From the NCBI GenBank assembly GCA_937929815.1, contig CALFUW010000059.1, positions 1 through 58,151 of the forward strand: DNA of 58,151 bases, given 5' to 3'. This document shows positions 1-58,151 of the stretch, one piece after another. Position numbers and translations under genes: made by a program. Origin of the DNA: an uncultured Flavobacteriales bacterium. Its GTDB lineage: Bacteria; Bacteroidota; Bacteroidia; Flavobacteriales; Schleiferiaceae. The notes under the pieces were generated by a model. It had not been told where the DNA came from. It did not search any database and worked only from the letters and a program-made list of their open reading frames with translations. The number at the start of each line of letters is the position of its first letter. Positions within the stretch are counted from its first letter, which is position 1.

Positions 1-561
1 GGCCCCGATTACTGCTCCGTCGCCAATGGTCACTCCATTTAAAATCATCGCTCCGGTTCCGACCATCACTTCACTGCCAATAGTAACTTGTCCTGAAATA
101 TGAACTCCGGGCATCAGACTGCTGAAATCACCTATCCGGGCGTCATGACCGATGGTGCAGTTGAGATTAATGAGTACATGCCTGCCGATGACAATTTCTG
201 TCGTAATGATTGAACCCGGGCAGACCACACTGCCATCGGCAATTTCGACTCCTTCAAAATCTACAATTTTCGCATCAGGATGAATCAGAATGGGATATTC
301 AACCCCTTTCGTTTCATAATTGTCATAAAGTGTTTTCTTTAATTTTGGGTTTCCAAGAGAAAAGAGCATAGCACATTTTTTCGAAAGATCAACCTCTTCT
401 CTTTTGTATATCGGAAAGTTTCTGAAACCGACCCCAGCAGCATTGTCATCAATAAATCCTTTAAAAACATATATCCTTTCAAAATCAAACGCCTGAAAGA
501 TGTAATGAAAGTATTCCTTACCCAGCCCGCCGGCACCAAATAAATAAAATGACCTCAACAT
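1..561 (-). CDS. NeuD-like sugar O-acyltransferase (left-handed beta-helix hexapeptide repeats), C-terminus truncated by the window edge
   Basis: Reverse complement from the ATG at 561 is open to position 1: MLRSFYLFGAGGLGKEYFHYIFQAFDFERIYVFKGFIDD...GSVVCPGSIITTEIVIGRHVLINLNCTIGHDARIGDFSSLMPGVHISGQVTIGSEVMVGTGAMILNGVTIGDGAVIGA. N-terminal GAGG motif plus hexapeptide repeats. Absent from the ORF track because it runs off the edge. Confidence 0.85.
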   Translation of the reverse strand, partial: MLRSFYLFGAGGLGKEYFHYIFQAFDFERIYVFKGFIDDNAAGVGFRNFPIYKREEVDLSKKCAMLFSLGNPKLKKTLYDNYETKGVEYPILIHPDAKIVDFEGVEIADGSVVCPGSIITTEIVIGRHVLINLNCTIGHDARIGDFSSLMPGVHISGQVTIGSEVMVGTGAMILNGVTIGDGAVIGA

Positions 562-1221
562 TTAAAATCCATATATGGCCTGCAAATAAATGAAATACAC
601 CTGATGAAAAGTAGATTTATAATTGTTTTCAAGGCGGGCAAAATCAGGTGCGAATACATCTACCAATCCCTGGTAGTACCGCAAGCCTGCAGTGATCATG
701 GCATCATAATCCAATTGGAAACTATATCCCACACCCGCCAGTACACCCGCATCAATGGGGTTGGTATCGTTGAACAGATTAATGGAAGTATTGCCCATCA
801 TCTCATCGCGATGAATGGAAACCCTCGAATTTAACATGTATGAGACGTAGCCCCCTGCCTCAAAAAGCCATCTGTCTGGCTGAAATTGTATGCCCGCGGG
901 AATCTGGATATAGTTCATGGAAAAGTGTCTGAACGAAGGCGCGTTAAAACGCTCTTTTCCATAATTACCCCCCGCCCTGAGCAAATACACCCCCCCAAAC
1001 AAGCTAATGTCCTTTGTAATGCGGTAATGGAGATTACCACCTGCCGAAAAATTGATCTTCGCTTTTATATCGAGTTCCTCTGAATTAAACGTGTACTGAT
1101 GGCTTAGAAAACTGACCACTCCGCCTGCCGCAAAAGAATAATACCAGGTACCTGCATCGTAAAATTGTGCCGATACATCCAAACAGAGTATCAATAATAC
1201 CACTGATGCTATTTTTATCAT
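562..1221 (-). CDS. Outer-membrane beta-barrel-like hypothetical protein
   Basis: 219 aa with signal peptide (MIKIASVVLLILCLDVSAQF), alternating aromatic/glycine strands and terminal F. Confidence 0.65.
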   Translation of the reverse strand: MIKIASVVLLILCLDVSAQFYDAGTWYYSFAAGGVVSFLSHQYTFNSEELDIKAKINFSAGGNLHYRITKDISLFGGVYLLRAGGNYGKERFNAPSFRHFSMNYIQIPAGIQFQPDRWLFEAGGYVSYMLNSRVSIHRDEMMGNTSINLFNDTNPIDAGVLAGVGYSFQLDYDAMITAGLRYYQGLVDVFAPDFARLENNYKSTFHQVYFIYLQAIYGF

Positions 1222-1370
1222 ATTGTTGCCTTTGAGCGATTGAAATGTAAGCGGAATCCAATAAATATATGCGGTATATTTTGTAATATCTAAAAATTTT
1301 TATATCAACTCTTTGCCAACACACATGAACATTAAACTCTTTAAAGGGTCTTATCAGAGAAATTGTAAAA

Positions 1371-1697
1371 ATGCCGACACTTAACTTCAAACACGTAATC
1401 ATCGAAATAGATCCGGAAAAAACGCTTCGAAGCCAAATACTTGAAGCCGGTCTGTCACCACACAACGACCAGAGTGTATGGCTAAATTGCCGGGGGCTTG
1501 GCACATGCGGAACCTGCGCCATAAGGATCCTTCACGGCGACTGTACCGAACCTACATCGAGAGAAAAATGGCGGCTGAACTTTCCTCCCTTCAAAAACGG
1601 ATTATCACATGGCTTTCGCCTGGCCTGTCAAACCAGGCTGCTTACAGACGGTATGGCAGAAAAAGGAACTGGATTTTGGGGAGAGAACATAAAATAA
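1371..1697 (+). CDS. 2Fe-2S ferredoxin-like protein
   Basis: 108 aa; CRGLGTCGTCAIRI...CQTR cysteine pattern of plant-type 2Fe-2S ferredoxins. Confidence 0.8.
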   Translation: MPTLNFKHVIIEIDPEKTLRSQILEAGLSPHNDQSVWLNCRGLGTCGTCAIRILHGDCTEPTSREKWRLNFPPFKNGLSHGFRLACQTRLLTDGMAEKGTGFWGENIK

Positions 1698-1880
1698 ATA
1701 CATTGAGCCACCAACATTATAATCGCAGATTTATCTCTCGACAACCATGTCATACTTACCTAATTCAATACAGCGTATATGCTTATAAATAATCAAAGTA
1801 ATTAACTTTTGGCATCAGAATATGAAGCCATTCAATTATCTGAATTTAAATCTACGGAAGGAAAGCGAGTATAGCCCGGC

Positions 1881-1970
1881 ATGCCTAACAATCCAATGCC
1901 GTTAGATGGTGGGCTACTCCTCCTTGCCGCTGCAGGAGCAGTTCTTGGGCTGGCGCAAAAGAGAAAGTAA
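1881..1970 (+). CDS. 29-codon ORF consisting of a PID-CTERM/PEP-CTERM-like sorting tail (possible remnant)
   Basis: MPNNPMPLDGGLLLLAAAGAVLGLAQKRK*: P-x-DGG motif, hydrophobic helix, basic end. In-frame TAG at 1872-1874 just upstream. Confidence 0.4.
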   Translation: MPNNPMPLDGGLLLLAAAGAVLGLAQKRK

Positions 1971-1985
1971 CTCACTGATCAGTAA

Positions 1986-2017
1986 ATAAAAAGCCGACCC
2001 ATGGGTCGGCTTTTTTA
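1986..2017. terminator. Bidirectional intrinsic terminator
   Basis: Perfect stem AAGCCGACCC-AT-GGGTCGGCTT followed by a T-run; A-run on the 5' side. Confidence 0.85.
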
Positions 2018-2039
2018 CCTATTAATCGATACATATCCA

Positions 2040-3677
2040 TTATACCTGAATCACTCCGGGATTGTATCGCTTTATATCGGGGTTGTGATTCGCCATTTCG
2101 ATGCCCATAGATATCCATTGTCTGGTCTCAGCAGGATCAATGATCGCATCTACCCACAGTCTGGCAGCTGCATAGTATGGATTGGTCTGACTTTCATATC
2201 TTGAAATGATGGATTGCAGCAGCTCTTTTTCTTTTTCGGGGGTAATTTCCTCTCCTTTGGCAGCACGGTTGGCCTTTTCAATCTGTAACAATACACTGGC
2301 TGCCTGCTGCCCGCCCATCACGGCAATCTGTGCCGTTGGCCACGCCACTATCAACCTTGGATCGTATGCCTTGCCGCACATTGCATAATTGCCCGCTCCA
2401 TATGAATTACCCACAACCACAGTGAACTTTGGCACCACGCTATTGGCGACTGCATTGACCATCTTTGCTCCGTCCTTTATGATGCCTCCATGTTCGGATC
2501 GGCTGCCGACCATGAAGCCCGTAACGTCCTGAAGAAACACCAAGGGAATTTTCTTTTGGTTGCAATTGGCAATAAAGCGCGTGGCCTTATCGGCAGAGTC
2601 GGAGTAAATGACTCCACCAAACTGCATTTCTCCTTTTTTATTCTTAACAATCTCGCGGTTATTGGCCACAATACCTACTGCCCAGCCATCGATTCTCGCA
2701 TATCCGGTGATGATGGTCTTGCCATAGCCTTCTTTGTATTCGACCCAGCTATCCTCATCGATCAGACATTCAAGGATGTCGCGGGTTTTAAATGGCTTAG
2801 AGCGATCAGTCGGAAGGATTTTATATATATCGCGCACATCTCGGACAGGTTTTTTTGCTTCGACGCGGTCAAATCCGGCTTTTTGCTGATGGCCCAGCTT
2901 GTCAAGGATCTTCCGAATAGTCTGCAGCGCTGTTGGGTCATCAGGCATTTTATAGTCTGTCACTCCTGATATCTCGCAGTGAGTTGTGGCCCCGCCAAGG
3001 GTTTCATTGTCTATATCTTCACCTATTGCAGCTTTTACTAGATAGGATCCCGCGAGAAAAATTGAACCGGTTTTATCTACAATCATTGCTTCATCACTCA
3101 TGATAGGAAGATAAGCACCTCCGGCGACACAACTACCCATAATGGCTGCAATCTGGGTGATGCCCTTCGACGACATTATTGCATTATTTCGAAATATCCG
3201 CCCGAAATTTTCCTTATCCGGGAAAATTTCATCCTGCATTGGCAGATATACGCCTGCGCTGTCTACAAGGTAGATGATAGGTATGCGATTTTCCATGGCT
3301 ATCTCTTGAGCTCGTAAATTCTTCTTTCCTGTAATTGGAAACCAGGCTCCTGCTTTTACTGTAGCATCATTGGCTACGACGACACACATTCTGCCGCTTA
3401 CATACCCGATAACCACCACCACTCCTCCACCCGGACAGCCACCGTGTTCTTTGTACATATCCCAACCTGCGAATGCCCCTATTTCAATCACAGGAGCATT
3501 TTTGTCCAAAAGTAGCTCTATGCGCTCACGGGCAGTGAGCTTACCTTGCTGATGCTGTTTTTCGATTTTTGCACGCCCTCCACCGATAGCAATTTTATCT
3601 AATCTATGTCTGAGCTCACTGAGAAGAAGTTTCAGCGAATCTTCATTTTTATTTTGATCCAATTCGACCTGGGTCAT
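2040..3677 (-). CDS. Acyl-CoA carboxylase carboxyltransferase beta subunit (methylcrotonoyl/propionyl-CoA carboxylase type)
   Basis: 545 aa carboxyltransferase fold; GGARIxxQHxxGKLTARERIELLLD-like start, GSCVAGGAYLP and GNSYGAGNYAMCGKAYDPR motifs. Confidence 0.93.
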   Translation of the reverse strand: MTQVELDQNKNEDSLKLLLSELRHRLDKIAIGGGRAKIEKQHQQGKLTARERIELLLDKNAPVIEIGAFAGWDMYKEHGGCPGGGVVVVIGYVSGRMCVVVANDATVKAGAWFPITGKKNLRAQEIAMENRIPIIYLVDSAGVYLPMQDEIFPDKENFGRIFRNNAIMSSKGITQIAAIMGSCVAGGAYLPIMSDEAMIVDKTGSIFLAGSYLVKAAIGEDIDNETLGGATTHCEISGVTDYKMPDDPTALQTIRKILDKLGHQQKAGFDRVEAKKPVRDVRDIYKILPTDRSKPFKTRDILECLIDEDSWVEYKEGYGKTIITGYARIDGWAVGIVANNREIVKNKKGEMQFGGVIYSDSADKATRFIANCNQKKIPLVFLQDVTGFMVGSRSEHGGIIKDGAKMVNAVANSVVPKFTVVVGNSYGAGNYAMCGKAYDPRLIVAWPTAQIAVMGGQQAASVLLQIEKANRAAKGEEITPEKEKELLQSIISRYESQTNPYYAAARLWVDAIIDPAETRQWISMGIEMANHNPDIKRYNPGVIQV

Positions 3678-3966
3678 CTGTGTTTTAAAATTCCTGTTTT
3701 AACAATCGCCCGAAAGTACATTAAAAACCGCGTAATTTAGTATGCCAGATAGAGTACTTATGGTTTCTCTGTCCCGAGGGTTGAAAAGTTATAAAGTTTA
3801 ATAAATAATGTCTGACAATCAGCCCCGCCCTTTTCACAAGTAGTAATTGTGGTTCAAAAAAGTTTGCAATTTTGGTACGACCTTCGAAAGCCATACCTTA
3901 TAATTGAATGGTGACGCTGTAAACAGTTGGTTTCAAACTAAAGAATTAAAAAAACAAAATCCCTGA

Positions 3967-5073
3967 TTAATCGCAGTCTTCCACAATCCATTCAGACATC
4001 TTTTTGTACTTCAGAGCACTTTCGGGCTGAGACATAAATAATGTAAAAGCTGTATATTCTGGATACTCTCCCACAAGTATTAAATCTGTGTATCCATCCT
4101 GGTTCAAATCACCAAACCAGAAAATATCAGGAACTCCACATTTGCCACGGTGGATTAATTGGTCTGTAAGATCAAAAAACTCTTTCTTATCCAGCATCAT
4201 TTCTACCATCAAGGAATAATTTTCTACAACCGGACAATCGCTTTGATATGACTTTACCGTCCCGGAAGCTATTAGTTTGATATTTCCATACGAGTCACCA
4301 GGCTCATAAGGATACAAGTCCAGACGTATCCCCGGGGTGAGTGTACGATTTAGCTGAGTGAGCAGAAAATCGTTATTCCTGATTTTTTTCCAGTTTTTAA
4401 CAGGCACTTTTAGTCCAATAATGAATAGAGAGCCGTCTCCTTCTGCCGGCTTTATATTAAAGTGCAATACGTTTTTTGGACTATTTTTTTTTAGTTCTAT
4501 GCTCAATTCGGCCGGACGAATTACGTAGTAATCATCTTCTAAATATACTGAATAATAAAACAAACTTCTGTCAATAGTGGTGATATCCCTGCAGTAGGGG
4601 TAACTCTCTGTGATTAGTCGAACCTCTGAAAAGGGCCAATCAGCTTTTCCTGGGGGTTTGGTGGAGACTATCTCTTCCAATAAATCGTCGGCAGTAGCCG
4701 TTTGCGGAGAATGTTGGATTTGACTGACTACACTTATTGATTTGGTAGATTGAGAGGAAACTACTACAGCATATCCATCCCACATGTAGCCACTTTTATT
4801 TTTAAATCTCACAAATCTCCAGTGCCCATCGATTCCCTCAATCCGCGCGGATCCAAAGGTCTCCTGACATGCTTCTATCACTGCCTTATATGGTACCCCT
4901 GCAATGGGTTTAGAGTTAAGATCTGGTTGTTCACGAATTCGCATACCGGATTGGGCTTCTATCTGAAGCACCTCGGTGAAATTGCATGATTGGCTTTGAG
5001 CTATTGAAATATTAAAAACTATGTATAAAGTGAGTAGAAAAGTTTTCTTGAGCAATACGGATTTAAAAGTCAT
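3967..5073 (-). CDS. Secreted SH3-domain-like protein with an FG-GAP/VCBS-like C-terminal motif
   Basis: 368 aa; signal peptide; bacterial-SH3-like region (MRIREQPDLNSKPIAGVPYKA...WRFVRFKNKSGYMWDGYAV); C-term FWFGDLNQDGYTDLILVGEY. Confidence 0.65.
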   Translation of the reverse strand: MTFKSVLLKKTFLLTLYIVFNISIAQSQSCNFTEVLQIEAQSGMRIREQPDLNSKPIAGVPYKAVIEACQETFGSARIEGIDGHWRFVRFKNKSGYMWDGYAVVVSSQSTKSISVVSQIQHSPQTATADDLLEEIVSTKPPGKADWPFSEVRLITESYPYCRDITTIDRSLFYYSVYLEDDYYVIRPAELSIELKKNSPKNVLHFNIKPAEGDGSLFIIGLKVPVKNWKKIRNNDFLLTQLNRTLTPGIRLDLYPYEPGDSYGNIKLIASGTVKSYQSDCPVVENYSLMVEMMLDKKEFFDLTDQLIHRGKCGVPDIFWFGDLNQDGYTDLILVGEYPEYTAFTLFMSQPESALKYKKMSEWIVEDCD

Positions 5074-5102
5074 TTTTTATTTTTTGCGAAAATATCAATA
5101 CT

Positions 5103-5702
5103 TTAACAATCAAGCAGATGTGATTTTGAAATATTGCCTTCATTAAATATAAGATCTATACAGGACAAGTGTTCTAAAAAACCATTTTTGTACGAAAATA
5201 CTTGCTTATATGGTTTGATCACCATATTAGGGACTATTCCTTTTTTTAACTCAATATCAATTAATTGTAAAGTTTTTGATCCATTAGCTACTTTATTTTC
5301 TATTTTTTTTTCTTTTAACCAATAGAGACATAGGTCGATTGTCGCTATTGAAAAATCAATTAATAAAATAGGTTGATTTTTATATAAATCACTAAGATCA
5401 TTTTGTAAAAATTCATAAAAAGGGCTGTTATTGTAAGCTGAATGGAGGGTTTTTAAATGCTGTGATTGCCAATCAGTGTGATAAGAAATTTCTATTTCAT
5501 TAACCTTGGCGCCGACAGATGGGTGTTTTACAGGTATCGTTAGAGCCTGCAAGCCGTTAGGCCCATCTATGTAAAATCTATTGAAAGCAGATTGCTTCTG
5601 CCATTTCCAGTCAAGCACAAGACAGCTCGAAGGTATGCACAACCATTTAGAGAACCAGGTAATGGACGGGAAGAGGAATGGAGGAAATCCGACTAATGTC
5701 AT
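5103..5702 (-). CDS. WbqC-like family protein
   Basis: 199 aa; QKQSAFNRFYIDGPNGLQALTIPVKHP and NSPFYEFLQNDL...IDLCLYWLKEK are typical of WbqC-like proteins. Confidence 0.75.
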   Translation of the reverse strand: MTLVGFPPFLFPSITWFSKWLCIPSSCLVLDWKWQKQSAFNRFYIDGPNGLQALTIPVKHPSVGAKVNEIEISYHTDWQSQHLKTLHSAYNNSPFYEFLQNDLSDLYKNQPILLIDFSIATIDLCLYWLKEKKIENKVANGSKTLQLIDIELKKGIVPNMVIKPYKQVFSYKNGFLEHLSCIDLIFNEGNISKSHLLDC

Positions 5703-5835
5703 CTCTGCTGAATATTATTCAACAAATGAATGCGATCGCTGAAAACACTTCAGAAAATTCAGGTGTCAGTGCTTCTACTATTTGCTCATTCCTTGCAGAA
5801 TCAAATCCATACATCGCACTCGTGTATATTTTTAT

Positions 5836-8718
5836 TTAAACTAATAGTTCAACCCAATGAAAGGCTTTTCTGCCGGTGCCATCGCATATTTGATGTCTGC
5901 ATGACGTACCTACCGCCACTACATGGTTGTTCATATCTAACTTTCGAATGTAGGGAAATAATACCATTTCTCCTATCTTCATACTCAATTCGTAGTGTTC
6001 AGCCTCATATCCGAAGCTTCCTGCCATACCGCAGCATCCCGAAGGAATGATTTTTACTTCAAATCCAAAAAATTCGAGGATCTCCCGGGTGTATCGCACC
6101 GTACTCAGTGCTTTCTGATGACAATGCCCATGCACATGAACTGTCTGTCTGCTTTTACTTACCGGGGGTTTTGGAATCTTTCCTGCCTTTATCTCCCTGG
6201 CTAAAAATTCGTCGATTAACAGCACATTCTCAGCCAACCTTTTGGCCTCTTCTTGCAATGGCCCTCTCAGCAATCTCGGATATTCATCCCTAAATGTTAA
6301 GATTGCGGAAGGTTCGACACCTACCAGAAGTATATCTTTCGATAGTAAATCTTTAAAAATCCTGACATTTTGTTCTGCCGCCTTCTTGGCTTCCGGAAGT
6401 AACCCTTTTGAAATCATTGATCTACCACTTCCAGGATGCTTACAAAACCTAACTTCATATCCGCATGCCTGTAAAAGTTTTACAGCGCTTTCACCCACAT
6501 GAGGTTCATTGTAATTTATAAATTCATCTATGAAAAAATAAACGATCTTTCCAGTGTTTTTGGGATTTAAGCTGATTAAAGAGGAAATTTTTTTTCTTAA
6601 AGTTTTTTCTGCAAATTTGGGTAACGCTCTCTTCTGAGCTATTCCAATAAATTTTTTAATAATCGATCCTGATATACCGTGACGCAGTATAAAGTTTGAC
6701 AATGTTGGAAAAATGGAGGCCAATCGGGCCAACTTTTCAAAATTTCCGAAGAATACAGAGGATACCGGACGTCCGAATTTTTTTTGATATTGATACAGCC
6801 ATTCGCTTTTCATGGCTGCCATATCTACATTGCTCGGACATTCGCGGGTGCACCCTTTACAAGCAAGACACAGATCCATTACCTCTTTTAATTCCGGATG
6901 AGCAAAGCCGGATTGCCCGTTAATGGATCCTGAAACAAATTCACGCAATGCATTAGCTCGGGCACGTGTTGTATCTTTTTCGTTTAGAGTAGCCTGATAA
7001 GATGGACACATTACACCGCCTGACAAAAAAGGCTTTCTGCAATCAGCTGAGCCGTTGCATTTTTCGACCGCAGCCAGAAACCCTCCATCCCTGCCGTAAT
7101 CAAAATATGTCTTAATGTTTTTTAGTGGCCGGGTTGGGTCTTCCCGCAGAGAAGTATCCATAGGTGGTGCTTGTACTATCTTTCCCGGATTAAGAATATT
7201 GGATGGATCAAATGCATTTTTTACCTCCAAAAAAGCTTTGTAGATACCATCACCATAAAAGTCTTTTATAAATTCAGCCCGGACTCTTCCATCTCCGTGC
7301 TCGCCGGAGAGGGAGCCGTTATACTTTCTTACCAGGCGGGCTGAGGCCTCACTTATTTCACGTAAATGTTTGAAGTCATTAGGGTCGCGAAGGTTTAGTA
7401 TGGGTCGAAGATGAATTTCGCCGGCTCCTGCATGCGCATAGTGTACGGAGCGCTGTCCAAATCGGGCCATTATTTGGTCAAATTCATCTATATAATCAGG
7501 TAAATCTTCAATATCTACAGCAGTATCTTCTATACATGCAAGGGCCTTTGACTGTCCGGAAATATTGGATAACAATCCTAATCCTGCTGCTCTAAGGGAC
7601 CAGATTTTCTGAATGTCTTCATCATAAAGTACCGGAAAAGCATAGCCGAGATTTGCATTTTTGAGATTGAAAATTGTTTCTTTTACAATATGATTTAATT
7701 CATCAGTTGTATTCGCTCTTAGTTCGATTGCGAGTACAGCCATCGGATCACCTTCTATGAAAAATCGGTTTTCACGCTGTTCAAGATTTTCCTTTGTACA
7801 ATCCAGGATAATTTTATCCACCAACTCACATGCATAGGGAGCTAATTTCATAGCCACCTTAGCCGCCTCCATACTTTGTCGTATGGACGTAAAGTGTGCA
7901 CATACGACTGCTGTATTATCAGGAGGTAATCGGTCTAGCTGAACCGTAATTTCAGTGACAAATAGCAAAGTCCCTTCAGATCCGGAAATCAATTTGGCAA
8001 TGTTGAGCTTGCTTCCGTCCCGATTTATCTTCCATTGATCAAGAATTAAGTCAAGTGCATATCCGGTGTTTCGCCGATGAATGGATTTCTTTGGATATCT
8101 GTTTTCAATTTCCTTGACCAATTTTGAATTTGAAAATAGATTATTGATAAAGTTTATCAAAAATTCTGGTGCCGCTCCTTCGGATAATTCGATTATTTCT
8201 CCCGAAGTCAGAACTCCTCTTAACGAAAGAACCTTGTCGCGAGTAGTTCCATACTTTATCGAGGTCGATCCTGAAGAATTATTTGCAACCATACCACCCA
8301 GCATACATCTGTTTGAAGTGGATGTATTAGGTCCAAAAAACCAACCGTGCGGTTTCAAAAATTCATTCAACGAATCCCGTATCACTCCAGGCTGTACTGT
8401 AACTACTCCCCTACTGGTATCCAGACTGATTATATCGGTCATATGTCTGGAAACGTCAGCCACTACCCCATTTCCCACACACTGACCTGCTAAAGAAGTT
8501 CCCGCTGTCCTGGGTATCACAGACAAGTTTAATTTTTTGCATGTGGTGAGTAACTTACATATATCATTTTCATTTTTTGGAAAAACAACGGCTTTTGGAT
8601 ATTCTTTATAAATGCTTGCATCTGTGGCATATAATGCCTGATGAATCTTGTCGGTGAATATTTCACCCTCAAATCCGCAGGATTTCAATTCTGCATATAA
8701 ATCCAATTCAGGGCACAT
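5836..8718 (-). CDS. FAD-linked oxidase / 4Fe-4S oxidoreductase fusion (D-lactate dehydrogenase / YdiJ-like)
   Basis: 960 aa; FAD-binding type 4 domain (PRTAGTSLAGQCVGNGVVAD), C-terminal Fe-S domain (CLACKGCTRECP) and CCG motifs (HGHCHQKAL, GCCGMAGSFGYE). Confidence 0.92.
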   Translation of the reverse strand: MCPELDLYAELKSCGFEGEIFTDKIHQALYATDASIYKEYPKAVVFPKNENDICKLLTTCKKLNLSVIPRTAGTSLAGQCVGNGVVADVSRHMTDIISLDTSRGVVTVQPGVIRDSLNEFLKPHGWFFGPNTSTSNRCMLGGMVANNSSGSTSIKYGTTRDKVLSLRGVLTSGEIIELSEGAAPEFLINFINNLFSNSKLVKEIENRYPKKSIHRRNTGYALDLILDQWKINRDGSKLNIAKLISGSEGTLLFVTEITVQLDRLPPDNTAVVCAHFTSIRQSMEAAKVAMKLAPYACELVDKIILDCTKENLEQRENRFFIEGDPMAVLAIELRANTTDELNHIVKETIFNLKNANLGYAFPVLYDEDIQKIWSLRAAGLGLLSNISGQSKALACIEDTAVDIEDLPDYIDEFDQIMARFGQRSVHYAHAGAGEIHLRPILNLRDPNDFKHLREISEASARLVRKYNGSLSGEHGDGRVRAEFIKDFYGDGIYKAFLEVKNAFDPSNILNPGKIVQAPPMDTSLREDPTRPLKNIKTYFDYGRDGGFLAAVEKCNGSADCRKPFLSGGVMCPSYQATLNEKDTTRARANALREFVSGSINGQSGFAHPELKEVMDLCLACKGCTRECPSNVDMAAMKSEWLYQYQKKFGRPVSSVFFGNFEKLARLASIFPTLSNFILRHGISGSIIKKFIGIAQKRALPKFAEKTLRKKISSLISLNPKNTGKIVYFFIDEFINYNEPHVGESAVKLLQACGYEVRFCKHPGSGRSMISKGLLPEAKKAAEQNVRIFKDLLSKDILLVGVEPSAILTFRDEYPRLLRGPLQEEAKRLAENVLLIDEFLAREIKAGKIPKPPVSKSRQTVHVHGHCHQKALSTVRYTREILEFFGFEVKIIPSGCCGMAGSFGYEAEHYELSMKIGEMVLFPYIRKLDMNNHVVAVGTSCRHQICDGTGRKAFHWVELLV

Positions 8719-8730
8719 TTTTTATGAATA

Positions 8731-8756
8731 AAAAACCCCGCCTTAAGCGGGGATTA
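8731..8756 (-). terminator. Intrinsic terminator after cytochrome oxidase subunit I
   Basis: Minus strand: CCCCGC-TTAAG-GCGGGG followed by TTTTTT. Confidence 0.8.
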
Positions 8757-8773
8757 AATCTTAAACTTCAATC

Positions 8774-10573
8774 TTAATTTTGAAAAGTATTCTTTTCTTC
8801 ATCACTCAATGGAACTGTTTGAGGAACAAAGTCTTCTTCAGCTCCAGGTTTGCTGTAGTCATAAGCCCACCGATGAACGGTTGGTATCTCTCCAGGCCAA
8901 TTTCCATGTATGTGATCCACGGGTGTCGTCCACTCCAGGGTATTTGATCTCCATGGATTCTGGGGAGCTTTAGGACCTCTGATTGCACTATAAATAAAAT
9001 TGTAGAAAAAGATTACCTGTGCAATACCACCAGCGATCGCAAATACTGATATAATTACATTGATATCCGCAAGGTTATCAAACATTGGGAACGCAGTATT
9101 GGTGTAATACCGTCTGGGGAGACCACTCATTCCTAAAAAGTGCATCGGAAAAAATACGCCATATGCTGAAATAAAAGTGAGCCAAAAGTGCAAATAGCCT
9201 AATTTTCTGTTCATCATTCGGGTAAACAACTTTGGAAACCAGTGATAAATACCAGCGAACATTCCAAAAATTGCAGACAGGCCCATTACAATGTGAAAAT
9301 GCGCAACAACAAAATATGTATCATGTACATTGATATCCAGTGCAGAGTTACCTAAAATAATACCTGTAAGGCCACCTGTGATAAACGTCGAAACAAGGCC
9401 TATGGAAAAAAGCATTGCAGGGGTAAATTGCAAGTTGCCTTTCCATAGTGTAGTCATGTAATTGAACGCTTTAACTGCGGAAGGAATAGCTATTAAAAGA
9501 GTAGTAAACGTAAATACAGATCCAAGGAAAGGATTCATCCCTGTTACAAACATATGATGTCCCCATACTATAAATGACAAAAACGCAATTGCAAGTATAG
9601 AACCAACCATAGCTCTGTAACCGAAGATTGGCTTACGAGCATTGGTAGAGATAACTTCTGATGTAATACCAAGTGCTGGCAACAAAATTATGTAGACTTC
9701 AGGGTGTCCTAAAAACCAAAATAAATGTTCGAATAAGATAGGGCTGCCACCTGTGTTGGACAATACTTCGCCCTGAATCATTATGTCAGACAGATAGAAA
9801 CTTGTTCCAAAACTTCTATCAAAGATGAGAAGTAATGAGGCAGAAAGGAGAACGGGAAAAGATAATACCCCTAAAATGGCTGTCACAAAAAATGCCCAAA
9901 TGGTCAATGGAAGCCTGGTCATAGACATGCCTTTGGTACGCATGTTTAATACTGTAACTATGTAATTAATCCCCCCAAGTAAAGAAGAGACAATAAATAG
10001 CGACATGGATACCAACCAGAGCGTCATACCGGTACCAGACCCAGGCATGGCAGCTGGAAGGGCGCTAAGAGGTGGGTAAACTGTCCAGCCTGCAGCCGCG
10101 GGTCCATCAGGAACAAATATTGATATAACCATCACAACACTGCTCGCGAAGAAAAACCAGTATGAAAGCATGTTAAGAAATCCCGAGGCCATATCACGTG
10201 CTCCAATTTGCAAAGGGATAAGAAGGTTGGAAAATGTCCCGCTCAAACCAGCAGTGAGAACAAAGAAAACCATTATAGTGCCGTGAATTGTCACTAAGGC
10301 AAGATACATAGAGGGATCCATTACACCCTCACTAGCCCATTTGCCAAGGAAAAACTTAAGAATTGGAAAGGGTTGTTCGGGCCACGCCAATTGAAGACGG
10401 AATAAAATCGACATCAGCATACCGATGGTTCCCATCACAATCCCCGTGATCAAAAATTGCTTGGCAATCATCTTGTGATCCATAGAAAAGACATATTTCG
10501 TAAAAAATGTCTCCTTGTGATGGTGTTGCCCTTCGTGGTGAGCAACTTCGGGTGTCATTACTTCATTAGCCAT
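8774..10573 (-). CDS. ctaD: Cytochrome c oxidase subunit I
   Basis: 599 aa haem-copper oxidase: FWFLGHPEVYIILLPALGI, HHMFVTGMNP, VHDTYFVVAHFHIVMG. Confidence 0.97.
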   Translation of the reverse strand: MANEVMTPEVAHHEGQHHHKETFFTKYVFSMDHKMIAKQFLITGIVMGTIGMLMSILFRLQLAWPEQPFPILKFFLGKWASEGVMDPSMYLALVTIHGTIMVFFVLTAGLSGTFSNLLIPLQIGARDMASGFLNMLSYWFFFASSVVMVISIFVPDGPAAAGWTVYPPLSALPAAMPGSGTGMTLWLVSMSLFIVSSLLGGINYIVTVLNMRTKGMSMTRLPLTIWAFFVTAILGVLSFPVLLSASLLLIFDRSFGTSFYLSDIMIQGEVLSNTGGSPILFEHLFWFLGHPEVYIILLPALGITSEVISTNARKPIFGYRAMVGSILAIAFLSFIVWGHHMFVTGMNPFLGSVFTFTTLLIAIPSAVKAFNYMTTLWKGNLQFTPAMLFSIGLVSTFITGGLTGIILGNSALDINVHDTYFVVAHFHIVMGLSAIFGMFAGIYHWFPKLFTRMMNRKLGYLHFWLTFISAYGVFFPMHFLGMSGLPRRYYTNTAFPMFDNLADINVIISVFAIAGGIAQVIFFYNFIYSAIRGPKAPQNPWRSNTLEWTTPVDHIHGNWPGEIPTVHRWAYDYSKPGAEEDFVPQTVPLSDEEKNTFQN

Positions 10574-10597
10574 AATTCTAAATTTAAACTATTATAA

Positions 10598-11629
10598 TTA
10601 TAAACTTTGCGCGAATGTTTTTTGTTCTTTCATCCAGTTTTGATATTCTTCATCAGAAACCACTTCAAAGATCATTTGCATATTATAATGTGCTGAGCCA
10701 CAGATTTTGTTACAAAGGAGGATATAATTAAATTCATAGGCACTCTCTCCTTTTTGCTCTCGTATTTTGTTTATTTGTTCCAACTGTTTTTTAACCTTTG
10801 GGTCCTGACGCATCTCGGAGGTAGTCTTATTTGGCACAAATGAGAATTCAGTGATCGCTCCCGGAACACAGTTCATCTGAACTCTAAAATGAGGAAGATA
10901 AGCCGAATGAATAACATCTTGTGACCTCATTTTTAATTTCACAGGCTTGTTTACCGGTAGTTTAATGGTATTTTGAACTACAATATCATCCAGACCGTAT
11001 GGGTCATTTTTGTCAATTCCCAAAATGTTTGTTCCTTCGATATATCTCACATTTGCGTATCCTAATTTATTGTCATCGCCGGCAATTCGAGCCGTCCATC
11101 CGAACTGCTTTGCATATAATTCAACTACAATAGGATCTTCATCAAACTTCGGATTCATAATTTTTACCCAAGTAGACAAGCCATATGAAATCAAGACTAC
11201 CAGCACAAGTCCGGGAATAATGGTCCAGATAAGTTCTAGTTTGTTGTTGTGCTCTATGTAGGAAGCTTTTCTGCCTTTTACGCCTCTGTATTTGTACGAA
11301 AAATAAAATAAAATAGGTTGCGTAATCAAAAAAGCCACACTAATAATCGCTATGGTCAAATAGAAAAGAAAATCTGTTTTTTCTCCATGAATGCTTGCAG
11401 GAGAAGGAAGCACTCTTGGCCCCCATTGAACTATACTGTAAACAAATCCAATTAACATCAATAACAGAAAGCCAAAGAGCAATTTTCCCTGTAGATCGTT
11501 TTCCTGGTGATTCGGGAGGCCTGTATTGTCCTCTTTTTTAATAGCGCTGGTTATCTCACTTATTCGAATCAATTGCCATATAACCAACAAAGTAAAGAGA
11601 GCAATTAAAATATAGAGCAGTGTTACCAT
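10598..11629 (-). CDS. ctaC: Cytochrome c oxidase subunit II
   Basis: 343 aa; two TM helices, QFGWTARIAG, CuA-type region CNKICGSAHYNMQM. Confidence 0.93.
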   Translation of the reverse strand: MVTLLYILIALFTLLVIWQLIRISEITSAIKKEDNTGLPNHQENDLQGKLLFGFLLLMLIGFVYSIVQWGPRVLPSPASIHGEKTDFLFYLTIAIISVAFLITQPILFYFSYKYRGVKGRKASYIEHNNKLELIWTIIPGLVLVVLISYGLSTWVKIMNPKFDEDPIVVELYAKQFGWTARIAGDDNKLGYANVRYIEGTNILGIDKNDPYGLDDIVVQNTIKLPVNKPVKLKMRSQDVIHSAYLPHFRVQMNCVPGAITEFSFVPNKTTSEMRQDPKVKKQLEQINKIREQKGESAYEFNYILLCNKICGSAHYNMQMIFEVVSDEEYQNWMKEQKTFAQSL

Positions 11630-11640
11630 TTGAGTTAAAA

Positions 11641-12906
11641 TTAGATATGATGATGTTTACTTTCCAACAACATAGGGTGATTCTTCATCAGTAATGGAGC
11701 CTTTTCCAGGTTACGTCCTACTACCAGTACAAAAGTACCGGCAAAACCCAAAAACATTCCAATTTCAGCAATTCCAAATGAATAATTTTCACCAACTGTA
11801 CCGGGCATGATCATATTAAATGTATCTAACCAGTGGCCTACTAAAATTGAAATACCTGCAATTACAATAAAGGCACCAATTCGTTTTGTTGTTCTTGACA
11901 TAATAACGAGAATGGGAAATACAAAGTTTAACGCCAGCATGGTGATAAACGGCACTTTGTAAATCGTAAATCGTGGCATGAAATAAGTGACTTCTTCTGG
12001 TATATTGGAATACCAAATGAGCATATACTGGCTAAACCATAAGTAAGTCCAAAATATCGAAAAGGCGAACATAAATTTGCCCAAATCCTGAATGTGGTTT
12101 TCATTTACCCAATCCAGATAATTTTGAGATTTCAGATAAAGTACTGTTAAGGTTACAACTGTGACCGATGTAACAAACAAACCTGCAAACACATACCATC
12201 CAAATAAAGTACTAAACCAATGGGTGTCTATACTCATAATCCAGTCCCATGCGGAAGTAGAGGATGTAATAGCGAAAAAAACCAGAAATCCTGCTGAAAG
12301 TCTCCAGTTTTTTCTCCACCAGTTCCAATCATTTGATTGCTCACCCAAGTAAGAATTCTTTCTAATAAAATGAAAAAATACATACCATCCGGAGATATAA
12401 ATGATCGTTCGAAGTAGAAAAAAGGGTGTATTCAAATAGGCAGTTTTTCCGGCGATAATTGCATCATAATTCGGACTATTCGGATCGGAGATGCCCTCTG
12501 CAGTCCAATGCCATAAATGATTTTTGTGCAGCACTACACCGGCAATCACTATGATCAGCATGATTAATCCAGGAATAGGAAGAAAACCTGCAACTGCCTC
12601 CAGCACTCTCTTTATTCCTACTGACCATCCGGCCTGAGCTGCATATTGTACTGCTAAAAAGAACAATGCGCCGAGCGAAATACCCAAAAAGAAAAAGGTA
12701 TTTACAAGTAAGGCCGCCCAAGGCCTGTTATCTGCGCTGTGATGATCGTGTTCTCCAGAATGAATCACGCCTGCAGCGGCTTCATGCCCATGATGTGCCC
12801 CATGTCCGTAGTCAGCAATAAAAAAGGCATACACTAAGGACAACAATCCAACTGCAAGTAAAATAAAACCAATATTTTTTAGTTTAGAATCTAATTTAAA
12901 GTTCAT
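11641..12906 (-). CDS. actF: Alternative complex III subunit ActF (quinol:cytochrome c oxidoreductase membrane subunit)
   Basis: 421 aa polytopic NrfD-like protein; WIMSIDTHWFSTLFGWYVFAG; position in the act operon. Confidence 0.9.
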   Translation of the reverse strand: MNFKLDSKLKNIGFILLAVGLLSLVYAFFIADYGHGAHHGHEAAAGVIHSGEHDHHSADNRPWAALLVNTFFFLGISLGALFFLAVQYAAQAGWSVGIKRVLEAVAGFLPIPGLIMLIIVIAGVVLHKNHLWHWTAEGISDPNSPNYDAIIAGKTAYLNTPFFLLRTIIYISGWYVFFHFIRKNSYLGEQSNDWNWWRKNWRLSAGFLVFFAITSSTSAWDWIMSIDTHWFSTLFGWYVFAGLFVTSVTVVTLTVLYLKSQNYLDWVNENHIQDLGKFMFAFSIFWTYLWFSQYMLIWYSNIPEEVTYFMPRFTIYKVPFITMLALNFVFPILVIMSRTTKRIGAFIVIAGISILVGHWLDTFNMIMPGTVGENYSFGIAEIGMFLGFAGTFVLVVGRNLEKAPLLMKNHPMLLESKHHHI

Positions 12907-12917
12907 CTGACCTCGTT

Positions 12918-13493
12918 TTAGTTTTTATTGTCTAGTTCATTTCGCAAATACTGCACATAATGTACTACCTTCCAGCGATCTATGGGTAATACTTGAGCTG
13001 CATGTGCACCCATTACACCTTTTCCGTGGGTAATTACATGATAAATAGACATGGGTGTTAGGCCAGGTCTGCTGTCTGATGCATACGACGGGACACCGGC
13101 AAACTTGCCTTTTTCAACCAAAACACCATTGCCATCTCCTTTTTCGCCATGACATACTACACAATATATGGTATATTGTCTTTTGCCCTCTTCAAAATCT
13201 TTTTCTGATATGAGTTTAAATCTCTCAGGAAATTCTTTTACCTGCAAAGAAGCTTCATAGGCTTCCGGTGTATTAGAGGCGTCATAGGCGAAATACCCTC
13301 TTGGAATTGTCCCTTTGACGATGGGTCTAGCTCCAAGACTGTCTTTAAAGTTTGGATTAGGCTCATAGGTTTTGTATGATGCCACTCTGTACATATTGGG
13401 CATGTATTCTCTGCCGGGTTGTGAAGGGTCTCTCTTGCATGCAACGTTGATCATAAGCGCGGCTGCAAGAAATACTTTAAAATAAAACTTCAT
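12918..13493 (-). CDS. actE: Alternative complex III subunit ActE (mono-haem cytochrome c lipoprotein)
   Basis: Likely start at MKFYFKVFLAAALMINVACKRD (ATG at 13491-13493, one base after the ActD stop); CVVCH haem motif. The ORF-track start (13553) overlaps actD. Confidence 0.9.
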   Translation of the reverse strand: MKFYFKVFLAAALMINVACKRDPSQPGREYMPNMYRVASYKTYEPNPNFKDSLGARPIVKGTIPRGYFAYDASNTPEAYEASLQVKEFPERFKLISEKDFEEGKRQYTIYCVVCHGEKGDGNGVLVEKGKFAGVPSYASDSRPGLTPMSIYHVITHGKGVMGAHAAQVLPIDRWKVVHYVQYLRNELDNKN

Positions 13494-13494
13494 T

Positions 13495-14058
13495 TTAGTG
13501 ATGATTTCCATTGGTTTCTTCTTCCATTTTATTGATTTCAATAGCTCCCTCATTTTTCAACAATTCAATCAAAGAGTCGGTGTCCCCGTTTGCTTCAATT
13601 TCAATCAAAAACTTATCGTCTGTTGTGCGCGGATCCGGATTTATTGCTTTACGACCTGGAAAAAGTCCATTTATTGCAAAAAAAGTCCAAACCATCAGAT
13701 GTGCAGCAAAAAATACCGTCAGCTCGAACATCACTGGTACAAAAGCCGGCATATTCATACCCCAGGTAAAGCTCGGCTTACCACCTATATTCATCGGCCA
13801 GTCTTTAATCATGGTGTAGTAAGTGAGCCAAATAGCCACTGACAGGCCTAATAATCCATAAAAGAAAGCAGCTGTGCCGATATTGGTAGGTTTTAATCCA
13901 ATGGCATGATCTAAACCATGAACTGGAAAGGGTGTATAAGCCTCTCGAATGTAATGTCCGCTGCCTTTGAGTTTTTTGACTGCACGCAACAGAATATCAT
14001 CGTCGTCAAATAATGCTGTAACTATTATCTTATTTTGATTCTGTGTGACTGTGCTCAT
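13495..14058 (-). CDS. actD: Alternative complex III subunit ActD (DUF3341)
   Basis: 187 aa; IREAYTPFPVHGLDHAIGLKPTNIG motif, two TM helices; operon position. Confidence 0.92.
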   Translation of the reverse strand: MSTVTQNQNKIIVTALFDDDDILLRAVKKLKGSGHYIREAYTPFPVHGLDHAIGLKPTNIGTAAFFYGLLGLSVAIWLTYYTMIKDWPMNIGGKPSFTWGMNMPAFVPVMFELTVFFAAHLMVWTFFAINGLFPGRKAINPDPRTTDDKFLIEIEANGDTDSLIELLKNEGAIEINKMEEETNGNHH

Positions 14059-15433
14059 ATTTTAAGTGTGATTTTTTGTATTTTTCGGATGAAGATTTTA
14101 GAATTGTTTTCAACTCTGCCTGTGCGATTACAGGAAATGTACGGGCATACAGTAAAAATAGTACAAAGAAGAAACCTATTGTACCAATAAAAATACCTAT
14201 ATCCACAAATGTAGGGCTAAACATCGTCCATGAAGATGGAAGATAATCTCTATGCAGTGATGTCACAATAATCACAAATCGTTCGAACCACATACCGATA
14301 TTTACCACTATCGAGATGATAAAAGAAGCAATGAGGCTAGTTCTGATTTTTTTGAACCACATGACTTGAGGAGAAATAACATTGCAAGTCATCATGCTCC
14401 AATATGCCCACCAATAAGGACCAGTTGCCCTGTTTAGGAAAGCATATTGCTCGTACTCAACACCAGAATACCATGCTATGAAAAGCTCTGTGATATAGGC
14501 AATTCCGACAATCGAACCGGTGATCATTATAATGATATTCATCAGTTCAATATGTTGAATGGTAATATAATGTTCCATTTTAAACATCTTTCTCATGATA
14601 ATCAACAAGGTTTGAACCATAGCAAAACCTGAGAATATCGCCCCTGCGACAAAATAGGGAGGGAATATGGTAGTATGCCAGCCGGGTATTACTGAAGTAG
14701 CAAAGTCCATTGATACAATAGTATGTACTGAAAGTACTAGTGGCGTAGCTAAGCCAGCCAACACCAATGAAACTTCCTCAAAACGCTGCCAACTCTTTGC
14801 AGTACCTCCCCAACCGAAGCTTAAAATACTATAAATGTGCTTTTGAACTGGACGAACAGCACGATCGCGGAGCATTGCAAAATCAGGAATTAAACCGGTG
14901 TACCAGAAAACCAATGAAACGGTGAAATAGGTCGATATAGCGAATACATCCCAAAGCAAGGGAGAATTAAAATTGACCCAAAGTGGACCGAATTGATTGG
15001 GAATCGGAAAAACGAAATATGCCAACCATATCCTTCCCATGTGAATTCCCGGGAATAATGCCGCTTGTACAACAGAGAAGATGGTCATAGCTTCCGCTGA
15101 ACGGTTAATAGACATTCTCCACTTTTGACGAAACAACAGGAGAACAGCCGAAATAAGTGTACCGGCGTGACCTATACCGACCCACCAAACGAAATTGGTA
15201 ATATCCCAGGCCCACCCGACGGTTTTATTAAGACCCCATACTCCTATACCCGTTCCAATGGTATATAGAATACACCCAACTCCCCAAAGAAATGCAAAAA
15301 GCGAGATGGAAAAAACAATCCACCATGATTTGGGGGCTTTTGTTTCTACCGGTCTTGCTACTTCTACCGTTATATCATGGTACGATTTGTCACCTATGAT
15401 AAGGGGTTCTCTGATTGATGATTCGTAATGCAT
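14030..15433 (-). CDS. actC: Alternative complex III subunit ActC (NrfD/PsrC-like membrane subunit)
   Basis: 467 aa polytopic; VWWVGIGHAGTLISAVLLLFRQKWRMSINRSAEAMTIF; overlaps actD by 29 nt. Confidence 0.93.
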   Translation of the reverse strand: MHYESSIREPLIIGDKSYHDITVEVARPVETKAPKSWWIVFSISLFAFLWGVGCILYTIGTGIGVWGLNKTVGWAWDITNFVWWVGIGHAGTLISAVLLLFRQKWRMSINRSAEAMTIFSVVQAALFPGIHMGRIWLAYFVFPIPNQFGPLWVNFNSPLLWDVFAISTYFTVSLVFWYTGLIPDFAMLRDRAVRPVQKHIYSILSFGWGGTAKSWQRFEEVSLVLAGLATPLVLSVHTIVSMDFATSVIPGWHTTIFPPYFVAGAIFSGFAMVQTLLIIMRKMFKMEHYITIQHIELMNIIIMITGSIVGIAYITELFIAWYSGVEYEQYAFLNRATGPYWWAYWSMMTCNVISPQVMWFKKIRTSLIASFIISIVVNIGMWFERFVIIVTSLHRDYLPSSWTMFSPTFVDIGIFIGTIGFFFVLFLLYARTFPVIAQAELKTILKSSSEKYKKSHLKYEHSHTESK

Positions 15434-15452
15434 ATTTCCTCTTCGTTGATTA

Positions 15453-18400
15453 TTATACTAAATTTCTTACTTTGGTTTGATAAAAGACTGACGGATTTGT
15501 ACCTACTTCTTCCAGTAAATGGTACATTCTTTTATCTTTTTTCAGGGAAGCAACTTTGCTTTCATCGTCATTTACATCACCGAAAACAATCGCACCGGTG
15601 CTGCAGGCAGTCATGCAAGCAGTCTGAATTTCGCCATCCATCACTTTTCTACCTTCTTTTTTCGCCTGTAATTTTCCGAGTTGTATTCTCTGAATACAGA
15701 ATGAACATTTTTCCATCACACCACGTGAACGCAGGGTAACATCCGGATTAAGAACCATTTTACCCATGTCGTCGTTCATGGCATAGTTGATTTCGAATTG
15801 CTTCGGATTTTCATTGTACAAAAACCAGTTAAAGCGTCTTACCTTATAGGGACAGTTATTGGCACAATAGCGGGTACCTATGCATCTATTGTATGTCATG
15901 TGGTTTAATCCTTCTGCACTATGTGTAGTCGCTGCAACCGGACATACCGTTTCGCATGGAGCATGATTACAGTGCTGACACATAACTGGCTGAAATACGA
16001 CCTGCGGGCTTTCTGAGGGAATTTCCATTAATGCAAACTTTTTGATTCCGGATAGCCCTTGTTCTTCTGCAAGTTCATCATTCATGTCACTAGAATAGTA
16101 TCTATCGATTCTAAGCCAGTGCATATCTCTCGAAACGCGAACTTCTTTTTTACCGACTACCGGAACATTGTTTTCTGCGTGGCATGCAATGACACAGGCG
16201 CCACATCCCGTACAGAGATTCAGGTCGATAGACATATTCCAGAAGTGTCCCGTCTCATGATCAAATTCCTTCCAAAGACTTGTTTCTTTAGAATCCAATG
16301 GACCCCTGTACGTTTCAAAAAGTGTTTTTTCATTCCATCCGTTTCCACCGTCCTGGGCAGGTCTATTGATGAAGTCGTCAAGTGAAACTTCCTTTACAAT
16401 GTTTCGCCCCATCATGGTATGATGCAATTGTACACAAGCAAATTCATGTTCACCCTGCATTTTTTCAATATCAACACCTGTGATGACTTGCTCTGTTCCG
16501 GCAAGTGTATACACATTTACTCCAACTCCGTCAGCGACCAGACCCATTCCATTTCTTCCATAACCTACTGCCAATCCTATTGTGCCTTCGGCTTGTCCTG
16601 GTTGTATGATGACTGGTACATTTTCTAGGGTTTTATCACCAACTGAAATCTTAATATAGCTACCATTTAGAGCGCCGTTAGTAACATTACGGTTTATTAT
16701 ACCCAACTTTTCAGCGTCAGCCCTGCTGATGGTGGCATAATTATCCCAGGATGCGCGAGTAATTGGATCAGGCATTTCCTGTAACCATGGATTGTTAGCC
16801 AACTCACCAGTGCCGATAGAGGTTTTTTGATATGTTACTAGGTCAAATCCCTGACTTTTTGAATTAAATTTAACTGATCGTGCCAGAGATGCCGGAGACT
16901 GATTTATTGATATACTTACAGACTCTTCTGAAAACTTGAATCCATCATGCAAAAGTTCGTTTAATGAATACGCCTGGTATTGTGATTTGAGGAACGAATA
17001 ATATCCGGTATCCATTCCAATCCACATCAATAATTCATGCTGCCATTGTCGGGTATCATATAGGTTATAAATAGTCGGTTGCATGAAATGAACAATTCCT
17101 GTGCAAGGCGAACCATCGCCCCATGATTCACAGGGATGGTGTGTAGCTCCTACAAATTGTGTAAGTTGAGCAGTTTCGTGCATCTTATCTGAAAAACAAA
17201 CAGTAGTTGGCACTTTAGAAAGAGCAGCGCTTAGTCTTTGAGAATTGATTTTATTGTATGCAGGATTCACTCCGGCGAAAATTACCACTCCTACCATACC
17301 TTGTTCCATGTTGGAGACCAACTGCATAAACTTTTTATCGTCGCCTGCGCGAAGATTGTTGTGTTTTGTAGTGGATATTGTAGTGCCAAAATTTTCCAGA
17401 AGAAGGTTAATTGAAATTGCTAATGTTTCTGCATCCTTATCATTATATCCATTTAAAACCAGCGATTTACCTCTCTTAGAAATCAACAATTCTGCAATTT
17501 TAGATATTTCTCCATCTATGGATGTAGAAGATGCATTAATGGTTTCCGCTCCCATTTTTTTGGCAAGGGCATTGTAAAGCGAGGCAAGGGCCATGACATT
17601 TTCAGAGGCTTTTAGTTTTATTCGCTTATCTGCATTGGCTCCGGTGAGGGACATATTGGCCTCAATCTGTATATGCTTAGACATCTGGGGAGAAGGAATT
17701 CTGCGGTTAGCATAATCCGATTCTACTGATTGCCCGTGAAGTCCGTTGATAAAATCGCATCCAAAAGACACAATTACATCTGCCCGGTCAAGGTGATATA
17801 ATGGAAATTTTCGAACTCCAGTAGCTTGCTCCCACGCGTCCAGTGATTTCGAAACGGAAAAAGAATCAATTTCAATATGAGTGAAAGTGTTGTATGTGCT
17901 TCTGTAGCGTTCGATGATTGCTTTCGTTGAGGGGCTGTTGATGGTAGGAGTCACCAATGCGAAAATTTTTCCGCTATTGGTTGACATTTTGATACCCTCA
18001 AGAATTTCTTGATCAAATTGCTGCCAACTTATGTCATTGCCGTCTTTTTTGGCATTCTTAAGACGCGTACTGTCATACAAATTTAGGACCGAAGCCTGAA
18101 CCCTTGCGTTGGTACTTCCATTTAAACCCGCATCTTTATTTGGTTCAAATTTGATGGGGCGACCCTCTCTGGTTTTTACCAAAATAGATGCGTAATCATT
18201 ACCGTCATCATATAAAGATGCGAAGTAACTGGCTATACCAGGTACCAATTTGTCTGGAGCCGTAACATATGGTATAGATTCAATTACCGGAGCTTCACAA
18301 GCTGCAAGAGTTGCCGCAGCTGTGCTAAAGCCTAAGTATTTTAGAAAATCCCTTCTACTTGTGGCTGTAGAATTTAAGAGCTTTTCGGATTGTGCAAGGA

Positions 18401-18503
18401 GAGATTCTGTAGTATCAGGGAATTCATTTGCAGCGAGCGCTTCGACCAAGTCGGGGTTATGCAGTTCTTCTGCTGATTTCCAATATCTTTTGTTAGATGC
18501 CAT
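15453..18503 (-). CDS. actB: Alternative complex III subunit ActB (TAT-type leader, molybdopterin-like plus Fe-S domains)
   Basis: 1016 aa; SRRDFLKYLGFS twin-arginine motif; multiple Fe-S cysteine clusters (CTGCGACVIACHAENN, CQHCNHAPCETVCPV, CIGTRYCANNCPYKVRRFNW). Confidence 0.95.
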   Translation of the reverse strand: MASNKRYWKSAEELHNPDLVEALAANEFPDTTESLLAQSEKLLNSTATSRRDFLKYLGFSTAAATLAACEAPVIESIPYVTAPDKLVPGIASYFASLYDDGNDYASILVKTREGRPIKFEPNKDAGLNGSTNARVQASVLNLYDSTRLKNAKKDGNDISWQQFDQEILEGIKMSTNSGKIFALVTPTINSPSTKAIIERYRSTYNTFTHIEIDSFSVSKSLDAWEQATGVRKFPLYHLDRADVIVSFGCDFINGLHGQSVESDYANRRIPSPQMSKHIQIEANMSLTGANADKRIKLKASENVMALASLYNALAKKMGAETINASSTSIDGEISKIAELLISKRGKSLVLNGYNDKDAETLAISINLLLENFGTTISTTKHNNLRAGDDKKFMQLVSNMEQGMVGVVIFAGVNPAYNKINSQRLSAALSKVPTTVCFSDKMHETAQLTQFVGATHHPCESWGDGSPCTGIVHFMQPTIYNLYDTRQWQHELLMWIGMDTGYYSFLKSQYQAYSLNELLHDGFKFSEESVSISINQSPASLARSVKFNSKSQGFDLVTYQKTSIGTGELANNPWLQEMPDPITRASWDNYATISRADAEKLGIINRNVTNGALNGSYIKISVGDKTLENVPVIIQPGQAEGTIGLAVGYGRNGMGLVADGVGVNVYTLAGTEQVITGVDIEKMQGEHEFACVQLHHTMMGRNIVKEVSLDDFINRPAQDGGNGWNEKTLFETYRGPLDSKETSLWKEFDHETGHFWNMSIDLNLCTGCGACVIACHAENNVPVVGKKEVRVSRDMHWLRIDRYYSSDMNDELAEEQGLSGIKKFALMEIPSESPQVVFQPVMCQHCNHAPCETVCPVAATTHSAEGLNHMTYNRCIGTRYCANNCPYKVRRFNWFLYNENPKQFEINYAMNDDMGKMVLNPDVTLRSRGVMEKCSFCIQRIQLGKLQAKKEGRKVMDGEIQTACMTACSTGAIVFGDVNDDESKVASLKKDKRMYHLLEEVGTNPSVFYQTKVRNLV

Positions 18504-18521
18504 GATGTAGCCTTAGATTTT

Positions 18522-19805
18522 TTAGTAATGACACTTACCACATTCGAGACCGCCAATCATTTCAGCGGTAACTTTTTGAGTTTTGTATTTCTCTTTTAGC
18601 TTGTCGTGCAAGTCTTTGTAATAGCCATTATCAACGTTGATTTCTGTTTGCCGATGACAATCAATACACCATCCCATCGTGAGTTCAGAATGTTGATATA
18701 AAACTTCCATCTCCTCTACTGGGCCGTGGCAGGTTTGACATTCGAGCCCGGCAACATTAACGTGTTGAGCATGATTGAAATAAGCGAGATCGGGTAGATT
18801 GTGTACACGAATCCACTTAACAGGACGCTGGTCATATCCAGGTATGTATGAATTTGTTTCGCGGTCAAAGCCTACAGCAGCATAAATTTTATCGATCTCC
18901 TGAGTACCATATTTAGGACCCTCTTGAATATATGTGTGACAATTCATACAAAGAGCAGCAGAAGGTATGTTTGAATGTTTACCTTTTTCTGCACCGTAGT
19001 GACAATACTTACAATCTATTCCATTGTCACCGGCATGAATTTTATGAGAAAAAGCAATCGGCTGCTCAGGCATATATCCTTGTTCGACACCGATGGACAT
19101 GAGGCCCCAGTAAAGTTCTTTAAGCAGGAAAACAGATAATATTATAGTCGAGACCATTATGACTTTGCGATTTTTGACTGCAACTTGTACACCTTTGGAA
19201 AGATCTTCAAATGCAGAAGTTGGCTCCTCGCCTTTTAAAATTCGGAGTGTATTCTTGATTTTAATAAGAATCAATAAATGAATCAACAAAAAGGCAGACA
19301 ACAGCGCAAGAATCCAGATATTCACTCCACTTCCCTGGTCACTCGGAGCCGTGCCGGTAGCTACGACGCCTGCGTCTCCGGCTGGAGCTGCAGGCTTATC
19401 TCCTACGATGGTGTAGGCTAAAATATCTAAAATGTCCTGGTCTGACAGCAGAGGAAATGCCGGCATGGCTGAACGGTTATATTCTTCATACACAGCAATT
19501 GCATCCTTGTCTCCGCTGGCTCGAAGCTCGGCATTGTTTCTTATCCACTTGATCAACCACTCTGTAGAGCGCCTCTCTGTAATCCCTGCCATAGCAGGAC
19601 CGACAAGGCGCTTATCGAGCTTGTGACAGGCAGCACACTGAGCATTGAAAAGCTTTTTACCTGCGTCAGGATCTCCCGGTAAATCACCATTCCCTCCTTG
19701 CGCAACCAAAGACAAGCCGCTCATCACCATAAATACAATCAATAGCATTGCATTGAGCCTGTTAAAACATGTTTTCATACTTCTCATAATATCGTTTCGG
19801 TACAT
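18522..19805 (-). CDS. actA: Alternative complex III subunit ActA with N-terminal mono-haem cytochrome c domain
   Basis: 427 aa; six CxxCH motifs (CAACH, CKYCH, CMNCH, CQTCH, CIDCH, CGKCH). Confidence 0.93.
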   Translation of the reverse strand: MYRNDIMRSMKTCFNRLNAMLLIVFMVMSGLSLVAQGGNGDLPGDPDAGKKLFNAQCAACHKLDKRLVGPAMAGITERRSTEWLIKWIRNNAELRASGDKDAIAVYEEYNRSAMPAFPLLSDQDILDILAYTIVGDKPAAPAGDAGVVATGTAPSDQGSGVNIWILALLSAFLLIHLLILIKIKNTLRILKGEEPTSAFEDLSKGVQVAVKNRKVIMVSTIILSVFLLKELYWGLMSIGVEQGYMPEQPIAFSHKIHAGDNGIDCKYCHYGAEKGKHSNIPSAALCMNCHTYIQEGPKYGTQEIDKIYAAVGFDRETNSYIPGYDQRPVKWIRVHNLPDLAYFNHAQHVNVAGLECQTCHGPVEEMEVLYQHSELTMGWCIDCHRQTEINVDNGYYKDLHDKLKEKYKTQKVTAEMIGGLECGKCHY

Positions 19806-19959
19806 ATATACTCTGATTGCAAAGTTATATTCCTAACTATTTTTTTTCATTGGAGGTTTAAATCAATATTTCCAATTTAAAATGTTTCTAAACAAATCGG
19901 AACTGCTTTGTTAAATCAGGGCTTTAGCTCATAATTGCCTTTATAATTTTCACCCTATT

Positions 19960-21354
19960 ATGATAAAAAATTTGTTAAATATTCTTTCAGGTTTTATAGG
20001 TTTTATTCTTGTTTTAGTGTTTTTGGAAAAACGTATTCCGTACCCACAAGCTGTTGTTATTTCAATGTTTGCATGGATGCTGATATGGTGGACCAATCAG
20101 GCTGTTCATTATGCGGTCACATCTCTGCTACCCATCATTGTACTACCGATATTTGGAATTAGCACCTTAAAAGAAGCTACAACTCAATACTCCAATCCTG
20201 TAATTTATCTATTTTTCGGTGGGTTCTTACTTGCCCTCGCTGTTGAAAAGTGGGGTATACACAAACGATTAGCTCTATGGATGCTGACGTTATTTAACAG
20301 AAATCTGTTGTCTGTTTTTTGGGCAGTAATGTTATCCACATATTTTTTAAGCATGTGGATGAGCAATACCGCAACTGCTATTATGATGCTGCCGATTTGC
20401 TCTGCTCTTCTTGCCATTTTGGCAAACAGCACAGCTATTTCGGCCTCTATCAGGGAAAGCCTGTATTTATCGGTTGCATTTTCGGCCAATATTGGGGGAA
20501 TTGCGACATTGATAGGGACGCCTCCAAATTTGGTCTTTTCAGGATTTTACAACGAAAAATTTCAATCTCCCATTACGTTTTACGACTGGTTTTTAGTAGG
20601 ATTTCCGATTAGTTTGATCTTTTTGACTGCTGTATTTTTACTTCTTCGGCCAAGAAAAGATGTGACGTTTTCGCCGGAGCTTCGATCACTTATTAAAAAT
20701 GAATACAAAAGTCTTGACGAAATGAATTCTGCTCAAAAAAGGGTGTTGGTCATTTTTGCAACGGTGGTTGCTCTATGGTTTGCCGCACCATTTTTAAACG
20801 CACCTTATGTAAATGACACATCTGTCGCTCTTTCGGGAGGGCTTGTCCTTTTTTTAGTTAATTCCGGCTTAAGAGATCGTTCGAAATTGCTGGAGTGGGG
20901 TGATACAAGGGACTTATCATGGGGCATTTTATTGCTTTTCGGCGCGGGACTTACGATGGCATCAATGTTTGATAAAACAGGCCTTTCAGCTGTATTGAGT
21001 CGCTTTTTTAGTCAGTCTTTTCAATCAAATTTGGTTCTAATTCTTTTTTTGGTGGCATTTACGGTATTTGCTACTGAATGTATGTCCAACGTAGCGTTGA
21101 CTGGATTGATGATGCCCGTCGCATTAAGCCTTGCACAGGGAAATTTACAGATATTTATCTACACCGGAATGGCAGTGGCCATGGCTTCGAGTTGTGCATT
21201 TATGCTTCCTATAGCTACTCCGCCAAATGCCGTTGTTTTCAGTACAGGTCAGGTAAGAATACTTGAGATGGCAAAAAAAGGATTTATTCTCAATATTTTG
21301 AGCATTTTATTGTTTTCATTGGTTTTGTCATATGCTCTAAAATCACTCGTTTAA
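19960..21354 (+). CDS. DASS/SLC13 family anion (dicarboxylate-type) transporter
   Basis: 464 aa polytopic; WMSNTATAIMMLPI and ANIGGIATLIGTPPNLVF motifs. Confidence 0.9.
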   Translation: MIKNLLNILSGFIGFILVLVFLEKRIPYPQAVVISMFAWMLIWWTNQAVHYAVTSLLPIIVLPIFGISTLKEATTQYSNPVIYLFFGGFLLALAVEKWGIHKRLALWMLTLFNRNLLSVFWAVMLSTYFLSMWMSNTATAIMMLPICSALLAILANSTAISASIRESLYLSVAFSANIGGIATLIGTPPNLVFSGFYNEKFQSPITFYDWFLVGFPISLIFLTAVFLLLRPRKDVTFSPELRSLIKNEYKSLDEMNSAQKRVLVIFATVVALWFAAPFLNAPYVNDTSVALSGGLVLFLVNSGLRDRSKLLEWGDTRDLSWGILLLFGAGLTMASMFDKTGLSAVLSRFFSQSFQSNLVLILFLVAFTVFATECMSNVALTGLMMPVALSLAQGNLQIFIYTGMAVAMASSCAFMLPIATPPNAVVFSTGQVRILEMAKKGFILNILSILLFSLVLSYALKSLV

Positions 21355-21368
21355 AATTACAGGAAGGA

Positions 21369-22010
21369 CTACACTGCTTTATCCTCTAATAGGGGAACAA
21401 AGCGAAAATCTCCAAGCGCCTTAGCGGTAAAGATTTTATCTGATTTTTTCTGTATCAGGGTCATTTTTTGAGTGTTTTCACCTATTGGTATAATGAGTTT
21501 TCCTCCCGATTTGAGTTGATGCAGCAATTTTGGAGGTATTTTATTTGCCCCGGCTGTAACTATGATTTTATCAAAGGGGGCATATGCTTGCATACCTTCA
21601 TGGCCATCGCCATATTTACCTGTATATCTTATTCCCAGTTTGGTTAGAATGAATTTAGAAAAATGAAACAGCTCCAACTGCCGCTCAATGGTAAAGACTT
21701 TAGCTCCCATATAGAAGAGAACGGCCGTCTGGTAACCTGAACCAGTACCAATTTCAAGGATTTTTTCATTGGGTTGAATATCCAGATGCATTGTTTGAAA
21801 TCCCACGGTGTATGGCTGACTTATGGTTTGGCCTGCTGCAATTGGAAGTGCCTGATCACTGTAGGCAAGATCTTCAAGACTGGAATCCAGAAATAAGTGA
21901 CGTGGGACTTTCATCATGGCCTCCAATGTGCGTTCGCATGTGATTCCTTTATCCTTGAGTTGGTCAATCAATATTCTGCGTTTTCCTTTATGTCTTTCAG
22001 AATCAATCAT
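21369..22010 (-). CDS. pcm: Protein-L-isoaspartate O-methyltransferase
   Basis: 213 aa; VPRHLFLDSSLEDLAYSDQALPIAAGQTISQPYTVGFQT, EKILEIGTGSGYQTAVL. Confidence 0.95.
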   Translation of the reverse strand: MIDSERHKGKRRILIDQLKDKGITCERTLEAMMKVPRHLFLDSSLEDLAYSDQALPIAAGQTISQPYTVGFQTMHLDIQPNEKILEIGTGSGYQTAVLFYMGAKVFTIERQLELFHFSKFILTKLGIRYTGKYGDGHEGMQAYAPFDKIIVTAGANKIPPKLLHQLKSGGKLIIPIGENTQKMTLIQKKSDKIFTAKALGDFRFVPLLEDKAV

Positions 22011-22110
22011 CCGATTTATTTATGAAATTCAAATTAAATGAATAAAAGGTGATGTATGGTCACAATATTTTAAACATATAAGAATGTACGTCAAATATAT
22101 CTTGTTGAAA

Positions 22111-24738
22111 TCACATTCGATTTTTAAAAATCTGGAGGAAAATGAATTTTTCTAACTCCACGATGAGAAATAACAGCAAGCCCCCTGCCAATACCAGACC
22201 GAAGTGATACAGCTGCATTGGTACAGTTCTGAATATATTTTGAAATACCGGTAGATAAGTGAAGGCTATCTGAAGCAAAACAAGTGTACCTATTGCACGG
22301 AAGATATGCTTGTTGTTAAAAAAATCTCTTGCAAACACATTGTGACGAATGTGCTTACAATTCAATAAGTAAAATGCTTCACCGGCTACAAGGGCATTTA
22401 CTGCTATTGTCCGTGCGAGTTCAAGGGATTGGTATGTATTGATTGCATAGTGAAATAAAGCATATATGATGGCTGCAAGTATTATACCCACAAAGAGTAT
22501 ACGCCATATCAAATATGTATCGAGAATGGGCTTGGTGGGTTTGCGGGGTGGGCGGTTCATAACATTATCTTCAGTAGGCTCAAAAGCCAAAGAGATTGCC
22601 AGCGTAACCGCTGTGACCATATTGATCCATAGGATTTGAGGAGCAGAGATCGGTAAGGTGCCACCGGCCATGAGCGCCACTAAAATTGAAAGAGCCTCGG
22701 CGGCATTAGTCGGTAAAATGAAGATGATTGCCTTACGGATATTGTCAAATATTCCTCTTCCAAGTTTTACAGCATGTGAAATTGTCACAAAATTGTCGTC
22801 CGTCAATACGATATCCGATACATCTTTGGTCACTTGAGTCCCTTTAATGCCCATAGCAATGCCAATATCCGCTTTTTTCAAAGCGGGCGCGTCATTGACA
22901 CCATCGCCAGTCATTGCAACCGTCCTGTTTTGTGATTGGAGTGCTTCAACTAAACGGAGTTTGTGTTTTGGGGTGGTTCGGGCAAAGATGTTGCAGTTTT
23001 TAGCAATGTCTTTCCACTCTGTATCTGACAGGTTTTCGAGGTTTCGACCTTCTACCTTTCGCTCCGGATTTTTTATCCCCAGGATTTTTGCTATGGCACC
23101 TGCTGTTTCCACATGGTCGCCGGTTATCATTTTTACGTTTATTCCGGCTTTGTGGCAACGTGCAATGGCTTCAGTTGCCTCGGGTCTAGGAGGATCGATT
23201 ATGCAAGCAATACCTGCAAAGTTAAGATTTAACACATCTGAGTCTTCCAAACTGTTTGTCAAAGAGTCCATATCTCTCCATGCGGCTGCAATGATTCGAT
23301 ACCCATTGGCAGCCTTGCGGTTGAAAAGGCTTATGTACTCCTGTTTTTGAACATCATTTAAATCAGAAAGTTGAAGGATTTTTTCAGGAGCTCCTTTCAC
23401 GAGTATTTTAGCACGATTGCCATCTTTTATTTTTATAGCCATATATTTATGAGAAGAGTCAAATGGAATGGTAGCCAGACGCTCTGAGTCTGGCACAGTG
23501 ACACGAGCTTTTTTTACCATTACTTTCAGTGCCAATTCAGTCGGGTCTCCGGTCAGAACTGTCTTATCCTCTTCAGTGCGAATCTGTGCATCATTACATT
23601 GGTCAAAAATCCAGAATAGCATATGCATAGATTCAGATGTTACATCCCCTATAACCGATCCTGTGATATCATATCCGGTTCCCTCGAAGGTGACTGTTTG
23701 GTCACCGGCAATTAACTCCAAGACGGTCATTTCATTTTTAGTGAGTGTTCCTGTCTTGTCTGAGCAAATGTCCGTCACTGAACCCAGTGTTTCTACGGCT
23801 GGCAGTTTTCGGACGATCGCCTTATTACTGGCCATGTTTTGAACACCGAGAGCCAATGTAATAGTGATGATTGCCGGCAAACCTTCAGGGATAGCCGCTA
23901 CAATGATTCCAATGGTATTAACAAGAATTTCCTCCGTGCTGAATCGATGCAGATACCATGTGACCACAGCCACTACACCTGACAAACCAAGTATAGAAAA
24001 GGAGAGTTTTTTCGAAAAATCTTCAATTTTTTGAAGAAGAGGGGTAGTGCTTTTCGATATGTCAGTGAGCAAGGCACTGATCTGCCCTAATTGTGTATTG
24101 CTTCCGGTGGCTATGACAACCCCCTTAGCTCTTCCATAAGTGGCATAGGTACCTGAAAAAACCATATTTTTCTGGTCTCCGGGCATCAAATCTCCGTTTA
24201 ATTTGTTGGTATGCTTTTCTACAGGTATGGATTCGCCGGTTAGAATAGCTTCTTCCATTTTTAAAGAATTGGATTCAAATAGCCTGATGTCCGCCGTCGC
24301 TCGCTGTCCTGATTTTAATATGACCACATCGCCGGGAACCAATTCGCTGCTATCCACATTTTTAATCAATCCCCCTCGAATGACCACTGCTTCATATTTT
24401 ACCATTTTGCGAATGGATTCAAGAGCCTTTTCGGCCTTCCCCTCCTGTACAAATCCTACAATGGCATTTATGAGGACTACTCCCAGTATTATGCCTGTAT
24501 CAAGCCAGTCTTGCAACAGTGCAGTCAGCACCGAAGAAGCTAGTAGAACATAAATCAGGGGATTATGAAATTGTTCCAAAAATTTTTTCCATACAGGTGT
24601 TTTTGGTTTTTCAGGTAACACATTCAATCCGTACTTTTCCTGACGTCTTACTATTTCATCCTGAGTAAGTCCGTTTTCACTTGTCTCTAAATAGTCAAAA
24701 ATTTTTTTGATATCCTGTTGATAAGCCTTCATTCTCAT
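22111..24738 (-). CDS. Cation-translocating P-type ATPase (Ca2+-ATPase-like, P2 type)
   Basis: 875 aa; DKTGTLTKNEMTV phosphorylation site, MTGDGVNDAPALKKADIGIAMG, IVAAIPEGLPAIITITLALG. Confidence 0.95.
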   Translation of the reverse strand: MRMKAYQQDIKKIFDYLETSENGLTQDEIVRRQEKYGLNVLPEKPKTPVWKKFLEQFHNPLIYVLLASSVLTALLQDWLDTGIILGVVLINAIVGFVQEGKAEKALESIRKMVKYEAVVIRGGLIKNVDSSELVPGDVVILKSGQRATADIRLFESNSLKMEEAILTGESIPVEKHTNKLNGDLMPGDQKNMVFSGTYATYGRAKGVVIATGSNTQLGQISALLTDISKSTTPLLQKIEDFSKKLSFSILGLSGVVAVVTWYLHRFSTEEILVNTIGIIVAAIPEGLPAIITITLALGVQNMASNKAIVRKLPAVETLGSVTDICSDKTGTLTKNEMTVLELIAGDQTVTFEGTGYDITGSVIGDVTSESMHMLFWIFDQCNDAQIRTEEDKTVLTGDPTELALKVMVKKARVTVPDSERLATIPFDSSHKYMAIKIKDGNRAKILVKGAPEKILQLSDLNDVQKQEYISLFNRKAANGYRIIAAAWRDMDSLTNSLEDSDVLNLNFAGIACIIDPPRPEATEAIARCHKAGINVKMITGDHVETAGAIAKILGIKNPERKVEGRNLENLSDTEWKDIAKNCNIFARTTPKHKLRLVEALQSQNRTVAMTGDGVNDAPALKKADIGIAMGIKGTQVTKDVSDIVLTDDNFVTISHAVKLGRGIFDNIRKAIIFILPTNAAEALSILVALMAGGTLPISAPQILWINMVTAVTLAISLAFEPTEDNVMNRPPRKPTKPILDTYLIWRILFVGIILAAIIYALFHYAINTYQSLELARTIAVNALVAGEAFYLLNCKHIRHNVFARDFFNNKHIFRAIGTLVLLQIAFTYLPVFQNIFRTVPMQLYHFGLVLAGGLLLFLIVELEKFIFLQIFKNRM

Positions 24739-24819
24739 TTACTTAATTTGGTGGTATCAAAAAACATTGATATTTTAAATTTAAAAATGACATTAGTCTG
24801 TTTTACAAAAAAATAAGAT

Positions 24820-26199
24820 TTGAAGCCAATTTTGAGATTTAAGACCATTTCAGGAGAGCGTTTTTTCCGATGGCTGATACCTGGCCAATTTGGAATTGCT
24901 TTTATCATCACAGTGGTAGTGATGACGGCTGCGATGTGTAAAAATGGATTGAATGTCAGTGGTTTTTTTTCGACACTGGATCAGTGGCAGAGAGGTTTCT
25001 GGGATGCTTCTCTGATGGTATTCACAATGCAAATGCTTTTGATTCTTGTCTTTGGATACTCCATTGCCATTAGTCCCAAAATGTACAGGATACTTAAAGC
25101 GATAGCTGAACTACCACAAAGCGGTGGTCAAGCAGTTGTAATTGCTACTGTCATCTCCATGGTAGCGTCCTGGCTCAACTGGGGCTTAGGCCTGGTGGCA
25201 GGAGCAATTTTTGTGAGACTTGCCGGACATTCGTTACAGAGCAGAAAAAACCCATTTAACTACCCCCTTCTAGGAGCATCAGGATACTCAGGTATGATGA
25301 TCTGGCATGGTGGCTTATCCGGATCTGCTCCTTTAAAAGCTGCCGAACCCGGGCACTTAAAAAGCATGGTGCCATCTGATATCCCTGTTCCTGACACAAT
25401 TGAGATCACTTCAACCCTTCTCAGCGGAAGTACTCTTTTGATCACACTTTTTACATGCCTTGCAGTTGTAGCCACAAGTATTTTTCTGTACCGACTCGGA
25501 TATGTAAATAATCACAATTCTGAAATACCTCCACTAATAGCGGAATCCGCACCCAACGCTGATAGCGTTACTGGAGCAGAAAGATTGGAATTCAACAAGT
25601 GGCCTGCATATTTGATTAGCCTGCTGATATTCGGATTTTTGATTCACAAAGGCATCCATGAAAAAAGCCTCGGATTTTTTACCCCAAATGTTGTAATATC
25701 AATCCTGCTTGGTACCGGCCTATGGCTTCATGGTAGTTTGAGGGCCTACATGCTATCTATCGACAGAGCAATGACGAGCGCTGCGGGAGTTGTTTTATTG
25801 TTTCCTTTTTATTTTGGAATCATCGGTCTTCTAAGATATAGTGGACTCACTACTGAGATCACCGGTTGGTTTGTGGCTCATGCCGGAGTAGGAACTTTTC
25901 CTTTATTAGTCTTTGTAAGTTCAGCACTATTGAATCTGCTTATACCCAGTGGGGGCGGACAGTGGGCAGTTCAGGGGCCGATCATACTTGAATCAGGCCT
26001 ACGATTAGGTATTCCTTTAGAGAATGTTATCATGAGTTTTGTCTATGGGGATCAACTTACCAATATGCTCCAACCTTTTTGGGCCATCCCGCTTCTGTAC
26101 ATTACCCGCATCAAGGCATCTGAATTATTGGGCTACACATTTTTTATCTTTCTGGCAGGACTATTGATCTTTAGCCTTGGCATACTTTTGCTTTTCTGA
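24820..26199 (+). CDS. Short-chain fatty acid transporter (AtoE family)
   Basis: 459 aa; IPSGGGQWAVQGPI, SWLNWGLGLVAGAIF; apparent TTG start. Confidence 0.85.
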   Translation: MKPILRFKTISGERFFRWLIPGQFGIAFIITVVVMTAAMCKNGLNVSGFFSTLDQWQRGFWDASLMVFTMQMLLILVFGYSIAISPKMYRILKAIAELPQSGGQAVVIATVISMVASWLNWGLGLVAGAIFVRLAGHSLQSRKNPFNYPLLGASGYSGMMIWHGGLSGSAPLKAAEPGHLKSMVPSDIPVPDTIEITSTLLSGSTLLITLFTCLAVVATSIFLYRLGYVNNHNSEIPPLIAESAPNADSVTGAERLEFNKWPAYLISLLIFGFLIHKGIHEKSLGFFTPNVVISILLGTGLWLHGSLRAYMLSIDRAMTSAAGVVLLFPFYFGIIGLLRYSGLTTEITGWFVAHAGVGTFPLLVFVSSALLNLLIPSGGGQWAVQGPIILESGLRLGIPLENVIMSFVYGDQLTNMLQPFWAIPLLYITRIKASELLGYTFFIFLAGLLIFSLGILLLF

Positions 26200-26223
26200 A
26201 TTGTTAAGAAAACCGTAGAATCT

Positions 26224-26622
26224 ATGCAAGACATCAATCTGGAAGTGGCCAGGTTACAGAAAGAAATCGAGAGCTACCTTAATCTTGGAAATACAAGCAT
26301 CATTTTTGAATACAAGGAACGAAACGGCCACATTAAGCTATATGTCATTACCATCAATCCGCGTCACAATCAAAGTTTTCTATTTCACAGCACCGAAGGC
26401 ATAGACAAAAAAGACTGTCTGGTTAAAATGCTCGATTACATCAAAAATTTCAGATCAAAGGAAAACTCTTACACCATACAATGGACGGTGACCGGTGAAA
26501 ACGAGTTGCATACATCTTACTTCCGGGCAAAAGATATATTGGAAGCTATCGAAAAACTCCATTATGGACGCGACCCAAACTCGATCACCATTTACAGTGC
26601 AGTATTAAATCCAATATCCTAA
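26224..26622 (+). CDS. Hypothetical protein (132 aa)
   Basis: Uninterrupted ORF between two same-strand genes with short spacers; no recognised family. Confidence 0.6.
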   Translation: MQDINLEVARLQKEIESYLNLGNTSIIFEYKERNGHIKLYVITINPRHNQSFLFHSTEGIDKKDCLVKMLDYIKNFRSKENSYTIQWTVTGENELHTSYFRAKDILEAIEKLHYGRDPNSITIYSAVLNPIS

Positions 26623-26626
26623 TCTT

Positions 26627-27139
26627 ATGAAGTTTAATCTAATATCTCTTCTTTTTGGCCTTTCTCTGGGATTGGCCGCCCAATCCGGTAGCTTTAAATC
26701 CATTCCCGCAGTTGAAATTAAAAATCTTAATGGCAAGACTGTAATTTCCTCCGAGGTGATTTTAAATGGTGAATCGCCAATTGTACTTAGTTTTTGGGCA
26801 ACATGGTGCAAACCTTGTGTCACGGAACTCAATGCCATCAAAGAGGTCTATGAAGAGTGGCAATCGGAAACCGGTGTAAAAATCATTGCCGTCTCTATAG
26901 ATGACCCAAGAAATGCATCAAGGGTTAAGCCCTTCGCAAAAGGTCAAATGTGGGAATATGAAATCTTTATCGATGAAAACTCTGATCTCAGAAGGGCAAT
27001 GAACGTCAATAATATTCCACACACCTTTTTATTAAATGGCAAAGGAGAAGTCTTATGGCAACATACCGGATATATTCCCGGTGATGAAGACAAACTTTAC
27101 GACCTTATTAAAAAGGTAGCGAGAGGAGAATCACTCTGA
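26627..27139 (+). CDS. TlpA-family thioredoxin-like protein
   Basis: 170 aa; signal peptide; FWATWCKPCVTEL active site. Confidence 0.9.
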   Translation: MKFNLISLLFGLSLGLAAQSGSFKSIPAVEIKNLNGKTVISSEVILNGESPIVLSFWATWCKPCVTELNAIKEVYEEWQSETGVKIIAVSIDDPRNASRVKPFAKGQMWEYEIFIDENSDLRRAMNVNNIPHTFLLNGKGEVLWQHTGYIPGDEDKLYDLIKKVARGESL

Positions 27140-27162
27140 GCCTCAATATTCGAAAATAGGAG

Positions 27163-27900
27163 TTAACGCCTTACAACCAAACGACGGGTTGATTCCGGCC
27201 TGCCATTGATATAAGTGGTATACAAATAAATCCCTGGCTTTAAATCAGCCACAGAAATAATGTGCTTTTGATTGTTTGAATTAAATAGCATTGATTTTAT
27301 GACACGACCCGTCAAATCAGCAAAAGAAATATGGGCGCTTTCATGAGCTTTTAATTCCAATATACATTCAATAAAATCGGATGCCGGATTAGGATACACA
27401 CCTGCGATGCGATTAGAGGTTTCAACCTTTGAAATGCTAAAGGTCTGAGTCACTTCGAAGGTTACAAGGATGGAAACCGAATCATCAGGGCTTTCATCCA
27501 CAAAAAAAGTGTACATGATCTGACCGGTTCGTGCAACTCCATCTTTGTCAGGATACACATGCCCTGAAAAATCAACACTATTGGTTGCTCCAGCTGCTAT
27601 GGTGATACCAATCGGACTAACATTTACTTCAGGCTCAAAACAAAAACCCCAGCAAATTGCATTGCTATCTACCAATGAATTGGATGGATTGTAATGTCTT
27701 TTCACCTTTACGGTTTTGGGAGACGAAGAAATGTTGCGCACACTTGCTTTGCCATAAATGTCATCGCTGGTAAACGCATTACCCATTACGAGAGAATCAT
27801 AATTTACTATTTGAAGCGATTGTGATTGAATGCTCCAGGCTGCCGAAATAAATACAATGAGTAAAAATCTTTGAAACATAGACAAAAAATCATTCAACAA
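27163..27900 (-). CDS. Secreted protein with T9SS type A C-terminal sorting domain
   Basis: 245 aa; signal peptide; C-term VYPNPASDFIE...DLTGRVIKSM...DLKPGIYLYTTYINGRPESTRRLVVRR. Confidence 0.88.
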   Translation of the reverse strand: MLNDFLSMFQRFLLIVFISAAWSIQSQSLQIVNYDSLVMGNAFTSDDIYGKASVRNISSSPKTVKVKRHYNPSNSLVDSNAICWGFCFEPEVNVSPIGITIAAGATNSVDFSGHVYPDKDGVARTGQIMYTFFVDESPDDSVSILVTFEVTQTFSISKVETSNRIAGVYPNPASDFIECILELKAHESAHISFADLTGRVIKSMLFNSNNQKHIISVADLKPGIYLYTTYINGRPESTRRLVVRR

Positions 27901-27988
27901 ATGTATAAAATTATAAGGAAACTTTTATGATTTTATAAATGATAACCATTAATGGATAAATCGTGTATTTTTGCGCACCGATTCATAC

Positions 27989-28070
27989 GCCTGAGTGGCG
28001 GAACTGGTAGACGCGCACGACTCAAAATCGTGTACCGTAAGGTGTGCCGGTTCGATTCCGGCCTCAGGTA
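27989..28070 (+). tRNA. tRNA-Leu (anticodon CAA)
   Basis: GCCTGAG...CTCAGGT acceptor stem, anticodon stem-loop CACGA-CTCAAAA-TCGTG (CAA), long variable arm, TTCGATTCC T-loop, discriminator A; CCA not encoded. Confidence 0.95.
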
Positions 28071-28076
28071 CAAATC

Positions 28077-28107
28077 AAAAGCCACCTCTCGTTTTGGGTG
28101 GCTTTTT
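28077..28107 (+). terminator. Intrinsic terminator downstream of tRNA-Leu
   Basis: AAAAGCCACC...GGTGGCTTTTT stem-loop and T-tract. Confidence 0.85.
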
Positions 28108-28205
28108 ATTAAATTTTTCTTAATACCTTAAATGTAAGCACTCCCTGGTATCACTGGTCTATGAAATTCTATCTTTGCATTTGCATTATCCCGGAATTTA
28201 CGTAA

Positions 28206-29657
28206 ATGATTTATAAAGGTTACGAAGCAGTAATAGGCCTCGAAATTCACGTTCAACTCAAAACTAAGAGCAAGGCATTTTCAGCAGATCCAATATCATT
28301 CGGGGCGAAACCCAATACACAGGTAAACCCTATAAGCCTTGGACATCCTGGAACCTTGCCGGTACTGAATACATCTGCCGTGGAGTATGCAGTGCGACTT
28401 GGGCTGGCTTGCCAATCCAACATTACTTCTTTTAACAAATTCGCCAGAAAAAACTATTTTTATGCGGATCTGCCCAAAGGGTATCAAATTTCTCAATACA
28501 CAACTCCAATATGCACTGATGGTTTCGTCGTTATAAAAGATGCGGACGGTAAAGACAAAACCATCGGCCTGATTCGTATACACATCGAAGAGGATTCAGG
28601 AAAGAGCATTCATGACATAGATCCTTATTTTACCTTGATCGATTTGAACAGAGCCGGTACACCCCTGCTCGAAATTGTGAGCAAGCCTGACTTTCGAAAT
28701 GGGCAGGAAGCTTACAACTACCTTGCAGAAATGAGAAAACTGGTTCGATATCTCGACATTTCAGACGGCAACATGGAAGAAGGCTCTCTTCGCTGTGATG
28801 TAAATATATCCGTCCGAAAAGTTGGAACAGAGACATTCGGAACAAAAGTTGAAATCAAAAACATGAACTCTTTCCGCAATGTACAAAGAGCCATTGACTT
28901 CGAAATAGTCCGTCAGGTAGATTGCTTAGATAATGGTGACACCATCCCCCAGGAGACCCGCACGTATGACCCGCTGAAGAATACCACCAGTGTAATGCGT
29001 ACCAAAGAAGATGCCCACGACTACAGATACTTTACCGATCCTGATCTGGCTCCGTTAATCCTGACAGATGAATACATTCAATCGGTGCGCAAGGCAATGC
29101 CGGCTCTTCCATGGGAAATAAAAAATACCCTGATTCAAGAGCACGGCCTTTCTGAATATGACGCTGCACAGATTTGCGAGCTTAAAGAAGAAGCTCAGTA
29201 TTACATGGAATGTATTCAATACAGTTCAAGTTATAAAAATATAGCAAATTACATACTCGGACCCGTGCGTTCATACCTAAACGATAAGGCTATACCAATC
29301 ACTTCATTTCCAATTAGTCCAATGAAGTTAGCCGAACTGATTCAATTGGTCGATAAGGATTTAGTGAGTCACTCAGTTGCTCAAGGCAAACTATTTCAGG
29401 CACTGCTTAAAGATCCAGATGCACATCCCGAACAACTGGCCCGACATCTCAATCTGGTCCAAGTGCGGGACGAAGATGCACTTACTCAAACCGCGAAAGA
29501 AGTACTCGATGCCATGCCTGAAAAAGTAGCCCAGTACAAAGCGGGAAAAACCGGTTTGCTAGGCTTGTTTATGGGAGAAGTCATGAAGAGATCTCAAGGA
29601 AAGGCAGATCCAAAGCTTGCAACTACAATACTGCATAATCTATTAAATCAAAACTAA
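28206..29657 (+). CDS. gatB: Aspartyl/glutamyl-tRNA amidotransferase subunit B
   Basis: 483 aa; YEAVIGLEIHVQLKTKSKAFS, RAGTPLLEIVSKPD, DGNMEEGSLRCDVNISVR. Confidence 0.97.
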   Translation: MIYKGYEAVIGLEIHVQLKTKSKAFSADPISFGAKPNTQVNPISLGHPGTLPVLNTSAVEYAVRLGLACQSNITSFNKFARKNYFYADLPKGYQISQYTTPICTDGFVVIKDADGKDKTIGLIRIHIEEDSGKSIHDIDPYFTLIDLNRAGTPLLEIVSKPDFRNGQEAYNYLAEMRKLVRYLDISDGNMEEGSLRCDVNISVRKVGTETFGTKVEIKNMNSFRNVQRAIDFEIVRQVDCLDNGDTIPQETRTYDPLKNTTSVMRTKEDAHDYRYFTDPDLAPLILTDEYIQSVRKAMPALPWEIKNTLIQEHGLSEYDAAQICELKEEAQYYMECIQYSSSYKNIANYILGPVRSYLNDKAIPITSFPISPMKLAELIQLVDKDLVSHSVAQGKLFQALLKDPDAHPEQLARHLNLVQVRDEDALTQTAKEVLDAMPEKVAQYKAGKTGLLGLFMGEVMKRSQGKADPKLATTILHNLLNQN

Positions 29658-29670
29658 TATCCACGTCCTA

Positions 29671-30867
29671 ATGAAAATCAAAACCATTTTTATCACCCTT
29701 TCTATCACACTGCTGATTGCTTCATCCTGTAGTCTTTTTACTCCAAAAAATCAAGCGGTGCTCAATATGGATATATCCAATACGCGCAAAATTGCTGTTT
29801 TGCTCGCTGACACCATGCAGGCAATCACCATTGACTCATTGGACATACCAAGCTCCGGGAGACTTACATACAAAATAAAACTGTCTGAACCCGGCTTTTA
29901 TGTTCTAGACCTACTCCAGGGTAAGCGGATACCTCTCTATCTGGAGCCTGGTGATTATATTACCATTAAAGCTGATGCTACATCAGACTTTGAGGGAGAT
30001 ATGCTCTCTGGTTCTGAAGGGTTAGAAATTTTGAATCAAATAAATAAAGAAAACTTTATTTCTTTTCAACTTATCGACAGTTTGGAAAATGAGTTGTCTG
30101 ACGCAGAAAGCAATGGAACGTACAACAGTGAAATCAGGGCTAATCTCGATGCTGCCTACGAATCAAGAGTAAAACAACACCAAAAGGCCCTCTTGGAAAT
30201 TATTGAAAAATACCACAATAAACTTCCGGTCATTTTTGCATTTTATCAAAGTCTGGGTCAGTATCCTCTGATTAACCCTATGGAGAATTTTGAAATCTTT
30301 GAAAAGGTAGAAAAAGGATTAAATAAAAAATATCCAAACAATATGCATTCCATCTTTTTTGCAAACAGAAATGCAAAAATTAAGGAAATGGTTGAATTGG
30401 ATCGCAAGCGACGCGAAAATGCTGCCCGCATTAAAGAGGGCAACCCTATGCCTGACATTACACTTGCAAATGATGCAGGTGAAATCATTTCGCTGTCATC
30501 ACTGAAAGGAAAAGCTGTATTGGTAGACTTTTGGGCTGCCTGGTGTCGCCCCTGCAGGATGAATAACCCCAAAATCGTATCTCTTTACAACAAATATAAA
30601 AATCAAGGCTTCACAGTCTACAGTGTATCTCTCGATGGAATTCCTAACCAACCCTCGCCTCGCGATGCCTGGCTGGCTGCAATACAGGAAGATAAACTCG
30701 ACTGGCCATATCACGTAAGTGAGCTTATGGGTTGGAACTCAAGTGTAGTTAATGATTTTGGTATAGAAAACATACCTTACGTAATCCTGCTGGATAAAAA
30801 TGGAAATATAGCTGCAGTAAATCCTCCAATCGATATGCTGGAATCCATTTTAAAAGGGCTTTTATAA
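29671..30867 (+). CDS. TlpA-family disulfide reductase lipoprotein
   Basis: 398 aa; lipobox-like LIASSCS; FWAAWCRPCRMNNP thioredoxin site. Confidence 0.9.
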   Translation: MKIKTIFITLSITLLIASSCSLFTPKNQAVLNMDISNTRKIAVLLADTMQAITIDSLDIPSSGRLTYKIKLSEPGFYVLDLLQGKRIPLYLEPGDYITIKADATSDFEGDMLSGSEGLEILNQINKENFISFQLIDSLENELSDAESNGTYNSEIRANLDAAYESRVKQHQKALLEIIEKYHNKLPVIFAFYQSLGQYPLINPMENFEIFEKVEKGLNKKYPNNMHSIFFANRNAKIKEMVELDRKRRENAARIKEGNPMPDITLANDAGEIISLSSLKGKAVLVDFWAAWCRPCRMNNPKIVSLYNKYKNQGFTVYSVSLDGIPNQPSPRDAWLAAIQEDKLDWPYHVSELMGWNSSVVNDFGIENIPYVILLDKNGNIAAVNPPIDMLESILKGLL

Positions 30868-30891
30868 TAAATCGATTTAATTAGAAAAGAC

Positions 30892-30923
30892 AAAACCCGC
30901 ATATTTCGAAATGCGGGTTTTTT
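30892..30923. terminator. Bidirectional intrinsic terminator between convergent genes
   Basis: AAAACCCGCAT...ATGCGGGTTTTTT inverted repeat. Confidence 0.85.
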
Positions 30924-30925
30924 AA

Positions 30926-31297
30926 TTACACGTTGAAAGCTGTCTTCGAAATATAGAAATAAGATAAAAACAACGCTATCAAGTTTAGATAAAGAGCTAT
31001 ATTCCATCGTTTAATGGTTTTTTTGAGCTGTAATATCTCATCTTTATCATTTTGATCTAGCTCTACCGGAAACAAGAGAGGATACATCCACAAAGCTTTA
31101 ATTCTCGTTTGTCGTTCGACAGGGTCTTGCCAATCAAATAATACCAAATCTAATGGCTGAGAAGTTTCTGATTTATTTCTTTTTTTCTCTTGTGCCAAAA
31201 TCAATCTGTAATGGCAATACACTTTGAGATAATACAACACAAAGAGCGCCATGGTGGTAACAATAAAAATAAAATACCCTAAAAACTGACCTATCAT
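30926..31297 (-). CDS. Hypothetical membrane protein (123 aa)
   Basis: Two predicted hydrophobic segments; immediately follows the glycosyltransferase gene on the same strand. Confidence 0.65.
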   Translation of the reverse strand: MIGQFLGYFIFIVTTMALFVLYYLKVYCHYRLILAQEKKRNKSETSQPLDLVLFDWQDPVERQTRIKALWMYPLLFPVELDQNDKDEILQLKKTIKRWNIALYLNLIALFLSYFYISKTAFNV

Positions 31298-32077
31298 TTA
31301 TGCACTATTTACTCTATATAATTCCTTCAGCTTAACATACCTTTCAAAAACTCCCCACGCCTGAACCGCACTGATTACAAGGCCCGGCCATCCATCTCTG
31401 AAGCCTTGCTGTATAATATAGTGCTTCAGAAAACGAAATAACGGCTTACCGACAATATGTAATAGCCCGGGCTTTATGCCTTTGTAATACAAATCGGTGC
31501 TTTGCCATGTTGCATAACGATGGATTTTTTCTATATATTCATTGAATCCCTTATATGTGTAGTGAAGCAGCGGCTCATTAATCAAGCCGATATTTCCACT
31601 ACAATCCATTTCTTCATGCACAGGCACGTCGGGATAGCGGCACAAACCATCGTTGAAGATCAATCTGATCACTTTATCACCTTGCCAACCGCTGAAGCGG
31701 ATCCATCGTCCCATAAAATTGTTTTTCCGTCGGATCCAGTAGGCTTTGTATACTCCTGAGTCATTATTTACAATGTTATTGATGTGTTTTTTTAACTCAG
31801 ATGTCACCTCTTCATCAGCATCAAGTATCAGGGTCCAGCACTTGTCAAGTCGGTCAAGACCGCGATTCTTCTGCTTGGCCGGAGTGTCATAAGGATGTTT
31901 TACTATTTCAACACCTTCAAATTCTGAAGCTATTAAATAAGTCATGTCACTGCTATGGCTGTCAAGCATAATAAGCACAACATCAGCCCATCCAATTACA
32001 CTCTTGAGTACCCGACCTATGTTGTCCTGCTCATTGCCGGCTGTTATTAATACCTGTAATTTACCTGATTTGCTCAT
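31298..32077 (-). CDS. Family 2 glycosyltransferase (WaaE/KdtX-like)
   Basis: 259 aa; [17 protein letters not shown]...DSHSSDMT...[23 protein letters not shown]. Confidence 0.9.
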
Positions 32078-32535
32078 ATACGCATACGTTCCATTTCTCT
32101 CTTTTGGTCACGCTCCTTAATACTTTCTCGCTTGTCAAAGAGTTTTTTGCCACGGACAAGGGCTATTTCCAGCTTTGCAAAGCCTCTTTCAGAGATAAAC
32201 AGAGATAATGGCACAATGGTAAGACCTTGATTTTTTACAGAATCTCTTAGTTTTTTTAACTCTCTGTGATTCAAAAGAAGTTTTCGATCCCGAAGCGGAT
32301 CGTGATTCATTATGTTGCCATAAGTGTATTCTGCTATGTGCATATTTTTTACAAAGAGTTCATCTCCTTTGAAGAAGCAATAGCTGTCGGAAAGGTTGAC
32401 TTTGCTCTGCCGGACGGATTTAATCTCTGTGCCCGTCAGTACTATACCGGCCACATATTTATCCAGCACCTCATACTCAAAGCGCGCTCTTCGATTCTGA
32501 ATCGAAACTTTTTTTTCCAATTTCCCGGATGACAT
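32074..32535 (-). CDS. smpB: SsrA-binding protein SmpB
   Basis: 153 aa; [29 protein letters not shown]...IAEYTYGN...[16 protein letters not shown]. Confidence 0.96.
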
Positions 32536-32755
32536 AGTGCAAAGGTACGTGCATCATGTCAGAGCAATATCGGGCTTTACTTTTTTTGATTCAAGCTGTA
32601 TGGATACATTTTGTTTGAGTTTATCTGTCGAAGTTTTTCACAAGCATTTGTAGGGTGCAAATCGTTTGTTTTGATTTCAACTGATATAATCACTATGATC
32701 TCCGCTTCACCTGACTTTATTTGCACTTGATTCCTTGAGTTTTTTTTTAATTAGT

Positions 32756-33478
32756 ATGTCAAAAGATAACTCCCCTGACATAAAGCCGTTTCTGATTTTT
32801 GGCTTGCAATTACATCATCATTCATCGAGCATAAAAATCGGTACGGATGCTGTCCTTTTAAGCGCATCCATACGTAGATATTCTGCTGCACATCGTATTC
32901 TCGATATAGGCTGTGGATGTGGTATTATCGGACTTTCGTTTTTGAATAAACACTCTGAATCTAACCTCATTGGATTGGATATACACATGCCTTCCATTAC
33001 TCAAGCCATTTGCAACGCCCATCTCAACAACCTGTCACACCGAGCAGTCTTTCATTGTCATGATTTTCTGAATTATACATCAGACCTATTCTTTGACCTT
33101 GTCGTAAGCAATCCTCCTTTTTTTTTAAATCAACTCCATTCACCCAATGATGTAAGAAATAATGCCAGGCATGGGGACAACAACTTGTCAATATATCGTC
33201 TAATTGAAAAAGCCGGTTTGATAAATACGAAGGAATTAGTAATGATAATTCCTGAACAAATAAAATGTATGGTGCTGGATAAAGCAGAGTCATGCCAATT
33301 TTATCTGACCCGTGAAATAACAATTTTTTCCAAACCCGACTCCAGACCACCTATACGGGCTATCTTATTTTTTACTCGAGAAGAAGCAACAGAACCTCCT
33401 GAAAATCTAAAATTAACAATTCGAAACTCAAATAATAGCTTTAATGCTCAATACCTGGACTACGTGTACGACAGTTGA
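32756..33478 (+). CDS. tRNA1(Val) (adenine(37)-N6)-methyltransferase-like protein (TrmN6/YfiC family)
   Basis: FGLQLHHHSSSIKIGTDAVLLSA, ILDIGCGCGIIGLS, DLVVSNPPFF. Likely ATG at 32756 rather than the upstream TTG. Confidence 0.88.
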   Translation: MSKDNSPDIKPFLIFGLQLHHHSSSIKIGTDAVLLSASIRRYSAAHRILDIGCGCGIIGLSFLNKHSESNLIGLDIHMPSITQAICNAHLNNLSHRAVFHCHDFLNYTSDLFFDLVVSNPPFFLNQLHSPNDVRNNARHGDNNLSIYRLIEKAGLINTKELVMIIPEQIKCMVLDKAESCQFYLTREITIFSKPDSRPPIRAILFFTREEATEPPENLKLTIRNSNNSFNAQYLDYVYDS

Positions 33479-33622
33479 TTCATCTCGGGCGACAGATTTA
33501 GAAAATAAAAAAGGAGGTTGCAGCTTATTTGAGAAATAAAAATAAAAAACTTAAATCTGAGCAGAATTCCAACAATATGATTATGAAATCGTTAAAAAAA
33601 TTGGATTTTTGCATGTGGGAAT

Positions 33623-34717
33623 ATGAAAAACGTAACTGAAATATTAATTGGAAAAAACAATGGTGCACATATACCACTCATTGCCGGGCCATGCAGTGCA
33701 GAGAGCCATGAGCAACTTCGCTTGACTGTTTTGGAATTGATTAAAATTCCAAACCTTATTGCTGTGCGTGCGGGTGTATGGAAACCTAGAACCCGACCGG
33801 GTAGTTTTGAAGGAATCGGTGAGCACGCCCTCCACTGGATCAACGATGTAAAGCAGGAAATCGGAGTAAAGTTTGCAGTAGAAGTAGCCAATTCATGGCA
33901 GACAGAATCTGCTTTGAAAGCAGGTATTGACATCCTGTGGATTGGAGCCCGCACCACGGTCAATCCGTTTTATGTGCAGGAAATAGCCGAAGCGCTTAGA
34001 GGCACCAATGTGCCCGTGATGATTAAAAACCCTATCCACGCAGACCTTGGTCTTTGGATTGGTGCAGTGGAGCGACTTAAAAAAGCAGGACTTAACCGGC
34101 TTGTGGGGGTTCACAGAGGATTCTTTACGTCAGGCACCAGTGTTTTCAGAAATGATCCTAAATGGGAAATTCCTGTGGACTTCCGTACGTTTATGCCAGA
34201 TGTGCCCTTGTTGTGTGACCCCAGCCATATATCCGGTAAGCGAGATTATATATTGGAAATCAGCCAGGCAGCCCTTGATTTGGAAATGGATGGTCTGATG
34301 ATCGAATCTCACTACCGCCCTGAACAAGCCCTAAGTGACTCTGACCAACAGGTAACTCCTGCACATCTAAAGGAAATCATGTCCGCCCTGATTCGCCGTG
34401 AAGAAATTCCCACTAACTCAAATGCTCTGGAATCCCTCTCTCAACTAAGACATCTTATCGACGAACTAGATCATGAAATACTCCATCTGCTTGAAAAGAG
34501 AAAGCACATCGTCGAAACCATTGGAGAGCTGAAACGAAATAATAACATTACAGTTTTACAATTTAAACGCTGGTTTGAGATCGTTAACGACCGAAGCCAA
34601 TTAGCCCGTATTTTAGGTCTTGATGAAGATGTGGTTCTTGAGATTTTCCAACTTATACATCGATCAAGCATTAAGATTCAACAACAAATTCTTCAGGGTA
34701 AAACATCCGAAGTTTGA
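33623..34717 (+). CDS. Bifunctional 3-deoxy-7-phosphoheptulonate synthase / chorismate mutase type II
   Basis: 364 aa; LIAGPCSAES and PLLCDPSHISGKRDYI (DAHPS) fused to C-terminal AroQ-like helices (LRHLIDELDHEILHLLEKRKHIVETIGELK). Confidence 0.93.
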   Translation: MKNVTEILIGKNNGAHIPLIAGPCSAESHEQLRLTVLELIKIPNLIAVRAGVWKPRTRPGSFEGIGEHALHWINDVKQEIGVKFAVEVANSWQTESALKAGIDILWIGARTTVNPFYVQEIAEALRGTNVPVMIKNPIHADLGLWIGAVERLKKAGLNRLVGVHRGFFTSGTSVFRNDPKWEIPVDFRTFMPDVPLLCDPSHISGKRDYILEISQAALDLEMDGLMIESHYRPEQALSDSDQQVTPAHLKEIMSALIRREEIPTNSNALESLSQLRHLIDELDHEILHLLEKRKHIVETIGELKRNNNITVLQFKRWFEIVNDRSQLARILGLDEDVVLEIFQLIHRSSIKIQQQILQGKTSEV

Positions 34718-34824
34718 AAATAGTGTATGGTCAATTATTCGCATCTGAATGATGGGACCGATGTACATATTTCGAATATTTAAGGCTTGCTTCTGTTTAA
34801 GAATTTTTTTTTGAAATTTGGAGA

Positions 34825-37458
34825 ATGAAAACTCCTTTAACTCCAATTGCCCCGATCTACTTTATAATTGTATTATTTATTCTTTTTTCGTGCAGTAAAT
34901 CTGTTGAAGATCAGTATTCGCCTTTTCAATTTTTGACCCCTGATACCAAAGTGGTGATACACATGCATCGCCCTGAAGTCTTTTTTTCATCAATAAAAGA
35001 CCACCCGGTTTTCTCCTCTATCAAACCGACTGACCTGTATAAATACATAGCCCGGGATATTGAAATGCTTAGGCTGCTCGCAGGTGACAGTTGTATAAGA
35101 TACTCCTCGGAAAAGCCTTTGGTGGCAGGATTAGTCCTTACCGGAGCCAAGGAGTATGGTTGGATTTTCTTCACTCAACTTTTCGGAGAACTTACTCTAT
35201 CTGTCGATTCATCCCTCTACTCCATAAGTTCACATCTTTATGAAGGTGAAATCGTCTATGAAATCACAAGTGCCGTATCAAATGGTTTTTTCTTGGCACA
35301 ATCGGGCAATATTTGCCTAATCAGCCGTCACAAAGTCCTTATTGAAGAAGCCCTTCGAACCAAAAAAGGCTCCCATTCACTGGAAGAGGTACCGGCATTT
35401 AAAGAGATTTTTAAAACGGTAAACAAAAAAGATCCATTTAATGTGTTGATTAACCTCAAAGAGTTTTCAGAACTGACCAATGTTCTACTACCAAGCTATA
35501 AGAAGAAGTGGCTCAGCCAATTAGGCCAATGGGCTGCCATGGATGTCGATATTTCTGAGCCAATAATCAGATTAGATGGATTGATACAAGTACCAGACTC
35601 TCAGGGTCACTTTTTGTCTGTTTTGGCACAAAATACCCCAGTCGAAAAAAAACTAAGTCATTTGCCCATTCCCCAATTTGTAAATGCATTTGTGCATGTA
35701 AATCTCGGGAACTATGCCACGTTCTACCGAAAATACACCGAATATCTGGATCAAAACAACAAGCTCATAAAACACCAAAAACTTTGGGAAAATGATCTCA
35801 AAGCCTTTCCAAAAGGCACCATTCAGGATCATTTGAAGGGAGAGTTCGGCATTTTTTTTATTAACCAGGTCAATGATCTGTCTAGAGTTTTTTATTTCCG
35901 GACTACAAATGCCTCTAAAACTTCAGAACTCTTGCAGCTATCAAATACCAACAAACAACCTCTTTCATACAGAGGATATTCTATATATGAAATTTCAAAC
36001 TTCAAAATTCTGAACGCTTTATTTGCCAACTTTTTAAATGAAATGAACGCAGGATTTTACACTGCGATCGGCGATTTTATCGTATTGGCAGAAACTGAAG
36101 TCATATTATACAATTGCATCAACGCCTGGGAGGAGTCAAGTCTTCTGACTAAGGATAAAGAATTCGAAAAATTCACAGCAAAATCCAGCCACACCGGACA
36201 TCTGATTGCATACTCCAAAAAAAGTCATTTTCAAAAATTTCTTCTACACCAGCTAACGAAAAAAAATGATAAACTTTTACAATTATTAGAACAGTTTGGA
36301 GACCAAAATCAATCCCTGCTCCAGGTTAGTTTTTTGAATCAAAATGCATATATTTCATTTGTGCATGCAAATGAGTCAACTGATAATCAGCTCTTAAGGC
36401 AATTATGGACATTGAGAACATCAGATATCAGTTACGGTCCTGTGACGGTAACCAACCACGTAAATCAAAGTGATGAAATTTTATACCAGGACACAAAGGG
36501 AACTCTCTACGTGCTCTCCGTTGATGGGACTACCTTATGGAAAAAACAATTGGATGCTCCTATCATATATTCTACTCAATGGGATATGTATAAGAACAGT
36601 AGATTGCAGCACTTGCTCGTAACGCAACACAGCATTTATGTACTTGATCGAAATGGAAATGATGTAAAACCCTGGCCCATACACATGAAAGGCAGCATCA
36701 CAGCAGCAGCATTAATGGATTATGAAAAAAACAAAAATTACCGTTTAATCGTAGGAGAAGGTACAACACTTCATAACTTAGATACTGAAGCCAGGCCCGT
36801 AAAAGGATGGCAACTTACGAAACTTTCGGCTGCGTTGGCCTACAAACCTACACATTATTCATTTAAGGATCGCGATTACCTGCTCTTTCAGCTTCAAGAT
36901 GGCGCCATTCTCGTCACCGACAGAACAGGTGTATCCCGATTAAAAACCAATGCATACCCATATAAAACTCAAAATAAGGTAAAATTGATTTTCCCAACAG
37001 ATGACAAACCTTGGTTTGTAACATTGACCAAATCAAATGGTGAACAAGTAAACATTTTTCAGAATGGCACATTGGACAGTATTAAAATTTTTCAAGGAGC
37101 GGAATTTGGTTATCTGCAGCACGAAGATGATTTTCTCGGATACTCTTATGGAAACAAAGTGGTAGTAAGTGACTTTAAAACATTTTTTGAAAGCAGACTG
37201 CCATTTAATCCAACATACGCTCCGATTCGGTTAGAAGTAGAAGAAAGTGTGGTGTATGCTGTGGTTAGTTCTGTAGACGAAAAAGTCGCCTTGATCGGCA
37301 GTAACGGCAAGATGATCGATGGCTTTCCGGTATATGGTTCTGCTCCGCCTATCTTCGTAAGAACGACTTCAAATGAGGAAATCCTGCTTCTGACGCAATC
37401 AAATCAGGGTCACCTGATTGCATACGGAATCAACAAAAAACTTTTTATCAAGTCCTGA
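34825..37458 (+). CDS. Large lipoprotein with C-terminal PQQ-like beta-propeller-type repeats
   Basis: 877 aa; lipobox LFILFSCSKS; C-term DTKGTLYVLSVDGTTLWKKQL...QHSIYVLDRNGNDVKPWP. Confidence 0.75.
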   Translation: MKTPLTPIAPIYFIIVLFILFSCSKSVEDQYSPFQFLTPDTKVVIHMHRPEVFFSSIKDHPVFSSIKPTDLYKYIARDIEMLRLLAGDSCIRYSSEKPLVAGLVLTGAKEYGWIFFTQLFGELTLSVDSSLYSISSHLYEGEIVYEITSAVSNGFFLAQSGNICLISRHKVLIEEALRTKKGSHSLEEVPAFKEIFKTVNKKDPFNVLINLKEFSELTNVLLPSYKKKWLSQLGQWAAMDVDISEPIIRLDGLIQVPDSQGHFLSVLAQNTPVEKKLSHLPIPQFVNAFVHVNLGNYATFYRKYTEYLDQNNKLIKHQKLWENDLKAFPKGTIQDHLKGEFGIFFINQVNDLSRVFYFRTTNASKTSELLQLSNTNKQPLSYRGYSIYEISNFKILNALFANFLNEMNAGFYTAIGDFIVLAETEVILYNCINAWEESSLLTKDKEFEKFTAKSSHTGHLIAYSKKSHFQKFLLHQLTKKNDKLLQLLEQFGDQNQSLLQVSFLNQNAYISFVHANESTDNQLLRQLWTLRTSDISYGPVTVTNHVNQSDEILYQDTKGTLYVLSVDGTTLWKKQLDAPIIYSTQWDMYKNSRLQHLLVTQHSIYVLDRNGNDVKPWPIHMKGSITAAALMDYEKNKNYRLIVGEGTTLHNLDTEARPVKGWQLTKLSAALAYKPTHYSFKDRDYLLFQLQDGAILVTDRTGVSRLKTNAYPYKTQNKVKLIFPTDDKPWFVTLTKSNGEQVNIFQNGTLDSIKIFQGAEFGYLQHEDDFLGYSYGNKVVVSDFKTFFESRLPFNPTYAPIRLEVEESVVYAVVSSVDEKVALIGSNGKMIDGFPVYGSAPPIFVRTTSNEEILLLTQSNQGHLIAYGINKKLFIKS

Positions 37459-37459
37459 T

Positions 37460-37690
37460 TCAGAGAAGTTTGTCAATGGCCTCCGCCAGTTTTCGATCCT
37501 TATCCGTGACGATACCGCCAGCGTCGTGGGTATTTAGTCGAATTTCAACCCGATTGTACACATTGTTCCAATTGGGATGGTGGTTCATCTTCTCTGCCAA
37601 AAAGGCAACACGGGTCATAAATCCGAATGCTTCGATGAAATCCTTAAATTCAAATTTTTTTACAAGTGTATTGTTTTCTTCCTGCCACAT
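37460..37690 (-). CDS. 4a-hydroxytetrahydrobiopterin dehydratase (pterin-4-alpha-carbinolamine dehydratase)
   Basis: 76 aa; [44 protein letters not shown]. Confidence 0.93.
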
Positions 37691-38023
37691 GACCTGAATT
37701 TTTTTTATTCACAACACGCAATGCAAGCGCATGTTCAACGGTTGAGATTTTAAGTAGCTTGCTCATGAATGTTTTGCATGTCAGTTGGGTGGCTTTTGGC
37801 AGTGGTTAATTGTTGTAGGATTTTTTAGGAGGAAATGCGGTTTTGGGGTCACTTTGTACACGACATATAAGGTATAAACTTTCTATGGAGTTGTTGAGTG
37901 GATTTTTTCAGTATTTAATGTACTGAGAGAAAGGTTTTACATGGCACATTGATTCAATGGCGAGAATGACCGAATGACTTCGTGCAGGGGGACTTTTAAT
38001 CGATCCGGAATGGGCAATGAAGG

Positions 38024-39112
38024 CTAAGAGAGGTACAGTTTAATTTCATCTGCAATTCTCAGCGCAGCATCTCCTTTGCCATACAAATCTTTTTCAAAAT
38101 CGGGAGAAGACTGTACCCCCTTGTGAAAAGCTGCTGCGATGCGGTCTGACTGCCAGCCGGCGAGAATATTGTATCCACCCTCGACGAGCTCTACCCATTC
38201 GGTCTCTTCGCGCAGAGTGATACAGGGTTTTTTGAAGAAAAAAGCTTCTTTTTGTAGTCCACCACTGTCTGTCAGTACTGCCCGGCATGCATCCAGTAAA
38301 ACCAGCATGTCAAAATACCCTACCGGATCGATACATTGAAATTTCGGTACGATGGTGTGGGATTGAAGCATCTTGCGTGTGCGGGGGTGCAGGGGTACAA
38401 TTACAGGTATTTCGGCGTGTATGAGGTTCAGCCCATTGACTATGCCGGCGAGTCGCTCGGGGTTATCCGTGTTTTCCTGGCGGTGTATCGTGGCCAGGAC
38501 AAAAGTTTTGCCCGACAGATTCAGATCTTTTAGGATGCTGGTCGAAGTTTTGGCCTTCTGCACATAATACAATGCCGTATCGTACATCACATCTCCGGAC
38601 CTTACAATTTTTGAGGAGAAATGGGAGTAGCCCTCATTCATCAGATTTTGAATGGCAGTCTCCGTAGGGCAAAAGAGAAGGGAAGAAATTCTGTCGGTTA
38701 CGATCCGGTTGATTTCTTCAGGCATCTTCATGTTGAATGACCTCAGCCCGGCCTCGACGTGTATGACCGGAATATGTAGTTTCACAGCTGCCAAAGCCCC
38801 TGCCAGGGTGGAGTTTGTGTCGCCAAACACCATTACGGCAGAGGGATTTTCCTGCAGGATGATGCGCTCTATTCCTTCTATCATGCGACCTGTCATGGCA
38901 CCATGTGAAAGAGAGTGTATCTCGAGCCGGTGTGTAGGCTGAGGGATTTCCATTTCCCTGAAAAAGACATCCGACATTTTCTCATCAAAGTGCTGGCCGG
39001 TGTGCACAATAATTTCTCGGATACCAATGCGTTTAAAGGCACGACTCACGGCAGCGGCCTTGATGAATTGGGGTCGTGCTCCCAAAACGGTTAGAATTTT
39101 ATGATCTGACAT
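38024..39112 (-). CDS. wecB: UDP-N-acetylglucosamine 2-epimerase (non-hydrolysing)
   Basis: 362 aa; VLGARPQFIKAAAVSRAF, VHTGQHFDEKMSDVFF, GDTNSTLAGALAA, HVEAGLRSFN. Confidence 0.95.
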   Translation of the reverse strand: MSDHKILTVLGARPQFIKAAAVSRAFKRIGIREIIVHTGQHFDEKMSDVFFREMEIPQPTHRLEIHSLSHGAMTGRMIEGIERIILQENPSAVMVFGDTNSTLAGALAAVKLHIPVIHVEAGLRSFNMKMPEEINRIVTDRISSLLFCPTETAIQNLMNEGYSHFSSKIVRSGDVMYDTALYYVQKAKTSTSILKDLNLSGKTFVLATIHRQENTDNPERLAGIVNGLNLIHAEIPVIVPLHPRTRKMLQSHTIVPKFQCIDPVGYFDMLVLLDACRAVLTDSGGLQKEAFFFKKPCITLREETEWVELVEGGYNILAGWQSDRIAAAFHKGVQSSPDFEKDLYGKGDAALRIADEIKLYLS

Positions 39113-40403
39113 GTAGATGGTGAATTATATCGGAAATTTTTTTTGCAATATTTTTTCTCGAAAATGCTTGTATGGTGTCGGATTGAACGGTTAATGTATT
39201 TGATTTAAACCTTTCATATAAATCCGTAAGAACGGATACAGCCTTCTCAAAATTTTCGAACCCGATGGTGTCGCCGGCTTTTGTTTCCCTTAATATCTGG
39301 CTCATATCTCCATCCTCAGGACCAATGCCCAGGATGTACCGGCCGGCGGCCAGGTATTCGAAAAGTTTTCCGGTGATGATGCCGGCAGCATTCGGAGTAT
39401 TGTTGACGACAAGCAGATTAATCCGGGAAGATTTTTGATATTTCAAAGCTTCGCTTCTGGGGACAAACGGGATATGGTCCAGGTGATTTCTGAGTCCATT
39501 CTCGTCTATGCTTTTGAGAATGCTTCCATCTACTTTTCCAACCAGACGAATGAGGAGATCCCTGCTGAAGTCCTCTTTTATCTCACACAGATTTTTCAGA
39601 CTTTTCCACAAAACATCCGGATTGCGTGTTGGCGGCATGGTACCAACGTGTGTAATGACAAATCTGCTGTCAGGAACTTCCTCTGCGGCATCAAAATCAT
39701 CCATATCAAAGCCATTGGATATAAGGTAAACTGGTGTGCGGGTCTTGGACTCAAATTCTTTTTTCATGTCATTTGATACAACAAGTACTGCATCCGCAGT
39801 ATCGAGGACCTTTTTTTCCAGGCGATGATGCCGGTCATCTGCCCATTTTGTCAATTTTAAATCTGCGTAATAATCAATATTCGTCCACGGATCTCTGAAA
39901 TCCGCTATCCATTTAATGTCAAATATTTTTTTCAGACCTAGTCCGATCAAATGCATCGAATGGGGAGGTCCGGTAGTGATCAGGGTATCAACAGGATTCT
40001 TTTTTAAATAATCGGACAAAAAGTTTACAGATGGTCTTATCCAGAAAACGCGTGCATCAGGAATAAACACATTGCCTCGAATCCAAACCCCAAGTTCGCC
40101 AATCAAGGATTTTTTTTTACCTAGTTGTGTAAATCCAAAACCGGTCTCTTTTTTCTTAATTCCAGTCAAAAACTGGTAGATGGAGTAAGGTTCAAAAATT
40201 CGGGTCTTAAGAATAACGATACCACTGGGCACCTCGCCAGATGTCGAGGGATCTTCGTAGATCAATTCGGGATTTTCAGGCGTGTAAATAAGTGGTTGCC
40301 AATTCAGATCGAGCAGGTGTTTCGAAAACCTGAGCCATCTCTGCACGGCTATCCCTCCCGAAGGCGGCCAGTAGTAGGTGACGATGAGGACCTTGTTGTT
40401 CAA
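39099..40403 (-). CDS. Family 4-type glycosyltransferase
   Basis: 434 aa; YYWPPSGGIAVQRWLRFSKHL, DFRDPWTN, GKLFEYLAAGRYILGIGPEDGD. Confidence 0.88.
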   Translation of the reverse strand: MNNKVLIVTYYWPPSGGIAVQRWLRFSKHLLDLNWQPLIYTPENPELIYEDPSTSGEVPSGIVILKTRIFEPYSIYQFLTGIKKKETGFGFTQLGKKKSLIGELGVWIRGNVFIPDARVFWIRPSVNFLSDYLKKNPVDTLITTGPPHSMHLIGLGLKKIFDIKWIADFRDPWTNIDYYADLKLTKWADDRHHRLEKKVLDTADAVLVVSNDMKKEFESKTRTPVYLISNGFDMDDFDAAEEVPDSRFVITHVGTMPPTRNPDVLWKSLKNLCEIKEDFSRDLLIRLVGKVDGSILKSIDENGLRNHLDHIPFVPRSEALKYQKSSRINLLVVNNTPNAAGIITGKLFEYLAAGRYILGIGPEDGDMSQILRETKAGDTIGFENFEKAVSVLTDLYERFKSNTLTVQSDTIQAFSRKNIAKKISDIIHHLHVRS

Positions 40404-40597
40404 TGCAGGGTAATAAATGCCTAATCAGCGGGCAAAAGTACATCGTCTGTTTAAAGGTGCTTCCACAGAATTGTCCGCTGTCAATAGTTCCGGGGATTGT
40501 ATGGCACAACCAATCAGACACCGTAATTAGTTTTTTAATGTTATTTTCAAATCTAAAGGCATTGATATGTTTGCCTTTCGAAAATTATTCATACAAA

Positions 40598-42424
40598 ATG
40601 TGCGGAATCTCCGGGTTTGTGGACAGGCGATTGGCCGACGAAGAGGCCAGACATGTTCTGAGTCAAATGGTAAAGAGTCAGGCACATCGCGGCCCGGATG
40701 ATTTTGGGACGGAAAATCCCACAAAGGGGGTATGGTTTGGCCATAATCGCCTATCTATCATTGACTTATCGTCTGATGGCCATCAGCCAATGGCCCGTAA
40801 CCACCTCACCATTACATACAATGGAGAAATTTATAATTACCTGGAAATCAAAACTGAATTAGAATCTCTTGGATATAGATTCACAAGCAAGTCTGATACA
40901 GAAGTAATACTCTATGCCTATGCGCAGTGGGGTACCGGATGCGTAGAGCGCTTCAGGGGAATGTGGGCATTTGCCATCTGGGATGAAAGCGAAAAAACAC
41001 TCTTCTGCAGCCGTGACCGTTTTGGAATAAAACCCTTTCACTATGTCTGCGATGATGAGTCTGTCTACTTTTCAAGCGAAATAAAAGCGCTGAAATACTC
41101 CAGATTGTATTCAAGTGAGCTGAATCCATTTCAACTGATGCGCGATATTCAGCTCGGATGGTCTGTGTATTCAGATGAAACACATTATTTGAAAATCAAA
41201 CAACTAAGACCCGGAGAAAATCTCATATTCAAAGCCGGAAAACTTTCCTTGATTCCATATTACCGCCTCATCGCCCGTCCTATGGACAGAGGAGAAACAA
41301 ATCTTTCAATGGAATTTAGAAACCGGTTTTTTGACAGCATTCGTCTGCATATGCGCGCCGATGTAGAGGTGGGAAGCACTTTCAGTGGCGGGATTGATAG
41401 TTCTGCTGTGGTCTGTGCGGTACAGCATATCTACCATCCCGATAGATTTCAAACCTTCACTGTATGGTATGAGCAAGCCGATGAGAGGCCGTTTGCCAGT
41501 CAGGTATGGAAGATGTATCCGTCAATAGTGCATCACACGCTTCAGCCTGATACATCTGAGCTGTCTGAGGCATATATCCGCGCAACCCGCCAGTATGACA
41601 TTCCGGTATCCGGCAGTTCGTATTTGTCGCAGTATTTTGTGATGAAATATGCCCATCAGTGCGGAATAAAGGTGCTGCTCGACGGTCAAGGCAGTGACGA
41701 ATATCTGATGGGATACCTCCATTCACTCTACCGGCTCTTTGCCACCTATCTCAGAAGGGGAAGCGTAGCCGCATTTGTCAGGGAGCTTTTCACTTTTAGC
41801 AAAATGCAGCATTGGAAAGCACCGAAGGTTGCAGACCTGGTGTTTAAGTCGCTGCTCAGCACATTTTTATCCGAGCACAATCTGTATAAACTGGAATATC
41901 ATCATTTTTATCCCAATGCTTTCCGGGGGGGAGAGGATACACCTTTCTTTCTGCCAATTGCGGATCCGGAGCCCCTCCGAAACTTTTCCTGGCATCTGAT
42001 TTACAGCACGATCTTGCAGACTTTGCTAATGCATGAAGACCGCAACTCCATGGCTTTCAGCATAGAGGCACGTGTGCCCTTCCTGGATCATCTGCTGGTA
42101 GAATTTGGATTCAGCGCACCCCTGAAGGAAAAAATTTCCAATGGATATACTAAACACATTCTGAGAAAAGCCCTATCTGACATCATGCCGGACAATATCA
42201 CCTGGAGAATTGACAAAAAAGGATTTGTAACCCCCGGTGAAGTAATCTGGCTGAGAAATCAGCTGCGCTGGCTGCTCGACGAATCCATGGAACTGCCGGG
42301 AATAGATGCAAGGGTTTGGAAACAAGAGAAGAAGAAATTCTTGACAGGGAATGACAAAAATGCCCGATGGATTTGGCGGGTAGCCTCTGCCAATTACTGG
42401 TATAAAACATTGAATGTATCGTAA
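40598..42424 (+). CDS. asnB: Asparagine synthase (glutamine-hydrolysing)
   Basis: MCGISGFVDRR (Cys2 nucleophile after Met, so the true start is 40598, not 40403); QAHRGPDDFG, GNHRLSIIDLS-like, SGGIDSSAVV, LDGQGSDEYLMGY. Confidence 0.94.
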   Translation: MCGISGFVDRRLADEEARHVLSQMVKSQAHRGPDDFGTENPTKGVWFGHNRLSIIDLSSDGHQPMARNHLTITYNGEIYNYLEIKTELESLGYRFTSKSDTEVILYAYAQWGTGCVERFRGMWAFAIWDESEKTLFCSRDRFGIKPFHYVCDDESVYFSSEIKALKYSRLYSSELNPFQLMRDIQLGWSVYSDETHYLKIKQLRPGENLIFKAGKLSLIPYYRLIARPMDRGETNLSMEFRNRFFDSIRLHMRADVEVGSTFSGGIDSSAVVCAVQHIYHPDRFQTFTVWYEQADERPFASQVWKMYPSIVHHTLQPDTSELSEAYIRATRQYDIPVSGSSYLSQYFVMKYAHQCGIKVLLDGQGSDEYLMGYLHSLYRLFATYLRRGSVAAFVRELFTFSKMQHWKAPKVADLVFKSLLSTFLSEHNLYKLEYHHFYPNAFRGGEDTPFFLPIADPEPLRNFSWHLIYSTILQTLLMHEDRNSMAFSIEARVPFLDHLLVEFGFSAPLKEKISNGYTKHILRKALSDIMPDNITWRIDKKGFVTPGEVIWLRNQLRWLLDESMELPGIDARVWKQEKKKFLTGNDKNARWIWRVASANYWYKTLNVS

Positions 42425-42515
42425 ATCCTCGGCACATGACACGATTGCATTCAAATTCCTGAAACACGGTCTTCGCTAATTCGAACTTTTCCCCGTGGAA
42501 AAATACCTTTGTGCC

Positions 42516-43592
42516 ATGAAACCGGATCTTCGATCCCTTAGTCGCGATAAGTTAGAACAGTACATCCTGTCCCTGGGCGAAAAACCATTCAGAGCCCGTC
42601 AGATTGAGACGTGGCTGTGGCAAAAAAACTGTACTGACTTTGACCAAATGAGCGACCTTCCTAAATCGCTGAGGCAAAAGATCGCTGAGGACTATTCCAT
42701 TCACATCATTCAAGTAGACCAAATACAGCGAAGTGCGGATGGTACAATAAAAAATGCCGTGAGGCTTCGGGACGGTCTCGTGGTCGAAAGTGTGCTGATA
42801 CCCACAGATAGGCGGATCACTGCCTGTATCTCAAGTCAGGTAGGATGTAGCCTTGATTGCAGGTTTTGTGCCACCGCCCGACTGAAGCGAATGAGAAACC
42901 TCGATGCACAAGAGATCTTTGACCAGGTCGTAGCCATTCGAGAGCAGGCCAGACTCTACTTTGATCGCCAGCTGACCAACATTGTATATATGGGTATGGG
43001 CGAACCACTGCTCAATTATTCCAACGTAATTCGCTCCATTGAAAAAATCACTTCCTCAGACGGCCTTGGCATGTCTGCCCGGCGAATTACCCTTAGCACT
43101 GTGGGCATAGCCAAAATGATCAAGACCCTGGCCGACGACAACCCCGGTGTCCGACTGGCAGTCTCTCTGCATTCCGCGATCGATGAAGTGCGGTCGCGCA
43201 TCATGCCCATTAATCAGAGCAATGACCTCTGTACACTCACAGAAGCACTCGAATATTGGTATGCCCGTACCAAAAGCAGAATTACATTCGAATACGTAGT
43301 ATGGAAAAATATAAACGATCGCGATGAAGACATTCGGGCTTTGGTCAAGCTCTGCAAGCGTTTACCCGCCAAGGTAAATCTGATTGAGTACAATGCCATT
43401 GGTGATCCTAATTTTGAACAAGCCGAGCCACACCGCATCGAAGCGTATAAAAATGCCCTCGAAGATATTGGGGTCATTGCAAAAATCCGCAGAAGCCGAG
43501 GCAAAGACATTGACGCAGCCTGCGGACAATTAGCCAACAAAAACGACGTTGCATTCGAAACACTACAAAAAAGCAAAACAGATTCTTTCTAG
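42516..43592 (+). CDS. rlmN: 23S rRNA (adenine(2503)-C(2))-methyltransferase
   Basis: Radical SAM motif CSLDCRFCATA; MGMGEPLLNYSNV; HSAIDEVRSRIMPIN. ATG at 42516 preferred over the upstream start at 42495. Confidence 0.95.
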   Translation: MKPDLRSLSRDKLEQYILSLGEKPFRARQIETWLWQKNCTDFDQMSDLPKSLRQKIAEDYSIHIIQVDQIQRSADGTIKNAVRLRDGLVVESVLIPTDRRITACISSQVGCSLDCRFCATARLKRMRNLDAQEIFDQVVAIREQARLYFDRQLTNIVYMGMGEPLLNYSNVIRSIEKITSSDGLGMSARRITLSTVGIAKMIKTLADDNPGVRLAVSLHSAIDEVRSRIMPINQSNDLCTLTEALEYWYARTKSRITFEYVVWKNINDRDEDIRALVKLCKRLPAKVNLIEYNAIGDPNFEQAEPHRIEAYKNALEDIGVIAKIRRSRGKDIDAACGQLANKNDVAFETLQKSKTDSF

Positions 43593-43623
43593 CAATTAGC
43601 AGTACTCATAATTTTACAAAATC

Positions 43624-43740
43624 CTCTATTACAAACTAAATTAGTAGAAGACAAATTACTTAAACTACTTTTTGGTGCGTTATTGAGTTAAACTCCAATC
43701 AGTAGACAACCACCGTCAACAAAGAAAATTTGTAATAGAG
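43624..43740. repeat. Candidate small inverted-repeat element (12-bp perfect IR, 8-bp flanking direct repeat)
   Basis: CTCTATTACAAA (43624-43635) and TTTGTAATAGAG (43729-43740); TACAAAAT at 43615-43622 and 43743-43750. Confidence 0.4.
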
Positions 43741-43859
43741 TATACAAAATTTGTTCATTGGTTCATCTTCAAATAATATTTCAAATAAAACAAGGCATTA
43801 ATGCTTTTGAATAAAATTATACATATTTTTGAAGACTAGAGACTTTATTTGAACTTTCT

Positions 43860-44159
43860 TTGAAAATTAAGAACAATTATTTTACTGAAGAACAAGAGCA
43901 AACAGCAAGGTTTGCCAAAGCCTTGGGGCACCCTGTCCGCATAGCCATTTTGGAACTGCTTAATTCTCAGACGTGCTGCTACCACGGCGATATGGCCGAA
44001 GAACTTCCCATTGCCAAATCAACCCTCTCACAACATTTGAAAGAGCTGAAAGACGCAGGTTTGATTCAAGGCGATATTACACCCCCATCCACACGATACT
44101 GCATCAACCGAGAGAATTTTGAGCTTGCCAAAGCTTTGTTTAACAAGCTTTTGAGATAA
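43860..44159 (+). CDS. ArsR-family winged-helix transcriptional regulator
   Basis: 99 aa; ARFAKALGHPVRIAILELLNSQTCCYHGDMAEELPIAKSTLSQHLKELKDAGLI; TTG start. Confidence 0.93.
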   Translation: MKIKNNYFTEEQEQTARFAKALGHPVRIAILELLNSQTCCYHGDMAEELPIAKSTLSQHLKELKDAGLIQGDITPPSTRYCINRENFELAKALFNKLLR

Positions 44160-44175
44160 TTTTTTTTGAAATGCG

Positions 44176-44220
44176 TTCGTAATTCTACGAATTTCGAATT
44201 TGTGTTCGTATATTTGCGAA
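44176..44220 (+). promoter_or_regulatory. Putative ArsR operator pair overlapping a Bacteroidota TAnnTTTG -7 element
   Basis: TTCGTA-ATTC-TACGAA (44176-44191, perfect 6-bp arms), TTCGAA (44193-44198), TTCGTA-TATT-TGCGAA (44205-44220) containing TATATTTG (44209-44216). Confidence 0.6.
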
Positions 44221-44244
44221 CAAATTGATTTAATTGCAAAAAAC

Positions 44245-44478
44245 ATGACAGAGATTAAAGTCCTGGGCCCCGGTTGCCCAAAGTGCAAAACCACCTACAA
44301 TAATGTACTAGAAGCACTCAAACAAACAGGCATTGAAGCCAATGTGGTAAAAGTAGAAGACATTGAAGAAATGATGAAGTACAATGTGCTCACCACGCCC
44401 GTTTTGATGATTGATGAAGAAATCAAAATAAAAGGCAGAGTGGCTCAGGTAAATGAAATTATTGAACTTTTGAGATGA
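44245..44478 (+). CDS. Thioredoxin-family redox-active disulfide protein
   Basis: MTEIKVLGPGCPKCKTTYNNVLEALKQTGIEANVVKVEDIEEMMKYNVLTTPVLMIDEEIKIKGR; CPKC site. ATG at 44245. Confidence 0.9.
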   Translation: MTEIKVLGPGCPKCKTTYNNVLEALKQTGIEANVVKVEDIEEMMKYNVLTTPVLMIDEEIKIKGRVAQVNEIIELLR

Positions 44479-44601
44479 TTTGAAGATGAATTGATGATAT
44501 GATTTGAAGATGAATTGTTGATATGATGAAATGATGAATCAAATCAAACAATCTTCAAATCAACTAATCTTCAAATCAAACAATCTTCAAATCAAACCAT
44601 C
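44477..44601. repeat. Octamer-phased array A: forward words then reverse-complement words
   Basis: GATTTGAA at 44477 and 44501 in 8-nt register (GATGAATT, GATGATAT, GATGAAAT); TTCAAATC at 44554, 44570, 44586. Confidence 0.9.
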
Positions 44602-44607
44602 AACGAT

Positions 44608-44991
44608 ATGGAAAATCAAACATTAGTAAAAGAAATTTGCCCAACTACCACGCAAAAATGGGTAAAAAACGGAGCATTATTAGTAGATGTCCGTGAAAAA
44701 GACGAAGTAGCTCAATTAGCGTATGACGTTCCCAACATCATTAACATTCCGCTTAGCGAATTTGAAGAACGCTATAGCGAAATTCCTAGAGACCAACCGG
44801 TAGTAATGGTTTGCAAAGGTGGTGGAAGAAGTTTAAGAGCCGCTGCATTTTTAGTAAATCATGGCTATACCAATGTAGTGAATATGCAACACGGAATTGC
44901 TCGTTGGGTGCAAAAAGGCTTCCCTACCAAAGGCGATACATCGGTGGTTACGGGTAACGGTTCGTGTTGTTCAAGTTCGGGTTGTTGCTGA
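44608..44991 (+). CDS. Rhodanese-like domain protein with Cys-rich C-terminal tail
   Basis: 127 aa; LLVDVREKDEVAQLAYDVPNIINIPLSEFEERY...VMVCKGGGRSLRAA...; ends GNGSCCSSSGCC. Confidence 0.9.
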   Translation: MENQTLVKEICPTTTQKWVKNGALLVDVREKDEVAQLAYDVPNIINIPLSEFEERYSEIPRDQPVVMVCKGGGRSLRAAAFLVNHGYTNVVNMQHGIARWVQKGFPTKGDTSVVTGNGSCCSSSGCC

Positions 44992-45174
44992 TTTGAAAAT
45001 TCGTTGATTTGAAGATGAAACGATTTGAAGATTAGATGATTTGAATATTTATTAACTTGATTGGTCAATCTTCAAATCAAATCATCAACCCATCTTCAAA
45101 TCATATTATCAACACATTTTCAAATCAACAAATCTTCAAATCAAATAATCTTCAAATCAAATAATCTTCAAATC
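44990..45174. repeat. Octamer-phased array B: forward words then reverse-complement words
   Basis: GATTTGAA at 44990, 45006, 45022, 45038; TTCAAATC at 45071, 45095, 45119, 45135, 45151, 45167. Confidence 0.9.
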
Positions 45175-45178
45175 AACT

Positions 45179-46156
45179 ATGTTCGACTGGCTACAACACT
45201 TCGCAGATTGGCTCATCTACTCTGTTTTTGGTTTAGGTGAAGATACCCATTTAGGCGCAGCATTAAATTTCTTTGTGTACGACACACTGAAAATTCTCAT
45301 TTTGTTATTTGTGATTGTGTATTTAATGGGAATTGTAAATGCATATTTCCCCATAGAAAAACTTCGCACATATTTAAATCGTAAAAAACTCCACGGATTG
45401 GAGTATTTATTTGCTGCTGTATTTGGTGCTATCACACCTTTTTGTTCCTGTTCATCGGTTCCTTTGTTTATTGGTTTTGTGCAAGGCGGAATTCCATTGG
45501 GAGTCACTTTTGCTTTTCTCATTACTTCGCCATTGGTCAACGAAGTAGCCATTGCGATGTTTCTCGGAATGTTTGGTTTAAAAGCAACGCTCATATATGC
45601 AGGTTCGGGAATTTTGCTTGGAACAGTCGGTGGTTGGCTTTTAGGAAAACTTAACCTTGAACCCTTGCTTTCTGATTGGGTAAAGAAAATTCTGGAAAAC
45701 AAAATGCAACAAGGCGAATATGAAGAAGAAAAGCTGAGTTTTCGCCAACGAATACCAGATATTACCCGCAGTGCCTGGGACATTGTAAAAGGTGTTGTTT
45801 TGTATGTGATTATCGGTATTGGTATTGGTGCAGCTATGCACGGTTATGTGCCTGAAAATTTCTTTGGGCAATATTTAGGTGGTGGGCAATGGTGGACAGT
45901 TCCGCTTGCTGTCATTCTTGCTGTACCGATGTATGCCAATGCCGCAGGGATTGTCCCCGTAATTCAGGTTTTTGTTGCCAAAGGCGTTCCGCTAGGGACA
46001 GCCATTGCCTTTATGATGGCAACCGTTGGCCTATCTATCCCCGAAGCCACTTTACTCAAAAAGGTAATGACAATTAAATTGATAGCCATCTTTTTTGGAG
46101 TGGTGACTGTATTTATCATGTTTTCGGGATACTTATTCAATATCGCACTTAAATAA
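45179..46156 (+). CDS. Permease (DUF318 / ArsP-like)
   Basis: 325 aa polytopic; TPFCSCSSVPLFIGFVQGGIPLGVTFAFLITSPLVNEVAI. Confidence 0.9.
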   Translation: MFDWLQHFADWLIYSVFGLGEDTHLGAALNFFVYDTLKILILLFVIVYLMGIVNAYFPIEKLRTYLNRKKLHGLEYLFAAVFGAITPFCSCSSVPLFIGFVQGGIPLGVTFAFLITSPLVNEVAIAMFLGMFGLKATLIYAGSGILLGTVGGWLLGKLNLEPLLSDWVKKILENKMQQGEYEEEKLSFRQRIPDITRSAWDIVKGVVLYVIIGIGIGAAMHGYVPENFFGQYLGGGQWWTVPLAVILAVPMYANAAGIVPVIQVFVAKGVPLGTAIAFMMATVGLSIPEATLLKKVMTIKLIAIFFGVVTVFIMFSGYLFNIALK

Positions 46157-46165
46157 TTTTAGAAA

Positions 46166-46486
46166 ATGGACAAGAAAACCTTAGAATCTCAAATCAAAGA
46201 TCGCATAGCCAAAATTCAAATAGAAGTACAGGAATTGAAAGAAATGGCCAACCCTGTGGCACCAGACAATGCTATTGGTAGAGTCAGCCGAATGGATGCT
46301 ATCAACAATAAAAGTATCGTAGAAGCCTCGCTTCGAAACCTAGAAAACAAACTCAAAGGCTTGGAATATGCCCTGCAAAATTTATCTAATCCCGAATTTG
46401 GCTATTGTGCCAAGTGCAAGCAACCCATCCCTGAAGGGAGAATACTGCTGATGCCCGAAAGTAGATTTTGTGTAAAATGTAGCTAA
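46166..46486 (+). CDS. TraR/DksA-family zinc-finger protein
   Basis: 106 aa; FGYCAKCKQPIPEGRILLMPESRFCVKCS. Confidence 0.88.
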   Translation: MDKKTLESQIKDRIAKIQIEVQELKEMANPVAPDNAIGRVSRMDAINNKSIVEASLRNLENKLKGLEYALQNLSNPEFGYCAKCKQPIPEGRILLMPESRFCVKCS

Positions 46487-46490
46487 AACA

Positions 46491-46946
46491 ATGAAAACCA
46501 AAACACAACTATTCCTTGAACTTTGGATAGAAGCCCGAACACGATTTACCAATCAAATCAATTCCATTTCAGAAGAAGATTTGAAAAAGAAATTACCGCC
46601 TTCACAAAATTCTGTCGGCTTTCTCATTCGCCACATAGGCGATGTGGAGTTGCTTTTTGCCAAAAATGTATTTGGCGATAGCTTGGTAAAAGTTTCTGCC
46701 AAAACCGTTATTGAAAAACGTGATACAGGCGAATGGACAGACTTAGAAGCCTTGAAAAATTATGTTTCTGAATCTTTTGAAAAACTGAAAGCAATCGTAG
46801 AAAAGCAAACTGATGAAGATTGGGAAAGCACCATCACTACCAAAGAATTTGGGACAAAAACTAAAGCAGAAGCCTTTGGAAGAATAGTGTCGCACACGGC
46901 TTACCACGCGGGGCAGTTGGCAATCATCAATAAATACGGAAAATGA
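46491..46946 (+). CDS. DinB-family protein
   Basis: 151 aa; VGFLIRHIGDVELLFAKNVFGD...GRIVSHTAYHAGQLAIINKYGK. Confidence 0.85.
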   Translation: MKTKTQLFLELWIEARTRFTNQINSISEEDLKKKLPPSQNSVGFLIRHIGDVELLFAKNVFGDSLVKVSAKTVIEKRDTGEWTDLEALKNYVSESFEKLKAIVEKQTDEDWESTITTKEFGTKTKAEAFGRIVSHTAYHAGQLAIINKYGK

Positions 46947-47656
46947 AAACACCTGTATTTACAGTGCTATTCTCAATCGCTTGTGTCAAAAATGTACTTG
47001 CACAAAACATTGACATAGCAGGCTTGTTTCCGACACTTGACCATAGTGGGCAATTAAGCAATCGCTTTTCATACAACAATTATTGGTTTGGAGCCATAAA
47101 ACCTTATGCTTCGGCAGAAGGCTCTGCTCGTGCATTGTATCTCTATGCTGAGAATGGTTTAAGTTATAATATTACAGACAAACTTTCTTTTACCAATTCC
47201 TATGTTTATGAAAGGCAACAACCTTTTGAAACGAATGCTAGAAACGAACACCGTCTTTTTCAGCAGTTCACATTAAAGCTACCTGTGCAGCAAGCCACTT
47301 TCAAACAACGCATACGCTTTGACGAAAGATGGATTGAAAACACGGAAACCCAAAAATTTCACTTTTCGCACAGAATACGCTATTTACTGGGTGGCACAGT
47401 TCCATTTTCAGATAAATGGTATCTGATGTCGTACACAGAATTTTTCTTCAACACCACGAAAGGAGCACAATTTCAGTTCAACGAAAACTGGTCGGCACTC
47501 CAGTTAGGCTATAACTTCAATGCGAACAACGCTATTGAGTTTGGCTATCTGTTTGTAGGTTGGATAAAGGACAACCACAACAATTGGTTTAACCAACACT
47601 ACCTGCAAACTACGTGGGTCAGTAAATTAAATTTTAACAAACATAAAACACTCTAA
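46943..47656 (+). CDS. DUF2490-family outer-membrane-like protein
   Basis: 237 aa; signal peptide; RNEHRLFQQFTLKLPVQQATFKQRIRFDERWIE pattern. Confidence 0.8.
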   Translation: MKTPVFTVLFSIACVKNVLAQNIDIAGLFPTLDHSGQLSNRFSYNNYWFGAIKPYASAEGSARALYLYAENGLSYNITDKLSFTNSYVYERQQPFETNARNEHRLFQQFTLKLPVQQATFKQRIRFDERWIENTETQKFHFSHRIRYLLGGTVPFSDKWYLMSYTEFFFNTTKGAQFQFNENWSALQLGYNFNANNAIEFGYLFVGWIKDNHNNWFNQHYLQTTWVSKLNFNKHKTL

Positions 47657-47658
47657 AA

Positions 47659-48072
47659 ATGAAAGCAACAAACATCTTTTCCGCCGTCGTAACAATTATG
47701 ATGTTACTACTCACCGCTTGCAGTAGCGAAGCACAAAACGCCAAGCAAAATTCTGCTGCAACGTATGAATCTAAAATTGAAGTCATACAGTTTCATTCTG
47801 AACACCGTTGTATGACTTGCCAAAAGATTGAAGCACTGACCAAAGAAACGCTAAAAAGTTATCCAAACATTCCGTTTTTCTTAGTGAATGTGGACGACAA
47901 AAAGAATGCAAAGCAAGCCGAACAGTTTGAAGCCACAGGAACTGCCCTTTTTCTATACAACCCAAAAACAGGTAAGAAAAAAGACTTGACCGATTTTGCT
48001 TTTATGAATGCAGGTAACAAAGAAAAATTTATGGAAGGATTGAAGAAGGAGATTAATCGATTTGAAGATTGA
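47659..48072 (+). CDS. ArsF-like protein (nitrophenyl compound nitroreductase subunit ArsF family)
   Basis: 137 aa; lipobox LLTACSS; IQFHSEHRCMTCQKIEALTKETLKSYP...VNVDDKKNAKQAEQFEATGTALFLYN. Confidence 0.82.
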   Translation: MKATNIFSAVVTIMMLLLTACSSEAQNAKQNSAATYESKIEVIQFHSEHRCMTCQKIEALTKETLKSYPNIPFFLVNVDDKKNAKQAEQFEATGTALFLYNPKTGKKKDLTDFAFMNAGNKEKFMEGLKKEINRFED

Positions 48073-48186
48073 TTGATTTGAAGATGGGTTGATCTGAAGA
48101 TTGATTGATTTGAAGATTGATTGATTTGAAGATGGGTTGATTTGAAGATTAACAGATTTATTAATTTGAAAATGTATCGATTATGA
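48057..48186. repeat. Octamer-phased array C1 (forward), including six consecutive 16-nt units
   Basis: 48057-48152: TCGATTTGAAGATTGA, TTGATTTGAAGATGGG, TTGATCTGAAGATTGA, TTGATTTGAAGATTGA, TTGATTTGAAGATGGG, TTGATTTGAAGATTAA; register continues to the ATG at 48183. Confidence 0.95.
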
Positions 48187-48536
48187 GAAATGATAAGGAG
48201 AATGAAATTGTAAATGTGAGTTTTGAGTTTGCCTTGAAAATCATTGCTTTTTGCGAAATGTTAGAAGAAAACAGAAAATATGTAATTGTACGGCAGTTAC
48301 TAAAATCAGGAACTTCCATAGGTGCAAACATCAGAGAAGCCCAAAACTCTGAAAGCAAAGCAGATTTTATTCATAAAATGAAAATTGCAGCTAAAGAAGC
48401 AGACGAAACAGAATATTGGATTCAACTGTGTAAAGCATCTGAAAACTATCCATTTGACCCTGAACTTGAAAAGGCAATCCAAAGCATCATCAAACTTTTG
48501 GGTAAAATATTAGGCACACTCAAACGCAACCAATAA
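48183..48536 (+). CDS. Four-helix-bundle protein (23S rRNA intervening-sequence protein / S23 family)
   Basis: 117 aa; FEFALKIIAFCEMLEENRKYVIVRQLLKSGTSIGANIREAQNSESKADFIHKMKIAAKEADETEYWIQLCKAS is characteristic. Confidence 0.93.
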   Translation: MRNDKENEIVNVSFEFALKIIAFCEMLEENRKYVIVRQLLKSGTSIGANIREAQNSESKADFIHKMKIAAKEADETEYWIQLCKASENYPFDPELEKAIQSIIKLLGKILGTLKRNQ

Positions 48537-48539
48537 ATC

Positions 48540-48603
48540 AATCAATCTTCAAATCATCTCATCAAAACATCTTCAAATCATATCATCAAACAATCTTCAA
48601 ATC
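48540..48603. repeat. Octamer-phased array C2 (reverse complement of C1)
   Basis: TTCAAATC at 48548, 48572, 48596 (24-nt period); intervening 8-mers end in ATC. Confidence 0.92.
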
Positions 48604-48610
48604 AAAAACT

Positions 48611-49318
48611 ATGGAGTGGCTAAATGAAATAGCACAAAACCGCGAAACACCAATTTTAGCTGCATTCGCTTTGGGTTTGTTGACAGCTATTGCTCCTTGC
48701 CCACTGGCTACCAATGTAACGGCTACGGCATATATTGCAAAGACTATATCTGACAAGAAAAAAGTTTTGTTGAGTGGTTTGCTCTACACCTTGGGCAGGG
48801 TTTTTTCCTATACCTTAATTGGTGCAATCATCTATTTTGGTGCAAGCAAATTTCAAGTTGCCAAGCTTTTTCAAGGCAATGGAGAAAAGTACATTGGTTT
48901 TGTATTGGTTATTTTAGGTTTGATAATGTTGAATATTATCAAATTCAACTTTATCAAAGGCGGAAATTTTACTGACAGGTTATCTGAAAAATTCAAAACC
49001 AAAGGGTTACTAGGTTCATTTTTATTAGGTGCTTTATTTGCTTTAGCATTTTGCCCCTATAGTGGAGCTTTATTTTTTGCAATGCTCATTCCAATGACCC
49101 TTTCTGCTGATGCTGGCTTGGCTTTACCCGTTGTATTCTCGTTTGGGACAGGATTACCCGTAATATTGTTTGCCTTTGTAATTGCGTTCAGTTTGGAAAA
49201 ATTAGGAATGTATTTTAAAGCGATTACCAAAGCTGAAAAAGTAATGCGATTCGTAGCAGGTTTGGTTTTCATTCTGACAGGATTGTATTACATCAATATT
49301 TATTTTAAGTTGATTTGA
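48611..49318 (+). CDS. ArsG-like efflux permease (aromatic arsenical efflux / DsbD-like transmembrane family)
   Basis: 235 aa polytopic; GLLTAIAPCPLATNVTATAYIAKTISDKKKVLLSGLLYTLGRVFSYTLIGAI and LAFCPYSGALFFAMLIPM. Confidence 0.85.
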   Translation: MEWLNEIAQNRETPILAAFALGLLTAIAPCPLATNVTATAYIAKTISDKKKVLLSGLLYTLGRVFSYTLIGAIIYFGASKFQVAKLFQGNGEKYIGFVLVILGLIMLNIIKFNFIKGGNFTDRLSEKFKTKGLLGSFLLGALFALAFCPYSGALFFAMLIPMTLSADAGLALPVVFSFGTGLPVILFAFVIAFSLEKLGMYFKAITKAEKVMRFVAGLVFILTGLYYINIYFKLI

Positions 49319-49447
49319 AGATGAGTTGATTTGTAGATTTGAAGATGAATTGATTTGAAAATTTGAAGATGAATTGATTTGAAAATTTGAAGATGAATTG
49401 ATTTGAAGATGAATTGATTTGAAGATGAATTGATTTGAAGATGAGAA
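49312..49447. repeat. Octamer-phased array D (forward only, 17 consecutive 8-mers)
   Basis: GATTTGAA GATGAGTT GATTTGTA GATTTGAA GATGAATT GATTTGAA AATTTGAA GATGAATT GATTTGAA AATTTGAA GATGAATT GATTTGAA GATGAATT GATTTGAA GATGAATT GATTTGAA GATGAGAA. Confidence 0.95.
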
Positions 49448-50109
49448 TTTATCTAATTTTTTTGTTCATTGCTTTATTGGTTTCTTGTAATTCAGAACAT
49501 ACAAGTGAAAAAATCTCTTTTGAAACAATCGACACAGACTTTTCAAAAGGAAGACTAAACTACAAGCAAAAAATTACCATTAACGATTTAGAAAAATTTC
49601 ACGGTCATTTATGCGACGGATTGGTAGTTGGTGCGTTAGCGGTGCAAGAAGCAATGAAAGAGCTTTATCCAAACAAACCTATTGACCGAACCAACCTACG
49701 CATTGTAAGCAAGCCGTCACCCTGCCTGACAGATGTTGCCATATATCTAACAGGTGGACGATACCAATTCAATACCTTTTATGTGGACACAGATTTTGAA
49801 GGACTATTCATCATCCAACGGATTGACGATTTAAAAACGGTAAGTGTTTCCTTAAACAAGGGCGTAAAACCAACACCAATTGACAGTTTAGGAAACATTG
49901 CTATTCAGCAAAACCTTTCCCCCTGCGACATTGACCATTTGCGAAAACTAGAAGACGACTTTACAGCAACGCTTCTACAATCAGACCCGACAAAACTTTT
50001 TACGGTGAAGGAAATTTTCGGTTTTAAATGGACCCCAAATACCCGAAACGATTACCTAAAAACAGACATTCTGAACAAAAACCTCCCCGAATGTACGGAG
50101 CAGATATAA
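49441..50109 (+). CDS. FmdE-like (formylmethanofuran dehydrogenase subunit E family) lipoprotein
   Basis: MRIYLIFLFIALLVSCNSE lipobox; FHGHLCDGLVVGALAVQEAMKEL motif. ATG at 49441; the track used an upstream TTG at 49435. Confidence 0.85.
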   Translation: MRIYLIFLFIALLVSCNSEHTSEKISFETIDTDFSKGRLNYKQKITINDLEKFHGHLCDGLVVGALAVQEAMKELYPNKPIDRTNLRIVSKPSPCLTDVAIYLTGGRYQFNTFYVDTDFEGLFIIQRIDDLKTVSVSLNKGVKPTPIDSLGNIAIQQNLSPCDIDHLRKLEDDFTATLLQSDPTKLFTVKEIFGFKWTPNTRNDYLKTDILNKNLPECTEQI

Positions 50110-50179
50110 TTTAAATTTCCGGGATTATAATTTGTAAAATCCGTAGGTCACCCATGTAAATTAAGGCCTGAAATAACCC

Positions 50180-53100
50180 TTATCGAATCAGATAGATGTA
50201 TCCGCTGGTTCGGGGTTTATCCTGTTCTGAATTACTGTCTATATCTGATCCCGGCCAACGAGTTCCGTCGATAAACATCGCCTTGATTTTCCAAACGTAG
50301 GTGCCGGAGGGCAACTCAGCTCCTGTATTAAAATGGCGTCCGTTCCAGCCAACGGCGGGCTGCCGGTCTGGGGTAAGCTCTGAAGTTCGGAAGACTAAAT
50401 TGCCCCACTGATCAAAGATGAGGAGTTCGTACTCGCGAAGAGAGTGTCCTTTAGGGAGAAACACCCCGGCCTCACCGGCATCGGGTGCATCCGGTGCCAA
50501 AGCATTTGGGACAGTCAGGTTGAGCCTGGGAAGAAATACTTCCAGGCAGGTATCGTGGGTACATCCATTGGTATGGACAGCCGAGAGGCACACAGTAAAA
50601 AAATAATCCTGCAGCAGCCGATTGACCTTGTAGCGATAGCGGACACTATCGGCGATCAGGGTCGTACCATCCCCCATATACCATGTAAATGTGGTCTGAC
50701 CGGGCAGAAAGATTGACTGGTTGGAAAAGATAAGGTATCCAAATTCATCAATTTTCCATGTGAAGATGGCTGTAGGAGTTGGCAATACGACAATAGGTAC
50801 CGGAAATTGCAAGGTATCCATGCACCCAAGGTTGGTCTCTACTATCAATCGCACTGAATAGGTACCTACCTGCTGATAGAGGTGAACGGCATTAGGCGAA
50901 GGACCATCTTGGAAGCTACCATCACCAAACTCATACCTCCAACGCACGATGTATCCAAGCGAGGTGTCAGGGAAAGTGCTCAGGTTGGTAAAAATGACTT
51001 GTAATGGCTGACAGCCGCTGGTATCTGATATGCTGAAGTTCGCGATCGGAAGAGGTGATACAATCAGGTCCTGCTCTGAAGTGTCGATGCAGCCGAATGA
51101 GTTGGTGGTGATGAGTCTCACACGATACTTACCGGGGGAAGTGTAGGTAAATGTCGGATTTATGAGTGTAGATGTATAAAATCCCGGATTGCCCAGTGCA
51201 TCGAAATCCCAGAAATATCCCTGTGCACCGGTAGATTGACTGGTAAAGCTAAAAGTCTGAGGTGCTCCGCATACTGTCTGCGATATGGAGGTAGCCACAA
51301 ACGCAGCTGATGGTACCGGATGAATGGTAATCTGCTCAAAAGCGGTATCGTAACAACCGGACTGGGTACCATGGATGAGAATAACTGTGTACGTTCCAGG
51401 TGATGAATAGGTATGTTGTGGATTGGACTGGGTGGATGTGTTGCCGTCACCAAAATCCCAGAGTGTGTAGCTGATGGCACCGGATGCCAGCGTGGTTTGA
51501 TTCTGGAATATTACGGGTTGCTGATTCAAACATCTGTCGGAGGCTGTAAACCTGACTTCCGGCCTTGGGACCACTGTCACAGACTTACAAATGGTGTGCG
51601 TACAACCATTAAAGCTGGCGACCGTCAGACAGACATTGTAAATCCCGGCTGTATCAAACCGTATGGCCGGATTCTGTAAAATGGATGTTTGACCATTTCC
51701 AAAATCCCACTGATAGCCTGTAATCGAACCCCCGGCAATGGTGGCCGAGCCTGTGAAGTATGTCGTATCACCTAGGCAGACATTGTTTGTAAAGGAAAAG
51801 TCAGCCACAGGAGAGGGGTTTACCTGAATGAGCTGATAGACCGAATCCACAGAGCAACCGTCGGTAACGACCATCATGACATTGTATGTACCAGCAGCCG
51901 GGAAGGAAAACTGTACGGACTTGCCCATAGCCACACCACCAAGACACTGTTTTGTAGCAGAATTAAAATTAAAACACCATGAGGTCGTGGAACTATTTGG
52001 CGTATTATCCTGAAACTGAACAAAAAGTGGAGCACAACCGGTAGAGGGTGAAGAGGTGAAAAATCCATTGAGCGTCTTACGAATGATGCGCACGGTGCGG
52101 GAGAATGTGGATATGCCACACGTATTGACAGCTGTCATGACTACGGTATAAATCGTATCATTGTTTTGCCCGTTGAAGGTGAAGAGGTGGCTTTTGATGC
52201 CAAATTGAGTCACAGGACCTTGTGGAGTAATAATGGTGGTCGGATATACCGTATCGATGGGACTGCCGTCTCCCCAGTTGATCACGATGTAATCGGGGCT
52301 TCCCAGCGTTTGTCCGTCGATGAGAAAATTAATTAGTTTTGGGCTGCATCCTATGGTATCAGACGCCAGAAAACCGGCAGTAGGTTGTGGCCTGACCGTG
52401 ATGGCACGCACAAGGCTATCGCCAGCGCAGCAACTGCTCACTATATGTTTTAAAAAATACGTTGTATCACTTGTCGGCGAACCAGGTAAGGGCGGCAACA
52501 CGGGTGGGGTGGGTTGATTGCTGGAAGCAAGAACTATCTGCTGACCAGAACTATTGAGAGCATACAGCGTCCATTGATAGGACTGTATAAATCCGATTGA
52601 TTGTGGAGTAACCAAGGGAGCAGATTGTCCTGCGCAGATGGTATCAGCGCTAAGCACGAATCCTGCAACAGGTGAAGGCAAGACATAAAAATTTCTCACC
52701 CTTTCAGAGTCACAACCAAACTGGGAGACCGTTCTGAGTCGGACGGATACAAATCCGGTGTCAGTAAATGTATGTGTAATAACCGGCGTGGTATAGTTGA
52801 TAACTCCATTGTTGCCAATATCCCATTGATATGACGTAATGGTGCCCCCAAGGGGTGGGATCGTAGTTTGATCAGCCATTTGAGTATTAATCCCCTGGCA
52901 AATGCTGTCCGAGAAGCAACCATTGCTTACGGCAAATTGAACCTGAGGCAGTGGTCTGACTATAACCGTATCCGAAAAAGTACTGCTGCAACCGGCAGAG
53001 TCAGTGACTGTGTAAGTAACCACATAAGTACCTTGAGCACTATATGTATAAGAGGCATTGGCAGTAGTGGCCGTGTCACCGTTTCCGAAATTCCAATGGA

Positions 53101-56100
53101 ATGAGGTCAGGGGTCGCATGCTGATGTTTTGTCCGATAAACACAATGGTATCACTAACGCACCCGGTGGGCGGCAAAAATGACGATTGCGGGCGTCCGAG
53201 CAGCGTTACGCTTTTGTCCAGAGAATCCGCACAGCCGCTGATTGTACTGATTTTCAACCGAATGGTAACAATGCTATCGGAAAGCTGATTGTTTTGAAAG
53301 GTAAATGAAGGATTGGGTAATGTAGAGGCAAGCACACCGTTAATATACCACTGATAGATGGTGCCACCTGCACTGGAATCAAAAGCCTGGACCGCGAGGG
53401 GACTGCATCCTGTAGTGGTCGAAAGACTGAAATCGGCTGTCGGTGCCGGAAGCGAAAATGCAATCACCTGCGTAGAATCTTCACCACATCCATAAGGGCT
53501 TGTTGTAATCAGCCGAATAATTACAGTATCTCCGGGGGCAGATAAGGTGTACTGCAAGGAGTGTATCCCCGTGTATGTGGCCAATAGATTATTGTTGGCA
53601 GTCAGTACTTTCCAGGTGTATTGGCTATTAGCAAAGGGGTATTCGACTGCCTTAAACCTGGATGTATCTATAACAAATGGAGCACAATCCGAATTGGACA
53701 GGGTCTGGATCTGCGCTTTTGGAAGCGGCCGAACCACTACCAGCCCCACGGCAGTATCTGAGCAGCCAAAGGAATTGGTGGCGATCAGGCTAATGGAATA
53801 GGTGGTATCCGATGTTCCGGGATTTGTAAATACGAATGTTGGATTCTGAGCATTGGAGGTACCCAATCCGTCAAAATTCCATTGAAAAGTCAGATCACTC
53901 TGTGTGCTGCCTGACAGATTGGTGGATGACAAATTGGAGAAAGTGACAGCAGCCGGTGTGCAGGTATCAGAGGGTGAAGCAATAAACGATGCCGACGGAG
54001 TAGGATAGACGGTATACAATGCAGAGGTAGAGTCGGAGCACCCTTCAGGGGTGGTAAGTAGCATCTTAATGGTATAAACAACGGAGTCATTAAAAGAAGC
54101 CGGGGGTGTAAACAGAGCTGAGTCCCCTGATACGGTGAAGGTCAGAGGAGGTGTGGATGTAAACTGATAGTTATTCAGTGCTGAATAGTTAGATATCAGA
54201 GCAAAGACCGGGTCTGCACCGCAACCTGAAGTACCGGACAGCGTAAAAGAGGAAACCGGGTACCCTTTGACCCGAATTGTGACTGAGGAATCACTGGTGC
54301 ATCCATCTGAAGAAGTCACCGAGAGCGTAAGGGTGTATAAGCTGTCATAATTACCCTGAAAATAAGGAAACTGAAAAACGGGTTGAGCAGCTGTCGGGCT
54401 GCTTACGGTAGCGCCTCCGGTCACTGTCCACAGGTACTGAAGGACACCCTTTCCGATCGATTGGTTGATTATACTGATGCTGTCACCTGCACAGATTACC
54501 GTGTCTGAGGGCAAAAAGGCGGCAGAGGGATTTGGAAATACATTCACAATGCGGGTGACGCTGTCGCGGCAGCCCTGGGCATTGATCAGCACAAGGGATA
54601 TCGGTACGGGAAGATCAGAGGCAGAGGAAGAATTGGTGGCAGTATAGCTAAGGGTAGCTGACGTGCCAATGAGCGTGGAACCGGCATACCATTGGCGAAT
54701 GGCTGCGGCTGTGCCTGTATCAGTAAGCACTATACTGAGAGGAGAGCAACCACTATCCACTGATGTAGTAAATCCGGCAACAGGAGGCAGTGCAATGCCA
54801 ACAAATGCAGTATCGTACGAGATACAGCCTGTAAGCGTATCAATGACTTGTAAAATGTAAGTAAAGGCGGCCGAATCAATGGCTTGTATCTGAGGGGTGG
54901 AAGCGGTGACCCCGGCCGGTACAGACGACCAGAAATACTGATAGGAAGGATTTCCCGGCTGACCAAGAAAATAGACATCACCCTTACAAATGGTGGTATC
55001 CGGACCGGCATTGGCTGTGGGGAGAGGAGCCACCAGCACAAATACACTGTCCACTGCCTGACATCCGACAGAGTCCGTTACAAATAGGTAAAACCATTGA
55101 TTTTGCTGGGGATTAACAAATGTAGGAGTCAGAGTATTGGAATTTTGGAGCAATGATGAGGGTTGCCATTGAATGGTAAATGGGCCTGTACCGCCTGAAG
55201 CGGATCCTGAAAGTTGAATGTTTTCGTTGAGACAGGTTTCCACATTTGACCCCGCATCTGCAGATACGAGAGGAAAAATTGCAATAAATACCGTATCGTA
55301 GGCAAAACAACCAATCGAATCGGTGACCATCAGGACATATTGCTGAGAAGCATTACCTATGGTTACGGTAGGATTTGCAATGTTTGGATTGCTTAGTCCC
55401 GTCGTTGGTGACCAGGAAAATTGATAGCCTCCGGCACCACCCAGTGCCGTAGCTTGTAGCTGAAACTGGCTGCCGCTGCAGACAAGAGTATCATTTCCGG
55501 CAAAGGCTGTAAGCATCGGATTGACTGATATAAGGACCGAATCCGTCGCGCTGCATCCGATAGAATCTGTTACGGTAAGATAATACCAGGTATTTGATGT
55601 AAGACCACTAACAATGGGATTCAGAACATTGGTGTTGTTAAGACCCGTGGCTGGAGACCATTGTATCAAAAGTGTTCCACTACCTCCCGAGGCACTCCCA
55701 CTGAGTTGCACAGCCGATGTATCACATATGATCCCACCGGAACCGGCATTGGCTACAATCTGAGGATTGACGGTCACGAATACCTCCAAAGTATCGCGAC
55801 AGCCATTGGCATCTTGAAGGAAAGCAAAAAACTGTGTACTTTGAGTCAAATTAGTGAATGTGACGGCAGAGCCAGTTGCCGTGTAGCCGGCTGGTGCGGA
55901 TTCCCAGGTGATCTGTACAGGAGCCTGTCCTGTAATATTCTGTAGGGCAAATGACACATCGTCGCCAAAACAAACCAATGTATCTGATATTGTATCTGCA
56001 CCGGGCAGCGGATAAATTGTCACAACCATAGAATCACTTATAGATCCACAGGCATTCTGCAGCTCCAAAACGACCTGATATAAGCCCGGCTGGCTGAACT

Positions 56101-57862
56101 GGATAGCAGGTTGGGCGGAAGAAGAATTACCGGCAGTGAATGACCAGCCCGTGGCGGGAGTAATGCTCCACATGCGGGTCTGAATCGGTGAGAGGCTGTC
56201 AAACTCTGTGGGTTGAAGGCCGGCAGCAGAGAAGTCAAGAAGTAACGGGCCACAATGCACAGTATCAGAAGGCAAAGTCACTTCCGGCCTGCCCCTGATG
56301 ATGATGGTGGTATCGATGGATACTGTATCGCAGTAGTTGTACACATATTGCCGGATCTGGTACTGGCCAGCCGTGAAGAAGACAATCTGGGGATCGGGAT
56401 GGCGAAGGCTATCCACGGCAGCCCAGCCGGTGAGTGGGGTTATTTCGTAAAAAACCTTATTATCCTGACATGTATTGAGAAGGTTGGCGAGATTGGAGAT
56501 CTGGATGGTGTCACCGCTGCATGCGGGCAGACCACTTATTACAAATCCTGAATCCGGAAGTTCGTTGACACAAATGGTTTTAATAAGTGTGTCGTAATCA
56601 CAGTTGATGCTATTGGCTACTACCTGGCGTACCTGGTAGATCCCCGGCTGGTTGAAAGTAACATTCAGCGTAGTAGATCCGGATGTCCAGTTCTGAGGGT
56701 TGATGGAGTTGTTATTGTTGCCAAGATTTCCTGTATTTAGCGTATATGTTGCGGGGGTAATGTTCCAAAGGATCTTTCCGACGCTATCGCAGGATACATT
56801 TGTGGGGATGCTACCCTTCTGGCTATTGTCGACGATGGCAACCGGACGATTTATGCAGACGCTGTCAGGGTTGATGAAATCAGCAAGAATAGGTGAAGCT
56901 ATTCGTATAGGGCTGATTTGAGCAATGCTCACGTCGCATGGATTGGTGGCGGTGATTTTTACGAAGAAGGCATTGTTGCCTCCTCCGCCAGGAACTGTGA
57001 ATCCGCAAGAACCTATCGTAAATGTATGTAAGTACTGTGCCGGTGGTGGATGATTGAATACAACCGGAGGGCTGCCATCGCTGACTTCGATGGTGTATGT
57101 GGTACCCGGTGGATTGTTGACTGTATTGAGTATATCAAATACCATACTGACACCTGAACTGCCAATACAGCCGGTATTATTACCCGGTGTTGCAAGACCC
57201 ACAGCCGGATTAGTGCCGTAGAAGATTCTGAATTTTAAGGTATCCCAGCATCCATTGGGGGATTGCATGGCCAGTAAACAATTATAGTTGCCAAATGCAT
57301 TGTAAACTTTCTGAAAGGTAGAAAAACTGGTACCTGAATCGGATGTGCCGTCGCCAAAGTCTAGATGATACTTGGTGTAAGGCTGCAAAGTGGTATTAAT
57401 GATGATAAAAGTGTCAATATTGAGGGTACCGCAACGAGCGAAGGTGTTGACGCCCTGATAATTGCTCACGGTGGTATTAGGGATCTGAATGGACGGGGCT
57501 ACAGAGGGCAGCACATTGAGATACAGCGAGTCCTCGAACTCGGTGGCACCGGAGTAAACGATCAACCGAGCGAGAAACATGCCTGATGCAGGGTAGGATA
57601 TACTCGGCACTGTGAAGGTGGTGGCAGTAGGCGGGGTTGCTCCGGTGAGAATCCAGCGCAGGGAGTCCAGCGGTAGTCCGAGACCGCTGGTGTCTGCCTG
57701 TAGGAGTATGGGATAATTGCGGCAGATGACCAGAGTGTCGTTTGCCGCAGGTGGTGTGCTGACGACAGATACTTGTGCCTTGGCGACCAAGGCGGCAAAT
57801 AGCCAGAAGCAGGAAGCAATGATGTAACTATGTATTCGATTCACCGCATTAATCTGGTACAA
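50180..57862 (-). CDS. Giant secreted PKD-domain repeat protein with T9SS type B (gliding-motility-associated) C-terminal domain
   Basis: 2560 aa; signal peptide; many PKD-type motifs (YQWDFGNGQTS..NPAIRFDTAGIYNVCLTV); C-term VPNALAPDAPDAGEAGVFLPKGHSLREYELLIFDQWGNLVFRTSEL...WNGRHFNTGAELPSGTYVWKIKA. Confidence 0.95.
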   Translation of the reverse strand: MYQINAVNRIHSYIIASCFWLFAALVAKAQVSVVSTPPAANDTLVICRNYPILLQADTSGLGLPLDSLRWILTGATPPTATTFTVPSISYPASGMFLARLIVYSGATEFEDSLYLNVLPSVAPSIQIPNTTVSNYQGVNTFARCGTLNIDTFIIINTTLQPYTKYHLDFGDGTSDSGTSFSTFQKVYNAFGNYNCLLAMQSPNGCWDTLKFRIFYGTNPAVGLATPGNNTGCIGSSGVSMVFDILNTVNNPPGTTYTIEVSDGSPPVVFNHPPPAQYLHTFTIGSCGFTVPGGGGNNAFFVKITATNPCDVSIAQISPIRIASPILADFINPDSVCINRPVAIVDNSQKGSIPTNVSCDSVGKILWNITPATYTLNTGNLGNNNNSINPQNWTSGSTTLNVTFNQPGIYQVRQVVANSINCDYDTLIKTICVNELPDSGFVISGLPACSGDTIQISNLANLLNTCQDNKVFYEITPLTGWAAVDSLRHPDPQIVFFTAGQYQIRQYVYNYCDTVSIDTTIIIRGRPEVTLPSDTVHCGPLLLDFSAAGLQPTEFDSLSPIQTRMWSITPATGWSFTAGNSSSAQPAIQFSQPGLYQVVLELQNACGSISDSMVVTIYPLPGADTISDTLVCFGDDVSFALQNITGQAPVQITWESAPAGYTATGSAVTFTNLTQSTQFFAFLQDANGCRDTLEVFVTVNPQIVANAGSGGIICDTSAVQLSGSASGGSGTLLIQWSPATGLNNTNVLNPIVSGLTSNTWYYLTVTDSIGCSATDSVLISVNPMLTAFAGNDTLVCSGSQFQLQATALGGAGGYQFSWSPTTGLSNPNIANPTVTIGNASQQYVLMVTDSIGCFAYDTVFIAIFPLVSADAGSNVETCLNENIQLSGSASGGTGPFTIQWQPSSLLQNSNTLTPTFVNPQQNQWFYLFVTDSVGCQAVDSVFVLVAPLPTANAGPDTTICKGDVYFLGQPGNPSYQYFWSSVPAGVTASTPQIQAIDSAAFTYILQVIDTLTGCISYDTAFVGIALPPVAGFTTSVDSGCSPLSIVLTDTGTAAAIRQWYAGSTLIGTSATLSYTATNSSSASDLPVPISLVLINAQGCRDSVTRIVNVFPNPSAAFLPSDTVICAGDSISIINQSIGKGVLQYLWTVTGGATVSSPTAAQPVFQFPYFQGNYDSLYTLTLSVTSSDGCTSDSSVTIRVKGYPVSSFTLSGTSGCGADPVFALISNYSALNNYQFTSTPPLTFTVSGDSALFTPPASFNDSVVYTIKMLLTTPEGCSDSTSALYTVYPTPSASFIASPSDTCTPAAVTFSNLSSTNLSGSTQSDLTFQWNFDGLGTSNAQNPTFVFTNPGTSDTTYSISLIATNSFGCSDTAVGLVVVRPLPKAQIQTLSNSDCAPFVIDTSRFKAVEYPFANSQYTWKVLTANNNLLATYTGIHSLQYTLSAPGDTVIIRLITTSPYGCGEDSTQVIAFSLPAPTADFSLSTTTGCSPLAVQAFDSSAGGTIYQWYINGVLASTLPNPSFTFQNNQLSDSIVTIRLKISTISGCADSLDKSVTLLGRPQSSFLPPTGCVSDTIVFIGQNISMRPLTSFHWNFGNGDTATTANASYTYSAQGTYVVTYTVTDSAGCSSTFSDTVIVRPLPQVQFAVSNGCFSDSICQGINTQMADQTTIPPLGGTITSYQWDIGNNGVINYTTPVITHTFTDTGFVSVRLRTVSQFGCDSERVRNFYVLPSPVAGFVLSADTICAGQSAPLVTPQSIGFIQSYQWTLYALNSSGQQIVLASSNQPTPPVLPPLPGSPTSDTTYFLKHIVSSCCAGDSLVRAITVRPQPTAGFLASDTIGCSPKLINFLIDGQTLGSPDYIVINWGDGSPIDTVYPTTIITPQGPVTQFGIKSHLFTFNGQNNDTIYTVVMTAVNTCGISTFSRTVRIIRKTLNGFFTSSPSTGCAPLFVQFQDNTPNSSTTSWCFNFNSATKQCLGGVAMGKSVQFSFPAAGTYNVMMVVTDGCSVDSVYQLIQVNPSPVADFSFTNNVCLGDTTYFTGSATIAGGSITGYQWDFGNGQTSILQNPAIRFDTAGIYNVCLTVASFNGCTHTICKSVTVVPRPEVRFTASDRCLNQQPVIFQNQTTLASGAISYTLWDFGDGNTSTQSNPQHTYSSPGTYTVILIHGTQSGCYDTAFEQITIHPVPSAAFVATSISQTVCGAPQTFSFTSQSTGAQGYFWDFDALGNPGFYTSTLINPTFTYTSPGKYRVRLITTNSFGCIDTSEQDLIVSPLPIANFSISDTSGCQPLQVIFTNLSTFPDTSLGYIVRWRYEFGDGSFQDGPSPNAVHLYQQVGTYSVRLIVETNLGCMDTLQFPVPIVVLPTPTAIFTWKIDEFGYLIFSNQSIFLPGQTTFTWYMGDGTTLIADSVRYRYKVNRLLQDYFFTVCLSAVHTNGCTHDTCLEVFLPRLNLTVPNALAPDAPDAGEAGVFLPKGHSLREYELLIFDQWGNLVFRTSELTPDRQPAVGWNGRHFNTGAELPSGTYVWKIKAMFIDGTRWPGSDIDSNSEQDKPRTSGYIYLIR

Positions 57863-58050
57863 AAGTTCAACATTATTGTTACAGGTGTATAAATTTTTTT
57901 GGGTGATTTAAATTTTTTTAGTGAAGGGGTCTGTGATCTTTTCAATGGCTGGTGGTTGTAGCCCTTAAAGAGTTTGGGGATGTGGGGTGGTCGAGTTGAT
58001 AGAGTCCAGGCTTCTGGAACAAGCGAGGGTAACGCGGTATGAGCTGCAAA

Positions 58051-58151
58051 GAATGTCGGCAGCCTGTGGCAGCAAAATGCGTGAGGGATGCGGAGGGCGC
58101 GCAAAAGCGCGGTGCGAAGGCCGCTGCGAAGCAAGGACGAAGCACGGGAGC
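58051..58151. repeat. GC-rich, possibly dispersed intergenic repeat at the window edge
   Basis: Locally GC-rich stretch with hairpin CGCGC-AAAA-GCGCG (58098-58111) and repeated GCGAAG/GAAGC words; no supported CDS. Confidence 0.3.

What the first reader, a model, noticed from the sequence alone, without database searches (positions are those of the whole stretch)
48057..48610. Four-helix-bundle ORF bracketed by inverted octamer arrays inside an operon
Seen directly: a forward array (TTGATTTGAAGATKRR, six 16-nt units) runs from the 3' end of the ArsF-like gene to the ATG of a 117-aa four-helix-bundle ORF. A reverse-complement array (TTCAAATC at 24-nt spacing) runs from 4 nt after its stop to 7 nt before the ArsG-like start. 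Established: S23-family four-helix-bundle proteins are encoded in 23S rRNA intervening sequences flanked by inverted repeats that form a stem. Inference: this is an analogous element in an mRNA, either a mobile unit or an RNA structure bound or managed by its own four-helix-bundle protein, that inserts between operon genes without killing them.
Basis: partly seen in the sequence, partly recalled or inferred. Interest (0 to 1): 0.87.

Follow-up and report, generated by a model that had tools for sequence, protein, structure and literature searches.

The report
Four-helix protein gene in repeat-armed insert
A small gene for a four-helix protein sits between two genes of an arsenic operon, bracketed by mirror-image arrays of an 8-letter DNA word; hundreds of bacteria carry the same kind of insert with their own 7- or 8-letter word, and relatives without it show that it was added cleanly between the genes.

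Summary
Window 48183-48536 encodes a 23S_rRNA_IVP/S23 four-helix bundle protein (PF05635, E 1e-22). A forward array of GATnnnnn octamers begins inside the ArsF stop region and its reverse complement runs to 7 nt before arsG. Three further gaps of the operon carry the same arrays without the ORF.

It is not a local oddity. Among 98 IVP genes of nine complete Bacteroidota genomes, flanks match as locus-specific inverted arms (own arm best in-genome partner 56/98, 9 expected) with periodicity only at 7 or 8 nt. Cyanobacterial and Treponema plasmid IVP genes show the same. Period follows IVP phylogeny.

Empty sites exist: six relatives have an arsF|arsG gap of 0-13 nt; two carry IVP plus arms there. 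One Flavobacterium gap is variously empty (TAATG), hairpin only, or filled by different IVPs whose arms change with the protein.

The RNA-stem reading is weakened: arm mismatches show no G.U preference (98:98 against A.C). Array-first, 0/30 octamer arrays have an IVP nearby; most are solo hairpins.

Best reading: an insertion element at stop/start junctions whose arms are cognate motifs of its IVP. Protein-arm recognition and movement mechanism are inferred. No earlier report of the link was found in open-access papers.

The parts
47659..48072 (+). arsF-like gene (thioredoxin fold); its last codons (RFED, stop) lie in the forward array
   Evidence: NF040494 E 2e-26; ORF list
48050..48159 (+). 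upstream arm: forward octamer array (GATTTGAA-type, 16-nt super-period)
   Evidence: TRF, the repeat finder D1
48183..48536 (+). IVP gene: 117-aa four-helix bundle protein
   Evidence: PF05635 E 1e-22, TIGR02436, AlphaFold pLDDT 93 with four helices, 2RLD best fold match
48537..48604 (-). downstream arm: reverse-complement octamer array, 24-nt super-period
   Evidence: TRF, the repeat finder D2 and I1
48611..49318 (+). arsG-like permease gene, downstream of the insert
   Evidence: NF040495 E 9e-88
44475..44538 (+). solo element 1, forward arm, starting at the stop codon of the small thioredoxin-like gene
44539..44601 (-). solo element 1, reverse arm (no ORF between arms)
   Evidence: the corresponding gap in L319/L320 is about 14 nt
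44989..45050 (+). solo element 2, forward arm, starting at the rhodanese stop codon
45068..45177 (-). solo element 2, reverse arm (no ORF between arms)
49310..49444 (+). forward-only array between arsG and the FmdE-like gene; the FmdE start codon lies in the array

Best explanation
It is an insertion element, here called an IVP element: an S23/IVP four-helix-bundle gene between two arms that are tandem arrays of a 7- or 8-nt word, forward upstream and reverse-complement downstream. [quoted passage not shown] Shown: the architecture, its recurrence across Bacteroidota and in cyanobacterial and spirochaete plasmids, empty, solo and filled versions of the same gap, co-segregation of arm period and word with the IVP lineage, the sense-strand orientation, and purifying selection on the protein. 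Inferred: the IVP (probably oligomeric, like its solved relatives) recognises its own arm word (for the window's clade [T/G][T/A]G-NN-[A/G]AT every 8 nt), probably on single-stranded nucleic acid, since 7-8 nt does not match the turn of double-helical DNA. That recognition marks the two ends for copying or insertion at intercistronic junctions by host replication or recombination enzymes, as the protein has no evident nuclease. Solo arm pairs such as the two in this operon would be internal-deletion or trans-mobilised derivatives. Landing at the stop/start junction keeps both neighbours intact and puts the IVP gene under the operon's promoter.
For: Empty arsF|arsG sites (0-13 nt) in L317-L322 against IVP plus arms in L034 and L040. 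Flavobacterium orthologous gap: IVP plus arms, hairpin only, TAATG, or a divergent IVP with another word. Flanking gene 99.4% identical while the IVP is 60% identical, and arms match within an IVP clade (20.5 and 17.4) but not between clades (9.9 and 12.8). Unbiased set of 98 IVP genes: own arm best partner 56/98, 9 expected, p 1e-29; periodicity only at lags 7 and 8. Period agrees with nearest IVP relative 140/156 (null 77) without shared flanking genes; without window-seeded loci 79/94 (null mean 63, largest 77); tree needs 10 label changes, shuffled mean 39.5. Degenerate fixed-core word alike in both arms. Arm starts within 12 nt of the upstream stop in 75% of 57, control 7%. Genomes with octamer arrays hold a window-clade IVP more often: 7/11 against 1/17, p 0.002. 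dN/dS about 0.08. Seen between sdhA|sdhB, scoA|scoB, nuoC|nuoD, groES|groEL and sucB|lpd.
Against: No transposition event, target duplication or identical multi-copy element was shown; relatives are too diverged to define exact insertion ends. The protein has no known catalytic motif. Low dN/dS and long residence at one site suggest a maintained function and slow turnover. Some genomes carry arrays without a window-clade IVP (G112, G373, G099) and one has the IVP without matching arrays (G293). About 40% of IVP genes lack arms that beat the same-genome 95th percentile.
Confidence: 0.5

Rival explanations
1. RNA-level intervening sequence: the arms pair in the polycistronic mRNA, RNase III cuts the stem as in 23S rRNA IVSs, the IVP RNA is released, and the IVP binds or manages the stem.
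For: Same protein family and same layout (ORF between inverted arms) as the 23S IVS, which RNase III excises (PMC4990558). Folding z -5.7 for the whole insert and -4 to -5.9 for the solo arrays. 79 of 98 IVP genes are co-directional with both neighbours and only 3 antisense to both, which suits a transcript-borne element.
Against: Arm mismatches show no wobble preference: G.U to A.C is 98:98 in the window clade and 68:61 in nine genomes, as composition predicts. Arms are degenerate tandem words rather than one well-paired stem. Sense orientation can also arise because the IVP gene needs the operon promoter.
Confidence: 0.2
2. Domesticated operon-spacing or regulatory gene: the IVP is a vertically inherited host gene and the arrays are slippage-grown binding or processing sites that tune neighbouring genes; there is no mobility.
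For: dN/dS about 0.08; the same gaps are filled in many related species; location in core operons; the arrays carry stop and start codons that could affect reinitiation (sequence).
Against: Six empty arsF|arsG sites and TAATG in a sister Flavobacterium. Different IVP lineages at one site beside a 99% identical neighbour gene. Presence on plasmids of Cyanobacteria and Treponema.
Confidence: 0.17
3. The arrays are host-borne short tandem repeats (the STRR type) and hairpins, and IVP genes merely landed in their loops.
For: 0 of 30 array-first loci have an IVP within 500 nt. Heptamer repeats such as TAACTGA are known in Beggiatoaceae, Cyanobacteria and Bacteroidetes without any IVP link (PMC4679880).
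Against: Repeat period and word follow the IVP lineage rather than the host. Octamer arrays are commoner in genomes with a window-clade IVP. Nine of nine inspected plasmid IVP genes have inverted 7-nt arms.
Confidence: 0.13

Closest known systems
23S rRNA intervening sequence (IVS) with S23/IVP ORF, e.g. Coxiella burnetii
   Same: Same protein family; the ORF lies between inverted arms that can pair; sits in a transcribed unit without destroying it
   Different: Inserted between protein genes, not in rRNA; arms are tandem 7-8 nt words, not a unique 28-bp stem; many copies per genome; no sign of RNA pairing selection
REP/RAYT elements (REPtrons, TIRtrons)
   Same: A protein gene flanked by repeats, with many solo copies of the repeats elsewhere
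   Different: RAYT is an HUH tyrosine transposase; the IVP is a small four-helix bundle without catalytic motifs; arms are tandem words, not GTAG palindromes
Short tandemly repeated repetitive (STRR) heptamers of cyanobacteria and TAACTGA repeats of Beggiatoaceae
   Same: 7-nt tandem arrays, intergenic, often overlapping a stop codon
   Different: Known as solo repeats of unknown origin; no protein partner described in the papers found (PMC4679880)
Avd accessory protein of diversity-generating retroelements
   Same: Same fold class (4DWL, 8UB7 among fold matches)
   Different: No reverse transcriptase or template repeat beside this gene

Membership tests
S23/IVP protein family (PF05635, TIGR02436) | Profile match above the curated cut-off | tested here: met
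   80.6 bits against 33.8; 91.6 against 24
S23/IVP protein family (PF05635, TIGR02436) | Four-helix bundle fold like solved members | tested here: met
   2RLD TM 0.8, 2GSC TM 0.7
23S rRNA intervening sequence | Located inside a 23S rRNA gene | tested here: not met
   Lies between arsF and arsG; no rRNA match in the window in Rfam
23S rRNA intervening sequence | ORF bracketed by inverted repeats that can pair | tested here: met
   Arms 74% complementary over 74 nt; folding z -5.7
23S rRNA intervening sequence | Stem maintained as RNA (wobble-tolerant pairing) | tested here: not met
   G.U to A.C 98:98
23S rRNA intervening sequence | Excised by RNase III | not testable with these tools
   Needs RNA end mapping
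REP/RAYT (REPtron) | HUH tyrosine transposase (catalytic HUH motif and tyrosine) | tested here: not met
   The only ORF is an all-helical PF05635 protein
REP/RAYT (REPtron) | Solo copies of the flanking repeat in the genome | tested here: met
   Two solo inverted pairs and one single array in the operon; solo arrays in other genomes
Transposon/MITE | Filled and empty versions of one site | tested here: met
Transposon/MITE | Target-site duplication | tested here: inconclusive
   Empty relatives are too diverged (65% protein identity at best) to define the target base by base
STRR-type heptamer repeats | 7-nt tandem unit | tested here: not met
   The window unit is 8 nt; sister IVP lineages, including cyanobacterial ones, have 7-nt units
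Diversity-generating retroelement (Avd) | Reverse transcriptase and template/variable repeats next to the gene | tested here: not met
   Neighbours are ArsF, ArsG and FmdE

The most novel reading that the evidence does not exclude
IVP genes and the enigmatic 7-8 nt short tandem repeats of Bacteroidota and Cyanobacteria are two halves of one genetic element: each IVP lineage recognises and spreads its own short word, inserting at stop/start junctions of operons (including groES|groEL, nuoC|nuoD, sdhA|sdhB) and leaving solo arrays behind. This would be a class of mobile element run by a non-catalytic helical-bundle protein.
Probability: 0.4. Interest if true: 0.92.

Novelty: new variant of a known kind. 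Interest (0 to 1): 0.82.

Why it matters
PF05635 genes were found in 233 of 297 sampled Bacteroidota genomes, up to 19 matches in one genome, and are annotated only as 'four helix bundle protein' or '23S rRNA-intervening sequence protein'. Showing that they come with lineage-specific inverted 7/8-nt arrays, placed at stop/start junctions of core operons, gives this large unexplained family a testable role. It also gives a candidate cause for short tandem repeats that have been described for years without a mechanism. The word-to-protein pairing makes a direct prediction: each IVP should bind its own word.

Tried and rejected
RNA-stem selection: G.U wobble test negative. Strict array-IVP linkage: array-first test gave 0 of 30, so arrays are not markers of a nearby IVP. 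Arms as one genome-wide repeat: rejected, because arms are locus-specific even within a genome. Solo heptamer hairpins of the Flavobacterium site as a high-copy family: CAAGARYCAAGA occurs only 1-10 times per genome, often little above its reversed control, so no burst. Within-clade concerted evolution of arms: own pairing barely exceeds orthologue pairing (21.0 against 20.5; 19.5 against 17.4), so recent homogenisation is not shown. Within single genomes, IVP similarity did not differ between same-period and different-period pairs; the period signal comes from close relatives across genomes. Bacteroidota promoter reading (TAnnTTTG): array words resemble but do not match it exactly; not pursued. 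Literature search for the repeat letters and for an IVP-repeat link found nothing; only open-access papers were searchable.

Full report
WHAT IS THERE. The ORF at 48183-48536 is a PF05635/TIGR02436 protein, predicted as four helices with pLDDT 93 and closest to BT_0352 (2RLD), then Xcc0516 (2GSC) and, weakly, DGR Avd. It lies between arsF (NF040494) and arsG (NF040495). Upstream, 48050-48159 is a tandem array of octamers starting GAT; downstream, 48537-48604 is its reverse complement. The array words are far above chance. The ArsF frame ends inside the upstream array. Three more gaps of the same operon carry the arrays: two as forward-reverse pairs without an ORF, one forward only. In the 1.45 Mb draft genome, arrays occur only in this operon, and none of the other 87 genomes of the family searched has the doubled pattern. 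Inference: the operon, with its arrays, was probably acquired horizontally.

RECURRENCE. Eighty relatives of the protein show TTTGAAGAT upstream on the plus strand and downstream on the minus strand at about 1 and 0.9 per kb, against 0.02 far away and 0 in the downstream-plus orientation. The best PF05635 hits in a phylum-wide sample (233 of 297 genomes positive) also have inverted arms, but with other words. Nine plasmid IVP genes from Nostoc, Anabaena, Gloeocapsa, Euhalothece, Treponema and Bernardetia have inverted 7-nt arrays, e.g. GTAATTC, GTCGGAA, GTGATTA. For an unbiased set I took 98 IVP genes from nine complete genomes: own-arm match median 19.5 against 12 for mismatched arms of the same genome; own arm is the best in-genome partner for 56 of 98 (9 expected; p 1e-29). 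Periodicity is raised at lags 7 and 8 and at background at the other lags from 4 to 13.

ARMS FOLLOW THE PROTEIN. Period 7 or 8 could be assigned to 156 elements. The nearest IVP relative without shared flanking genes and below 60% identity has the same period in 140 of 156 (null 77). Leaving out the window-seeded loci it is 79 of 94 (null mean 63, largest 77). A maximum-likelihood tree of 125 proteins needs 10 label changes (shuffled mean 39.5, 0 of 500 as low); the window falls in an all-octamer clade (98/97 support) whose neighbours, including cyanobacterial plasmid proteins, are heptamer-armed. In the window's clade the word is [T/G][T/A]G NN [A/G]AT, the core nearly fixed and the two middle positions free, alike in both arms. 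That pattern suits recognition by a protein better than simple slippage (inference).

EMPTY AND ALTERNATIVE SITES. arsF|arsG: the gap is 0-13 nt in L317-L322, including a stop codon directly abutting the ATG in L317, whereas L034 and L040 carry IVP plus arms in the same gap. The gap corresponding to solo element 1 is about 14 nt in L319 and L320. In Flavobacterium, the gap before one conserved gene (found in 60 of 61 genomes) is, among the 30 loci fetched, occupied by IVP plus arms, by short inverted repeats without an ORF, or empty (TAATG in L148), and in L160 by a divergent IVP with another word. Two IVP types alternate beside a neighbour gene that is 99% identical (L138 and L141: IVP 60% identical), and their arms switch with them. 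Elements sit between subunit genes of core operons: sdhA|sdhB, scoA|scoB, nuoC|nuoD, groES|groEL, sucB|lpd.

GEOMETRY. In 75% of 57 octamer elements the array begins within 12 nt of the upstream stop codon (control 7%); the downstream arm ends a median 9 nt before the next start. 79 of 98 IVP genes are co-directional with both neighbours, 3 antisense to both. The protein is under purifying selection (median dN/dS 0.08).

RNA OR DNA. The segment folds well (z -5.7), as inverted repeats must. If pairing in RNA were selected, G.U mismatches should exceed A.C on the sense strand; they do not (98:98 and 68:61). This lowers the IVS-like RNA-stem model but does not exclude it: RNase III tolerates mismatches and the test is statistical.

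ARRAYS WITHOUT THE GENE. Searching for octamer arrays first, none of 30 loci had an IVP within 500 nt. Genomes with such arrays hold a window-clade IVP (at least 54% identity) in 7 of 11 cases, array-less genomes in 1 of 17 (p 0.002; 6 of 11 and p 0.007 if a fragment is left out). The array-less genomes were chosen by me, not at random, and the 54% threshold was set after seeing the identities. This suggests an autonomous/non-autonomous relation, as with REPs and RAYTs (PMC3733652), but it is not clean.

PRIOR KNOWLEDGE. 23S rRNA IVSs with S23 ORFs are excised by RNase III (PMC4990558). Heptamer repeats are described in Beggiatoaceae, Cyanobacteria and Bacteroidetes with 'no mechanism evident' for their spread, and some forward repeats overlap stop codons (PMC4679880). 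The name STRR for cyanobacterial heptamers rests on my own knowledge. None of the papers I could search links such repeats with IVP proteins. That is a statement about an open-access library only.

VERDICT. The element is real and general (confidence above 0.9). That its arms are cognate to its protein is well supported by co-segregation. How it moves, and whether binding is to DNA or RNA, remain inference.

Noticed in passing
L122, L125 (Nostoc and Anabaena plasmids): An IVP gene with heptamer arms sits between cas2 and cas1, antisense to both.
   Followed up: partly
L118: An IVP element with arms lies between groES and groEL.
   Followed up: partly
L144, L147 (Flavobacterium gap): The same gap holds a different long inverted repeat (CCTCACCCCAACCCTCTCCAAAGGAGAGGGAGC) without an ORF.
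   Followed up: no
window 49310-49444: Forward-only octamer array whose last unit supplies the ATG of the FmdE-like gene; no reverse partner.
   Followed up: partly
window 50180-57862, minus strand: A 2560-aa repetitive surface-type protein directly downstream of the operon, on the opposite strand and with higher G+C.
   Followed up: no
L050: A contig labelled Bifidobacterium breve carries a Bacteroidota-type IVP element; probably a mislabelled metagenome bin.
   Followed up: no
phage records MT835815.1 and MT835590.1: Two unannotated phage contigs from human faeces encode IVP relatives.
   Followed up: no
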